Shown piece by piece: positions 1-59,229 of a stretch of 59,229 nucleotides of DNA; within the stretch, counting starts at the first letter, position 1; every line of letters begins with the position of its first letter. The notes under the pieces were generated by a model that worked only from the letters and a program-made list of their open reading frames with translations, made no database searches and was not told the origin of the DNA. The position numbers and the translations under genes are program-made. The stretch spans positions 1-59,229 of the forward strand of contig JAJUHD010000002.1 in NCBI GenBank assembly GCA_029268085.1, written 5' to 3'. Source of the DNA: Bacillota bacterium. GTDB lineage: Bacteria; Bacillota; Clostridia; Oscillospirales; Oscillospiraceae.

Positions 1-154
1 ACCAAGCAGCTTGTCTCCTACGCGGCGATAACGTTATAGGCAAAGCCGCCTTACGATACCAGCTTTATGCAGGCTGGCGGACAATTCACAAGGATGATCT
101 GCCATGCAAATAAACAAAGAATAGCTTTTGCATATATCCTTGTATTATAAAGTA

Positions 155-360
155 GTAGTTCTTAGAGACCCTTCTCCGGGTCTGTGCTACACTGTAAAGG
201 ATGCTGTGGATTGGTTCATGCCTCCTACCGCCAGACGGTTTGATTAAGGCTCCAACCACAGTCCTTTACCAGTTTGTTAATCAGTTAGATACCGCCAGAC
301 GGTTTATGTGGAACAAGGTTACAAGCGTAAGGTGTCCTGTGGAACCAGCATCAAATAAAC
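155..360 (+). ncRNA. putative IS110 bridge RNA (5' hairpin + target-binding loop + donor-binding loop)
   Basis: Hairpin AGACCC(166-171)/GGGTCT(178-183); long stem GTAAAGGA..CTGTGG..TTGG (194-214) with CCAA.CCACAG.TCCTTTAC (252-269); identical TACCGCCAGACGGTTT segments at 226-241 and 290-305. Confidence 0.7.
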
Positions 361-377
361 CTGTTGGAGGTATCATC

Positions 378-1559
378 ATGATTTGTGTGGGAATTGATGT
401 AGCCAAGGATAAGCACGACTGCTTCATCCTCAGCACGGAAGGTGAAGTCCTTATGGATGTGTTCACCATCCCAAATAATGCAGAAGGGTTTGATCTGCTC
501 TTACAGACGATACATCGTTGTACCGGTCCTCAAGATAAAATAAAAGTAGGACTTGAGGCAACCGGACACTACAGCTACAACATCCTCGGATTCCTGCTTG
601 ACAAAGGTCTGGCCACCTATGTCATCAATCCGCTGCACACCAACCTTTACCGAAAAAGTCTCAGCCTTCGTAAGGCGAAGACTGACCGTATCGATGCGCG
701 TACTATTGCATCTATGCTCATGTCTGATGTGGACCTCAAGTCCTACACAGACACAGCATACCACAACGAGGAGCTAAAATCACTCACAAGATACAGATTC
801 GATAAAGTCAGAGAAAGAGCAAAGCTGAAACAGTCGGTATCTCGCTTGGTCACGATCCTGTTCCCAGAGCTGGAAAAGATGGTTCCAAGCCTCCATATGG
901 TCTCTGTTTACGCGCTTCTCAGCGAGTTTCCAGGGGCCAGACAGATTGCCGGTGTCCATCTGACACGGTTGAAGACACTCCTGCAAGAAGCATCTAAAGG
1001 ACGCTACGGACGAGATATGGCGACGAAGCTTCGAGATGCTGCAAGATGTTCTATTGGATCCGTTATGCCCGCCAAGTCGCTGGAACTGCAACACACCATT
1101 CGGCTGATTCGGGAACTGGATGCCGAGATCAATGATATTGAGGCGGCGATCCAGACCATGATGGAAGATATACACTCTCCCATTACAACCATCCCCGGCA
1201 TTGGTGTTCGTATGGGTGCTATGATTCTGGCTGAGGTCGGCGACTTCTCTCGCTTCGATTCCCCCGACAAAATTCTGGCTTATGCTGGCTTGTCGCCGTC
1301 TACTTACCAATCCGGACAGCTCTCATTATCTGGGGCATATTCGCACATGGAGAAACGAGGCTCCAGATATCTTCGCTATGCACTCTACCATGCCACCAAA
1401 TACGTCTGCCTTTGGGATCCAACCTTTGCGGCTTATCTGGCTAAGAAACGTGCAGAAGGCAAGCACTACAACGTCGCTCTCTCGCACGCTACTAAGAAGT
1501 TAGTTCGATTGATTTACGCCATGGAGAAATCCGGACAGCCATACAATAGTGCTGCATAA
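378..1559 (+). CDS. IS110 family transposase (DEDD recombinase, transposase IS116/IS110/IS902 C-terminal domain)
   Basis: MICVGIDVAKDKHDCFIL N-terminus, KTDRIDARTIA, TTIPGIGVRMGAMILAEVGDFSRFDSPDKILAYAGLSPSTYQSG; RBS ttggagg upstream of ATG 378; the 201 start in the ORF track is too far upstream. Confidence 0.95.
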   Translation: MICVGIDVAKDKHDCFILSTEGEVLMDVFTIPNNAEGFDLLLQTIHRCTGPQDKIKVGLEATGHYSYNILGFLLDKGLATYVINPLHTNLYRKSLSLRKAKTDRIDARTIASMLMSDVDLKSYTDTAYHNEELKSLTRYRFDKVRERAKLKQSVSRLVTILFPELEKMVPSLHMVSVYALLSEFPGARQIAGVHLTRLKTLLQEASKGRYGRDMATKLRDAARCSIGSVMPAKSLELQHTIRLIRELDAEINDIEAAIQTMMEDIHSPITTIPGIGVRMGAMILAEVGDFSRFDSPDKILAYAGLSPSTYQSGQLSLSGAYSHMEKRGSRYLRYALYHATKYVCLWDPTFAAYLAKKRAEGKHYNVALSHATKKLVRLIYAMEKSGQPYNSAA

Positions 1560-1678
1560 ACCTCATGCTCGTAAGTTCAGCAGGCGTCCGGTTGGACGTC
1601 AGCTTTGCTATACCCTTTTTCAAACCGTCTGTTTTTTTGCCAATCCATATTTTTAGACTTGACTTTTAATAGTTAGTC

Positions 1679-2404
1679 TTAATCTCCGGCTTTAAAGCCG
1701 CTGCTTTTTAATTTTTGCAAAGATAAAAGAGTTTCTTTTGTATCGGTAAGGCGCTCAAGGGCTTCCGATTTCAGTGAAGCGGAGAGTCCAGAAACCTCTT
1801 TCCCGATTTTATCCGTCAGTTGGGCGAGCCGTTTTTCATAGAGCGGATCACTTGCAATAAGCCGCGCATGTCCGATAAGAAGCTCGGCGGGGGAATAGGG
1901 CTCGTCAGTGCCGGCAGATGCAGTCAATATTTCGTATATGCCGCTGTCGTCCACAAGCTGTTCGGACAGTACCCTGAAGCCGTTATTATAGAGCCATTTG
2001 CGCAGATGAGCCGATTTTGACATAGGCTGAAGGATAAGAAAGCAGGAGTTTTCTCTTGTCCATGGTGCGGCCTCAAGTATCGACGCGATATTTTCACCGC
2101 CCATCCCAGCGATGACGACGGTATCGATGTTTTTTCCTTTAAGTGCGGAAAGCCCGTCGCAAAGATGAAACTCGATCCTGCCGTCCTGGCCATATTCCGC
2201 AGCCGTTTGTTTAGCGTGACGGAGCGGCTCTTTATTTATATCGGTTGCATAAAGCTTTCCGCCATATCCGTTCTGTGCGAGCCAGACAGGGATATATCCG
2301 TGGTCTGTCCCGACATCGGCAGCCCCGATACCGTCAGGAACGAGTTCTGCAATGGCTTTAAGCCTTGCCGAAAGCCTAAGTAAAGACAATTGTTGTTCCT
2401 CCAT
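1679..2404 (-). CDS. trmK: tRNA (adenine(22)-N(1))-methyltransferase TrmK
   Basis: LRLSARLKAIAELVPDGIGAADVGTDHGYIPVWLAQNG... IAGMGGENIASIL typical of the COG2384/TrmK family. Confidence 0.9.
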   Translation of the reverse strand: MEEQQLSLLRLSARLKAIAELVPDGIGAADVGTDHGYIPVWLAQNGYGGKLYATDINKEPLRHAKQTAAEYGQDGRIEFHLCDGLSALKGKNIDTVVIAGMGGENIASILEAAPWTRENSCFLILQPMSKSAHLRKWLYNNGFRVLSEQLVDDSGIYEILTASAGTDEPYSPAELLIGHARLIASDPLYEKRLAQLTDKIGKEVSGLSASLKSEALERLTDTKETLLSLQKLKSSGFKAGD

Positions 2405-2473
2405 ATAACAATACCGTTCCAATACTTTCGGCTTAAGCGAAATTACCGGAACGGCATATAGTCCTCAATGATT

Positions 2474-2692
2474 TTAACTCTTCTGGGCTTCCTGCTGTGC
2501 CAGGAAGTTGTTAACCTGTTCAACAAAATCATCTACATCGAAGCCGTGTGCGGCGCAGGCCTGTTCAATGGTCTCATCGGTCGCAAGGACGCAGGTTAGA
2601 CAGTGCATACCGATGGCATTGAAAAACGGGGCGGTCTGAGGAGCATTTTCCAAAACTTCGATAAGAAGTGAATCTTTAGAAATAGTATACAC
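2474..2692 (-). CDS. DUF1858 domain-containing protein (probable GTG start at 2692)
   Basis: YTISKDSLLIEVLENAPQTAPFFNAIGMHCLTCVLATDETIEQACAAHGFD motif; GGAGG upstream of GTG. Confidence 0.8.
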   Translation of the reverse strand: MYTISKDSLLIEVLENAPQTAPFFNAIGMHCLTCVLATDETIEQACAAHGFDVDDFVEQVNNFLAQQEAQKS

Positions 2693-2768
2693 AGGGCATA
2701 CCTCCATATATTTTATAGTCATATTATACTCAGATAGTATGAAAAATGCAAGCCTATGTTGAAGATGC

Positions 2769-2797
2769 AAAAAAAGAGAACCGAAAATCGGTTCTCT
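2769..2797 (-). terminator. rho-independent terminator after tRNA cluster
   Basis: AGAGAACCG/CGGTTCTCT stem with U-run on the minus strand. Confidence 0.8.
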
Positions 2798-2798
2798 T

Positions 2799-2873
2799 TG
2801 GAGGCGCCACCCAGATTTGAACTGGGGAGTCGCGGATTTGCAGTCCGCTGCCTTACCACTTGGCTATGGCGCC
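2799..2873 (-). tRNA. tRNA-Cys(GCA)
   Basis: Cloverleaf readable on minus strand, GGCGCCA/TGGCGCC acceptor, anticodon GCA, encoded CCA. Confidence 0.95.
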
Positions 2874-3018
2874 GCATCGCTGCCCGAGCTACTGGCTACA
2901 AACCGCCGCCATTCGGCACCGTTCTTCCGCCGTTAGCTCAGTCGCTCCTTTTCGAAAAAAACTACAGGTTTTTTCGAAAGGGGATAGAGGGAAAATATTT
3001 GCTGGCTATAACTGAAGA

Positions 3019-3094
3019 TGGAGCGGGCGACGAGATTCGAACTCGCTACCTCCACCTTGGCAAGGTGGCGCTCTGCCAAATGAGCTACGCCCGC
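3019..3094 (-). tRNA. tRNA-Gly(GCC)
   Basis: GCGGGCG acceptor, anticodon loop TTGCCAA, GTTCGAATC T-arm, encoded CCA. Confidence 0.95.
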
Positions 3095-3135
3095 ATTTTT
3101 GATTGCCCCATCGGATGAAAAACATCCGATGGGGT

Positions 3136-3211
<76 letters not shown>

Positions 3212-3236
3212 ATATAAGGGACACTATTGCATCCCT

Positions 3237-3313
3237 TGGCGACCCAGAACGGGCTCGAACCGTCGACCTCCAGCGTGACAGGCTGGCGTTCTAACCAACT
3301 GAACTACTGGGCC
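3237..3313 (-). tRNA. tRNA-Asp(GTC)
   Basis: Anticodon loop CTGTCAC, GGTTCGAGCC T-arm, encoded CCA. Confidence 0.95.
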
Positions 3314-3321
3314 ATAATGGA

Positions 3322-3397
3322 TGGTGGGAACAACAGGGCTCGAACCTGTGACCCCATGCTTGTAAGGCATGTGCTCTTCCAGCTGAGCTATGCTCCC
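3322..3397 (-). tRNA. tRNA-Val(TAC)
   Basis: Anticodon loop CTTACAA, GGTTCGAGCC T-arm, encoded CCA. Confidence 0.95.
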
Positions 3398-3497
3398 ATA
3401 TGCAAAACCTCAAGCGGCTTTGCCAGTATACTAAATAATTAGTCAATTGTCAAGGTCATTTTCCCATTTTTTCAACGTTGTGCGTTATTAAGGGAAA

Positions 3498-4373
3498 TTA
3501 TTCCGTTTGTGCCAAAATATTTCGAATCTCGTCGGGCGTGAATATATAGGTTTTATTGCAGAAATGGCAGTTTATTTCCGCGTTTTCTCCACTTTCAGCG
3601 ATTTCCCCGAGCGCTTCGCTTCCTATGCTTTTAAGTGCGCGGAGGATACGCTCACGGCTGCAGTAGCAGCGGTATTCAACGCTTTTGCAGGAGAGAGTCT
3701 CCGGCTCAAGGCCTGAAAGCACATGATCTATCAGATCCTCCGCAGTCCCGTTCTGCAAAATGTCCGTAACCTGACCCATTTTCGCAATATTACCTTCAAT
3801 GGTGTCGATAAGTGACACAGGAGCGCCGGGAAGCAGCGAAACAATGAAGCCGCCGGCGCATCTTATCGACAGATCGGTATCGACGAGTACGCCGAGACCG
3901 CAGGCAGTACCGACCTGCTCGCTTTCAACAAAATAATATGTCAGATCCTCGGCTATCTCACCGCTGACAAGCGCAGTTGACCCGATATAAGGTTCCTTCA
4001 GGCCCAGATCACGGCTGACGGTGAGCGTGCCGTTTACACCAACTGCACCGCCAACGTCGAGCTTGCCGTTCTGCTTGAGCGGCAGATCAATATGTGGATT
4101 CTGTACATAGCCGCGAACGTTTCCGGAGTTGTCCGAAACGGCGATAACGTTGCCGATGGGTCCGCCGCCGTTGATGCGGAGAGTAACGGTTGCGTCCTTT
4201 TCCTTGAGCAGATCGCCGAGCATGGAGCATGCGCAGAGCGTTCTTCCCAGAGCGGCGGACGCGACAGGACTCAGACCGTGGATCTTCCGCGCGCTCTCCA
4301 CTATACTGCGTCCGCTGATTGCGGATATTTTTGCATAGCCGTCTGCTGTTACTGCACGTATGATCTCGTCCAT
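3498..4373 (-). CDS. hslO: Hsp33 redox-regulated chaperone
   Basis: Full-length Hsp33 pattern with C-terminal CYCSRERILRAL... CHFCNKTY zinc motif. Confidence 0.95.
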   Translation of the reverse strand: MDEIIRAVTADGYAKISAISGRSIVESARKIHGLSPVASAALGRTLCACSMLGDLLKEKDATVTLRINGGGPIGNVIAVSDNSGNVRGYVQNPHIDLPLKQNGKLDVGGAVGVNGTLTVSRDLGLKEPYIGSTALVSGEIAEDLTYYFVESEQVGTACGLGVLVDTDLSIRCAGGFIVSLLPGAPVSLIDTIEGNIAKMGQVTDILQNGTAEDLIDHVLSGLEPETLSCKSVEYRCYCSRERILRALKSIGSEALGEIAESGENAEINCHFCNKTYIFTPDEIRNILAQTE

Positions 4374-4381
4374 ATCACACC

Positions 4382-5119
4382 TCAATGTGAAGTATTTTCT
4401 GCTATTATAAAGATCCTGCCGAGCTCGCTCTGCGGTCCGTCTGACCGAATCTCCATGTTTGAGAAGCCGGCGGAAGAGAGAAGATTAACAAGCTTTTCGG
4501 GTTCGTGGCAGTATTCCACATGCTCCTCGAAGGAGCGCTGCCAGAACCTCCCCCTGCGGGTGAAGAGATCCATTCCGTAGTAAAGGGCATTTTCCTCTTC
4601 GTTGAAGTCTGCCCGCCACAGGCAGAGGTTATTCTCGTCCTCGTCAACAGAAGTGAAGCCGTTCAGCGAGCGGAGACGATCTGGAGAGTTGATATCGAAA
4701 ATGAGCATACCGCCCGGCTCGATAAAAAGATGCAGCAGGCGAAAGAGCTCCGGCAGATCGGCGGGCTGAAGATAATTGATCGCATCAAGGCAGGATACCG
4801 CGGCATTGACCGTACCGTAAAGATCGAGCTCCGTCATCGTCTGGCAAAGAAACAGGGGAGGGATAACGCCATTAAGCTCAGCGAACTTTTCCTGCGCGAT
4901 ACAGAGCATATCGGAAGAAGCATCGGCAGCGATCATTTCATAGCCGCGCTGTGCCATTAAAGCGGTGAGAGTTCCTGTTCCGCAGCCGATGTCGAGAAGG
5001 GTTCTGACGGTTTTGCCTCTCTCTTTGAAAATTTTTTCGTAAAAATCGGCAAAATCCTCATAGCGGATATCGCTGGTAAATCTATCATACACCGGTGCAA
5101 GAGAACCGTAGGCGCTCAT
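4382..5119 (-). CDS. class I SAM-dependent methyltransferase
   Basis: LLDIGCGTGTLTALMAQRGYEMIAADASSDML motif I. Confidence 0.85.
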   Translation of the reverse strand: MSAYGSLAPVYDRFTSDIRYEDFADFYEKIFKERGKTVRTLLDIGCGTGTLTALMAQRGYEMIAADASSDMLCIAQEKFAELNGVIPPLFLCQTMTELDLYGTVNAAVSCLDAINYLQPADLPELFRLLHLFIEPGGMLIFDINSPDRLRSLNGFTSVDEDENNLCLWRADFNEEENALYYGMDLFTRRGRFWQRSFEEHVEYCHEPEKLVNLLSSAGFSNMEIRSDGPQSELGRIFIIAENTSH

Positions 5120-5235
5120 TTATTTCATTCATCCTTTTCAAAAAAATAGGGTACAAACAAGATACAAAACGACCATCAGAAAACGAATGGCCGTTTTGTC
5201 TCTGTTTTGGCATATTAATGACTGCGAGCGGCAGA

Positions 5236-5538
5236 TTATTTTGGTTCTTCCTGTTCGGCAAGACGTTTGAAAACGCAGGCATAACCCTCCTGACCGTATT
5301 GCAGGCTGCGGTTTACGCGGCTGATGGTCGCGCTGGAGGCACCGGTTTTTTCGAGAATCTCGTTATAGATGCAGCCCTTGTTGAGGAGTGAAGCAACCTG
5401 ATAACGCTGCTCCATTGCCTGAAGCTCGGTGATCGTGCAGAGGTCGTCAAAGAAATTAATGCACTCTTCGACGGTTTTCAGCGTAAGAATAGCCCGGTAC
5501 ATCTCTTCGTTGCGGGGTTTTTTAGCCTGTTTATTCAT
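5236..5538 (-). CDS. YerC/YecD family TrpR-related protein
   Basis: MYRAILTLKTVEECINFFDDLCTITELQAMEQRYQVASLLNKGCIYNEILEKTGASSATISRVNRSLQYG. Confidence 0.9.
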   Translation of the reverse strand: MNKQAKKPRNEEMYRAILTLKTVEECINFFDDLCTITELQAMEQRYQVASLLNKGCIYNEILEKTGASSATISRVNRSLQYGQEGYACVFKRLAEQEEPK

Positions 5539-5756
5539 AAAAACACCACTCCTTTGTATTTATGCGGAAATCATAATTCCGGAATATGTCCGCGTATGTG
5601 TGACAAAATAGCCCATTAACGCACTTTCATTCTATAACAGTAAATAATGAAAGTAAAGCCTTAATTTTCGCCTTGCAAAAGAATACGAAATATTATACAA
5701 TTATAAAGTACGAAAAATATGAATATGGACATATTCGATTCAATGAGGTGACATTC

Positions 5757-7040
5757 ATGGTAAAGGCTATAGTTGGTGCAAACTGGGGCGATGAAGGAAA
5801 AGGTAAAATCACCGATATGCTTGCCGAAAAATCCGACATTATCATTCGCTATCAGGGCGGCGCCAATGCCGGTCATACCATTATCAATAAATACGGCAAA
5901 TTCGCTCTGCACTCACTCCCTTCGGGGATTTTTTATCCGCATACGACGAATATTATCGGAAATGGCGTTGCGCTCAATATTCGTTCTTTTACAGATGAGA
6001 TAAATGCTCTCCGCGAACGCGGCGTGCCGGAACCGAGAATAATAATTTCAGAACGCACGCAGGTTGTAATGCCTTATCATATCCTTTTTGACGCTTACGA
6101 AGAGGAACGTCTTGCGGGAAAGGCTTTCGGTTCAACGAAGTCCGGAATTGCGCCCTTTTATTCCGATAAATTTGCAAAGATCGGTTTTCAAGTCAATGAG
6201 CTCTTTGACGACGAACTGCTGAAGAGCCGTCTGCAGAACGTCTGCACAATAAAAAATACGCTGCTTGAGCATCTGTACCGCAAGCCGCTTCTCGACCCTG
6301 ACGAGCTATTTGCCGAAATGGTAAAGCAGCGCGGGCTTATTGCACCCTTTGTCGGAGATATCGACCCAGTCATCCGCGCCGCGCTGAAGGAAGGGAAGGA
6401 TATTCTGCTTGAAGGGCAGCTCGGTACACTTAAGGATACCGACTTCGGCATCTATCCCTTTGTGACGTCCTCCAATACCCTTGCAGGATACGGAACGGTC
6501 GGCGCGGGGATTCCACCCACAGAGATTAAAAGCGTCATTGCGGTTACAAAGGCCTATTCGAGCGCTGTCGGCGGAGGCGCCTTCGTTTCTGAGCTTTTCG
6601 GCGAGGAGGCGGAGACTCTCAGGCGGCTTGGCGGCGACAACGGCGAATACGGCGCGACTACTGGAAGACCCCGCAGAGTCGGTTGGTTCGATGCCGTTGC
6701 AAGCGCTTTCGGTTGCCGTATGCAGGGGGCGACGGAAGCTGTGCTCACGGCGGTGGACGTTCTCGGGTATATGGACGAGATCAAGGTCTGCGTCGGCTAT
6801 GAAATTGACGGCGAAGTGACTTCGGAATTTCCGGTTTCATCAAAGCTCAACAGGGCGAGACCTGTCTACGCAACTTTGCCCGGCTGGAAATGCGACATCC
6901 GAGGCGAAAAGAACTATGAGGCACTTCCGAAGCAGCTCAAGGACTATGTAGATTTCATTGAAGCGCATATCCATGTGCCAATCAACTTAGTTTCCACCGG
7001 CCCGAAGCGCGAGGACATAGCGGTCAGAAATAAGGCATAA
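5757..7040 (+). CDS. purA: adenylosuccinate synthase
   Basis: MVKAIVGANWGDEGKGKITDMLAEKSDIIIRYQGGANAGHTI; start moved from 5673 to ATG 5757 (GAGGTG RBS). Confidence 0.95.
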   Translation: MVKAIVGANWGDEGKGKITDMLAEKSDIIIRYQGGANAGHTIINKYGKFALHSLPSGIFYPHTTNIIGNGVALNIRSFTDEINALRERGVPEPRIIISERTQVVMPYHILFDAYEEERLAGKAFGSTKSGIAPFYSDKFAKIGFQVNELFDDELLKSRLQNVCTIKNTLLEHLYRKPLLDPDELFAEMVKQRGLIAPFVGDIDPVIRAALKEGKDILLEGQLGTLKDTDFGIYPFVTSSNTLAGYGTVGAGIPPTEIKSVIAVTKAYSSAVGGGAFVSELFGEEAETLRRLGGDNGEYGATTGRPRRVGWFDAVASAFGCRMQGATEAVLTAVDVLGYMDEIKVCVGYEIDGEVTSEFPVSSKLNRARPVYATLPGWKCDIRGEKNYEALPKQLKDYVDFIEAHIHVPINLVSTGPKREDIAVRNKA

Positions 7041-7078
7041 ATAATTATCAGATCTATGCAGGACCTATAAAGGAGGGA

Positions 7079-7546
7079 GTGTCTTTGGATACCATGACAG
7101 TAGCATGGGCAGTTCTCATCGTTGTTTTTCTAATAATTGAGGGAGCAACAGCCGGACTTACGTCCATCTGGTTCGCTGCCGGAGCTCTTACGGCGCTTGC
7201 GGTTACTTTTTTAGGTGGGCCCGTATGGCTGCAAATAGTTCTGTTCATTGCAGTATCCGTTGTAACGCTTATACTGACAAGGCCTCTTGCAAAGAAATTT
7301 GTGAACAAAAAGATTCAGCCTACCAACGCGGATAAGGTCATCGGAGGTACTGCAACCGTTACCGAAAGGATCGACAATGTCGCTGGAATAGGCGCGGTAT
7401 CCGTAGGCGGAAGAATATGGACCGCAAGAAGCGCGACCGGTGAGATTATTGAGGAAGGCACGCTTACAGAGATAAAATCCATCGAAGGAGTTAAACTGCT
7501 TGTAGTACCGCAGAAAGCGGCACAGACGGCAGAAAAAAATAACTGA
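7079..7546 (+). CDS. NfeD family membrane protein
   Basis: Two TM segments plus OB-like C-terminus; followed immediately by an SPFH protein. Confidence 0.85.
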   Translation: MSLDTMTVAWAVLIVVFLIIEGATAGLTSIWFAAGALTALAVTFLGGPVWLQIVLFIAVSVVTLILTRPLAKKFVNKKIQPTNADKVIGGTATVTERIDNVAGIGAVSVGGRIWTARSATGEIIEEGTLTEIKSIEGVKLLVVPQKAAQTAEKNN

Positions 7547-7578
7547 CGCCGTACGGCACGGCAGAAAGGAAGTTATCT

Positions 7579-8484
7579 ATGCAGCCTACAGATTACATTA
7601 TCCCGGTACTCCTCATTATTATCGCGTTCATCATTCTGGTCCGCAATATCCGTGTTGTTCCTCAGGCACAGGCCTTTGTCATTGAGCGCCTCGGCGCTTA
7701 CAGTACTACATGGCATGTGGGCCTGCACTTCAAGATTCCGTTTATCGAGGCTATAGCAAAGAAAGTATCCCTCAAGGAGCAGGTCTATGATTTTCCTCCT
7801 CAGCCCGTCATAACGAAGGACAATGTAACAATACAGATCGATACGGTTCTGTATTTCGAAATCACCGACCCGAAGCTCTATACATATGGCGTAGAAAACC
7901 CGATAAACGCAATTGAAAATCTTACTGCGACGACACTCCGTAATATTATCGGCGATTTGGAGCTCGACGAAACGCTTACGAGCCGCGATGTTATCAATAC
8001 CGAAATGCGCACGATCATAGATGAAGCCACAGACCCGTGGGGAATCAAGGTTAACCGAATCGAGCTGAAAAATATCATTCCTCCGCGTGAAATCCAAGAT
8101 GCGATGGAAAAGCAGATGAAGGCAGAACGTGAGCGCCGTGAAGCGATCCTGCGTGCCGAGGGTGCGAAAAACTCCGCGATCCTCATTGCCGAGGGCGAAA
8201 AGGAAGCGGCGATACTCCGCGCGGATGCACAGAAGCAGACTCAAATACTTAAAGCGGAAGGCGAAGCCGAAGCGATACTGAAAGTTCAGACAGCAACTGC
8301 CGAAGGTATTCGCCGCATAAATGAAAGTGTGCCTACCGAGGCTGTTATAAAGCTTAAAGCGCTCGAGGCGTTTGCTGCCGCGGCAAACGGAAACGCGACA
8401 AAGATCATTATTCCTTCGGAGATACAGGGTATTGCCGGGCTTGCGGCATCCGTCACAGAGATTATGAAAGATTCCTCGAAATAA
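7579..8484 (+). CDS. SPFH/Band 7 (stomatin-like) protein
   Basis: RNIRVVPQAQAFVIERLGAYSTTWHVGLHFKIPFI... coiled-coil AEGEKEAAILRADAQKQ. Confidence 0.93.
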   Translation: MQPTDYIIPVLLIIIAFIILVRNIRVVPQAQAFVIERLGAYSTTWHVGLHFKIPFIEAIAKKVSLKEQVYDFPPQPVITKDNVTIQIDTVLYFEITDPKLYTYGVENPINAIENLTATTLRNIIGDLELDETLTSRDVINTEMRTIIDEATDPWGIKVNRIELKNIIPPREIQDAMEKQMKAERERREAILRAEGAKNSAILIAEGEKEAAILRADAQKQTQILKAEGEAEAILKVQTATAEGIRRINESVPTEAVIKLKALEAFAAAANGNATKIIIPSEIQGIAGLAASVTEIMKDSSK

Positions 8485-8487
8485 AAA

Positions 8488-8528
8488 GACAATAAAAAAA
8501 CCGTTCGGTGTTCCGAACGGTTTTTTTA
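8488..8528. terminator. bidirectional terminator
   Basis: AAAAAACCGTTCGG tgt TCCGAACGGTTTTTTT. Confidence 0.85.
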
Positions 8529-10070
8529 TTATACTGTATGCGATAGCAGATAGGCTTTAATTTTTGCGTATTCGGGGGAGAGAAGATGTATTCCGTCCGA
8601 CATGCAGGCGCTATCCGGCAAAAAGCCGTTATCATTGCAAAGAAGGTCAAAAACGTTAAGATAGTAGGAGCTCTTATCCTTGCAAAGCTGTTTAAGAACA
8701 GCGTTGAAGTCAAGGACATTGTCGCGGTTGACATCCTTCCTGCTCTCGGAACATTTTTGTGAAACCGGAGTGAGCGAGATAATATAAATAACAGCGTTCG
8801 GCTGAATCCTTTTTACTAGGGAAACTATATTGCTCATGCTGTTATAAAACGACTGGCGGGAAGTGTCAGTTGAGCCTATCTCGTTAATTCCAAGCATTAT
8901 GTAAACCTTGCTATATTGCTTCTGCGACAGTGCCTGTTCAAGGGTGCCTGTATCATTTACAGAATTTCCGCTCTCATCAACATGAGTGGTTGGAAGCTTT
9001 AGATCGGAAAGACTGAGGAAATATTTTGCGGTAGCGCCGTTGACAGCGTAGAAATCAGCACCTGTCGGGCCGAAGGAATTCTCCATGCCCCTGACGAGAG
9101 AATGTCCAATGAAGCATGCGTCGGAAAAATAGCTTGTTCCGACGGCGGTCTTCTGCGGAACTTCAGTGCCGAAAATGTAGTTCCCGGCGGAGTCAGATGA
9201 GGACTCTGCGGCCTTTTTGTAGCTTATAGCACCGATGAAGCGCATAAGCATTGTTGCAACCTCCGCACGGGTAGCACTGCCCTTTGGACGGAAGGCTCCG
9301 TCCCCATAGCCGCAAATCACACCGACCCTCTGCAGTGCGGAAACAGCGGTCGTATAGCCGGAAGCTATCGAGGAACTGTCCGAAAAGTATGCTGCGGATA
9401 GGGTCGGATCGAGCTGATAGTTTTTGAAGCCCGCATAATTATAGAGCATTGAACAAATCTCCTCGCGGGTTATGGCACGTTCCGGCGAAAAGGTACCGTC
9501 ACCGGTAGCAGAGGCGATGCCGGAGGAAAAAGCCCACTGCACATATGAATAGTAATACGAAGTATTGGAAACATCCGAAAAGCCGCTTTCGGTCACTTCC
9601 ATCAGGTCGCTTCTGATGTAGCCGAGCATACCTCTATATTTCACATAATACCAGGTGTATGCAGGATCAGAAAGATCAGCTGCCGTACTGATTACCTCGA
9701 CCATAGTACCGCTTTGGAGACAGGTCAAAACGCTTGTGTTTTTTGAAGACGGAGCTGAACGCATATTTACATCCGATTTAGTGACAGTACCGATTTTGCA
9801 GCCTTCGCTAACGGAGGGTGCGCCCCCGTAGCGTCCCAGAACGGTCACAAACATCCCGCGTGTCATCGTGCCGTTCGGAGAAAAGGCCGTCGTACTTGTT
9901 CCGTTAAACATGCCGTTTGATGTTACGAAGCTCACTGCGTTATAAAACCAATCCGTACTGCCGACGTCTGAAAAATCGGCGACCGATGCGGCCGAGGAAT
10001 AAGCAGGGCAGGTGAAAAGAACAACGCATAGAATCAAAACAAAAGAAATTAGTCTTTTTATATTTATCAC
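8529..10070 (-). CDS. secreted SLH-domain protein with SH3-like domain and C-terminal SGNH/GDSL hydrolase
   Basis: Signal peptide; FSDVGSTDWFYNAVSFVTSNGMFNG SLH repeats; VTKSDVNMRSAPSS SH3; FIGHSLVRGM... IMLGINEIG... DGIHL SGNH blocks. Confidence 0.85.
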   Translation of the reverse strand: MINIKRLISFVLILCVVLFTCPAYSSAASVADFSDVGSTDWFYNAVSFVTSNGMFNGTSTTAFSPNGTMTRGMFVTVLGRYGGAPSVSEGCKIGTVTKSDVNMRSAPSSKNTSVLTCLQSGTMVEVISTAADLSDPAYTWYYVKYRGMLGYIRSDLMEVTESGFSDVSNTSYYYSYVQWAFSSGIASATGDGTFSPERAITREEICSMLYNYAGFKNYQLDPTLSAAYFSDSSSIASGYTTAVSALQRVGVICGYGDGAFRPKGSATRAEVATMLMRFIGAISYKKAAESSSDSAGNYIFGTEVPQKTAVGTSYFSDACFIGHSLVRGMENSFGPTGADFYAVNGATAKYFLSLSDLKLPTTHVDESGNSVNDTGTLEQALSQKQYSKVYIMLGINEIGSTDTSRQSFYNSMSNIVSLVKRIQPNAVIYIISLTPVSQKCSESRKDVNRDNVLDFNAVLKQLCKDKSSYYLNVFDLLCNDNGFLPDSACMSDGIHLLSPEYAKIKAYLLSHTV

Positions 10071-10140
10071 CTACTTTGTTTGTTAGAATATCAAAATTGT
10101 TTTATTTAGTCAAGAATTGTAATATGTTGTAACAAAATAG

Positions 10141-10172
10141 CAAAAAGCGTACGGCTTTACCGTACGCTTTTT
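10141..10172. terminator. bidirectional terminator after dapB
   Basis: AAAAAGCGTACGG/CCGTACGCTTTTTT. Confidence 0.8.
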
Positions 10173-10199
10173 TGAATATAAGAGTATAAGTTATACAAA

Positions 10200-10973
10200 T
10201 TATAGCTTATTCAAGACGCTTGCCAGAACATCGTTCATGTCGTACATTCCGGGGGCCTTTATACCCGAAAGATATATTGCCGCGGAAATAGCACCGTTTG
10301 CGAAAACGTCTCTTGAATAGGCGGTATGCTTGAACTCGATGACCTCGTCGGTTCCAGCGAAGATGACCTCGTGTTCGCCAACGATTGTTCCGCCTCGGAC
10401 CGATGAGATGCCGATTTCGTTTTTGCCGCGTTTTTGACGGACACAATGGCGGTCATATACATATTCGGAATCGTGGGGGAGGGCGGAAGCAGCGGCATCT
10501 GCAAGCATCAGAGCTGTACCGCTAGGCGCATCAACCTTGGTGCGGTGATGCTTTTCAACTACCTCAACATCGAAGTTATCGCCCAAAACCAGAGCCGCTT
10601 TCTTGATGAGAGCAGTCAAAAGATTGATACCAAGGGACATATTACCTGATCTGAATACAGGAATCACCTTCGATGCGTGCGAAATCTGCACCAATTGTTC
10701 GTCAGAATATCCAGTTGTGCAGATTACGCACGGCATCTTGCGCATTGTGCAATAATTGAGCAGATTGGCAAGCGTTGAAGGGCTGGAAAAATCTATTACG
10801 ACGTCTGCTTCTCCGCCAAATTCCATAGGATCGGCATAAACAGGATAATTTGAAAGCTTAATAGGGTTGATGTCAAAGCCTGCAGCAATTGTGATGTCGT
10901 TTCTTTCGGCGCACAAACGGGTTATAGTCTGTCCCATTCTGCCGTTGCATCCGGAAATTATTATCTTTGGCAT
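10200..10973 (-). CDS. dapB: 4-hydroxy-tetrahydrodipicolinate reductase
   Basis: MPKIIISGCNGRMGQTI... EVVEKHHRTKVDAPSGTAL. Confidence 0.95.
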   Translation of the reverse strand: MPKIIISGCNGRMGQTITRLCAERNDITIAAGFDINPIKLSNYPVYADPMEFGGEADVVIDFSSPSTLANLLNYCTMRKMPCVICTTGYSDEQLVQISHASKVIPVFRSGNMSLGINLLTALIKKAALVLGDNFDVEVVEKHHRTKVDAPSGTALMLADAAASALPHDSEYVYDRHCVRQKRGKNEIGISSVRGGTIVGEHEVIFAGTDEVIEFKHTAYSRDVFANGAISAAIYLSGIKAPGMYDMNDVLASVLNKL

Positions 10974-11047
10974 AAGGTTCCTCCGTTTATTTGTTTATAA
11001 CTAACCGTAAGGGGCGAACAAAGTCGCCCCTTAGTGTTTTCTATGTT

Positions 11048-11938
11048 TTATTTCAGCTCAATTCCTACACCTGTAAGACTTTTCTTGAGCTTTTCAAGAT
11101 TTTCCGAAGCCATATCCACAAGCGGCAGACGGAGATTCCCGACGTCCATGCCCATAAGATTCATCGCAGTCTTAACAGGAATGGGATTAACTTCGATGAA
11201 GAGCTTTTCAAAGAGATCCGCATATTTAAAGTAGAGCTTTGTCGCAGAGTCAAAATCCTTGTCAAGGCATAGCCTACAGAGCTCCGTTACCACCTCGGGA
11301 ACGATGTTTGATGCGACGGAGATGACGCCCAACGCGCCCATCGACATCATCGGAACCGTGTTGTCATCGTTTCCGCTCCAGACGAAAAGGTCGTCACCGC
11401 AGAGCGCACGGGTGCGGGCGAACAGGCTGAAATCACCGGACGCTTCCTTGATGCCGTTGATGTTGGGGTGCTTTGAAAGAGTCTTGTAGGTTTCTGCAGC
11501 TATGCCGATGCCCGTTCTGCTAGGTACGTTATAAAGGATCATTGGTATATCGACGCGGTCCGCGACGGTCGTAAAGTGCTGGACAAGCCCGCGCTGGGTA
11601 GTTTTGTTGTAATAAGGGGTGACCATAAGTATGCCGTCAGCGCCGGATTTCTTTGCGCTCTCGGCAAGGCGGACGCTCGTCATAGTATCGTTGGAGCCGA
11701 CACCGGCGACGACCTTCATACGGCCCGCATTCTTCTTGACGCAGAATTCAACGAGTTCCTCGTGCTCGGCGATGGGCTGGGTCGCGTTTTCGCCTGTTGT
11801 ACCGCAGACGATAATTGCTGAAATACCGCCTTTATACTGAAAATCAATAAGTTCTGCCATTTTATCATAGTCGATTGTGTTTCCTCGGAACGGGGTAACG
11901 ATTGCCGTTGCAGCGCCTGTAAAAATAGGTGTTTTCAT
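11048..11938 (-). CDS. dapA: 4-hydroxy-tetrahydrodipicolinate synthase
   Basis: GAATAIVTPF... IVCGTTGENAT... YNVPSRTGI... GIKEASGD. Confidence 0.95.
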   Translation of the reverse strand: MKTPIFTGAATAIVTPFRGNTIDYDKMAELIDFQYKGGISAIIVCGTTGENATQPIAEHEELVEFCVKKNAGRMKVVAGVGSNDTMTSVRLAESAKKSGADGILMVTPYYNKTTQRGLVQHFTTVADRVDIPMILYNVPSRTGIGIAAETYKTLSKHPNINGIKEASGDFSLFARTRALCGDDLFVWSGNDDNTVPMMSMGALGVISVASNIVPEVVTELCRLCLDKDFDSATKLYFKYADLFEKLFIEVNPIPVKTAMNLMGMDVGNLRLPLVDMASENLEKLKKSLTGVGIELK

Positions 11939-11949
11939 GCGAAACCTCC

Positions 11950-13050
11950 TTAACTTACTAAATGGCTTGCTTCTATGTAGCCCTCAGCGCAAAGTAATTC
12001 AGCCAGTAATACAGCGCCTCCCGCTGCTCCTCTGAGCGTGTTGTGGGAGAGACATACAAATTTATAATCGTACTGCGTATCCTCGCGCAGACGACCAACC
12101 GAGATCGCCATACCATTTTCGAGATTCCGGTCCAGTCTTGTCTGCGGACGATTGTCCTCTGTGAAATAATGCAGGAACTGTTTCGGCGCGGTGGGAAGAT
12201 TAAGCTCCTGGGCGCGTCCTTTGAAGTTTGCCCATCTATCGATAATTTCTTCCTTAGAGGGCTTTTTGTCGAAGCTCACGAATACTGCGGCCATATGTCC
12301 GTCCGAGCACGCGACGCGCAGGCACTGAGATGTAATTGAGGGCTTCGTTGCCGCAATAATAGCGCCGTTTTCAATCTTTCCCCAGATCTTCAGCGGTTCG
12401 CGCTCCGACTTTTCCTCTTCGCCGCCTATATATGGGATGCAGTTATCAACCATTTCGGGCCAGCGCTCAAAGGTTTTGCCCGCTCCGGAGATTGCCTGAT
12501 AGGTGCAGGCAAGCACGGACTTGATGCCGAACTCCTCACGAAGGGGATGGAGGGCGGGGACATAGCTTTGAATTGAGCAGTTAGATTTTGCAGCTATAAA
12601 GCCGCGCTTTGTGCCGAGACGCTTTCGCTGATTCTCAATAACCTTTATGTGTTCGGGGTTGATTTCAGGGATGACCATGGGAACGTCGGGCGTCCAGCGG
12701 TTAGCGCTGTTGTTGGATACGACAGGGCACTCACGTTTTGCGTAGGCCTCCTCCATTGCGATAATATCAGGCTTTTTCATGTCGACCGCAGAGAAAACAA
12801 AATCGACATCGGAGACTATCTCGTCCATATCCGCCAAAGCATCCTTAACGATCAGCTTCTTTGCGCATTCCGGAATTGGAGCATCCATCGCCCAGCGGCC
12901 CAATACTGCTTCCTCATAGGTTTTGCCTGCGCTGCGGGAGCTTGCAGCAATTGCTGTCAACTCGAACCACGGGTGCTCCGCGATGAGCAGAACATAGCGC
13001 TGCCCGACCATTCCGGTCCCTCCGACGATTCCGACTTTGTACTTTTTCAT
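11950..13050 (-). CDS. asd: aspartate-semialdehyde dehydrogenase
   Basis: VGIVGGTGMVGQRYVLLI... AAKSNCSIQSYVPALHPL. Confidence 0.93.
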   Translation of the reverse strand: MKKYKVGIVGGTGMVGQRYVLLIAEHPWFELTAIAASSRSAGKTYEEAVLGRWAMDAPIPECAKKLIVKDALADMDEIVSDVDFVFSAVDMKKPDIIAMEEAYAKRECPVVSNNSANRWTPDVPMVIPEINPEHIKVIENQRKRLGTKRGFIAAKSNCSIQSYVPALHPLREEFGIKSVLACTYQAISGAGKTFERWPEMVDNCIPYIGGEEEKSEREPLKIWGKIENGAIIAATKPSITSQCLRVACSDGHMAAVFVSFDKKPSKEEIIDRWANFKGRAQELNLPTAPKQFLHYFTEDNRPQTRLDRNLENGMAISVGRLREDTQYDYKFVCLSHNTLRGAAGGAVLLAELLCAEGYIEASHLVS

Positions 13051-13168
13051 AAGGATTGCCCTCCTTCTGTGAGGCTAAGGAAAGTGAGACAAGCTCCGTT
13101 TTCCCCACCTTTTACAATATATTCGTACGGCTCCTGAATAATGCGGAACCAAAAATTTGTCGTAATGC

Positions 13169-13198
13169 TTGATTAAAGGGCTAGGTATGTAATATAAT
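13169..13198 (+). promoter_or_regulatory. sigma-A-type promoter upstream of SpoIID-domain gene
   Basis: TTGATT-N18-TATAAT. Confidence 0.5.
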
Positions 13199-13339
13199 GA
13201 CTAAAAGACTTTCTGACATTTATGTAAACATTATTTGTAAAATCCTATCACAGTTACTAGGCCGCGTCAATAAATGTTCGCCATGAAAATTATTCTCACA
13301 GACTCCGGTTTTTTGTCACTTTAGCGAAAGGAAGTACAT

Positions 13340-15010
13340 ATGAAGCTTAATAAGAGTATTTTTCTGTCATTTCTGCTTGCAGCCGCGCTTTGCTTTTCGG
13401 TGCTTTGCACAGGTGAGCATGCGTCAGCCGCAAGCTCAATATATGTCAACGACTCGCAGAATGTTCTGTCAGGTGATCTGAGCTCCGCATATGTTGTGGG
13501 AGATAAGGGTACAGTATCGGTTACAGGAGGCGCATATGCCATCACGGGCAGCGGAGTCGAGCAGATCGGGCAGACGGCAGCGCCGAACATACCGAGCGGC
13601 GATCCGGACGGGACTACGGTTAGCGTTTCTCAGCAGACGGTCCGCGTCGGTCTCTATTATTACTACAGCAGCTCGCGCAATACGGCGCTTTCTTCTGCGA
13701 GCCTTGAGAACAAGGCCGGAAGCGGTTACCAGTTTGGCTACTATGATTCTTCCCGAACGTTCATTGCGCTTGGCAGCACGGATGTGACTACGCTGACCAT
13801 GGTACCGAATGTAAATACCGCAGTCAATGGGGGGACTGTTGGCTGCTACCATATAAAACTTCCGAATGCTTATGCCGATTTCGGTTCGGCAAAGTACGCG
13901 GCCTCGCAGTATTCTGAAGGTTTTCCGGCATACATAAACGGTACATATTACGCTATGATAGGCAATTATCAGTCGGCGGCGGAAACAAACAATGCGAGAA
14001 CCAGCATGGGTATAGCGGGTGAGATATTCACAGGCAGCAGCCGGTGTGTCGCGGTGACGAAAACGGGAACCACAAAGATTCTTTTCGAGTTTGACTGCGG
14101 CACGAACGCGAATCTTGCTGTGCATCCTGTCAATAATTCGGGCAAGGCCATAACCTGGTTCAAGGGCTACGCCTATTACGGAGACTTTGAGTATTTCCGT
14201 TATACCAGCGATAAGCTTACTGTTATCAACATAGTAAATATCGAGGATTACGTCAAGGGCGTAATTCCGTATGAAATGAGTTCTTCGTTCCCGCTTGAGG
14301 CCCTGAAAGCCCAGGCCCTCTGCGCAAGGTCGTATTTCGCAACGAATGTGGGCAGGTATTCAGCCTATGGCTTTGACCTGACGGCCGATACATACTCTCA
14401 GGTGTACCGAGGAACCAACTCGGCGAACTCCACCACCGATGCCGCAGTCGATGCGACACAGGGCGAATATGTGACGTATAACGGAGCTGTTTGTTCCACG
14501 CTCTATTTCTCGTCCGACGGCGGAGGAACGGAGGACAGCGAAAATGTCTTTACTACGGCTTATCCATATCTGCGAGGAGTATTAGATCCCTTCGAGAATG
14601 ATATTACTCAGTCACAAACCTCCTATAAAAGCTGGAGCTATGAATTCACGGGCGCGCAGCTTGCCTCAAAGCTCGCATCAAGCGGCTACAGCGGCGGTGC
14701 TGTTGTAAGTGTCACGCCGGAATACTCCGATACTAACAATGTGATCAAAATAACCTTTGCCGACGCAAACGGAGTCTCAAAGACGCTCACAAAAACGAGC
14801 TGTTATTCGGCCTTAGGTCTTCCAAGTATTCACTATACGGTCACGCAGTCCGCGACAGGTTTTGTTATAAACGGCGGCGGCTGGGGACACAATGTGGGTA
14901 TGAGCCAATGGGGCGCGTATTCAATGGCGAAAAACTACGGTCTGAACTATCGGCAGATAATAAGATACTATTTCACAGGCGTTAATATATCACAGGGAAT
15001 CGTGGCGTGA
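13340..15010 (+). CDS. SpoIID/LytB domain-containing secreted protein
   Basis: IEDYVKGVIPYEMSSSFPLEALKAQALCARSYFATN... GGGWGHNVGMSQWGAYSMAKNG-like C-terminus. Confidence 0.92.
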   Translation: MKLNKSIFLSFLLAAALCFSVLCTGEHASAASSIYVNDSQNVLSGDLSSAYVVGDKGTVSVTGGAYAITGSGVEQIGQTAAPNIPSGDPDGTTVSVSQQTVRVGLYYYYSSSRNTALSSASLENKAGSGYQFGYYDSSRTFIALGSTDVTTLTMVPNVNTAVNGGTVGCYHIKLPNAYADFGSAKYAASQYSEGFPAYINGTYYAMIGNYQSAAETNNARTSMGIAGEIFTGSSRCVAVTKTGTTKILFEFDCGTNANLAVHPVNNSGKAITWFKGYAYYGDFEYFRYTSDKLTVINIVNIEDYVKGVIPYEMSSSFPLEALKAQALCARSYFATNVGRYSAYGFDLTADTYSQVYRGTNSANSTTDAAVDATQGEYVTYNGAVCSTLYFSSDGGGTEDSENVFTTAYPYLRGVLDPFENDITQSQTSYKSWSYEFTGAQLASKLASSGYSGGAVVSVTPEYSDTNNVIKITFADANGVSKTLTKTSCYSALGLPSIHYTVTQSATGFVINGGGWGHNVGMSQWGAYSMAKNYGLNYRQIIRYYFTGVNISQGIVA

Positions 15011-15066
15011 GAAAATCACGCCACTTCCTATCATTGCTTTAAACACACGGGAGCCTATATTTATAT

Positions 15067-17240
<2,174 letters not shown>

Positions 17241-17302
17241 AATTCTTGCAAATGAAAACTTTGCCATATATAATCTAACTACAAATCTAGGAGGTCAACT
17301 TA

Positions 17303-17683
17303 ATGTACTTGAAAACAAAGAAAGTATTCGGGATTGTTTCTCTAGTATTAGCCATGTGTCTTGCCTTTGCGGGCTGCACAGCAGGCACTACCGGAACTGC
17401 GGGCACCGCCGCGGACAGCACAAGCGGAACGATCCAGTTCGTCATCTCGATAGTAGTTCTTTTTGCGGTTTTCTATTTCTTTATGATTAGGCCGGAAAAC
17501 AAGAAGAAGAAACAAGTCGAAGAAATGAGAAGGAATCTTGGCGTGGGCGACAAGATCGTCACTATCGGCGGAGTCGTCGGCGAGATCGTCAATATTTCCG
17601 GAGACAATATCACCATCGAGACCGGAGAAGACAGAGTTCGCATCCAGTTCGCAAAATGGGCGATTTCACGCAAGGAAAAATAA
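17303..17683 (+). CDS. yajC: preprotein translocase subunit YajC
   Basis: Single TM, FYFFMIRPENKKKKQVEEMRRNLGVGDKIVTIGG. Confidence 0.93.
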   Translation: MYLKTKKVFGIVSLVLAMCLAFAGCTAGTTGTAGTAADSTSGTIQFVISIVVLFAVFYFFMIRPENKKKKQVEEMRRNLGVGDKIVTIGGVVGEIVNISGDNITIETGEDRVRIQFAKWAISRKEK

Positions 17684-17728
17684 ATTTGCGGATTTCTCCG
17701 TAATAAAAGTAAAAATGTAATTGTCGGG

Positions 17729-17775
17729 TCTCCCGCTGAATAAGCTTTAACAGGCTTGTTCAGCGGGAGATTTTT
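17729..17775 (+). terminator. rho-independent terminator
   Basis: TCTCCCGCTGAA/TTCAGCGGGAGA stem + TTTTT. Confidence 0.85.
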
Positions 17776-17804
17776 ATCTCAAATCGGATTGCGGAGGGTG
17801 GATA

Positions 17805-18230
17805 ATGAAAAAGACAAGTAATAAGGATAGAGGAACGGACAAAAAAGACCTTATTAAACATTCGATAAAAGGTGCCGTACTGGGATTGCTGATGACTATG
17901 GCTTTCATATTTGTCTTTGCGGCGCTTATGCTGACGGGTACGTTTTCCGAAGCTCTCAAGGACACGTTTATTCTGATCTCTGTTGTTCTTGGAGCCATGG
18001 TGAGCGGACTCTACTGCGCGGGACGGCAGGGCGGGGGAGTGATTATTGCGGGGCTGACATCGGCCGCGGTCTATGCCATTCTGGTGCTGATTTTATCAAT
18101 CCTTTTCGGGAAAAACAGCGATGAACCGACGCTCACTATAAGGATAGTAGTTGCCGCGGTTGCAGGCGGTTGCTTTGGCGGTGTATTAAAATTGCACAGA
18201 AAAAGGAAAAAATCAAGGCTGCGCAGATGA
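17805..18230 (+). CDS. TIGR04086-like small membrane protein
   Basis: Four-TM small protein following yajC. Confidence 0.65.
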   Translation: MKKTSNKDRGTDKKDLIKHSIKGAVLGLLMTMAFIFVFAALMLTGTFSEALKDTFILISVVLGAMVSGLYCAGRQGGGVIIAGLTSAAVYAILVLILSILFGKNSDEPTLTIRIVVAAVAGGCFGGVLKLHRKRKKSRLRR

Positions 18231-18547
18231 TAGATTACTAATAGTAATCATAAGCCGAAAGTTTACATAAGTTTAAAGTGATTACCTATATATTGTAATA
18301 ATAAAAATAATACGCTACTATATATTGCTTAAAAGCAAGGCGTTAAGCGCGGTTCAGGACACGGCAGTTACGCAGGTTAACATAATACAGTTAACATAAT
18401 ATCTCGTCATAATTAACAAAAATCAAATTATTTCGCATAAAGGCTTGATAACTGATTGAATTTGTATTATATTGGCGACATTGAAGTGTTATGTAAATTG
18501 CATTATTATTCCCTGCGCTGCCATCATCAGTGTGAGGCGGTGCGGCA

Positions 18548-19135
18548 ATGATAAAAACAAATTTGTCTAAAGTGGAATACGGGCCCCTGCGTCAGAAAAA
18601 CAGCAGGATATATTTTCTGCTTCTGATACTGTGCTTTTCGGCAGGATGCTTTGCAGGGAGCCTCACCGGTTCCTTCTTCGGACTTGATCCGGTACTAAAA
18701 GATTTCAGTGATTTTTCGACAGGCTGTTCATCAAATCCAATAAGCGTTTTTTTGAGTTTTTCAAGGTTTCATCTGGTTGCGTTTTTGCTCGGCTCCTCTT
18801 TTCTAGGACTTGCGCTTTTGCCAGTACTGAGTTGCATAAGAGGATATGCTCTGAGTTGCACGGCGGCTTCCATAATATCCAGTTATCCTGAAAAAGGAGT
18901 GATTATGGCGGCTGTGATCCTCGGTATTCCGGCGCTTTTGTCAATTCCGTGCTTTTTTGTGGTCTCGATTGATGGGTATATGAGTTCCGTTAGGATTTTT
19001 CATCTTGTGCGCGGCAACTCTGCGCCCCGAAAGGATAAGCTGTATTCAAGGTTCCTTGCCTGCATCCCGATTCTGGCCTTAGGTACTTTGGCTGAAATAA
19101 AGTTTGTTCCATATCTGGTATCCCTGCTGACATAA
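18548..19135 (+). CDS. SpoIIM-like integral membrane protein
   Basis: Polytopic membrane protein, stage II sporulation protein M-like arrangement, immediately upstream of xerD. Confidence 0.55.
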   Translation: MIKTNLSKVEYGPLRQKNSRIYFLLLILCFSAGCFAGSLTGSFFGLDPVLKDFSDFSTGCSSNPISVFLSFSRFHLVAFLLGSSFLGLALLPVLSCIRGYALSCTAASIISSYPEKGVIMAAVILGIPALLSIPCFFVVSIDGYMSSVRIFHLVRGNSAPRKDKLYSRFLACIPILALGTLAEIKFVPYLVSLLT

Positions 19136-19155
19136 TATCGAAAGGAGGAGTTATC

Positions 19156-20046
19156 GTGACAAATGCTCAGTGTATAGAAAAATACGAGAATTATCTTGTG
19201 AATGATAAAAAAGCATCCGATAACACCCTCAGTTCCTATTTGAGAGACATCAGACAGCTTCGAGATTATCTGGAGAGCCATACTGACGAAAGCTTTGAAA
19301 CAGCTTCGCCGGACGAGCTTTCTGAATACACGGCGTGGATGAAAACGCAGGGTAAATCAGTTCCAACGATCTCAAGAAGCATCGCGTCTATCAAGAACTT
19401 TTATAAATTCCTGCTTTCACTGGGAATTGTGGAGGAAAATCCGGCGGTCGGGCTGGTTCCGGAAAAAGCCGCTCAAAAGCTTCCGCAAATACTGACCGGC
19501 AAAGAAGTCGAGCTTTTGCTTGAACAGCCCGAGTGCACCGACCTTAAGGGTTACCGTGACAGGGCAATGCTTGAGCTCCTGTATGCAACCGGTATACGCG
19601 TCAGCGAGTTGATTGCGCTCAATGTATCTGATATTAATATTTCGGCAGGCATAATCCGCTGCCGCGGACATGAAAAGGAGAGAATTATTCCTCTATATCC
19701 CGCTGCCATACGCGCTCTCGCCGAATATGTCGAATTTATCAGACCTCAGATGATTGCCTCTTCTGACGAGCCGTCGCTTTTTGTGAATGTCAGCGGCGAA
19801 CGTATGTCGCGTCAGGGCTTTTGGAAGATAATTAAGACATATCAAGCAAAAGCGAAGATAGATAAGACGATCACTCCGCATACCCTGCGTCATTCTTTCG
19901 CGGCGCATCTTCTTGAAAACGGAGCGGATTTGCGTTCGATTCAGGAAATGCTGGGCCACGCGGATATCTCGTCCACACAGGTCTATTCCCAGCTTGTTAA
20001 AAAGCAGCTTAAGGATGTCTATAACAAGGCCCATCCCAGAGCATAA
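19156..20046 (+). CDS. xerD: site-specific tyrosine recombinase XerD
   Basis: ATGIRVSELIALNVSDI... TPHTLRHSFAAHLLENGADLRSIQEMLGHADISSTQVYSQL. Confidence 0.93.
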   Translation: MTNAQCIEKYENYLVNDKKASDNTLSSYLRDIRQLRDYLESHTDESFETASPDELSEYTAWMKTQGKSVPTISRSIASIKNFYKFLLSLGIVEENPAVGLVPEKAAQKLPQILTGKEVELLLEQPECTDLKGYRDRAMLELLYATGIRVSELIALNVSDINISAGIIRCRGHEKERIIPLYPAAIRALAEYVEFIRPQMIASSDEPSLFVNVSGERMSRQGFWKIIKTYQAKAKIDKTITPHTLRHSFAAHLLENGADLRSIQEMLGHADISSTQVYSQLVKKQLKDVYNKAHPRA

Positions 20047-20077
20047 TTACTTACGAAATTAATCAGAGTTCTGTTAA

Positions 20078-20121
20078 AACAATGGCGCCACCGATGCGGG
20101 TCGGTGACGCCATTGTTGTTT
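20078..20121 (+). terminator. rho-independent terminator after xerD
   Basis: AACAATGGCG.CACCGA/TCGGTG.CGCCATTGTT + TTTTT. Confidence 0.85.
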
Positions 20122-20235
20122 TTAATTATGTTTAAGGTTAAGGCTGTGAAATGGTCTAAGTTTGAAAAATACGTTGAATAGTTGGCGTTTTTATGATAAA
20201 CTTAAATGAATTTTATGTTAGGCTCGGAGGTGTGA

Positions 20236-20751
20236 ATGCGTATTTTAGGCATAGACCCTGGAATCGCGACAGTAGGCTTCGGGGTCATTGACAGCGAGGG
20301 CGGCAGACTGTCGCTTGTGAACTACGGTGTCATCACCACGCCCGCTAATACGAGCCTTTCAAGCCGCCTTGATCGTATTTTTGAGGATATGACGGAGCTC
20401 ATTACGACCTTTTTGCCGGATGCGATTGCCTGTGAGGAACTGTTTTTCAACACAAACATAACGACAGGCATCTCAGTAGCGCACGGCAGGGGAGTTCTGC
20501 TCCTCGCGTGCCACAAAGCTGGGATACCGGCTTTTGAATATACCCCGCTGCAAGTCAAGCAGTCCGTTGTCGGTTACGGCAGAGCCGAAAAGAAACAGGT
20601 CATATATATGGTCAAGCGCCTTTTGAACATGAAGGCTGCTCCGAAGCCGGATGATGCGGCGGATGCTCTCGCGATCGCAATATGCCATGCGCGGAGTTCA
20701 ACCTCATTACTTACTAAAAACGGGGGTGACTCTCCTTGTTCTACCACATAA
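20236..20751 (+). CDS. ruvC: crossover junction endodeoxyribonuclease RuvC
   Basis: MRILGIDPGIATVGFGVID... PDDAADALAIAICH. Confidence 0.96.
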   Translation: MRILGIDPGIATVGFGVIDSEGGRLSLVNYGVITTPANTSLSSRLDRIFEDMTELITTFLPDAIACEELFFNTNITTGISVAHGRGVLLLACHKAGIPAFEYTPLQVKQSVVGYGRAEKKQVIYMVKRLLNMKAAPKPDDAADALAIAICHARSSTSLLTKNGGDSPCSTT

Positions 20752-21332
20752 ACGGTAAAGTGTCCGCAATCGAGCAGAACCTTGCGGTAATCGATTGCTG
20801 GGGTATCGGCTTCGCGCTGAACGTGACAGCGAATACCCTTTCGCATCTCCAGATCGGCGAACAGGCGAAGCTCTATACATACGAATATATACGCGAAGAC
20901 TCGTTTGAGCTTTTCGGCTTCTATGACAGGCAGGAAAAGCGCTGCTTTGAAATGCTTATCGACGTTTCAGGTGTCGGACCGAAGGCCGCAATATCCGTAT
21001 TGTCTTCGGTTACGCCCGAAGCGCTCGCGATGGCTGTTATATCGGGCGATGAAAAGGCTCTGACGGCGGCTCCCGGCATCGGAAAAAAGATCGCGCAGCG
21101 CATTCTGCTGGAGCTCAAGGACAAAATCGCGAAGGAGACGGGCACCGTAAATGTCATCGGTGCAGTTCCGCCCGTTCCGGCGGGAGGTTCGAAGCTCTCG
21201 GATGCCGTTGCGGCGCTCACCGTTCTGGGCTACGGCAGTGCCGAGATTTCAGCGCTGATGAAGGATATCGACGTGGAAAATACCGCGCTTGAGGATATTA
21301 TAAGACAGGCGTTGAAGAAAACTGTCAAGTAG
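20736..21332 (+). CDS. ruvA: Holliday junction branch migration protein RuvA (TTG start)
   Basis: MFYHINGKV... LIDVSGVGPKAAISVLS... APGIGKKIAQRILLELKDK. Confidence 0.96.
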   Translation: MFYHINGKVSAIEQNLAVIDCWGIGFALNVTANTLSHLQIGEQAKLYTYEYIREDSFELFGFYDRQEKRCFEMLIDVSGVGPKAAISVLSSVTPEALAMAVISGDEKALTAAPGIGKKIAQRILLELKDKIAKETGTVNVIGAVPPVPAGGSKLSDAVAALTVLGYGSAEISALMKDIDVENTALEDIIRQALKKTVK

Positions 21333-21345
21333 GAGGGGATGAGAA

Positions 21346-22386
21346 GTGAGCATAAACTATTCCGGTGAGGAAGATGAAAGAATTATCACTTCAACATCCA
21401 TGCTTCCGGAGGACGCGAACGAGGGATCGCTCCGCCCGCGCATGCTCAGGGAATACATAGGGCAAAAAAAGGCCAAGGATAACCTCAGCATATTCATAGA
21501 GGCGGCAAAAATGCGCAAGGAGCCGCTTGACCATGTGCTGCTCCACGGCCCCCCGGGTCTGGGCAAAACTACTCTTGCGGGGATAATTGCGAACGAGATG
21601 GGCGTCAATATGCGCATCACATCCGGCCCGACCATTGAAAAGCCTGGCGATCTCGCGGCGCTGCTAACAAACCTTCAGGAGAACGATATCCTCTTTGTGG
21701 ACGAGATACACAGGCTTAACCGCACAGTTGAGGAAATTCTCTACCCCGCGATGGAGGACTATGCGATCGATATAATTATCGGCAAGGGCCCTTCTGCGAA
21801 TTCCATAAGGCTTGACCTACCGAAGTTTACGCTCATCGGCGCGACGACGCGCTCGGGACAGCTTACTGCGCCTTTGCGCGACCGTTTCGGGGTTACGCTG
21901 CGCCTTGAGCTGTATACACCGGACGAGCTGCAGCTTATAGTCAGGCGAAGCGCCGATATACTCGGCATCGAAATCGACGAAGCGGGCGCGCGTGAGATCG
22001 CCTGCCGAAGCCGCGGAACGCCGAGAATCGCAAACCGCCTTCTCCGCCGCGTGCGAGATTTCGCTCAGGTAAGGGCAGACGGAGTTATAACGCGTGAAGT
22101 TGCGGACGAAGCCTTGACGCGCCTTGAAGTCGATAAGATGGGGCTTGACTCGCTTGACCGACGCATGCTGAGGAGCATAATCGAATACTACGGCGGCGGC
22201 CCCGTTGGGCTTGAAACGCTGGCCGCGACGATAAACGAGGAAGCGGTAACGCTTGAGGATGTTTATGAACCCTATCTGCTTCAGCAGGGCTTCCTGACGC
22301 GCACGCCAAGGGGACGCTGCATCACGAAAAAGGCTTATGACCATCTGGGGATCGAATACCTCGGACAGCAGCAAATGGATATATAA
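21346..22386 (+). CDS. ruvB: Holliday junction branch migration DNA helicase RuvB
   Basis: [19 protein letters not shown]... [14 protein letters not shown]. Confidence 0.97.
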
Positions 22387-22458
22387 AAGGCTTTGCCAGT
22401 TTGAGCTGCCCGTCTTGAGGGCAGTCCACATTACAATTTCTTTTGGAGGAAAACCAAT

Positions 22459-23835
22459 TTGGGTAAATATTTTGGAACCGACGGTATCCGCGGGATAGTG
22501 AATAAAGGACTCGACGCTATGCTGGCCTTCAAGGTCGGACAGGCAACAGCTATGGTGCTTGCAGAGGGGCTTAATGAAAAGAGGAGGAAGCCTTTAGTTA
22601 CAATAGGGAAGGATACTCGTATTTCATGCGATATGCTGGAGGCAGCGATAACGGCGGGACTCTGCTCCGCGGGTGCAGATGTGATGCCTTTGGGCGTTGT
22701 TCCGACTCCCGCAGTGGCATTTATAACCACCGACTGCAAAGCCGATGCCGGCATAGTAATCTCCGCCTCCCATAATCCTTATGAGCATAATGGAATAAAG
22801 ATATTCAACAGTAAAGGATTTAAGCTCAGCGACGAACTCGAGGCAAGGATCGAGGATCTAATCGACGGGGAAGAGCCTCTTGAGGAAAAGCAAAACGGCG
22901 ATATAGGCCGTTTGGTACCACGCGGATGCGAGTGTGTTGACAGGTATGTTGAGCACATTGTTTCCGTATCGGAGGGGCGAATTGGGAAGCTTAAGGTCAT
23001 GATAGACTGTTCTAACGGTGCAGCTACCAGAACGGTCAACGACATTTTTGGAAGATTTCCGCTTGACCTTGAACTAATCAAGGATCATCCCGACGGCTGC
23101 AATATTAATGCCAACTGCGGCTCCACGCATATCGAGGGACTGGGACGCATGGTCGTCGCGGGAGGCTATGATCTCGGACTCGCGTTTGACGGAGACGCCG
23201 ACCGCTGCCTTGCTGTCGACGAAAACGGGCAGCTTGTTGACGGTGACAAAATCATGGCGATCTGTGCCAAGGCCATGATAGCCGAGGGAAAACTCAGCAA
23301 TAACGCGATAGTTGCGACTGTCATGTCGAACCTCGGCTTCCATGAGTACTGCAGCAAAAACGGCATTGATCTTCGCTGCGCGGCGGTAGGGGACAGGAAC
23401 GTGCTCGAGATGATGCTCGACAACGGCTTCAATCTCGGCGGAGAGCAATCGGGGCATATGATCTTTCTCGACTATGCAACAACAGGGGACGGACAGCTTG
23501 CAGCGGTTCGATTCCTCGGTTATCTGTCAAGAAGCGGCAAAAAGCTCTCCGAGCTTGCGGCCGAAATACCGACATATCCTCAGGTCTTGCGTAACATTTC
23601 CATTGAAGGCGGAAATGCGGTCAAGGAGATGATTATGTCGGACGGGGGCTTAATACAACTCATTGAGGACGAGCAGAAGTCTCTTGGATCAAGGGGAAGA
23701 ATTCTTGTGAGACCATCTGGAACGGAAGCTCTAATCAGGGTCATGGTCGAAGCGACAGAGGAAAACATCGCGAATGATGTCGCGCTTAAAATATCCTTGT
23801 TTATTGAAGACTTGTCAAAAAACATAAAAATGTAA
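22459..23835 (+). CDS. glmM: phosphoglucosamine mutase
   Basis: MGKYFGTDGIRGIVNKGLDAMLAFKVGQA... VISASHNPYEHNGIKIF. Confidence 0.96.
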   Translation: MGKYFGTDGIRGIVNKGLDAMLAFKVGQATAMVLAEGLNEKRRKPLVTIGKDTRISCDMLEAAITAGLCSAGADVMPLGVVPTPAVAFITTDCKADAGIVISASHNPYEHNGIKIFNSKGFKLSDELEARIEDLIDGEEPLEEKQNGDIGRLVPRGCECVDRYVEHIVSVSEGRIGKLKVMIDCSNGAATRTVNDIFGRFPLDLELIKDHPDGCNINANCGSTHIEGLGRMVVAGGYDLGLAFDGDADRCLAVDENGQLVDGDKIMAICAKAMIAEGKLSNNAIVATVMSNLGFHEYCSKNGIDLRCAAVGDRNVLEMMLDNGFNLGGEQSGHMIFLDYATTGDGQLAAVRFLGYLSRSGKKLSELAAEIPTYPQVLRNISIEGGNAVKEMIMSDGGLIQLIEDEQKSLGSRGRILVRPSGTEALIRVMVEATEENIANDVALKISLFIEDLSKNIKM

Positions 23836-23888
23836 ATTTGGAAAAGGAATTTGCTTGACTTTTTGTAAAAATTATACTATAATCGCGA

Positions 23889-24545
23889 ATGTATAGTGAT
23901 AAACGGATTGGTATTATGGAAAATTATTCTAGTCTCAGTGATAACGAGCTGCTGAGTATGGCAGAATCCGGCGATAAGACCGCGGAAGAACAGCTTGCAC
24001 TCCGCTATGCCCGTTTGGTCAAGATTTGCTCCAGACCGTTTTTTTTGGTCGGGGGCGACGGTGAGGATCTCATTCAGGAAGGGATGCTCGGTCTGCTTTC
24101 CGCAATAAGAGAATTCGATTTATCCATGAACACTTCCTTCAAAACATACGCTGAGATCTGTGTCAAGAGGCGAATATACTCAGCAATCAAAAGCGCTTCG
24201 CGCAAGAAGCATGAGCCCCTTAACGACATGGTGTCGTTTGACGATGTCCTCTCAGATGAAAGCAAGTCCAGCGCGGTATCTTACGGCGAAGCTTATAGAC
24301 GCACTCCTGAGGAGCAAGTCCTCGGCAGGGAAGGCGCAGATGAGATAATCCAGACCTATTCGCGGTGTTTGTCAAAGTTTGAAGTTGAGATATTGAACCT
24401 TTATCTCGGCGGGCTGTCGTACTCCGAAATCGCGGAAGTTTGCGGGAAAACCGAAAAGTCCGTTGACAATGCCGTTCAGCGCATCAGGCGTAAGCTCGCG
24501 CGGAACCTCTATCCTGGCGATAACAGCAAGGGCTGTTCGCAATAA
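23889..24545 (+). CDS. sigH: RNA polymerase sporulation sigma factor SigH-like
   Basis: LSDNELLSMAESGDKTAEEQLALRYARLVKICSRPFFLVGGDGEDLIQEGMLGLLSAIREFD; C-terminal region 4 HTH. Confidence 0.88.
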   Translation: MYSDKRIGIMENYSSLSDNELLSMAESGDKTAEEQLALRYARLVKICSRPFFLVGGDGEDLIQEGMLGLLSAIREFDLSMNTSFKTYAEICVKRRIYSAIKSASRKKHEPLNDMVSFDDVLSDESKSSAVSYGEAYRRTPEEQVLGREGADEIIQTYSRCLSKFEVEILNLYLGGLSYSEIAEVCGKTEKSVDNAVQRIRRKLARNLYPGDNSKGCSQ

Positions 24546-24587
24546 AATGCCCAAAAGGGTAAGTCTTTTTCAAAGAGAGGATTCAAG

Positions 24588-24869
24588 ATGTTCGAAGACA
24601 AAACATTAGTATGCAAGGAATGTGGACAGGAGTTCGTGTTTACCGCTGGTGAGCAGGAATTTTATGCAGAGCGCGGCTTCCAGAACGAGCCTCAGCGCTG
24701 CAAGCCTTGCCGTGACTCCAGAAAGAACGTAGCCCGCGGTCCCCGCGAGTACTTCACTGCTACCTGCGCTGCATGCGGCAAGGAAGCAAAGGTTCCTTTC
24801 GAGCCCAAGTCTGACAGACCTGTCTACTGCAGCGAGTGCTTCGCGAAGATGAGAGAGGAACAGGCTTAA
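24588..24869 (+). CDS. small zinc-ribbon protein
   Basis: Four CxxC motifs, LVCKECGQEFVFTAGEQEFYAERGFQNEPQRCKPCR. Confidence 0.85.
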   Translation: MFEDKTLVCKECGQEFVFTAGEQEFYAERGFQNEPQRCKPCRDSRKNVARGPREYFTATCAACGKEAKVPFEPKSDRPVYCSECFAKMREEQA

Positions 24870-25017
24870 CTTATCGGCTTGTTTCCGGTTTCGGTTTTTC
24901 CGAAACGGTTATATAGCAAGTCTTTGAACTATTTTGGACATAAGATTTTACTTTCAGATCTGCCAAAAGAAGAGCAAAGGTGCTTATAATTCTTGTAGCG
25001 TTGTACTTTACGTAGAA

Positions 25018-25053
25018 AAAGGACTTCTCAGATTGAGAAGTCCTTTTTCATTT
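25018..25053. terminator. terminator between zinc-ribbon gene and ABC-F gene
   Basis: AAAAAGGACTTCTCA gat TGAGAAGTCCTTTTT. Confidence 0.85.
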
Positions 25054-25067
25054 ATATCTTGGAAAAG

Positions 25068-26663
25068 TCAGTCCTTTTTATCCATGATGTGCATATATTC
25101 GTCGTAGGTGCACCTGCGGTCTATACAACCGTTGTCCGTAAGCTCGATAATTCGGTTTGCAACCGTCTGCGTGAGCTGATGGTCGTGGCTCGAGAAGATT
25201 ATGTTGTATTCGAACGCGTCCATGCCGTTATTGAGAGCCGCGATGCTCTCAAGATCAAGATGGTTCGTCGGCTGATCGAACAATAGTACATTAGCTCCGG
25301 AAAGCATCATTTTGCTTATCATGCAGCGAACTCTTTCACCTCCGGAGAGGACGCTGACCTTTTTATAGACATCGTCGTTGGAAAAAAGCATACGCCCAAG
25401 GAAGGTACGCAGGTAGCTTTCGCGTTTGTCTGTTGAGAACTGACGCATCCAGTCCATGATGTCAAGATCGCAGTTGTCGAAATAAGACCCGTTATCCTTC
25501 GGGAAGTAGGCCTGTGTTGTAGAAACACCCCATTTGACCTCGCCCTCATCGGGCTCCAATTCGCCTGCGAGGATCTTAAACAGGGTCGTAATCGCGATTT
25601 CGTTTTTGCCTATAAGCGCAATCTTGTCGTCCTTGCCCATAATGAAGCTGACCTTATTGAGTACCTTAACGCCGTCAACTGTCTTGCTGACGTCCGTGAC
25701 AAACAGCCTGTCCTTGCCCGGCTCGCGCTCTGCCTTGAAGCCGACCCACGGGTAGCGGCGGGAGGATGCGGGCATTTCCTCAACCGACAGCTTTTCAAGC
25801 AGCTTGCGACGGCTTGTCGCTTGGCGGGACTTGGATTTGTTTGCTGAAAAGCGAGCGATAAAGCTTTGCAGCTCCTGTATTTTCTGCTCGGCCTTTTTAT
25901 TCTGGTCCTTAATGAGCCTCTGCATAAGCTGGCTGGACTCGTACCAGAAATCGTAGTTGCCGACGTACATCTTGATTTTGCCGTAGTCGATATCGACGAT
26001 GTGTGTGCAGACGGTATTAAGAAAATATCGGTCGTGCGATACGACGAGAACCGTACCGTCGTAGTCGAGCAGGAAATCCTCCAGCCAGACAACGGAATTT
26101 AAGTCGAGGTTGTTCGTCGGCTCGTCGAGAAGAATGATATCGGGATGCCCGAAAAGCGCCTGAGCAAGCAGAACCTTGACCTTTTGGCGCCCTTCAAGCT
26201 CTGTCATCATGCTGTAATGCAGGTCGGTGCCGATACCTAGACCCTGAAGTATTCTGGAGGCGTCGCTTTCGGCCTCCCAGCCGCCGAGCTCAGAGAATTC
26301 TTCTTCGAGTTCCGCCGCGCGAATGCCATCCTCATCGGAAAAATCGGGCTTCTCATAGATTGCGTCCTTTTCCTTGCCGCAGTCGTAAAGGCGCTTGTTG
26401 CCCATAATGACGGTGTCCATGACGTTATACTCGTCGTACATATTCTGGTTCTGCTTAAGCACCGACATGCGGCGTTTCTTATCGACGTTAACTGTCCCGT
26501 CGTAACTCGTCAGTTCGCCGGAGAGTATTTTTAGAAAGGTCGATTTGCCGGCACCGTTCGCGCCTATGATGCCATAGCAGTTTCCGGCGGTGAACTGCAG
26601 GTCAACCCTGTCAAAGAGCTTTTGACCGCCGAACTGGAGTGAAAGGTTTTCAACTGTAATCAT
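25068..26663 (-). CDS. ABC-F family ATP-binding cassette protein
   Basis: Two ABC domains, GANGAGKSTFLKILSGEL, LLDEPTNNLD and LLFDQPTNHLD signatures, no TM. Confidence 0.93.
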   Translation of the reverse strand: MITVENLSLQFGGQKLFDRVDLQFTAGNCYGIIGANGAGKSTFLKILSGELTSYDGTVNVDKKRRMSVLKQNQNMYDEYNVMDTVIMGNKRLYDCGKEKDAIYEKPDFSDEDGIRAAELEEEFSELGGWEAESDASRILQGLGIGTDLHYSMMTELEGRQKVKVLLAQALFGHPDIILLDEPTNNLDLNSVVWLEDFLLDYDGTVLVVSHDRYFLNTVCTHIVDIDYGKIKMYVGNYDFWYESSQLMQRLIKDQNKKAEQKIQELQSFIARFSANKSKSRQATSRRKLLEKLSVEEMPASSRRYPWVGFKAEREPGKDRLFVTDVSKTVDGVKVLNKVSFIMGKDDKIALIGKNEIAITTLFKILAGELEPDEGEVKWGVSTTQAYFPKDNGSYFDNCDLDIMDWMRQFSTDKRESYLRTFLGRMLFSNDDVYKKVSVLSGGERVRCMISKMMLSGANVLLFDQPTNHLDLESIAALNNGMDAFEYNIIFSSHDHQLTQTVANRIIELTDNGCIDRRCTYDEYMHIMDKKD

Positions 26664-26729
26664 CTGATAACTCCCATAAGTAAGTTGAGGGGAGTTGGAC
26701 CTTGCCGAATCCGACTCCCCATAAATAAG

Positions 26730-27242
26730 CTAAAAGGTCTTTTTCACATAGGGAATGCGCATAAGAGCATAGAACAGGGCGGTGCCAGCGACAGCACCGA
26801 ATACTCCCTGCGCACAATTTGCCGGGATGTTTGCAACAGCCGCCCAGCCGTAGCCGAGTATCGTTGCTTCATAAGCAAAGTAAAGGGTAATCATTATTAC
26901 CTCTGCCAAAAGGCTTCCCAGAACAGCCGAAGACAGAGCGTTTTTCTTTTTGGCGGATTGGAGGATCGCGCCGGCTGTGAGTGCCATTAACGCTTTAATT
27001 ATAAGCGTTGCAGGAGCGTAGACGACATAGGCCGCCAAAATATCTGCAAGTGCGGAACCGAGCCCTGCAGCCACTGCGCCCCAGGCGGGACCAAGAAGAA
27101 AGGCACTGAGTATGACAACTGCGTCTCCGGCGTTAACGTAACCGCCGAGAGGCGAGGGAACGCGTACAATCATTGTTGCGACCGTCGCCAGAGCAGTGAA
27201 AAGACCAGCCCATACAAGTTTTTGGATTTTGTCATTCTTCAT
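26730..27242 (-). CDS. ECF transporter S component
   Basis: LVWAGLFTALATVATMIVRVPSPLGGYVNAGDAVVILSAFLLGPAWGAVAAGLGSALADI. Confidence 0.85.
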   Translation of the reverse strand: MKNDKIQKLVWAGLFTALATVATMIVRVPSPLGGYVNAGDAVVILSAFLLGPAWGAVAAGLGSALADILAAYVVYAPATLIIKALMALTAGAILQSAKKKNALSSAVLGSLLAEVIMITLYFAYEATILGYGWAAVANIPANCAQGVFGAVAGTALFYALMRIPYVKKTF

Positions 27243-27258
27243 ATTTTTCCTCCGTTAA

Positions 27259-28785
27259 TCATTTTGCCGAGTCCGTTTTCTCGCTTTTCGTAATCCTGAT
27301 CGCCGCCGTCGCAATACCCGCCAGTATAAAATATGTGAAGAAGGTGCGCGGATAGTACCAGACATATTCTACTCCGAAAGCGAACGCGATACCGATAAGG
27401 CTCGATAAACATGCGATAAGCACGAATTTATTCGCCTTATCCGAGGTTTTAAGCAGGGAACAGGCCGAATCCTTCCAAAGCCTGAGCATAAACCACATGA
27501 AGGAGAAAAAGCCCAAAATGCCAAGCTCGATAACAAGTTCCATATAGACCATATGGCTGTGCGGAACACCGACAAGCGCTTTGATATTCGCGTACTCGGG
27601 ATAGACGAGGGCAAAGCTGGCCGGCCCTAGGCCAATGCCCGTCAGGAAATAATCTCGAACCATTTTTATTGTGCCGTCCCATACATACAGGCGGAACATC
27701 ATCGAGGAATCCTTCATCGTTAAAAGCGTAGACAGACGTACCATGATGCTGTTCGGGAGAAACGGTATTGCCGCGACGCAGAAAAGAATAAATGCGGGTA
27801 TCAGCTTCTTGTTCGCGTAGTAGACGAAAACGATGCACGAGAGCATCATCGCGATCCAGCAGGAACGCGAATAGGTCATGAGCAGCGCGAGGAAGGGGAA
27901 ACCGATACCGAGACAGAAGGGTATCCTTATCCATGCGCGCTTGATGTTAGCCGCAAAAACAGCCGCGACGGGCGTCATCATGACAAGGAATTCCGCGTAA
28001 TTGTTTGGATTGCCGAACGAACTGTAGACCCTGCCCGGAACGCCTTCATTCAGCTCAAGATCCGTGAGGCTCTCGCTGACGGGAACACCGACAATGCGCT
28101 GATATATGGCGTACAGAGCGGAAATGATAACTGCGATATAGATGAAACCGAGAAGCTTCATCATGCGCTCTCTGCTCGTTATATCGGCGGAAATGATATA
28201 AAGGAACAGCAGGGCTGTGACGTAAAACAGCAGAATACGGAAGCTGTCGCTCCTATCAAAGCTGAATGCGAGGCTCGCAACGCTGGCTATCGCGAAAAGC
28301 GTTACAGGCAGACCCATATCGTGCAGATAATACAGCTTTCTTTTGCCCGCGCCGACCATTATGAGATAAAGCCCGAAGAGACAGAGGGCGGCAAAAAGCG
28401 CATAGGTATTCGACCAGTAGTCGTGCGGCACAATGAACATCAGGCAGATAAAGCCGCCCAGTATAGTCTCGAAATTGATAAAGAAAGAACCTTTCACATA
28501 CTTGTTTACGAAAACAGCCGTTACGCTGCCATTAGCCGCTTTTCGGACTGCTTTGGCGGCCTGCCTGATTAGAAAGACGATAAAATCAAGAATCGCCTTA
28601 AATATGCGCGCAAATATCGAGTTTTCATATATCGGTTCGATACGGCTGTCCCTGACAAACCAGTGTATGATCTTGCTTTCAGAAAACGCGCGGCTGAACG
28701 CGCGGAAAATCATCTGCAAAAAGGCGAATGTGCCGCTCTGAAGCCAGATGCAATAGGTTTTTCCCAGAACACTTGAGGAAAGCAC
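27259..28785 (-). CDS. O-antigen ligase family polytopic membrane protein
   Basis: Multiple TM segments; GIGLGPASFALVYPEYANIKALVGVPHSHMVYMELVIELGILG Wzy_C-like region. Confidence 0.8.
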   Translation of the reverse strand: MLSSSVLGKTYCIWLQSGTFAFLQMIFRAFSRAFSESKIIHWFVRDSRIEPIYENSIFARIFKAILDFIVFLIRQAAKAVRKAANGSVTAVFVNKYVKGSFFINFETILGGFICLMFIVPHDYWSNTYALFAALCLFGLYLIMVGAGKRKLYYLHDMGLPVTLFAIASVASLAFSFDRSDSFRILLFYVTALLFLYIISADITSRERMMKLLGFIYIAVIISALYAIYQRIVGVPVSESLTDLELNEGVPGRVYSSFGNPNNYAEFLVMMTPVAAVFAANIKRAWIRIPFCLGIGFPFLALLMTYSRSCWIAMMLSCIVFVYYANKKLIPAFILFCVAAIPFLPNSIMVRLSTLLTMKDSSMMFRLYVWDGTIKMVRDYFLTGIGLGPASFALVYPEYANIKALVGVPHSHMVYMELVIELGILGFFSFMWFMLRLWKDSACSLLKTSDKANKFVLIACLSSLIGIAFAFGVEYVWYYPRTFFTYFILAGIATAAIRITKSEKTDSAK

Positions 28786-28832
28786 AAAGCCACCCCGCTT
28801 TCATAGGATTAATATTTTGGGGCTCGAATCCG

Positions 28833-29315
28833 TTAAGAAATGGCCTCGATGCCGCTCACCTTCAAATAAAGCTTTGCCTTTCCGGCATAAATTGTCAGCG
28901 TGTGACCGACACCGTATAGTACCCCGTCGATAGTGACGCCATGCTCTGAAAGCTCGCCTGTGCCGATGGCGTTTATAGTAACAGAATTGTAGCCTTGCCT
29001 GACGACAGTCTCAACCTCGCCGTTGGTGTCGGTTTCATAACCGATAGGAGCGCCGATTTCGAAATCCTCGACTGTACCCATGACCACATTTTCTTTTGAG
29101 TCAAGGACACTTGTGCCTTTTTCAAGTGCGTTTGCGACATAATCGGGGATTTCTTCTCCGTAAAAGCTGATTTTTACCTGTGACAAATTAGCGTTTTCAC
29201 TACCCTTATCAACCACCTTCATTGCTACAAACGCGACGAGGGCAAGGAGAACGAGGACGATAATAAGGTCAATTAGATTGACCTTTCCAAAGAGCTTTCC
29301 GTTTTTATCTACCAT
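28833..29315 (-). CDS. DUF4330-like single-TM protein
   Basis: MVDKNGKLFGKVNLIDLIIVLVLLALVAFVAMKVV; start moved from 29552 because that extension overlaps the glycosyltransferase gene. Confidence 0.7.
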   Translation of the reverse strand: MVDKNGKLFGKVNLIDLIIVLVLLALVAFVAMKVVDKGSENANLSQVKISFYGEEIPDYVANALEKGTSVLDSKENVVMGTVEDFEIGAPIGYETDTNGEVETVVRQGYNSVTINAIGTGELSEHGVTIDGVLYGVGHTLTIYAGKAKLYLKVSGIEAIS

Positions 29316-29340
29316 TGCTTGATTCCTTCTTTCCAAGTTA

Positions 29341-30432
29341 TTAGTTGTATGCGGCGAAAACATCATCCGCCAGCTTGTTGAGGTCAAATTGCTTTTTAAT
29401 CTTCTCGGCCGCGGCCGCCGAAAGCCTTGCTCGTAATTCCGTATCGTCCATGAGACGTTTAATGCTCGAGGCAAAGGCGTCCGTGTCGCCGTATTTGCAT
29501 ACGAAGCCGCACTGTATGCCGGTTTCGGCAAGATCTCGGTTGCCCCCGACATCGGTCACGACGAGAGGCAGCCCCGCGTTCATCGCCTCGAGAATTGCAA
29601 AGCTCATCGCCTCATTGCAGCTTGAAGAGTTGAGATATATGTCCGAACCGAGCAATATCTCCCGCGTATCCTTGCGAAAGCCGAGAAGGCGGCATTCGTT
29701 CTCAAGACCGAGTTCAGAAGCTTTGGCGCTGATTTCGGAGAAAAGCTCACCGTCTCCGCAGATCAGGCAGCAAAAAGGCTTGTCCGATCTTTTTTTAAGC
29801 TCCGCAAGGGAATCCAGCAGGAACGATAGCCCTTTTTCCTGAGCAAACCTCGCAAGTATTGTCATTACAAAGCAGTTATCCGAAAGACCGAGCTCTTTTC
29901 TTATAACATTAGACCTCACAGAAGAACCGGCAGGCTCGATACCGTTGTATATAACCTTGATGCGCGAAGGCTCTACGCCATTTTCGATCATTATATCCCG
30001 TCCCTCATTGCAGACGGCAATTATGCAGTGGTTTTTCGGCGTAAAGCGCTTGTTCAGCCTGCGCCATACGAAACCGGACAATCCGGAAAGACGCAGGGTG
30101 AGGTGGTTCGTGAGAACAACCTTCGGCTTATTGTAATAACGCTTCGAGATGAGAGCGATTATGTTTTCACGCGGATATTGTGCGTGTATCACCTCGATGC
30201 CGTTCGAACGGCAGTAATCAGCGAGCTTCTTCGCTGCGGATAGCATCGAACGCCAGCTCATTTCGACCTGAAGGCACGGAACAGAGGCCTCTTTCATCTT
30301 CTGTGAAAGCTCGCCGCCGACATTATAGGCAAAGAACGGATTAATTTTGCCTTTACCGAGACGTATAAGGTTCTCGACATATTTTTCGGTACCGGCTTTT
30401 CCGGCATAGTTTATAAGATAAAGAACATTCAA
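29341..30432 (-). CDS. glycosyltransferase family 4 protein
   Basis: MNVLYLINYAGKAGTEKYVENLI... EKGLSFLLDSL... EAMNAGLPLVVTDVGGNRDL. Confidence 0.9.
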   Translation of the reverse strand: MNVLYLINYAGKAGTEKYVENLIRLGKGKINPFFAYNVGGELSQKMKEASVPCLQVEMSWRSMLSAAKKLADYCRSNGIEVIHAQYPRENIIALISKRYYNKPKVVLTNHLTLRLSGLSGFVWRRLNKRFTPKNHCIIAVCNEGRDIMIENGVEPSRIKVIYNGIEPAGSSVRSNVIRKELGLSDNCFVMTILARFAQEKGLSFLLDSLAELKKRSDKPFCCLICGDGELFSEISAKASELGLENECRLLGFRKDTREILLGSDIYLNSSSCNEAMSFAILEAMNAGLPLVVTDVGGNRDLAETGIQCGFVCKYGDTDAFASSIKRLMDDTELRARLSAAAAEKIKKQFDLNKLADDVFAAYN

Positions 30433-30566
30433 GCTATTATCGCCTGCCCTTCAGTATGGATGCCCAAAGGCCGGACATTGGTCTTAGAGGGGGTTCGCCC
30501 CGCAGCGCTGGACCGCTTTGCCAAGTATACATCATTTTATCGAAGGATGCAAGTCAGTTGCATGAA

Positions 30567-30600
30567 AAGCCCGCCGTACTCTAGTACGGCGGGCCTATTC
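30567..30600 (-). terminator. terminator downstream of livF
   Basis: GCCCGCCGTACT/AGTACGGCGGGC then U-rich on minus strand. Confidence 0.8.
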
Positions 30601-30603
30601 AGT

Positions 30604-31305
30604 TCATCCGCCTAGATATGCTTTTTGAACGGCGTCATTATTCAGCAGTTCGTCCGCCTTTGCGGAAAGGACTATCTTGCCGGTTTCAAGAACATATCCT
30701 CTGTCGGCTACCGAAAGCGCCATCTGCGCATTCTGCTCGACAAGGAGTATCGTTGTTCCAGCGGAGTTAAGCTCCTTGATTATATCAAATATCTGTTCGA
30801 CAAGGATCGGCGCAAGGCCCATCGAGGGCTCGTCCAGCATAAGAAGCTCGGGCTTAGACATAAGCGCTCTGCCCATTGCGAGCATCTGCTGCTCGCCGCC
30901 GGAAAGCGTTCCGGCAACTTGTTTTCTGCGCTCCTTAAGTCGGGGAAAGCGGGTATATACATTGTCCAGCCCGTCGTTTACCTCGCTTGCTTTTCTTGTA
31001 AAGGCACCCATCTCGAGGTTTTCTTCAACAGTCATCCCCAGAAAAACCCTTCGGCCTTCGGGAACCTGCGCGAGTCCGCCTGCGACAATTTTATGGGGAA
31101 CGATATTGCTTATGGGCTTGTCAAGGAAGGTGATGGAACCGGTCTTGCTGCGTAAAAGACCCGAAACCGTATTCAGTATCGTGGACTTACCGGCGCCGTT
31201 TGCACCGATCAAGGTTACGATCTCACCCTTGTTGACCTCAAAGGATACACCTTTGATAGCGTGGATACTTCCGTAAAATACGTTGATATCGTTTACCTTC
31301 AGCAT
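30604..31305 (-). CDS. livF: branched-chain amino acid ABC transporter ATPase LivF
   Basis: MLKVNDINVFYGSIHAIKGVSFEVNKGEIVTLIGANGAGKST. Confidence 0.93.
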   Translation of the reverse strand: MLKVNDINVFYGSIHAIKGVSFEVNKGEIVTLIGANGAGKSTILNTVSGLLRSKTGSITFLDKPISNIVPHKIVAGGLAQVPEGRRVFLGMTVEENLEMGAFTRKASEVNDGLDNVYTRFPRLKERRKQVAGTLSGGEQQMLAMGRALMSKPELLMLDEPSMGLAPILVEQIFDIIKELNSAGTTILLVEQNAQMALSVADRGYVLETGKIVLSAKADELLNNDAVQKAYLGG

Positions 31306-31308
31306 ACG

Positions 31309-32184
31309 TCAGTGATCCCCCTTTTTCTTGCCCAGATAGGCCTCGATGACCTGCGGGTTGGACTGGATATCCTCAGGCGAGCCCTTTGCAATGACCTTGC
31401 CGTAGTTAAGAACGCAGATACCCTCGCAGATGCCCATAACAAGGCTCATGTCATGCTCGATGAGCATAATTGCGATTTTGAATGTGTCACGGATCTTCTG
31501 GATGTTTTCCATGAGCTCCGTCGTTTCGGAGGGATTCATGCCGGCAGCCGGCTCGTCAAGAAGAAGGAGAGAGGGATTCGTGCCGAGCGCGCGCACGATC
31601 TCTAGCCTGCGCTGCGCACCGTAAGGAAGGGAGCCGGCCTTTGCGCCCGCGAGATCCTGCATATCAAAGATCGAAAGCAGCTCCAGCGCCCTTTCGTGAG
31701 CGATCCGCTCTTCTTTCCAATATCGTGGCATACGGAAAATTCCGCTCCACATTCCGTAGTTTATCTGGTTGTGCATACCCAGCTTGACATTATCCTCAAC
31801 GCTCAAATTTGAAAAAAGGCGAATGTTCTGAAAGGTACGCGCAATGCCGGCCTTGTTAATCTGAACGGTATTCATATCGTGGGTGTCAAGACCGTCGAGC
31901 ATTATCGTGCCGCGAGTGGGCTGATATACCTTTGTGAGCAGGTTGAAAATAGTGGTCTTTCCTGCGCCGTTCGGACCGATGAGGCCTGCAATTTCAGTTC
32001 TGCCGATAGCCATATTGAAATCGTCAACGGCAGTCAGCCCGCCGAAGTCGATTCCGAGATGGGATACCTCAAGAATCGGAGTTTTGTCGACATCGCGTTC
32101 AGGGATGATGTTCGGAGAAGGGACAGGAACAAGCTTTACGGGTTCTCTCTGGAATCTACTCATTTGACCCACCTCCTTCCGCAT
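31309..32184 (-). CDS. livG: branched-chain amino acid ABC transporter ATPase LivG
   Basis: LGIDFGGLTAVDDFNMAIGRTEIAGLIGPNGAGKTTIFNLLT; an internal in-frame start is possible. Confidence 0.93.
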   Translation of the reverse strand: MRKEVGQMSRFQREPVKLVPVPSPNIIPERDVDKTPILEVSHLGIDFGGLTAVDDFNMAIGRTEIAGLIGPNGAGKTTIFNLLTKVYQPTRGTIMLDGLDTHDMNTVQINKAGIARTFQNIRLFSNLSVEDNVKLGMHNQINYGMWSGIFRMPRYWKEERIAHERALELLSIFDMQDLAGAKAGSLPYGAQRRLEIVRALGTNPSLLLLDEPAAGMNPSETTELMENIQKIRDTFKIAIMLIEHDMSLVMGICEGICVLNYGKVIAKGSPEDIQSNPQVIEAYLGKKKGDH

Positions 32185-33259
32185 TACCGCTTAGCTTTTT
32201 CGGGGCAAGCTTTTCGATTATTTTGTAGTAGAAATCCTTGATTGTCTGGCTGTTGGTCGCGAGCATTACTACTATCAGAACGATTGCATATACAAGCATC
32301 CTGTAATCGTCGAAGCCGCGCAGAGCTTCCGGCAGCACTGTAAGGACAGTTGCGGCAATGATCGAGCCCCACATATTGCCCAAACCGCCGAGAACGACAA
32401 ATACAAGGATCAAAATCGAGGTATTAAAATCGAACTTGCTTGCCACAATGGTTGAATAGTTCATGGCAAACAGCGCGCCGGCCATACCGGCAAGAGCGGC
32501 AGAGGTTACAAACGCCATAAGCTTATACTTAGTAATGTTGATGCCGACGCTTTCGGCCGCTATACGGTTATCTCTGATGGCCATAATCGCACGTCCGGAG
32601 CGGCTGTTGACTAAGTTGAACACAATAAAGAGCGTGAATAATATCAGAACAAAGCCGGCCGTAAAAGTCGATATTTTGGAAATGCCCGAAATGCCCATCG
32701 GCCCGTTTATTATAATTTTTCCGCTTTCCTCAAGCTTTAAAGCATCGGCATTCGTGAGCATGCTGAAGTGCAGGCCGTGACTGTCAAGCCCGATATAAAG
32801 GTTGGTTACTATACTTTTGATGATTTCTCCGAAGGCAAGAGTAACAATTGCCAGATAATCGCCTCTGAGACGCAGCACAGGAATTCCGATAAGAACACCT
32901 GCTATCGCCGCGAATATTCCGGCAATTATCATAGCAACGGCCAACCGGACCGGAGCAAAGGGGATCGCATTCTGCAAGCTGATTGCGGCAACGACGCCGG
33001 AGAAAGCGCCTACGCTCATAAATCCTGCATGTCCAAGGGAAAGCTCTCCCAGTACGCCGACTGTAAGGTTAAGGGAAACAGCCATAACAATGTAAGCACA
33101 GATCGGAACGAGCTGTCCCTTCAGCGAGGATGAAATGGAGCCCGTGCCGATAAGCACCTGCAGGACGGCAAATGCGATGATTACGAAAAAATATGTGAGG
33201 AAATTGCTTCTGGTGGTTTTGCTGATCTTTTTCATATTTACCACCTCAAACTTTCTCAT
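32156..33259 (-). CDS. livM: branched-chain amino acid ABC transporter permease LivM
   Basis: LTVGVLGELSLGHAGFMSVGAF... GDYLAIVTLAFGEI. Confidence 0.93.
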   Translation of the reverse strand: MRKFEVVNMKKISKTTRSNFLTYFFVIIAFAVLQVLIGTGSISSSLKGQLVPICAYIVMAVSLNLTVGVLGELSLGHAGFMSVGAFSGVVAAISLQNAIPFAPVRLAVAMIIAGIFAAIAGVLIGIPVLRLRGDYLAIVTLAFGEIIKSIVTNLYIGLDSHGLHFSMLTNADALKLEESGKIIINGPMGISGISKISTFTAGFVLILFTLFIVFNLVNSRSGRAIMAIRDNRIAAESVGINITKYKLMAFVTSAALAGMAGALFAMNYSTIVASKFDFNTSILILVFVVLGGLGNMWGSIIAATVLTVLPEALRGFDDYRMLVYAIVLIVVMLATNSQTIKDFYYKIIEKLAPKKLSGNAEGGGSNE

Positions 33260-34127
33260 TCATCTGCTTGCCTAAGAGACCGGCAGGGCGTACAAGCAGA
33301 ACGATGATCAAAACGGCAAAAACGATTGCGTCAGAGAGCTGAGTTGAAATGTATGCCTTGGCAAAGATTTCGATTATTCCCAACAGCACGCCGCCAAGCA
33401 GCGCGCCGGGAATGGATCCGATGCCGCCGAAAACCGCTGCCGTAAACGCCTTGATACCGGGCATAGATCCCGTTGTGGGCATCAGTGTGGGATAGGCGGA
33501 GCACAGCAGCACACCGGCAACCGCGGCAAGCGCTGAACCTATTGCAAACGTAACCGCAATAGTAGTATTGACGTTGATACCCATAAGCTGGGCGGCGCCC
33601 TTATCCTCGGAGCAGGCGCGCATAGCCTTGCCCATTTTGGTTTTGCCGGTGAACCATACCAGCGCTACCATTATTATAATACATGCGGCGATCGTCACAA
33701 TCGTTACATAGGAAATGGAAAGCTGGCCGCCAAAAAGCTGTACCAGGTCATCGCCGACAATTGAGGTAAAAACCTTTGGATTGGTCGTCCACAGCAATTG
33801 CGCGGCATTCTGAAGGAAATAGCTTACGCCGATTGCGGTGATCAGAACGGCAAGCGACGGCGCCTGACGCAGCGGCTTGTAGGCAAATCTTTCGATAACC
33901 ATTCCAAGCACCGTACATACGATCATAGCAAGAATGACTCCGGCAAGCGGAGGCAGCCCGTACAAAGTCATAGCGTAGAAGCAGATATATGCGCCTACCA
34001 TTATTACGTCGCCATGAGCAAAGTTAAGCATTTTTGCGATTCCGTAAACCATAGTATATCCCAATGCAATGATAGCGTATATACTGCCTAGGCTTATTCC
34101 GCGAATCAGGTAGGATAAGAGCGTCAT
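33246..34127 (-). CDS. livH: branched-chain amino acid ABC transporter permease LivH
   Basis: GISLGSIYAIIALGYTMVYGIAKMLNFAHGDVIMVGAY. Confidence 0.94.
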   Translation of the reverse strand: MTLLSYLIRGISLGSIYAIIALGYTMVYGIAKMLNFAHGDVIMVGAYICFYAMTLYGLPPLAGVILAMIVCTVLGMVIERFAYKPLRQAPSLAVLITAIGVSYFLQNAAQLLWTTNPKVFTSIVGDDLVQLFGGQLSISYVTIVTIAACIIIMVALVWFTGKTKMGKAMRACSEDKGAAQLMGINVNTTIAVTFAIGSALAAVAGVLLCSAYPTLMPTTGSMPGIKAFTAAVFGGIGSIPGALLGGVLLGIIEIFAKAYISTQLSDAIVFAVLIIVLLVRPAGLLGKQMNEKV

Positions 34128-34304
34128 TTACGCAACACCTCGTTCTCTGTTTTTGAGCGTATCTGAAAAATATCAACTATTTGACTTGGTATTTTTCAGA
34201 TACGCCTGCGCGATAAAATGAAGCAAAGAGGACCGCCGCTGTGGCAGCCCTCTGCTTGCTTCAAATGAGGGATCAATACCGTATATAGTTAGGTATATTA
34301 TCTG

Positions 34305-35495
34305 TTAGTCCAGACCCGCATAAGCGCCGTTTTTGATAACCATGCCCTTAGGAGACTTGCTTACGGCTCCGGTTGCATCCCAAGTCATACCTGTGCCGGT
34401 GAGTCCGTCGAATTTCATTGTGGTGAACTGCTCGATCATCTTTGTGCAGATATCCTCGGCAGACATATCAGATGTGACGCCGGCTGCGGTGCAAGCCTGA
34501 TAGAGAGCGTATACGCAGTCATATGCGTCAGCTGCGAACTGGTTGGGAATTTCGCCGTACTTTTCCTGATACTTTGCGACAAAGCTCTTGGTTTTTTCAT
34601 CGGTTGCGTCAGCGTTAAACGGAGTCAGCAGCATAACGCCCTCGGCAAGCTTGGTGTCAAAGTTTTCAAGGGTAAGGATACCGTCCATACCATCAACGCC
34701 GAAGAATTTGGGAGCATAGCCCATAGTGCTGGCCTGCTTCAGGATCAGAGAAGCGGGGGTGTAGTAGATAGGCAGGAAGATAAGATCAGCGCCGGCTTTC
34801 TGAGCCTCTGTGAGCTGAACGGAGAAATCGTTCTGGCTGTCTTCTGTGAAGGTTGTGGTGCTGACGACTTCAAGACCAAGCTCCTCAGCCTTAGAGGCAA
34901 AGGTGTTATATATACCCATGGAATAAACATCATCGTTCTTGTAGATTATAGCTACCTTGGTAGCCATCTTCTTGTCGAAGATGTACTGAGCGGAAGCGGA
35001 ACCCTGATTAGGATCGGCAAAGCACATCTGGAACATGTTGTCCTTGCCTTCCGTTACGGATGTGGAGCTGGCGGAAGGAGTAATCGCAAAGATACGGTCG
35101 GCATAGGTTTCCGCAGATGTCGCTTCGCAGGGCTTGCTCGTTACGGAGCCCAGAGAAATCTGCATACCCCAGTCCTTAAGAGTGTTGTATGCGTTTACAG
35201 CCTTTTCCGCGTCATGAGTGTCGTCCTCATATTTGAGTTCAAACTGCAGGCCGCCCATTGCGTTGATTTCTTCAACAGCAAGCTCGGCACCGTTCTTAGC
35301 AGCGTTGCCATAGATTGCGGCGCCGCCTGTGAGAGGACCGGTTCCGCCGATTTTGATAGCGCCGGCAGCCGCTGCCGATGCTGCGGGAGATGCGCCTGTG
35401 TCGCTTGCGGCAGGAGCTTCTGCTTTTTTTGCGCAGGCAGCGAAGCAGCCGACGATGAGAACAAGGACAAGCGCGATGCTCAAGAACTTTTTCAT
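34305..35495 (-). CDS. branched-chain amino acid ABC transporter substrate-binding lipoprotein
   Basis: Lipobox VGCFAAC; IKIGGTGPLTGGAAIYGNAAKNGAELAVEEINAMGG; start moved to MKKFLSIALVLVLIVGCF. Confidence 0.93.
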   Translation of the reverse strand: MKKFLSIALVLVLIVGCFAACAKKAEAPAASDTGASPAASAAAAGAIKIGGTGPLTGGAAIYGNAAKNGAELAVEEINAMGGLQFELKYEDDTHDAEKAVNAYNTLKDWGMQISLGSVTSKPCEATSAETYADRIFAITPSASSTSVTEGKDNMFQMCFADPNQGSASAQYIFDKKMATKVAIIYKNDDVYSMGIYNTFASKAEELGLEVVSTTTFTEDSQNDFSVQLTEAQKAGADLIFLPIYYTPASLILKQASTMGYAPKFFGVDGMDGILTLENFDTKLAEGVMLLTPFNADATDEKTKSFVAKYQEKYGEIPNQFAADAYDCVYALYQACTAAGVTSDMSAEDICTKMIEQFTTMKFDGLTGTGMTWDATGAVSKSPKGMVIKNGAYAGLD

Positions 35496-35822
35496 TTTCT
35501 TTCCTCCTAATATTTTGTGTATACTTATACAAAAAACGACCCCGCAAGAGAACGAAGCCATCTTGAGTATCGGTAAATATAAATAAAACAACTGTATTCA
35601 ATTGGTAGTATTTTAAATCTTTATCACAATAAAGTCAATAGTTTACTACTCTTAAATCACTTTAAATTACAAGAGAGCTTTTGTTGATTTCGCATGAAAT
35701 AGTATTCCGTAATTCATTTTTTTACGAATAGACAGATACTTTTTATAAAGAAATGCATAAACTAAACGCCGGCTGTCAGCAAATTGTGAAAACTGCCACT
35801 TCCTTTTTTTGATTTAAAGTGC

Positions 35823-35828
35823 TATAAT
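35823..35828 (+). promoter_or_regulatory. -10 element (TATAAT) of the Phe-leader transcript; -35 unclear
   Basis: gcTATAATattt 31 nt upstream of the leader-peptide ATG. Confidence 0.45.
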
Positions 35829-35858
35829 ATTTGCATAATAATCGTATGGAGATTCATT

Positions 35859-35960
35859 ATGGACCGTGTTGTCAGAACTCAAAAGGCTTTCTCGTTTAGC
35901 TTTAGCTTTACCGGCTTCTTTTTCGGTAAGGCTTGTTTGAGTTTGTCTGGTAACGGGTAG
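35859..35960 (+). CDS. Phe-rich leader peptide, putative attenuator (MDRVVRTQKAFSFSFSFTGFFFGKACLSLSGNG)
   Basis: ATG with GGAG 6-9 nt upstream; 7 Phe in a 14-residue stretch; followed by competing hairpins and terminator; absent from the supplied ORF list. Confidence 0.75.
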   Translation: MDRVVRTQKAFSFSFSFTGFFFGKACLSLSGNG

Positions 35961-35983
35961 ATGCTTGAAATCCTAAGTGATCC

Positions 35984-36017
35984 AAGCCCCGCAGCAAACT
36001 CGCTGCGGGGCTTTTTT
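35984..36017 (+). terminator. attenuator terminator
   Basis: Perfect 12-bp stem AAGCCCCGCAGC/GCTGCGGGGCTT, 6-nt loop, trailing Ts, 24 nt after the leader stop. Confidence 0.9.
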
Positions 36018-36154
36018 GATAGTTGTATCGTTATTTAAGGAAGCGGCGAACAGCGTTTCGAGGTATTACTATCGGATCGCGGAATTTGATAAGGTCATTG
36101 GAACACGTCAGTGTTCTTCTGGAAATAAAATAAACAGTAAAGAAGGTATTAAAA

Positions 36155-37471
36155 TTGTCGTATCATATGTACAATAGAGAGGCGGAGACGATGCCCCGTG
36201 AAAAACTCCGTGAGCTGCAGAGCGAAAGGCTTTGCGCGATGGTAAAGAGAGTTTATGAAAAGGTTCCCATGTATCGAGAGCGATTTGAAAGCATGGGTCT
36301 GCGTCCCGAAGACATAAAGTCTATCGATGACATTACCAAACTGCCGTTTACCTACAAGCAGGATCTGCGCGACAATTATCCCTTCGGACTGTTTGCCGTC
36401 CCCATGGACGAGGTTGTCAGGATACACGCCTCATCGGGTACAACCGGAAAGCAGACCGTTGTCGGCTATACGGCGAACGATATGAGGCTCTGGGGCGAGG
36501 TAATGGCAAGAACTATAGGCGCGGGCGGCATAACAAAAGCCGATATTGGGCACATAAGCTACGGCTACGGACTGTTTACCGGCGGCCTCGGCGGCGGCCT
36601 CGGCTCAGAAACAATCGGCTGCGCTACGATTCCGGCCTCGACCGGCAACACAAAGCGTCAGGTTACGATAATGCAGGACTTCAAGCCGACATTCCTGCTG
36701 GCAACGCCCTCATATGCGCTGACGATTGCGGAATACATGGAGCAAAACGGCATTTCGACGGATGAGATTTACCTTAAAGCGGGCTTTTTTGGTGCGGAAC
36801 CATGGACCGAGAGCATGAGAAAAGAGATTGAAAGGCGCCTGAACATTAAGGCGTATGATATTTACGGCCTGTCCGAAGTCATAGGTCCGGGTGTCGCATA
36901 TGAGTGCGAGTGCCAGAACGGCCTGCACGTCAACGAGGATCATTTCTATCTTGAGATAATCGACCCAGAAACCGGAGAACAGTTACCGGACGGCACAGAG
37001 GGGGAAATTGTCTTTACCTGCATGACCAAAGAGGCCCTGCCGCTGATACGCTACCGCACTCGCGATGTCGGTATGCGCATCCCCGGCGAATGCGAATGCG
37101 GACGTACCTTTGTCCGTATGGTTAAGCCCGCCGGACGCACGGACGACATGCTAATAATACGCGGCGTAAATGTGTTCCCGTCGCAGATCGAATCCGTGCT
37201 CATGGAGCTTGACGGCATCGCGCCCTACTATCAGATGATAGTAGAAAGGGAAGGCAACCTCGACAAGCTGACAGTTCTCGTCGAGCTTACGGAGGAAACC
37301 TTCACCGACGAAGTGAGAAAGCTTGAAGCAATGTCGAAGAAGGTGACCGACGCTATCCATTCGGTACTCGGCATAGCGGCAAAGGTTAAGCTTGTCGAGC
37401 CGAAGAGCATCGAGAGGTTCGAGGGCAAGGCAAAGCGCGTAATTGATAAGCGCACGCAAGTCAATTTTTAA
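36155..37471 (+). CDS. paaK: phenylacetate-CoA ligase
   Basis: [32 protein letters not shown]... [20 protein letters not shown]... [15 protein letters not shown]. Confidence 0.94.
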
Positions 37472-37483
37472 GGAGGGCAGACT

Positions 37484-37912
37484 ATGCTGTTAAAACAGAT
37501 TTCGGTTTTTGTTGAAAACCGCCGCGGAGCGATCATGGAGATCACGGGAGTACTTTTTAATGCAGGTGTTAATATCAGAGCCATTTCAATTGCGGACACA
37601 ACAGACTTCGGCGTTGTTCGGCTCATTGTAGACAAGCGCAAGGATGCCCTTGCTGCCCTGCGTGAGAACGGTATGACTGTCAAGGAAACCGACGTTCTCG
37701 CCTTAGCTGTTGACGATACCCCGGGAGCGTTCCACGAGGCGCTGAAAGCTCTGACGGAAAGCGGTATCATGGTTGAATACAGCTACGGTTTCGTATCGCC
37801 GATCGGCGACGGAGCGACCATTATCCTTAAATGCGATGATCAGGAAAAGGCTCTCGGCTGTCTTACGGCAAGTGGCTTTAAACTCCTGACAGCGGAAGAT
37901 GTCAAGTTCTGA
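37484..37912 (+). CDS. ACT domain-containing protein (tandem ACT)
   Basis: KQISVFVENRRGAIMEITGVLFNAGVNIRAISIADTTDFGVVRLIV; second ACT-like repeat. Confidence 0.92.
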   Translation: MLLKQISVFVENRRGAIMEITGVLFNAGVNIRAISIADTTDFGVVRLIVDKRKDALAALRENGMTVKETDVLALAVDDTPGAFHEALKALTESGIMVEYSYGFVSPIGDGATIILKCDDQEKALGCLTASGFKLLTAEDVKF

Positions 37913-38032
37913 TTAAGTTCCCGAAGCTAAAGGCCAGTCCCGCCGTTAACTTGTCCGGCGGGACTGACTGTGGTGTTTAAGTGCTTTACTTTTCGGCTAG
38001 GCTTTGCTATAATACAATCCGTTGCTTAATAT

Positions 38033-38109
38033 GCGCCCGTAGCTCAGTTGGATAGAGTGACAGACTCCGACTCTGTAGGTCGCTGGTTCGAATCCAGTCG
38101 GGCGTGCCA
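38033..38109 (+). tRNA. tRNA-Arg(CCG)
   Basis: GCGCCCG acceptor, anticodon loop CTCCGAC, GGTTCGAATCC T-arm, encoded CCA. Confidence 0.93.
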
Positions 38110-38143
38110 AAAGACCAGTCTTATTTTAGGCTGGTCTTTTTAT
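38110..38143 (+). terminator. terminator after tRNA-Arg(CCG)
   Basis: AAAGACCAG/CTGGTCTTT + T-run. Confidence 0.8.
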
Positions 38144-38363
38144 ATTCTAGAAGCTAATTGCACTGTTGTAAGTTAAAAATTAAAATAATGTAAATTGTCG
38201 ATACCATGTAAGCATTATCTTGACACGCAGGATAAAACCAACTTATAATCTATATTAATATAGGTATTACAAAAGTATTATTGATATTCAAAATTTTATA
38301 AATACAAATAAGTGCGGCAGAAGCAAAAAGAATATCAAGAAAGAGTAAGGATGTGAGCCTTAG

Positions 38364-39518
38364 ATGTCCTGCGTTGGGAACATAGAACTCAATATTTTCT
38401 CTTTGCTTCTGCTCGCTATTGTTTTCGGGAATATGTATCGACGGTCAAGAGAATATCTTCCCGATCAGAAACTGTTTCTGATGATTATCATTACGGTTGC
38501 TTTCGTTCTTGTTCTGGACTCAGTGCAGTGGATATGTGACGGTACCACCGGAGAAATATTATATTATGTCAACCTAATTTCGAACTCTATTTATTACATA
38601 ATGCAGCTATTTCCGTATATATTTTGGTGTTTTTATGTCCGTTACCAGATAAAAATGGATATAAAAGAGGCAATGAAAGCAAAAACGCTTTTGTTACTGC
38701 CATTTTCGGTAAACGCTGTTATATCGATTCTAAGCTGTTTTAACGGGTGGTATTTCTATATTGACAGTAATAATTACTACCACAGGGGAGAGCTCTTTTG
38801 GCTGTCGGCTGTCATTACATATGGTTATTTCCTGTATTCCATAGTTTATCTTCTGTTCTACATGAGAAAGACCGAGCGAAGCATTGTTATCTCAATGCTG
38901 CTTTTCACTTTGCCGCCTCTTATCTGCAGCGCGATACAAATCCTTCATTTTGGATTAGCGCTGGTTTGGCCGGGCATTACGATTTCGATCATAATAATAT
39001 ATTTGAACATTCAGAAAAACCAGCTATATACGGATCATCTGACTGGTCTTTACAATCGCAGGATTCTGGATATTCACTTGAACGATTGCCTGAGGAACAA
39101 CACGAAGCCCTGCAGGATCGGTGTAATAATGCTCGATATTGACAAGTTTAAAACTATAAATGACTCATACGGACATATGGCCGGCGATCAGGCCCTGATC
39201 GAGACCGCGAACATCCTCAAGAAGAGCGTAGGAAGAAAAGGATTCACAGCCCGCTATGGCGGCGATGAGTTCGTTGTGATTGTTCCTGCCTGTAGTATTT
39301 CGGAAGTCGAAACAATTGCAAAGAAAATCGAGAAAAATATCGAGCTCTTCAACAGACGAGGAAATGCCGAGTTTTTTATCAGCCTCAGTATTGGCTATGA
39401 TATATTCGAATGCGGCGGCAAGTTCTCAAAATACGATGTTCTTAACTGTATTGACAGGCAAATGTACGAAGAAAAGTTCAAAGACCGTACTCTGGAAGTT
39501 CAGATGACGATCCAATAA
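38364..39518 (+). CDS. membrane-anchored GGDEF diguanylate cyclase
   Basis: N-terminal TM segments; YTDHLTGLYNRRILDIHL... YGGDEFVVIVP (GGDEF active-site motif). Confidence 0.93.
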   Translation: MSCVGNIELNIFSLLLLAIVFGNMYRRSREYLPDQKLFLMIIITVAFVLVLDSVQWICDGTTGEILYYVNLISNSIYYIMQLFPYIFWCFYVRYQIKMDIKEAMKAKTLLLLPFSVNAVISILSCFNGWYFYIDSNNYYHRGELFWLSAVITYGYFLYSIVYLLFYMRKTERSIVISMLLFTLPPLICSAIQILHFGLALVWPGITISIIIIYLNIQKNQLYTDHLTGLYNRRILDIHLNDCLRNNTKPCRIGVIMLDIDKFKTINDSYGHMAGDQALIETANILKKSVGRKGFTARYGGDEFVVIVPACSISEVETIAKKIEKNIELFNRRGNAEFFISLSIGYDIFECGGKFSKYDVLNCIDRQMYEEKFKDRTLEVQMTIQ

Positions 39519-39533
39519 TAATCGGATATATTG

Positions 39534-39570
39534 AAAAGCGCCGTGACCCCAAAGGTATCACGGCGCTTTT
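39534..39570. terminator. bidirectional terminator
   Basis: AAAAGCGCCGTGA/TCACGGCGCTTTT. Confidence 0.85.
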
Positions 39571-39646
39571 GGCATCCCCGGCGCGATTCGAACGCGCGAC
39601 CTTTCGCTTAGGAGGCGAACGCTCTATCCTGCTGAGCTACGGAGAC
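39570..39646 (-). tRNA. tRNA-Arg(CCT)
   Basis: Anticodon loop CTCCTAA, GTTCGAATC T-arm, encoded CCA. Confidence 0.93.
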
Positions 39647-39733
39647 ATGCGATTTTTATAATACTTGCGTATTCTAACTCAAATTAATGCCTGTGTCAAG
39701 CAGGGCTGTTTACAGTATGGAGGAAAACTCTTT

Positions 39734-40036
39734 TCAACAGCGTACATTCATTGGTACGCCGTAGGTAGAAAATCTGACCGGCTGGCTGGTATCAAAATTG
39801 TCTATGGCTTTGATAAGCCCGATACAACCGACCTGAAAAAGATCGTCCACATTTTCGCCTCGGGATGCGAATTTCTGTATGACCGAAAGAACCAGCCGCA
39901 GATTTCCCGAAATTAGCTTTTCTCTTGCCTCTTTGTCGCCCTCCTTTGCGCGGAGCAGAAGCTCCATTGTTTCATCGTTCTTCAGGACCTTGAGTTTCGC
40001 TGTGTTAACACCGCAGATCTCGACCTTGTTCAGCAA
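39734..40036 (-). pseudogene. sigG: 5' fragment of sporulation sigma factor SigG (about 95 SigG-like codons, then stop)
   Basis: LNKVEICGVNTAKLKVLKNDETMELLLRAKEGDKEAREKLISGNLRLVLSVIQKFASRGENVDDLFQVGCIGLIKAIDNFDTSQPVRFSTYGVPM then NVRC*; regions 3-4 absent. Confidence 0.85.
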
Positions 40037-40126
40037 ATGAATTACCTCCCTGACGATGAGTATATGCGCGGGTAATGGTTAGTATTTCCCCGGCAGCGCT
40101 GATTCATTCGGCATATTAAAAATTGA

Positions 40127-40158
40127 ATGTAAACCAATAAGAATACGATGGTTGACAT
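40127..40158 (+). promoter_or_regulatory. BirA operator upstream of birA-bioY
   Basis: ATGTAAACC-N14-GGTTGACAT inverted repeat; right half overlaps -35 TTGACA (40152-40157), N17, -10 TAGAAT (40175-40180). Confidence 0.85.
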
Positions 40159-40211
40159 TATGAAGCTCATAAGGTAGAATATCAAAAACTGATTGGCCGA
40201 GGATTGATGAT

Positions 40212-41189
40212 ATGCCTACAAAAAACGATGTTCTCGCAGTGCTGGAATTTAGCCGCAACCGCTTTGTTTCAGGGCAGGAACTGGCAGAAACGCTTAATAT
40301 CTCCAGAACGGCAGTATGGAAGGCTGTGAAAAGTCTTGAGGAGGACGGTCATAGGATACTTGCCGTTACAAATAAGGGATATAGGCTTGATTCTGACAGC
40401 GACCTTCTGACCGAGGAGGGCGTTCGCGCAAATCTTCCGAATCAATATAAGAACCTCCCGATAACGGTCCTGAGCGTGACCGATTCGACAAATACGCAGG
40501 CTAAAAAACTCGCGGCAGACGCGGCTCCTCACGGTACAATATTGCTCGCGGAGGAGCAGACCGCTGGAAGAGGCAGGTATGGGAAGAGCTTCTTTTCGCC
40601 GCGCGGAGCGGGGCTTTACATGAGCGTCATTCTCAAACTGCATTCCGGTATTGCGGAACCGCAGATGATAACTGTCGCTGCGGCGCTGGCGGTTTGCCGC
40701 GCGATTGAAAAGCTGACTGATCTAAAACCGCTCATCAAGTGGGTAAACGATATTTATCTTGACGGCAAAAAGGTCTGCGGTATTCTGACGGAAGCAGTGA
40801 CGGATTTTGAGAGCGGCGGCATCGAGAGCATAATCGTCGGCGTCGGCGTAGACTGTACAACAAAAGAAGAAACTTTGCCTCCGGAGCTTCATGGCATCGT
40901 TGGCGCGCTCGGCGAGGGCGCTGTTTGCAGGAACCGTCTGGCTGCGGAGATCGCCGCGGGGATATTGGACAGCTTCAATGACCTCGGCGGAAGTGAAATC
41001 ATTGACGGATACAGAGCACGTTCGCTTATGCACGGAAAAGAAATTAGCTTCATGCGCAACGGTGAAATATTCCGCGCAAAAGTCACCGGAATAAGCGATT
41101 CCGGAGCGTTGCTAGTATGTTTGGATAACGGAACGGAATTCGAGCTTCAGAGCGGTGAAGTTACAATCGGAAGCATGGCGGGAAATTAA
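40212..41189 (+). CDS. birA: biotin-[acetyl-CoA-carboxylase] ligase / biotin repressor
   Basis: N-terminal HTH (GQELAETLNISRTAVWKAVKSLEEDGH) + ligase domain (AEEQTAGRGRYGKSFFSP). Confidence 0.94.
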   Translation: MPTKNDVLAVLEFSRNRFVSGQELAETLNISRTAVWKAVKSLEEDGHRILAVTNKGYRLDSDSDLLTEEGVRANLPNQYKNLPITVLSVTDSTNTQAKKLAADAAPHGTILLAEEQTAGRGRYGKSFFSPRGAGLYMSVILKLHSGIAEPQMITVAAALAVCRAIEKLTDLKPLIKWVNDIYLDGKKVCGILTEAVTDFESGGIESIIVGVGVDCTTKEETLPPELHGIVGALGEGAVCRNRLAAEIAAGILDSFNDLGGSEIIDGYRARSLMHGKEISFMRNGEIFRAKVTGISDSGALLVCLDNGTEFELQSGEVTIGSMAGN

Positions 41190-41204
41190 GGAGGCAAGAC
41201 TATT

Positions 41205-41765
41205 ATGCAAATGAAAAAATCGGATGTGAGGGGAATGGTGCTTTGCGGGTTGTTTGCCGCCCTGATAGCGGCGGGAGCTTTTATGAAAATACCGATCCCA
41301 TACGTTCCGTTCACGCTCCAGTTCCTTTTTACAAATCTCGCGGGGCTGCTGCTCGGGAAGAAAAAGGGACTTATCTCTGTATGCCTCTACATTTTCATAG
41401 GGCTTGCCGGTATTCCTGTGTTCACGCAGGGAGGAGGGCTCGGTTATATTTTTCAGCCGTCCTTCGGCTATATCATCGGCTTCGCTGTGGGAACATGGCT
41501 CGCAGGACTGATTGCGGAGCGCGGAGATACTATTAAGAGTTATATTTTAGCCGGTTTTGCAGACTTTGCCGCAGTTTTCGCGTTCGGTTTGGTATATTTC
41601 TATCTTATCATGAATTTTTATCTTCATAAGCCAATCGGAATATGGAAGACCTTGATGGTCGGCTTTTTCACCTTTGCTCCGGGCGATATTTTGATAGTGA
41701 TAGTCTGTGCCTTCATTGCAAAGAGGCTGTACCCGTTCATTAAAAAAAGCAATGCCGCAGTATAG
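41205..41765 (+). CDS. bioY: biotin transporter BioY
   Basis: IPIPYVPFTLQFLFTNLAGLLLGKKKGLISVCLYIFIGLAGIPVF. Confidence 0.94.
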   Translation: MQMKKSDVRGMVLCGLFAALIAAGAFMKIPIPYVPFTLQFLFTNLAGLLLGKKKGLISVCLYIFIGLAGIPVFTQGGGLGYIFQPSFGYIIGFAVGTWLAGLIAERGDTIKSYILAGFADFAAVFAFGLVYFYLIMNFYLHKPIGIWKTLMVGFFTFAPGDILIVIVCAFIAKRLYPFIKKSNAAV

Positions 41766-41823
41766 TTTATTGCATCTGCGCATCTCGGGGTATATAATTG
41801 TCGCCGATGAAAGGGTGATATAA

Positions 41824-43260
41824 ATGAATGATGCCAAGAAAGTATTTCATTATTTTGAAGAAATATCCCGCATCCCGCGCGAAAGCGGCGACGAGAAGGC
41901 AATAGCAGATTATCTGGTCGGCTTTGCAAAAGAGCGCGGACTCGAGGTTCACAGGGACGAACATAATAACGTTATAATAAAGAAGCCCGCAGCAGATCCG
42001 AACTGCACCTGCGCCCCTGTTATAATTCAGGGACATACAGACATGGTATATGTCCGCGATGAGAACTGCAAAAGAGCATATGAGGAAGGAATCGGGCTTA
42101 TATACAAGGACGGATGGATAACTGCCGACGGGACAACGCTGGGCGCCGATGACGGGCTCGCCGTTGCCTACGCTCTCGCGCTGCTTGACGGCGGCGATGG
42201 CATTATGCATCCCGCTATCGAAGCTGTGTTTACGTCAGGAGAGGAGATAGGGCTGGTAGGCGCAAGCTATCTCGATTATTCGCTTCTTAAGGGAAAATAT
42301 CTGATAAACATCGACACCGAAGAGGAAGGCACCTTCTTCACAAGCTGTGCGGGAGCCTTCAGGAACGAGCTGAAGATTCCGGTAGAGCGCGAAAGCACCT
42401 CAGGACTTTGTGCGCTGACCGTGAGGATTCACGGCCTTACCGGAGGCCATTCGGGCATTGAAATAAACGAAGGCAGGGGAAATGCTTTATCACTTATGGC
42501 ACGCATTCTATCCGCGCTCGGTTCAGACGTACACATTTTCTCGCTCACTTCAACAGGCAAAACAAACGCGATATCCAACAATGCGCAGGCGGAGCTATAC
42601 GTTTCCGAAGAAAAGCTCATGGCGGTCGAAAGCCTTATCAGAGACATGGAGAACAATTTCAGGCACGAGCTAGGGGACAGGGATACTGTTATCATAGACA
42701 TTATGCGCGGAGAAAAGCGCACAGCCGCCTGTTATAGCGAGAACAGCCGTAAGAAAACCGTCGCGGCGCTCTCGCTTCTGCCCTGCGGCGTCATCAGGAT
42801 GAGCTTTGACGTGCCGGGGCTTGTTGAAACATCGGCAAATCCGGCGTTTCTTGAGCAGGGGGAAAACGAACTGCGTATTTTTTCGACTTCACGCAGCTCG
42901 GTCGGCAGCCGCAAGATTGAGATGAAGACAAAGTATGCAGCGATCGCCGACCTCTGCGGAGGAGAGAGCGTGTGCGGAGCCGATTATCCTCAGTGGGAGT
43001 TCAAGGCTGATTCGCCATTGCGTGAGCTTGCTTTAAAAAGCTACAAGGAGCTTTTCGATAAAGAAGCGAAGACCTGCGCTATACACGCGGGGCTCGAGTG
43101 CGGATACTTTGATGAGAGACTTGAAGGAGTAGACATAATATCCTACGGTCCTATCATGCAGGACGTCCACACACCCAGAGAAAAAACGAACGTGGCTTCA
43201 ATTGAGAGAACATGGGCTCTTACGCTGAATATACTGGAAAATCTGGCTAATCAGAGATGA
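41824..43260 (+). CDS. pepD: aminoacyl-histidine dipeptidase (M20)
   Basis: VFHYFEEISRIPRESGDEKAIADYL... GHTDMV... LGADDGLAVAYALALL. Confidence 0.93.
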   Translation: MNDAKKVFHYFEEISRIPRESGDEKAIADYLVGFAKERGLEVHRDEHNNVIIKKPAADPNCTCAPVIIQGHTDMVYVRDENCKRAYEEGIGLIYKDGWITADGTTLGADDGLAVAYALALLDGGDGIMHPAIEAVFTSGEEIGLVGASYLDYSLLKGKYLINIDTEEEGTFFTSCAGAFRNELKIPVERESTSGLCALTVRIHGLTGGHSGIEINEGRGNALSLMARILSALGSDVHIFSLTSTGKTNAISNNAQAELYVSEEKLMAVESLIRDMENNFRHELGDRDTVIIDIMRGEKRTAACYSENSRKKTVAALSLLPCGVIRMSFDVPGLVETSANPAFLEQGENELRIFSTSRSSVGSRKIEMKTKYAAIADLCGGESVCGADYPQWEFKADSPLRELALKSYKELFDKEAKTCAIHAGLECGYFDERLEGVDIISYGPIMQDVHTPREKTNVASIERTWALTLNILENLANQR

Positions 43261-43276
43261 GGTTTCAAATCATAAA

Positions 43277-43311
43277 GCAGGGACAGGGTATTGGATCAAC
43301 CCTGTCCCTGC
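43277..43311. terminator. bidirectional terminator
   Basis: GCAGGGACAGGGT/ACCCTGTCCCTGC. Confidence 0.8.
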
Positions 43312-43334
43312 ATGCTTTTAAGGTTAACATAACG

Positions 43335-45038
43335 TTATGGCGTGATGTACCTCATAATCTTGTGAGGTTCGCCCTGCGCCATAATTTCTCCGTTCTCCAC
43401 ATAGACAAGCCTGTCGCAGCCGCGCATCGCACTCTCCCGGTGAGAGATGGAGATGACTGTTCTGCCTGCGGAGACGTTTTGCAGCGCAGACATGATGCGT
43501 TCTTCGGTAGCGCAATCTAGATTTGCCGTTATTTCGTCCAGCAGAAGTATTTTTGGATTAGCAGCAACTGCTCTCGCAATAGAAAACAGCTGGCATTGTC
43601 CCCATGAAAACATATTGCTTCCGGTGATAATTGTACTATAGCCATGAGGAAGGGCACGGATGCTTTCGGCGAGCCCGACAGACTCACATACCTCAGCGAC
43701 TCTCTCCGGCGTTATAGATGGGTCACCCAGACTCACCTGATCGGCGACTGTACCGGGCACGAAACGGAAATCCTGTTCGACATAGCCGAAGATGCATCTC
43801 TTAATACTCTCCGGTATCCTGTGCGCTTCAAAGCCTCCTATAAGAACGTGCCCGCCAGTCGGTTTCAGCAGCCCCATGATCAGTCCGAACAGCGTCGTTT
43901 TCCCAACGCCTGTCCGTCCGGCGATGGTGACGTTTTCGCCGGAAGAAATACGCAAGTTCATGTTCTTCAGGACAGGTATATCCTCTTGGTATGAGAAGCT
44001 CAGATTTTCAAAGGCTAGCGCCAATTCGCGGCAGCCTTCAATGACCGCATCAGCCGTGATGCTCTCATCCTTTTCGTCCTCCTCTAGCGCAAAAAACGCG
44101 TCGATTCGGTTTATACCTGAAAGCCCTTGCTGGATGTTCTGGATTTCCATACCCAAAGACTCAATCGGTACAAGCAGGGAAGAAATAAGATCAATCGTCG
44201 CAGCGACCATGCCGACGGATATGCCGATAACGCCGATTTGCTCGGCAGACAAAATCACGACGATCGAAATAACGGCTGCACGGATAAGCTGGATTATCGG
44301 AGCGTAGCAGGAGTCATAGATTATAACTTTTCCTTTCGTTTTATAGTTCTCTTCGAGCTCGGTACAATATCGATCTTCCATCCAGCGTTCTTTGGAAAAG
44401 AGCTTTATCATAAGAATGTTTTTGACACTCTCCGCGATATGACCGTTGACCTTTCCCAGCTGTGCCAGATTCTTTGTCTGTGCGTCAAGCATTCTAGTTC
44501 TGAAAAATCTGGTTATCAGAAATACGATAGGGATTAGACAGAGCGCTACAACAGCGAGACGGATAGAGAAAATCCATATTGAAACGATGATGCCGACAAG
44601 CTTAAGGCTATCGACCGCCATACTTACAAGCCCGTCCGAAAACAGTACATCGACGTTTCCGACGTCTGTTATAATCCGCGATGAAACCGAGCCTGCCGAG
44701 TTTTGCTTGAAGAAACCGGAGGGCAGCGATGAAAGCTTCTTCATCATTTCAAAGCGAATTACATGTATTGTGCGCTGCCCTAGAAAAGTCAAAAGCCAGC
44801 CCTTGAGGAAATCCAGTCCGCCGATAAGGATTGTGATGATAAGGTAGAGAATCGCGGGTCTGATGAGTCCGGCCGTCTGCCTGTTAGAAAGGTATTTATC
44901 GATAATAACCTTCATGATCTGCGGAGGCGCGAGCGCTGCCAGAACGCTCAGAATGGCAGTTATACAAAGCGCGAGAGTCAGTGCCCGGTTTTGGGAAACA
45001 ACAGTTTTAACGCAGCTTCCAACGCTTTTATTCTTCAT
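43335..45038 (-). CDS. ABC exporter, TMD-NBD fusion subunit
   Basis: ABC TMD followed by GRTGVGKTTLFGLIMG Walker A, LLLDEITANLD. Confidence 0.92.
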   Translation of the reverse strand: MKNKSVGSCVKTVVSQNRALTLALCITAILSVLAALAPPQIMKVIIDKYLSNRQTAGLIRPAILYLIITILIGGLDFLKGWLLTFLGQRTIHVIRFEMMKKLSSLPSGFFKQNSAGSVSSRIITDVGNVDVLFSDGLVSMAVDSLKLVGIIVSIWIFSIRLAVVALCLIPIVFLITRFFRTRMLDAQTKNLAQLGKVNGHIAESVKNILMIKLFSKERWMEDRYCTELEENYKTKGKVIIYDSCYAPIIQLIRAAVISIVVILSAEQIGVIGISVGMVAATIDLISSLLVPIESLGMEIQNIQQGLSGINRIDAFFALEEDEKDESITADAVIEGCRELALAFENLSFSYQEDIPVLKNMNLRISSGENVTIAGRTGVGKTTLFGLIMGLLKPTGGHVLIGGFEAHRIPESIKRCIFGYVEQDFRFVPGTVADQVSLGDPSITPERVAEVCESVGLAESIRALPHGYSTIITGSNMFSWGQCQLFSIARAVAANPKILLLDEITANLDCATEERIMSALQNVSAGRTVISISHRESAMRGCDRLVYVENGEIMAQGEPHKIMRYITP

Positions 45039-46764
45039 TCTTCAGTCCTCCATTCCGGGACTCCCATAGCTTTCTATAGGATTTGTTTCCCTTTAGAAGC
45101 TCATTGTGCGTGGAAAAAACTGCCCTGCCGTTTTCTAAAAAGAGCACTTTTTCAGTCAAGGGAAAGATGGAAAGCCTGTGCGAAATGAGAACGATTATCC
45201 GGTCGGGGAAGCTATCTCTGATATTATCGATAATTCGGTTCTCAGTTTCCATATCCACGGCAGAGAAAGGATCGTCGAGAACCATAAGGCTGCTTTTTCT
45301 GTAAAGAGCGCGGGCAAGCGCAATGCGGGCACGCTGGCCGCCCGAGAGCCTGACACCGCCCGAACCGACAAGCGTTTTTTCACCGTCCGGCATGGATTTG
45401 AGGTCCTCGTCGAAGCAAACGAGCCGGAGTATTCCGGAAACATCTCCGCCGTCCCCAAGCGTTATGTTCTCATAAATAGTATCAGTGAGAAGCTGAGGAT
45501 CGTGTCCCATGTAGGCAATCGCTAAACTACGCTCAAAAGGGCTATATTCGCGGAGTTCCTTTCCGCATAGACAAATTTCTCCGCGGTAGGGATACAGCCC
45601 CGTCAGCGCCAGCCCAAGCGCTGTTTTGCCGCTTGCAACCTCACCGGTAACCCCGATAATATCTCCGGCCTTTGCGTCGAGATTAAGACCGCCGAAGCTC
45701 TCCGCCTGTGCGCCGGGGTATGAGAAGGAAAGTTCGCGGCAGACAAGGCTTGCGTTTTTTGCTTCGGCTTTAACAGTTTCATCGGGCAGGCTGTACTCTT
45801 TGAAGCCGGGGCTTATTCTTTCCCACGAGACAGCCGCCTTCTGATAAGTATTGAAAAGCTTTGCCGCCTTGCTTGCCTTTGTTGCTAGAGAAAGAAAAAT
45901 CGTAATATATGCCGTAAAGTCTCCGATCGACCAAACGCCGGAAACAACGGACCTGCCGCCGAAATACAGAACGCCAACGATGCCGAGCAGCGATATCGCG
46001 TTATAGACCGGCTGCATAGAGTTCTCGAGCACATCGGCCTTAACAGCGCGCGTTTCAAGTTCTTGCAGTTCCTTTTCGTACTCCGCGTTTTTCTTTTCGG
46101 AGGCACTGTTGACGCGATACAAAAGGGAATTTTCGATATTTGAAAGCGTAAGCTCCGAGACAACACCATTCTGCGTACGGTAAAGCTTGGTGTTGCGTTC
46201 TATGACGGCCTTGAGCTTTTCGGCAATAAATATGGCGACAGGTATGAAGACGCAGGAAATGAGTGTCGTTTTAATGTCATAGGCAAACATTGTGATAAAA
46301 TATGAGAGCATCAGCACACCGGTGTCGAATACCTCGGTTAAGACCTTCCTCATGCCCTCTACGCAGATATCCACATCACCGACAGCCTTGTTCATAAGGT
46401 CTCCGGCTGAAACATTGGAGAGCACGGTAATGTCTTGGAACATAAAACTGTTATAGAGCATACGACGCATGACGGATCCTGTACGGTTTGCGAAAAGCCG
46501 GACGAAATAGCGTTTTAAGGCTCGCATAAACTGAATTGCGCATACGATGCCGACGAATATAAAAGCCTGCCTCAAAACAGCGGAAACAGAAAGCCTGTTA
46601 ACGACGGTGTCGATCAGCCTGCCTTGCAGAACCGCCGCAAACGACATGCTGCCGTTAAACAGTATGCCCGTGACCGTGACGGCAACAAGAACCTTCCACT
46701 CACGTTTCAGATAGCTTTTCAGCTTCTGGGGCTCGCGAACAGGTGACAGATCAAGCTTGAACAA
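45028..46764 (-). CDS. ABC exporter, TMD-NBD fusion subunit (partner)
   Basis: GEVASGKTALGLALTG Walker A, LSGGQRARIALARALYRKSSLMVLDDPFSAVD. Confidence 0.92.
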   Translation of the reverse strand: MFKLDLSPVREPQKLKSYLKREWKVLVAVTVTGILFNGSMSFAAVLQGRLIDTVVNRLSVSAVLRQAFIFVGIVCAIQFMRALKRYFVRLFANRTGSVMRRMLYNSFMFQDITVLSNVSAGDLMNKAVGDVDICVEGMRKVLTEVFDTGVLMLSYFITMFAYDIKTTLISCVFIPVAIFIAEKLKAVIERNTKLYRTQNGVVSELTLSNIENSLLYRVNSASEKKNAEYEKELQELETRAVKADVLENSMQPVYNAISLLGIVGVLYFGGRSVVSGVWSIGDFTAYITIFLSLATKASKAAKLFNTYQKAAVSWERISPGFKEYSLPDETVKAEAKNASLVCRELSFSYPGAQAESFGGLNLDAKAGDIIGVTGEVASGKTALGLALTGLYPYRGEICLCGKELREYSPFERSLAIAYMGHDPQLLTDTIYENITLGDGGDVSGILRLVCFDEDLKSMPDGEKTLVGSGGVRLSGGQRARIALARALYRKSSLMVLDDPFSAVDMETENRIIDNIRDSFPDRIIVLISHRLSIFPLTEKVLFLENGRAVFSTHNELLKGNKSYRKLWESRNGGLKNEE

Positions 46765-46767
46765 GCG

Positions 46768-47223
46768 CTATTCCTCCCTTGAAACGATATTTGAAAATCC
46801 GAGCTTGCGAGAAGCCTTACCTTTGAGATAAAGCTCATCGAGAACATCGAGGAACACCTTGAACCTGTATTCATCTACGTCTTTGGTCAGCCATTCGTAG
46901 AATTCGGCTTCAATTTCGGTTTTAGAGTTTTTGACTATCTCAGCAAGCTCGGTCGAATAAATCATTTTGCCCCTCGCATCTGCCTCATTCGGCAGTATCC
47001 TTATAAAACCCTTTTTTTCAAGGTTTTTTGCCCGCCTTGCGACAGCCGCTTTGTCCTGCTTGAGCACATCGGCAATTTGAGCCTGAGAAGTGCCCTGATG
47101 GTGCCGGACGAAATGTATGAATTCATATTCCGAGGGTCCGAGTCCGATGTTTCCGAGGCGGCCGGTCGTAAATTGCTGAGCTAATCTTTCGATTTTTGTA
47201 ATCTTTCGTTCCGTCCTGTCCAT
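46768..47223 (-). CDS. MarR family transcriptional regulator
   Basis: winged helix: GTSQAQIADVLKQDKAAVARRAKNLEKKGFIRILPNEADARGKMIYST. Confidence 0.9.
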   Translation of the reverse strand: MDRTERKITKIERLAQQFTTGRLGNIGLGPSEYEFIHFVRHHQGTSQAQIADVLKQDKAAVARRAKNLEKKGFIRILPNEADARGKMIYSTELAEIVKNSKTEIEAEFYEWLTKDVDEYRFKVFLDVLDELYLKGKASRKLGFSNIVSREE

Positions 47224-47235
47224 AATACGCCTCCC

Positions 47236-47261
47236 AAATTAGTTGTATTATCAACTAATTT
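47236..47261. promoter_or_regulatory. probable MarR operator
   Basis: Perfect 10-bp inverted repeat AAATTAGTTG-tattat-CAACTAATTT, 13 bp upstream of the marR start. Confidence 0.75.
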
Positions 47262-47531
47262 ATACGGGAGAAATATTGCTCTGTCAATAAAAAGGCTAAG
47301 GTATGCGGGCTTATTTATAAAATTGCAGTTAGCATTTATAAGAAATGTCGTTTGCAAAATAGCCGGTGATTTACATAAAAAAATAAAAACATATTGAAAA
47401 AGGCTGTCCTTCTTGAAAAAAATGTGTTACAATAACAAATTGTCGGACTATGCGTATATGCTATAACACAGCTTATCCCGCTTAATATAATAATCGCAGG
47501 AACATCCTTTTTTCTTATAACACCGAAAGGA

Positions 47532-48518
47532 ATGGTTTTTTTAATGGGCTATGTTGTCATGGATATGGAATGGAACCAGGCCATGTCCTCACAATCTGCC
47601 GTCTTCAATAGGCTTCCGATTCGCTTGAGAGGGGAAATAATCCAGATCGGTGCAGTCAAGCTTACGGATGACTTTTTACCGGGCGACGAATTTCAGATCG
47701 ACGTTAAACCGATATATTTTAAGCGTATGCACTACAAAGTCGAGAAGCTTACAGGCTTTGACAAAGAACGCCTTGAAGGAGGAGTAGGCTTTAAAGAGGC
47801 CTTCAGGAAGTTTCGCGAATGGTGCGGAGAAAATTGCACTTTCCTCACATGGGGCAGCGACGATAAATCGATAATGGAACAGAACATTATAATTCATGAC
47901 CTTGACTGGGATTGGATTGACAGATGGGTGAACCTGCAGGTCATATATAACATGCAGACGCAGGCGGGGCGTAACCAAACGGGGCTTACAACCGCGATGG
48001 AGTATTTCGGCATTGAGCAGACCCGTATCGCGCACGATGCGCTGGGAGATGCCTACAACACCGCTCTTGTGTGTTCGAAGCTCGACCTGGAGGAGGGGCT
48101 GAAGCATTACGATTCGGCTTCCAAGGTTCTTGCTACGCGGCTCAGCGGAGCGCAGGAAGATGGCAAACCGGCCGATGCGGTTGAGCATAGGGCTTTTACG
48201 GGCTATATTGAAAGAACGCAGGCTTTCTCAGACAAAAATATCTCGTCTCCGGTCTGCCCGGAATGCGCGGAGCCACTCAAGTGCGGCCGCTGGGTGAATC
48301 AGGGCGACAAGAGGTATATGTCGCTCTGCGAATGCAAGACTCACGGCAACTTTCTTGTCCGGCTCAAATTTCGTACCGCGGAGGACGATACGTGGACGGT
48401 CAACCGTATTATGTACAGAGCGGATCCCGATATGGAGCAGTATTATCTCGCAAAGGCGCATCCGCCAAGACGCCGCCGTACGCGCAGGAAGAAAAAGAGA
48501 GCCGTGTTTCCCTCTTGA
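47532..48518 (+). CDS. DEDD 3'-5' exonuclease (KapD-like) with C-terminal Cys cluster
   Basis: YVVMDMEWNQ... IQIGAVKL... RIAHDALGDAYNTALV exonuclease motifs; CPECAEPLKCGRW.. CECKTHG. Confidence 0.85.
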   Translation: MVFLMGYVVMDMEWNQAMSSQSAVFNRLPIRLRGEIIQIGAVKLTDDFLPGDEFQIDVKPIYFKRMHYKVEKLTGFDKERLEGGVGFKEAFRKFREWCGENCTFLTWGSDDKSIMEQNIIIHDLDWDWIDRWVNLQVIYNMQTQAGRNQTGLTTAMEYFGIEQTRIAHDALGDAYNTALVCSKLDLEEGLKHYDSASKVLATRLSGAQEDGKPADAVEHRAFTGYIERTQAFSDKNISSPVCPECAEPLKCGRWVNQGDKRYMSLCECKTHGNFLVRLKFRTAEDDTWTVNRIMYRADPDMEQYYLAKAHPPRRRRTRRKKKRAVFPS

Positions 48519-48604
48519 AGCATAGCCTGACGGCATAAAGCGTTCTTCGCCCGACGCTGTTACAGCGTTGGCTTATCGTTTCGTCAAATTCATTGGAGGT
48601 AATA

Positions 48605-49432
48605 ATGTCACTTTTAATTGCAGCAATTTTAGGCTTGGTTCAGGGCCTCGCCGAATTTCTGCCGATTTCAAGCTCTGGACACCTTTCCGTTCTCCAGAAC
48701 CTGTTTGGTATGAAAGAGGCCGACACCTTGTTCGACGTGCTTCTGCACTTTGCGACGCTCATCTCGATCTGCGCCGCCTACTGGCAGGACATTGCTGACA
48801 TGGTAAAGGAAGTTATAGGCTTTTTCAAAGATATCAACCATCCCAAACCGGAAGAGGGCGATCCGAAGCCCGCGCGTCGTCTTGTATTTATGATAGCAAT
48901 AGCGACGCTCCCGCTTCTTGTCGTCCTGCCGGTCAAGGATTATATAGATAAGCTCAATAACAGCACCTATTTCATCGGTGCCGCGTTAATTATTACAGGC
49001 GCGATACTTTATCTTTCAGACAGAATGCAGAACGGCAGAAAGACTGAAAAGAATATGACAGTCATAGACGCCGTTAAGATCGGTGCCGCACAGGCGATAG
49101 CGACCGTGCCCGGCATATCCCGTTCGGGAGCGACGATCACCGCGGGCATGGCAACAGGCCTCAACCGCAATTTTGCGGTCAAATTTTCTTTTCTAATGTC
49201 GCTGCCGGCAGTTCTCGGCGCAACGCTCGTAAAGCTCTATGACGCGATAAACGACGGAGTTGACGTCTCGAACTTTCCCGCATATTTGCTGGGAATGGCG
49301 ATTGCAGGTATTACCGGATTCTTTGCAATAAGAATTATAAAAAAGCTTACCCAGAAGGGCAAATTCGGACTGTTCTGCTGGTATTGCTTTTTTGCGGGCA
49401 TCCTGACTATCGTTCTTACGATTATTCTTTGA
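48605..49432 (+). CDS. uppP: undecaprenyl-diphosphate phosphatase
   Basis: LGLVQGLAEFLPISSSGHLSVLQ... PGISRSGATITAGMATG. Confidence 0.95.
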   Translation: MSLLIAAILGLVQGLAEFLPISSSGHLSVLQNLFGMKEADTLFDVLLHFATLISICAAYWQDIADMVKEVIGFFKDINHPKPEEGDPKPARRLVFMIAIATLPLLVVLPVKDYIDKLNNSTYFIGAALIITGAILYLSDRMQNGRKTEKNMTVIDAVKIGAAQAIATVPGISRSGATITAGMATGLNRNFAVKFSFLMSLPAVLGATLVKLYDAINDGVDVSNFPAYLLGMAIAGITGFFAIRIIKKLTQKGKFGLFCWYCFFAGILTIVLTIIL

Positions 49433-49442
49433 TACGGAGTGA

Positions 49443-52097
49443 ATGCTAATGGCACAAACGACAAAGAAATCCACCCCAAAACATACGGCGACGAAGAAAA
49501 AAGCACCGGCAAGGCCCGCGAGCAACACCAAAAAGTCTTCTGCCTCACAAAAAAAGCAGGCGGGCAGCAACCCCGCAAATCGTATGGTCGGAGCAGTGGC
49601 ATGCCTCTTTCTAAGCCTATTCTCGTTTATCGGATATTTTGATATCGATGCGTGGTTCATTACATATTTCTGCGGATTTATAAAAGGTATTGTCGGCTGG
49701 GGCTACTACATCTTTCCTCCGGCACTGCTCACATGCTCAGTCACTTTACTTTTAAAAAGAGACGAGCCCGTCAGTTTCAGAGTGGTATCTGCGCTGATGA
49801 CGCCGCTGTTTCTCGGTTCTCTTTATCATCTTTTCTCATCCGGAACGGATATCGGCTTCACAAAATCGGTTGTTTTCGAGCTCTATAAAACCGGAGCGGA
49901 GACATCGAGCGGCGGAGTGCTGTCCGGACTTCTCGCCATGGGACTGAAATCCGCCGTAAGCATTTACGGCGCGGCGCCTGTTTTTACCGTTGGCCTAATC
50001 TTCTTTGGAATGAGCGGTGTTGGAGTCACAGTCCCGAAGCTTATCGAGAGCTACCGCAATCGCTCGCGTTATGAGGCGATACCCGAAAGCGTTCAGGAAT
50101 CCAGACCTGTTCCCGCATCAAGCCTTCAGAAAGGTGTGAAGCAGCCTCCGGCGCTCTCTGGCAGAAAACACGTCAGTGCGATCGATATCCCGCTTGACGA
50201 GGCAAGCCTTAAAAACGATGATTATGTTGAGGAGAAGGTCGGCTTTTTCAACACGAAGCCCCGCGTGAAAACGCCCGACCAGATACTATCGCAGGGAATG
50301 GAAAAACCGCCGGTTATGAATCCCAAAGCCGCAAAACAGGCATCGCCTGCTATGCCGGCGACGCCTACGGACAATGTTAAACCGCTTTCCGTTGAGGAGG
50401 CGGCCGCCGTGGCGGGAGTTGCGCAGCTATCCAGCGAAGGTACGGGGAATACCTCTGCAATAAAGAAGATTTCTCACGAAGAGGTTGAGGCGGAAACTGA
50501 GGAAATTACGAAAACTATTGAAAAAACACTGGAGGAGAACGCAGAGGTATACAGATACCCCTCGGTTGAGCTTTTATGTTCGGCAGGCGCCAGAAACAAT
50601 GTGGATGGCAGAGAAGAGATTGCCCTTAATCGAGAAAGGCTTGAAAGCACCATCAGAAGCTTCGGCGTTAGCGGTACGATAACTGGTATTACCCGCGGTC
50701 CTACGGTCACGCGATATGACCTTGAGCTTGAGCAGGGCGTTAAGCTCGCAAAGCTCACGAACCTCGCGAACGACCTTGCGCTTTCGCTGGGCGTTATGAG
50801 CGTCCGCATAGCGCCGATACCGGACAAGATTTCAACGGTGGGCATCGAAGTTCCGAACAAGCTCGTCAGCATGGTGTATCTGCACGATATCATCGATTCA
50901 CCGGCGTTCAAATCCGCGCAGTCAAAGCTGAGCTTTGCAATCGGCGAAGATATCGGCGGAAACGCTATCGTCGGCAATATCGCAAAGCTGCCGCATCTGC
51001 TCATCGCCGGTACTACGGGCTCCGGTAAGTCCGTCTGCATGAATTCACTGATACTCAGTCTTCTCTATAAATCGTCGCCGGAGGATGTGCGCCTCATCAT
51101 GATCGACCCGAAGATGGTCGAGCTCGGCATATATAACGGCATCCCGCACCTTTTTGTGCCTGTCGTAACTGATCCTAAAAAGGCGGCGGGCGCGCTGCAA
51201 TGGGCGGTTGTCGAGATGCTCAAGCGCTACAGGCTGTTTTCAGAAAACGGCGTACGCGACCTCATGGGCTACAATGCGCACCAGAAAACCATACGAGGGC
51301 AGACACTTCCCCGCGTTGTCATTGTTATCGACGAGCTTGCCGATTTAATGCTCGTCGCCTCGAAAGAAGTTGAGGAGAGTATTTGCCGTGTTGCCCAGAT
51401 GGGACGCGCTGCGGGCATGCACCTTGTTATCGCAACCCAGCGTCCTTCGGCGGACGTCATAACGGGACTGATGAAGGCAAATATCCCGAGCCGTATCGCT
51501 TTTGCCGTCTCGTCCGCGATGGAAAGCCGCATAATTCTTGACAATTCCGGAGCTGAAAAGCTTATCGGCGCGGGTGATATGCTTTATTCGCCGCTCGGCG
51601 CCGGCAAGCCCATGCGCGTACAGGGCGCTTTTGTTACCGACGAGGAGCGCGAGCGGGTCATTAACTTCGTCAAGGAAGGCGCACAGGTCGTCTACAGCGA
51701 AGACATCCTTGCCCAGATTGAAAAGGCAGCCGAGGATAAGAACGGCGGCGGTTCATCCTCCGAGAGCGAGAAGCAGGAGGCTCAGGACTCAGGCTCCGAT
51801 TACGATGAGCTTCTGCCGCAGGCCGTGGACGTTATTTTTGAGACCAAGCAGGCCTCCGTTTCCATGCTCCAGCGCAGATTGAAGCTCGGCTACGCGAGAG
51901 CTGCCAGAATAGTCGACCAGATGGAGGAAATCGGAGTCGTTGGACCTTTTGAAGGCTCTAAGCCCCGTCAGGTGCTTATTACAAAGCAGCAGTGGCAGGA
52001 GATGCAGGCGCAGGGCGGTTTTACTGCGGCTCCGGCTGCCGATCAGGTCAGTTTCTCGGACTATTCGGATTCGCCGACCGAGGACTGGAAGGATTAG
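49443..52097 (+). CDS. FtsK/SpoIIIE family DNA translocase
   Basis: N-terminal TMs; LLIAGTTGSGKSVCMNSLI; VIVIDELADLMLV; C-terminal gamma winged helix. Confidence 0.95.
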   Translation: MLMAQTTKKSTPKHTATKKKAPARPASNTKKSSASQKKQAGSNPANRMVGAVACLFLSLFSFIGYFDIDAWFITYFCGFIKGIVGWGYYIFPPALLTCSVTLLLKRDEPVSFRVVSALMTPLFLGSLYHLFSSGTDIGFTKSVVFELYKTGAETSSGGVLSGLLAMGLKSAVSIYGAAPVFTVGLIFFGMSGVGVTVPKLIESYRNRSRYEAIPESVQESRPVPASSLQKGVKQPPALSGRKHVSAIDIPLDEASLKNDDYVEEKVGFFNTKPRVKTPDQILSQGMEKPPVMNPKAAKQASPAMPATPTDNVKPLSVEEAAAVAGVAQLSSEGTGNTSAIKKISHEEVEAETEEITKTIEKTLEENAEVYRYPSVELLCSAGARNNVDGREEIALNRERLESTIRSFGVSGTITGITRGPTVTRYDLELEQGVKLAKLTNLANDLALSLGVMSVRIAPIPDKISTVGIEVPNKLVSMVYLHDIIDSPAFKSAQSKLSFAIGEDIGGNAIVGNIAKLPHLLIAGTTGSGKSVCMNSLILSLLYKSSPEDVRLIMIDPKMVELGIYNGIPHLFVPVVTDPKKAAGALQWAVVEMLKRYRLFSENGVRDLMGYNAHQKTIRGQTLPRVVIVIDELADLMLVASKEVEESICRVAQMGRAAGMHLVIATQRPSADVITGLMKANIPSRIAFAVSSAMESRIILDNSGAEKLIGAGDMLYSPLGAGKPMRVQGAFVTDEERERVINFVKEGAQVVYSEDILAQIEKAAEDKNGGGSSSESEKQEAQDSGSDYDELLPQAVDVIFETKQASVSMLQRRLKLGYARAARIVDQMEEIGVVGPFEGSKPRQVLITKQQWQEMQAQGGFTAAPAADQVSFSDYSDSPTEDWKD

Positions 52098-52176
52098 CCG
52101 CAAAACTACTATCAGTCGGGGCTTTCGGTTTTCCGGAAGCCCCGAGTTTAAAAGCGTTCCGCGTTACGGAGGAAAA

Positions 52177-52578
52177 ATGAAAGATTACTTTGAAACCAAG
52201 CTGCCCGATGAGCAGCTTAAGGGCATAAGCGTCCTGGGGCTTGCCCACATCGGGGATGCGGTGTATGAGCTGCTTGTCCGCACATGGCTCTGCGCGCACG
52301 GAAAAACGACATCAAAAGGCCTGCATAAAGAAACGGTGAGCTATGTTGCCGCTCCGGCACAGGCAAGGGCAGCCGCGAAAATACTGGACAAACTAACGGA
52401 AGAGGAGCTTACCGCCTTTAAACGCGGGCGGAACGCGAAGGTGCATTCCGTCCCTAAGAACGCGGATATTTCGGAGTACCATTCGGCGACAGGGCTTGAA
52501 ACCCTGTTCGGATTTCTTTATCTGAAAGGCGCTAAAGACAGGCTGAACGAGCTTTTTTCGATGATCGTGGAGGATTAA
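52177..52578 (+). CDS. mrnC: Mini-ribonuclease 3
   Basis: VLGLAHIGDAVYELLVRTWL... RGRNAKVHSVPKNADISEYHSATGLETLFGFLYLKG; start moved to 52177. Confidence 0.93.
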   Translation: MKDYFETKLPDEQLKGISVLGLAHIGDAVYELLVRTWLCAHGKTTSKGLHKETVSYVAAPAQARAAAKILDKLTEEELTAFKRGRNAKVHSVPKNADISEYHSATGLETLFGFLYLKGAKDRLNELFSMIVED

Positions 52579-52584
52579 CAAACA

Positions 52585-54345
52585 ATGCCGCTTGATGCGA
52601 TAACGGTGTGCGCGCTGGTAAACGAGCTTAAGGATGCGCTTATCGGCACCAAAATAGATAAGGTACAGCAGCCCTCGCGCGACACGCTGATCCTCTCTGT
52701 AAGAGGCAACGGCTCGAACGGGAAGCTGCTCATTTCCGCGGGTACGGGTACGGCGCGCGTGCATTTTCAGAGTGAGAGCTTTGAAAACCCCCAGACGCCG
52801 CCGATGTTCTGCATGCTCCTTCGGAAGCATCTCGTCGGGGCGCGTATAGCGGGTCTAAGCCAGCCCGGTATGGAACGTATGCTTATTTTTGATCTGGATA
52901 CCTATGACGAGATGGGCTCTGAGTCAAAAAAGAGGCTCGTGGTCGAGCTGATGGGCCGCAATTCAAATATCATCCTAACGGATACCGAAGGGCATATAAT
53001 CGACTGTCTGCGCCGGGTGGACGGCGACATGAGCAGAGTTCGGCAGCTCATGCCGGGATTAATCTACCGCCTGCCGCCGGAGCAGGACAGACCGAACTTC
53101 TTCTCGGTTCCAGCGCGGGAAAAGGAAGCGTTATGGAAAAATGCCGATCTTGAGGTTTCCGCTGACAAATGGCTGCTCGATACCTTCTCCGGACTCTCCC
53201 CGCTGGTTTGCCGCGAACTGTGCTATTCTGCCGCGGGAGACGTTTCAAAGCGTACCGCGCAGTTCTCCGAAAGCGAAAAAACAGCGTTTTTGGCGCAGAT
53301 GAGGGCACTCGAAAACCGCGTGACAACCTGTGACTTCACGCCGACGATGCTTATAAAGGACGAAAAGCCTTACGATTTTTCCTTTATGCCCATACGGCAG
53401 TATGAAAACGCGGCGCAGACTGCAAGCTATCCGGATTTTTCATCCATGCTTGAGGACTTCTATACAAAACGGGACAAGCAGGAGCAGATGCGGCGAAAAT
53501 CGCAGGCGCTTTATAAATCTGCAAAAAGTGCGCACGAGCGCACCTTGAGGAAGCTCGCCGCCCGCCGCGAGGAACTGAAAAAAACGGAAAACCGCGATCA
53601 GAACCGCAGATTCGGCGACCTCATTACGGCCAACCTTTACCGGATAAAGAAAGGCGACCGCGTTGCCGAAGTCGAGGACTATTTCGATGAAAACTGCCCA
53701 AGGCTCAAAATTCCGCTCGACCCGCTCAAAACGCCGCAGCAGAACGCCGCAGCGTATTACAAAGAATATACAAAGGCTAAGACCGCCGAAAAATACCTCG
53801 GCGACCTTATTGAAAAGGGAGAAAAAGAGGAAGAGTATCTTCAGAGCGTCATGGATGAGATCCAGCGCTGCGAAAGCGAGCGCGACCTCATGGAGATACG
53901 CCGTGAGCTTACGGATACCGGCTTCATAAAAGCCCAGAAGACCTGTAAAGGCGAGAAGCTTAGGGAGACCGCTCCGCTGCGCTTCGTTTCAAGTACCGGT
54001 ACGGAGATCCTTGTCGGGAAGAACAACGCGCAGAACGATAAGCTGACGACAAAGACCGCGCATAGAACGGACATTTGGCTTCATGTTCAGAGGCTGCACG
54101 GAAGCCATGTCGTCATAAGCTGCGACGGGAGCGAACCGGACAAAGAAACGCTTTTTGAGGCGGCAACGCTGGCGGCCTATTATTCGCAGGGGCGCGAGAG
54201 CGGGAAGGTGCCCGTAGACTACACGCAGGTGCGTTTTGTAAAAAAGCCCTCCGGCTCGATGCCGGGGAAAGTAGTTTATACCGATTATAAAACGATTATG
54301 GTCACGCCGGATGAAAAGCTGGTTTTAAAACTGAAAAAGGAATAA
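52585..54345 (+). CDS. rqcH: NFACT family protein / RqcH (Rqc2 homologue)
   Basis: MPLDAITVCALVNELKDALIGTKIDKVQQPSRDTLILSVR... TAHRTDIWLHVQRLHGSHVVI. Confidence 0.93.
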   Translation: MPLDAITVCALVNELKDALIGTKIDKVQQPSRDTLILSVRGNGSNGKLLISAGTGTARVHFQSESFENPQTPPMFCMLLRKHLVGARIAGLSQPGMERMLIFDLDTYDEMGSESKKRLVVELMGRNSNIILTDTEGHIIDCLRRVDGDMSRVRQLMPGLIYRLPPEQDRPNFFSVPAREKEALWKNADLEVSADKWLLDTFSGLSPLVCRELCYSAAGDVSKRTAQFSESEKTAFLAQMRALENRVTTCDFTPTMLIKDEKPYDFSFMPIRQYENAAQTASYPDFSSMLEDFYTKRDKQEQMRRKSQALYKSAKSAHERTLRKLAARREELKKTENRDQNRRFGDLITANLYRIKKGDRVAEVEDYFDENCPRLKIPLDPLKTPQQNAAAYYKEYTKAKTAEKYLGDLIEKGEKEEEYLQSVMDEIQRCESERDLMEIRRELTDTGFIKAQKTCKGEKLRETAPLRFVSSTGTEILVGKNNAQNDKLTTKTAHRTDIWLHVQRLHGSHVVISCDGSEPDKETLFEAATLAAYYSQGRESGKVPVDYTQVRFVKKPSGSMPGKVVYTDYKTIMVTPDEKLVLKLKKE

Positions 54346-54350
54346 AAAGC

Positions 54351-54377
54351 TCCTTCGCATCAGCGAAGGAGCTTTTC
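54351..54377. terminator. bidirectional terminator
   Basis: AAGCTCCTTCGC/GCGAAGGAGCTTTT. Confidence 0.85.
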
Positions 54378-54383
54378 CATTTG

Positions 54384-55289
54384 CTATCTGTTAATGATCT
54401 TCATCGCGTTATAAAGAAGCTTTGCGCAGTCGGCGCGTGTGAGCTGCGGCAGGTCAGCGTAATCGGATATATCGCAGGCGCTTAGGTTTGCGCAGGCCTG
54501 TGCTGCCCAGACGGGTGCGGCGGCCCCGTAAGTTTCCGCATTTACGTCCGTAAGATTCAGCGCTTTATTCAGCATGACGGCGGCCTCAGGATAGTTGATA
54601 TAATTATTGCTGTTAAAAACCGCGGCGTTAACACCATTGCTGTATCCGCTGATAACGCCGGTCAAAAGCGCTGTAGAAACATAGGGCTTCAGATAATCGG
54701 GTATTTCGCTGTCATCGGCAAAGCCGGTTGTGATAACGCCGGAAAGAATGTCAGAGTCCGTGAGTTTCATGCACATTGTGAGGAATTCGCCTCTGGTTAC
54801 AGGAGCGTCAGGATTAAATATATACTGCCCTCCAACATTTTCTCCGATAAAGATATTCTTTTCCGCAAGGGCGATCGCAGCGCAGTGAGCGCCGTTGCCG
54901 TTCATGTCTGAATAAGCGATCTTGGTTTTTTGCTTCTCAATCTTGATTATGACCGTAGCCTCGGAGGAAGCGTTGCCGTTGGCATCATAAGCTTTGTAGC
55001 CGAAATAGTCGCGGCCGCGCTTGCCCTCGCTGGGTGTGTAGACAAAGCTGCCGTTGTCCTTTACAACGATTTCGCCCTTAATGGGAGGGGTCGTGATTTC
55101 GAATTTCAGGACATCGCCGTCGGGATCGGTTGCCTTAAGCTGCCCGCCGACGGAAGTGTTGCGATAGGTCGTGATCTCAAGGTTTTCCGCGATGGGCGCC
55201 GAACCTGTCCCGGTTGCCCCGGCATTTATCAAACAAACGGACATCACCAGCACCAAAGTGAGTGCGATTACATTACAGGTCTTTCTCAT
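54384..55289 (-). CDS. secreted protein with cadherin/Ig-like tandem domain and SLH-like region
   Basis: Signal peptide; YRNTSVGGQLKATDPDGDVLKFEITTPPIKGEIVVKDNGSFVYTPSEGKRGRDYFGYKAYD; PVTRGEFLTMCMKL. Confidence 0.8.
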   Translation of the reverse strand: MRKTCNVIALTLVLVMSVCLINAGATGTGSAPIAENLEITTYRNTSVGGQLKATDPDGDVLKFEITTPPIKGEIVVKDNGSFVYTPSEGKRGRDYFGYKAYDANGNASSEATVIIKIEKQKTKIAYSDMNGNGAHCAAIALAEKNIFIGENVGGQYIFNPDAPVTRGEFLTMCMKLTDSDILSGVITTGFADDSEIPDYLKPYVSTALLTGVISGYSNGVNAAVFNSNNYINYPEAAVMLNKALNLTDVNAETYGAAAPVWAAQACANLSACDISDYADLPQLTRADCAKLLYNAMKIINR

Positions 55290-55440
55290 ATGGATACCTC
55301 CAAGCAAAATATGGCGTCTCTTGGGCGCTTTGGCATTATTTTGCACAGAGAGATGGCTTTTTATTCCTAAAAATAAGATTTCAAAAATCGTTCGAGCCGC
55401 AGGATCAATCACCGCGGCTCGAATTTTCTCCTATTTTTGT

Positions 55441-56238
55441 TCAGCTTACCGTATTGCAGTTCGGTCCAATGCACTTGTTGGGGTTTCCTGGGGGAGGGAA
55501 AAAGTCATCGACCGGGAAGGGTATGTGACTGAACAGCGTGCAGGGGTCTTCATCGCCGCCTGCAGTGCATTCCTTATCCGGGATGCAGTAGTCGAACACC
55601 GGGATAAGAAGCTGAGTATCTCTTTCAAGCTTGATGATCGAGAACTGGCCGAGGGTTACGAAAAGCTGTTTGCAGGTGAGAGTCGTGATAAGCTCGTCAT
55701 CGAAGCTCTTTGCGATTTCCTTCGGAATCTCCCGCGTCTCATTGTCGCGCATATCCAGACTTGCTGCGTCGACGATCTTCATCGCAAGTACGAGCGGATC
55801 GACGGCCTCAACGACAGCTATGGGCAGATTGTTGTAGATGTTCTCACACATGCCGCCGTTATGGGATGTGAATACCTTTGAGCCTCCTTCTCCGCCGAAC
55901 AGGACCACTCTCTTGTCGAACATCGCAAGACCTGTTACCAGACGGTCGCCGGGGAAGGCTCTTCCCGTCACCTTGTAGTGATAGGTGATATCGACCGTAT
56001 AGCACCCACGGTTAAAGTTAAGTTCCTCGACACGGACATCCGCATAAAGGAGCTTTGCCGTTCCGGGTCTGATGCTGAAAGCGGTGTCGATGATCGCCTG
56101 GGAGCTGCAGGTCGGGAACACCCGCAGATCTTCTATGCAGTCTTTGTCTTTACAGGCGTCAAAGACTTTTCTTGTGTGTATGCAAACCGATTCACGGCAA
56201 GACGCCGGACTCGCCGCGTTTACTGCTTTTTCAGGCAT
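55441..56238 (-). CDS. Cys-rich conserved hypothetical protein, possibly spore-surface related
   Basis: 265 aa with 13 Cys; start moved to MPEKAVNAAS (AGGAGG RBS); no confident domain by eye. Confidence 0.7.
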   Translation of the reverse strand: MPEKAVNAASPASCRESVCIHTRKVFDACKDKDCIEDLRVFPTCSSQAIIDTAFSIRPGTAKLLYADVRVEELNFNRGCYTVDITYHYKVTGRAFPGDRLVTGLAMFDKRVVLFGGEGGSKVFTSHNGGMCENIYNNLPIAVVEAVDPLVLAMKIVDAASLDMRDNETREIPKEIAKSFDDELITTLTCKQLFVTLGQFSIIKLERDTQLLIPVFDYCIPDKECTAGGDEDPCTLFSHIPFPVDDFFPPPGNPNKCIGPNCNTVS

Positions 56239-56320
56239 TATTATTCCTCCTGCCGATAAAAATTGTTGCTGCTTTCCGATACAGTCTATGCAGTAGGGGA
56301 TAGGTTGTGATAACAATTGT

Positions 56321-56349
56321 TTGACGTATTGCGCAAAAAGAATTATAAT
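56321..56349 (+). promoter_or_regulatory. sigma-A-type promoter of DUF4364-asnA
   Basis: TTGACG-N17-TATAAT. Confidence 0.7.
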
Positions 56350-56401
56350 TATCAGATAACAGACGCAAATTTCGCAATTTTTAAAGTTTGGGGGCTGCCG
56401 C

Positions 56402-56926
56402 ATGGAACGGTTCGGATTCATCCACGAAAAGCTGGACATCAAAATACTGATTCTGTTTGTTTTAAACCGCCTTCCGGGCCCCGTCAGTTTCGAGACCCTC
56501 TCCGATCTTGTGATGGTCGACGACGGTTTCGACTACTTTGAATATTCGCAGTGTCTTGCCGAGCTCGTGCGCACAGGGCACGTCGAGCAGAACGAAAACA
56601 GCTACAGGATAACGAAGTTGGGCGCGGAACACGGAGATACGGTTGAAAGCAGTATCCCATATTCGGTAAGGTCCAGAGCTGAGCGCAACGCGCAGCCGCT
56701 TATCGCAAAAATGAAACGTGACAAACAGATACTGACCTCGCATGAGAATCTGAAGGACGGGGGGATAAAGGTCAGTCTTTCTCTATCAGACGGGATCGGC
56801 AACGTTATCTCCATGTCTGTTCTCTCTTCCGATGAGGAACAGGCAAAAACTATTGAGAAAACTTTTCGCAGCGATGCGGAAAACATATATCACAAAATAA
56901 TCAAGCTGCTTACAAATCAGGATTAG
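56402..56926 (+). CDS. DUF4364 family protein
   Basis: FIHEKLDIKILILFVLNRLPGPVSFETLSDLVMVDDGFDYFEYSQCLAELVRTGHV. Confidence 0.88.
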   Translation: MERFGFIHEKLDIKILILFVLNRLPGPVSFETLSDLVMVDDGFDYFEYSQCLAELVRTGHVEQNENSYRITKLGAEHGDTVESSIPYSVRSRAERNAQPLIAKMKRDKQILTSHENLKDGGIKVSLSLSDGIGNVISMSVLSSDEEQAKTIEKTFRSDAENIYHKIIKLLTNQD

Positions 56927-56945
56927 AGAGGAAGACAAACAGAAT

Positions 56946-57956
56946 ATGAACTCATTTATTCCGGAGGGCTACAAAAGCTCGCTCAGTATCTATGATACGC
57001 AGAAGGCAATCAGCCTGTTAAAAAGGATCTTTATTGACAGGCTTGCGGGGGAACTCAATCTTTACCGCGTATCCGCGCCCCTGTTCGTTCAGGCAAACAC
57101 AGGAATAAACGACGACCTGAACGGTATCGAACGCCCCGTCGCTTTCGATATAGCCAATACAGAAAAAGAAGGCCAGGTTGTGCAGTCTCTTGCTAAATGG
57201 AAACGCATCGCGCTCAAGCGCTACGATTTCTTCCCCGGCAAGGGCCTTTATACCGACATGAACGCTATAAGGCGCGACGAGGAAATGGACAACCTCCATT
57301 CCATTTATGTCGATCAGTGGGACTGGGAAAAGGTCATCGAGGCAAAAGACAGAAATATCGATTTTTTGAAGTCGCAGGTGAATAAGATAGTCGGCGCGCT
57401 CTGCGATACGCAGATGACGATGCAGTCTATCTATCCGCAGCTCTCTCTGGGAGGGCAGCTCAGCAGGGAAGTTACATTTATTACTGCGCAGGAGCTCGAG
57501 GATATGTACCCCGGCCTTTCGCCTAAGGAACGTGAAAACGAGTTCGCTAAGAAACACGGTACGGTCTTCGTTATCGGCATCGGCGGCGCGCTGAAAAGTG
57601 GCAAGCCGCACGACGGGCGCGCGCCCGATTATGACGATTGGGACTTGAACGGCGATATTATCTTCTGGTATGAGCCTCTTCAGTGCGCACTAGAGGTTTC
57701 GTCCATGGGTATCCGCGTAAATGCGGAATCGATGGACAGGCAGCTTCGGATAGCGGGTTGTGACGACAGAAGAGAACTGCTCTACCACAAAATGCTTCTG
57801 AACAACGAGCTTCCGCTTACCATTGGCGGCGGTATCGGGCAGTCGCGCATTTCAATGCTCCTTTTGAACAAGGCGCATATCGGAGAGGTGCAGGTCTCGA
57901 TCTGGGACGAGCAGACGACAAAAGCCTGCGAAAAAGCAGGAGTAATGCTCCTGTAG
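56946..57956 (+). CDS. asnA: aspartate--ammonia ligase
   Basis: FIPEGYKSSLSIYDTQKAISLLKRIF... LNLYRVSAPLFVQANTGINDDLNGIERPV. Confidence 0.95.
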   Translation: MNSFIPEGYKSSLSIYDTQKAISLLKRIFIDRLAGELNLYRVSAPLFVQANTGINDDLNGIERPVAFDIANTEKEGQVVQSLAKWKRIALKRYDFFPGKGLYTDMNAIRRDEEMDNLHSIYVDQWDWEKVIEAKDRNIDFLKSQVNKIVGALCDTQMTMQSIYPQLSLGGQLSREVTFITAQELEDMYPGLSPKERENEFAKKHGTVFVIGIGGALKSGKPHDGRAPDYDDWDLNGDIIFWYEPLQCALEVSSMGIRVNAESMDRQLRIAGCDDRRELLYHKMLLNNELPLTIGGGIGQSRISMLLLNKAHIGEVQVSIWDEQTTKACEKAGVMLL

Positions 57957-57994
57957 CCGAATAACGCCGATATTTGCTATCGGCGTTAAATAGA

Positions 57995-58026
57995 AAAAGG
58001 AGCGGACAAGTTCGTCCGCTCCGTTA
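57995..58026. terminator. terminator
   Basis: GGAGCGGAC aagtt GTCCGCTCC. Confidence 0.7.
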
Positions 58027-58035
58027 TATTTTATT

Positions 58036-59100
58036 TTACTTCATCGTGATAGTGCTGCCTGTCGGTACTATTCCGATATAGGTCTTTCCGACTCCCAGCT
58101 GAAGCGGAGTGCCGTCTTCAAGCGTATATTTGAAGCAGCTTCCGGTTCCGGAGTGGCTCCACTTGATCGGAACGGTTTTTCCGTTGCAGATGAAGTGACC
58201 TGTTCCGGTGCCGTCAAGATCGACCGCTCTGCGGCCGTAATCATCGAGAATTTTAGTATCCGCATAGAGAACCAGAAGGTTCTTGAACTTTACGGCTTCA
58301 TTCGTAGTTCCGTCGATAAGGTCTCCGCCGTACTCGGCGCCGGTGTAGTAGCCGGTATCGGAGTGATAGGTGAAGCTCGTGTCCTTAATGCCCTCAAAGC
58401 TTACGTTTACGGAAGCAGCCGAGGCGGCTGAGGAGCCAAGGTCAGGGTTCTCGGTGAATTCAAGGCCGTAATCAAAGGCACCATCGTGCTTGGTTTCATA
58501 ACCGAGCTTGTTTGTGCATTCAAGCAGCTTATCGGAAGTCGTAAACAGGCTGTGCTCGATACCGTATTTCTGACGGGCTGGATCACGGTAGAAAGTTGTG
58601 CTTGCGTATGCGCCGCGGACGCCGTCAATATTGTTGACGCCCTTGGCCGAAATATCTGTATAAGCCTGTTCGCTGCCGCCGGCATGGACATAAATTGCGT
58701 CATAGCTAAGGGCGACCTCTATGTAATAAGGACGGGAGGAACGCATGCTTCCTATATTTCCGATGCCGTTTATATCGGAGAAGATCGCTTCAAAACGGGT
58801 GATGTTGCCTTCGGCGAGGATCTCATAAAGTATATCTGCCTTGGAAATTCCGCACTGTGGAAGCGCGACCTTGATATTATTTAGCATGACTGCATAAGGC
58901 CTGATGTCGCTGATGTCCGCCTCGATAGGTTCACCGGTAAGCGGATTAGTAATCGCTTCGGGTGTGGGCGTCGGTTCCGGAGCCGCAGACGGAGCTGAAA
59001 CGGTCGGCGGTTCGGGCGAGGCTGTGGGTTCGGCGCTCTTTTTTCCGCAGGCTGTAAGCAGCATGAGTAGAGCAAGAATAACGGGAAATAATCTCTTCAT
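58036..59100 (-). CDS. DUF3048 (YerB-like) lipoprotein
   Basis: Lipobox LLTACGKK; RPYAVMLNNIKVALPQCGISKADILYEILAEGNITRFEAIFSD. Confidence 0.92.
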   Translation of the reverse strand: MKRLFPVILALLMLLTACGKKSAEPTASPEPPTVSAPSAAPEPTPTPEAITNPLTGEPIEADISDIRPYAVMLNNIKVALPQCGISKADILYEILAEGNITRFEAIFSDINGIGNIGSMRSSRPYYIEVALSYDAIYVHAGGSEQAYTDISAKGVNNIDGVRGAYASTTFYRDPARQKYGIEHSLFTTSDKLLECTNKLGYETKHDGAFDYGLEFTENPDLGSSAASAASVNVSFEGIKDTSFTYHSDTGYYTGAEYGGDLIDGTTNEAVKFKNLLVLYADTKILDDYGRRAVDLDGTGTGHFICNGKTVPIKWSHSGTGSCFKYTLEDGTPLQLGVGKTYIGIVPTGSTITMK

Positions 59101-59229
59101 ATATACCTCCGAGTATAAAGTGAAATAAGTCGAAATATGTAAATTTCGGTCATAACTTCAAGGCGTATGATACTCCAATTTTGCTCTATTGTCAAACCCG
59201 ATGACGGGTGATAAAATAAAATGAAATTA

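What the first reader, a model, noticed from the sequence alone, without database searches (positions are those of the whole stretch)
139..1684. IS110 element with a readable bridge RNA whose guides match both element ends and the right flank
The leader (about 155-360) folds by eye into a 5' hairpin and two large loops. Loop 1 has an 18-bp stem (194-214 with 252-269) enclosing an internal loop. Its 3' side, GATTAAG (242-248), is the exact complement of CTTAATC (1678-1684) at the right flank; its 5' side, CATGCCTCCT (217-226), agrees 7/10 with CATATATCCT (131-140) at the left flank. In loop 2, AGTTAG (283-288) recurs at the right end (1671-1676), and ACAAGG (313-318) is the complement of CCTTGT (138-143) at the left end. 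All four are consistent with a CT core at 139-140 and 1678-1679, and with the IS621-type arrangement where left guides read as top strand and right guides pair with top strand. This gives a specific target prediction (CATATATC-CT-TAATC, directly after the trmK stop codon) for a possibly uncharacterised bridge recombinase. Weak points: the loop 2 left guide needs a 1-nt offset and individual matches are short.
Basis: partly seen in the sequence, partly recalled or inferred. Interest (0 to 1): 0.82.

Follow-up and report, generated by a model that had tools for sequence, protein, structure and literature searches.

The report
RNA-guided transposon homing to ribosome-binding sites
This is a small bacterial jumping gene of the known IS110 family that carries a readable two-part guide RNA, and comparison with about 100 related copies shows that the guide really does choose the insertion site, which is usually the ribosome-binding site in front of a gene.

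Summary
Window 139-1679 is an intact IS110 element with an IS621-type bridge RNA. In 89 parsed relatives the target guides covary with each copy's own flanks: left guide 394/576 matches against 276 by permutation, z=13; right guide 256/290 against 156, z=17; 0/20,000 each. Donor guides covary with element ends (LDG 73 of 76, RDG 80/80). Leader helices show compensatory changes. The RE-LE junction rebuilds TTGACT-17-TATTAT or a close variant in 74 of 74 elements.

Two corrections. (1) The predicted single target, CATATATC-CT-TAATC after trmK, is a composite. The assembly holds two uninterrupted sites, each joining exactly at the CT: CATATATC-CT-TAATCTATATCG (contig C129) and ATAACCTC-CT-TAATCTCC, the Shine-Dalgarno of nif3 after trmK (C156). 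The right guide matches both perfectly. The window has the left half of one and the right half of the other. (2) The '18-bp stem' of loop 1 borrows a strand that covaries better with loop 2.

Beyond the finding: this clade inserts antisense into Shine-Dalgarno sequences (CAT 4-13 nt from the core in 63/97 sites, 20 expected), and its left end re-supplies AAG of AAGGAG. IS900 (CATGN6TCTCCTT) is a precedent. New member of a known kind.

The parts
139..1679 (+). IS110-family element including both copies of the CT core (139-140 and 1678-1679)
   Evidence: Ends conserved in relatives; both ends delimited by uninterrupted sites in the same assembly
131..138 (+). Left target half LT (CATATATC) of site A; its uninterrupted form CATATATC-CT-TAATCTATATCG is in contig C129
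   Evidence: C29 end = C2:1-141 = C129:1-141
1680..1684 (+). Right target half RT (TAATC) of site B; its uninterrupted form is ATAACCTC-CT-TAATCTCC (Shine-Dalgarno of nif3 overlapping the trmK stop codon), contig C156
143..148 (+). -10 box (TATTAT) of the promoter assembled at the RE-LE junction of the circular form
   Evidence: -35 TTGACT/TTGACA/TTGATT, 17-nt spacer, -10 TATTAT/TATAAT in 74 of 74 junctions; no promoter-like match in the integrated form
155..345 (+). Predicted bridge RNA (5' end inferred from the -10; 3' end uncertain)
   Evidence: Alignment of 59 leaders
155..190 (+). 5' stem-loop of the bridge RNA
   Evidence: one pair with 26 double changes: CG/AU/UA
205..260 (+). Target-binding loop; stem 205-214 with 252-260
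   Evidence: 98.1% of cells paired
217..226 (+). Left target guide LTG, CATGCCTCCT
   Evidence: covaries with left flanks
227..239 (+). Apical hairpin ACCGCCAGACGGT of the target loop
   Evidence: pair with 20 double changes
242..248 (+). Right target guide RTG, GATTAAG, complement of CTTAATC
   Evidence: covaries with right flanks
262..334 (+). Donor-binding loop; basal stem 262-269 with 327-334
   Evidence: 99% paired, pairs with 17 and 22 double changes
283..288 (+). Left donor guide LDG, AGTTAG, matches RE 1671-1676
   Evidence: AGTTAG/AGTTAA covaries with RE in 73 of 76 elements; two of the three exceptions are degenerate or misread ends
291..303 (+). Apical hairpin of the donor loop (same 13-mer as 227-239)
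313..317 (+). Right donor guide RDG, ACAAG, complement of LE CTTGT 139-143
   Evidence: AACAAG/AACGAG covaries with CTTGT/CTCGT in 80/80
378..1559 (+). Recombinase gene (393 aa): RuvC-like DEDD domain (D7, E60, D103, D106) and Tnp domain (S312)
   Evidence: Pfam PF01548, PF02371; NCBIfam NF033542; IS621 8wt6 and ISCro4 9t56
1655..1677 (+). Right end RE; -35 box TTGACT at 1659-1664
1679..2422 (-). trmK, neighbouring host gene whose stop codon overlaps the core
   Evidence: ORF; trmK-nif3 order in sister genomes; gene name by similarity and context, not by a family search

Best explanation
An autonomous IS110-family element with an IS621-type bridge RNA. Shown by sequence: after excision the joined right and left ends would rebuild a sigma-70 promoter (TTGACT-17-TATTAT) that reads into a leader RNA with a 5' stem-loop, a target loop and a donor loop; the target-loop guides match each copy's target halves and the donor-loop guides match the element's own ends, all around a CT dinucleotide. 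Inferred by homology to IS621: the DEDD/serine recombinase binds this RNA, brings circular donor and target together and exchanges strands at the CT, without duplicating target bases. Shown across relatives: the guides keep a constant part complementary to the Shine-Dalgarno strand (...CTCCT / GAAAG...) and a variable part, and most elements lie antisense in ribosome-binding sites, 4-13 nt from the start codon. Inferred: because the left end begins CTTG, it restores AAG next to the target's GAG, so the downstream gene keeps an AAGGAG and insertion is tolerated. For the window's copy the two target halves come from two different sites that share CTTAATCT; either recombination between two IS copies at these sites or an assembly join put them together.
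For: Family and catalytic residues. Conserved ends and 89 parsed elements. Guide-flank permutation. Natural within-genome control: in G094, 7 copies with one guide set and 5 with another sit at sites that follow their own guides (2 of 792 label assignments as good, p=0.0025). Donor covariation. RNA covariation. Junction promoter in 74/74. Two empty sites in the own assembly that each join exactly at CT. Shine-Dalgarno targeting: CAT 4-13 nt left of the core in 63/97 sites vs 19.6 expected, left flank ending CTC in 62/97; ATG with ORF of at least 50 codons in 40/71 sites vs 6% at random positions and 20% at AGGAG. The same arrangement in an E. faecalis relative at 42% protein identity (L201).
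Against: No RNA or recombination data. The window copy's left guide matches only 5/8 (site A) or 4/8 plus a possible G-T (site B). One G094 copy (L165) sits at a site that fits the other guide better. The junction of the nif3 half with the IS left end is not itself in the assembly. About a third of sites show no obvious start codon.
Confidence: 0.92

Rival explanations
1. The matches are chance or ordinary conserved leader sequence; site choice is made by the protein, which recognises the Shine-Dalgarno motif, not by an RNA.
For: Part of the match (CTCCT, GAAAG) is shared by most copies, so a fixed protein preference would also give it; the window's left match alone is not significant.
Against: The variable positions (-8..-4 and +5..+7) still match own flanks far above permutation (z=10.7 and 10.2 with one element per guide), rare guides meet rare flanks (CTGTCGG/CTGTCGG, CTATTCT/CTATTCT, CTTAATC/CTTAATC), and two guide sets in one genome go to different sites.
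Confidence: 0.03
2. The window's copy really inserted in one site CATATATC-CT-TAATCTCC next to trmK, and C129 and C156 come from other strains or paralogous regions.
For: Contig C2 runs unbroken through both flanks, and no other contig of the assembly carries the IS ends.
Against: C29, C2 and C129 share exactly 141 bp (assembly-graph overlap), so C129 is an alternative continuation of the same left flank; trmK is followed by nif3 in C156 and in five sister genomes; each flank half has its own uninterrupted partner joined exactly at CT.
Confidence: 0.1
3. The flank pairing in the window is an assembly mis-join across two collapsed IS copies rather than a real rearrangement (a rival only to the history of this copy, not to what the element is).
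For: Genome bin with 7.8% contamination and both sites present uninterrupted; collapsed repeats are the usual cause of such joins.
Against: With overlaps of 141 bp a two-copy IS should have left other contigs ending in the IS; none was found.
Confidence: 0.4

Closest known systems
IS621 and its bridge RNA (IS110 group; PMC11208160, PMC11208158)
   Same: DEDD plus serine recombinase, 5' noncoding bridge RNA with target loop before donor loop, CT core, RE-LE junction promoter, same strand polarity of all four guides
   Different: Targets Shine-Dalgarno sites instead of REP elements; recombinase 393 aa against 328 residues in the 8wt6 chain and matched only in two stretches; both apical hairpins are ACCGC..GACGGT here; one leader strand could pair in two ways
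IS900 of Mycobacterium avium subsp. paratuberculosis (IS110 family; PMC8141618)
   Same: Published target motif CATGNNNNNNTCTCCTT is a start codon plus Shine-Dalgarno read on the opposite strand: the same target class and polarity
   Different: Bridge RNA guides of IS900 were not examined here; distant host and sequence; one motif for one element rather than many guide variants
seekRNA elements such as ISEc21 and ISEc11 (IS110/IS1111; PMC11187229)
   Same: RNA-directed site choice, natural reprogramming between close relatives
   Different: IS1111 types have the RNA downstream and reversed guide order; targets differ

Membership tests
IS110 family (IS110 group) | RuvC-like DEDD domain plus C-terminal Transposase_20 domain with catalytic serine | tested here: met
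   PF01548 E=7e-42, PF02371 E=1e-21, NF033542 above cut-off; D7, E60, D103, D106, S312
IS110 family (IS110 group) | Long noncoding region upstream of the transposase | tested here: met
   Leader 139-377 against 1560-1679 downstream
IS110 family (IS110 group) | No long subterminal inverted repeats | not tested
   not searched with a tool; only short ATA/TAT near the ends is seen by eye
IS110 family (IS110 group) | Insertion at a short core without further target duplication | tested here: met
   Empty sites have one CT, filled sites have CT at both ends
Bridge RNA (IS621 type) | Leader RNA with 5' stem-loop and two internal loops, supported by covariation | tested here: met
   98.6% of cells paired, 10 pairs with double changes, 95 such cells vs 31 in shuffles
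Bridge RNA (IS621 type) | Loop 1 guides match both strands of the target, loop 2 guides match the element ends | tested here: met
Bridge RNA (IS621 type) | Sigma-70 promoter reconstituted at the RE-LE junction | tested here: met
   TTGACT-17-TATTAT or close variant in 74/74 junctions; activity not tested
Bridge RNA (IS621 type) | RNA expressed, bound by recombinase, and sufficient with it for recombination in vitro | not testable with these tools
   needs experiment
IS1111 group | Noncoding RNA region downstream of the transposase, right guide before left guide | tested here: not met
   Leader is upstream; left guide comes first

The most novel reading that the evidence does not exclude
A whole clade of IS110 elements in Oscillospirales and Lachnospirales (with relatives in Bacilli) uses its bridge RNA to home to Shine-Dalgarno sequences: a constant guide part recognises the motif, a fast-changing part picks among genes, and the element's left end rebuilds the motif so that the invaded gene stays translated. 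This would be an RNA-guided safe-site strategy aimed at the translation start rather than at a gene or a repeat.
Probability: 0.6. Interest if true: 0.62.

Novelty: new member of a known kind. Interest (0 to 1): 0.47.

Why it matters
The clade offers 58 distinct left guides matched to real insertion sites, plus genomes in which two guide sets coexist. This is a natural data set for how much mismatch bridge RNAs tolerate, how guides change, and how a mobile element can use a nearly universal motif without killing host genes. It also shows that a bridge RNA read from one element can be checked against relatives by computation alone, and that the two flanks of an element in a draft assembly may belong to two sites.

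Tried and rejected
Rfam has no model for the leader (only tRNAs and two sub-threshold hits). A Monoglobus 1563-bp circular 'plasmid' (L111) looked like a captured IS circle, but its junction is AGTTAGTCT-CAC-CTCGTAT, which carries target bases, so it is more likely a collapsed IS contig. The left flank 1-138 at first looked like a repeated element because it occurs three times in the assembly; the copies end or start exactly at 141 bp, so they are assembly-graph overlaps. An outward promoter at the left end (TATAAT next to ACAAG) was considered; no fitting -35 was found by eye. One viral-contig scan failed; that collection was not needed.

Full report
Observation. The sequence at 139-1684 contains all motifs quoted. 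The 393-aa protein (378-1559) is an IS110 recombinase by Pfam and NCBIfam and matches IS621 and ISCro4, two bridge recombinases with solved structures, with D7, E60, D103, D106 and S312 at the places of the IS621 DEDD and S241 residues (residues named in PMC11208158). The element occurs once in its genome.

Relatives. A search of 99 related genomes and of the GTDB set gave elements of about 75-89% protein identity that keep the left end CT[TC]GTATTAT and the right end AGTTA[GA]TCT. From 89 parsed elements I read left flank, LTG, RTG, LDG, RDG, right end and right flank in one fixed register.

Guides against flanks. Over 72 distinct left sites the LTG agrees with its own flank at 394 of 576 positions (-8 to -1) against 276 (sd 9) when flanks are permuted; over 58 right sites the RTG agrees at 256 of 290 (+3 to +7) against 156 (sd 6); no permutation of 20,000 came near. 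Taking one element per distinct guide, and only the variable positions, leaves z of 10.7 and 10.2. The exact CT+5 right match occurs in 34 of 58 own pairs and 3.8% of cross pairs. For the window's element the RTG GATTAAG matches its flank 5/5, whereas it matches at most 3/5 of 35 other right flanks; its LTG match (5/8) is not remarkable alone. In genome G094, 12 copies fall into two guide groups whose sites follow the guide (exact p=0.0025), which removes differences between genomes as an explanation; one copy (L165) is an exception and fits the other group's guide.

Guides against element ends. AGTTAG or AGTTAA in the donor loop goes with GTTAGTCT or GTTAATCT at the right end in 73 of 76 elements, two of the three exceptions being degenerate or misread ends; GAACAAGG or GAACGAGG goes with CTTGTAT or CTCGTAT in 80 of 80. 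These may be few independent changes, so the counts are not probabilities. The RE-LE junction carries a -35 of TTGACT (67), TTGACA (4) or TTGATT (3) and, at exactly 17 nt, a -10 of TATTAT (72) or TATAAT (2), in 74 of 74 elements. No promoter-like match is found in the integrated form. This is the arrangement described for IS621 (PMC11208160).

RNA structure. The alignment of 59 leaders supports a 5' stem-loop, a target loop and a donor loop with apical ACCGC..GACGGT hairpins: 98.6% of cells paired, 10 pairs with changes on both sides, 95 such cells against 31 in shuffles. The strand 262-269 can pair with about 193-200 or with 327-334; the second covaries better. Whether both forms occur is unknown.

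Empty sites. The joined flanks were searched in the genus. Contigs C29, C2 (the window) and C129 share the same 141 bp; C129 continues past CATATATC-CT with TAATCTATATCG, without the element. Contig C156 holds the end of trmK followed by TAAGGAGGTTATTATG and nif3 (named by similarity and context); on the + strand this reads ATAACCTC-CT-TAATCTCC. Sister genomes also have this gene directly after trmK. So both element ends are confirmed to the base, but the two halves belong to two sites which share CTTAATCT. The IS copy in the window joins them. Whether this is a recombinant chromosome or an assembly join cannot be decided; no other contig carries the IS ends.

Target class. On the strand opposite to the element most sites read AGGAG plus a start codon: CAT lies 4-13 nt from the core in 63 of 97 sites (19.6 expected; mode 10-11), and ATG plus an open frame of at least 50 codons in 40 of 71 (6% at random positions, 20% at AGGAG). 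Filled sites read TATAATACAAG|GAGG..ATG (e.g. L017), so AAGGAG survives. That translation persists is inference. An E. faecalis relative at 42% protein identity also sits in such a site with matching guides by eye (L201). IS900 has the published motif CATGNNNNNNTCTCCTT (PMC8141618), which is the same target class. None of the papers found describes Shine-Dalgarno targeting by a bridge RNA in its title, abstract or the passages read, but subscription papers and preprints were not searchable.

Guide turnover. Pairs of elements with at least 97% identical RNA scaffold differ on average at 2.8 of 11 LTG positions, and some pairs at 5-7 (e.g. L059/L071, 99.4% scaffold identity, 5 differences), consistent with the natural reprogramming reported for seekRNA elements (PMC11187229).

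Noticed in passing
L055, 87 bp upstream of its element: A complete copy sits exactly at the LTG-coding DNA (GGTATAAGCCCC|CT) of a truncated copy of the same element, as if the guide's own gene had served as left target; the right flank is an ordinary RT.
   Followed up: partly
window 193-200, 262-269, 327-334: One strand of the leader RNA can form either of two mutually exclusive stems, both well conserved in most relatives; a possible conformational switch.
   Followed up: partly
L165 (G094): An element with one guide set sits at a site that fits the guide set of the other subfamily in the same genome, perhaps guided in trans.
   Followed up: no
window 1-138 and 1680 onward: The flanks of the element come from two different target sites, both also present uninterrupted in the assembly (C129, C156): strain mixture, IS-mediated rearrangement or mis-join.
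   Followed up: partly
family target consensus: The target strand resembles the 3' end of 16S rRNA (anti-Shine-Dalgarno, from memory), yet none of 97 left flanks carries GGATCACC; insertion at rRNA genes may be selected against.
   Followed up: partly
L090, L094, L096, L097, L101, L107: Some relatives carry a different or extra 5' stem-loop (TCATAGYC...GGCTATG) in front of the target loop.
   Followed up: no
L111 (NZ_OY725734.1): A 1563-bp 'complete plasmid' record consists only of one IS110 element with three target bases at the junction; probably an assembly artefact.
   Followed up: yes
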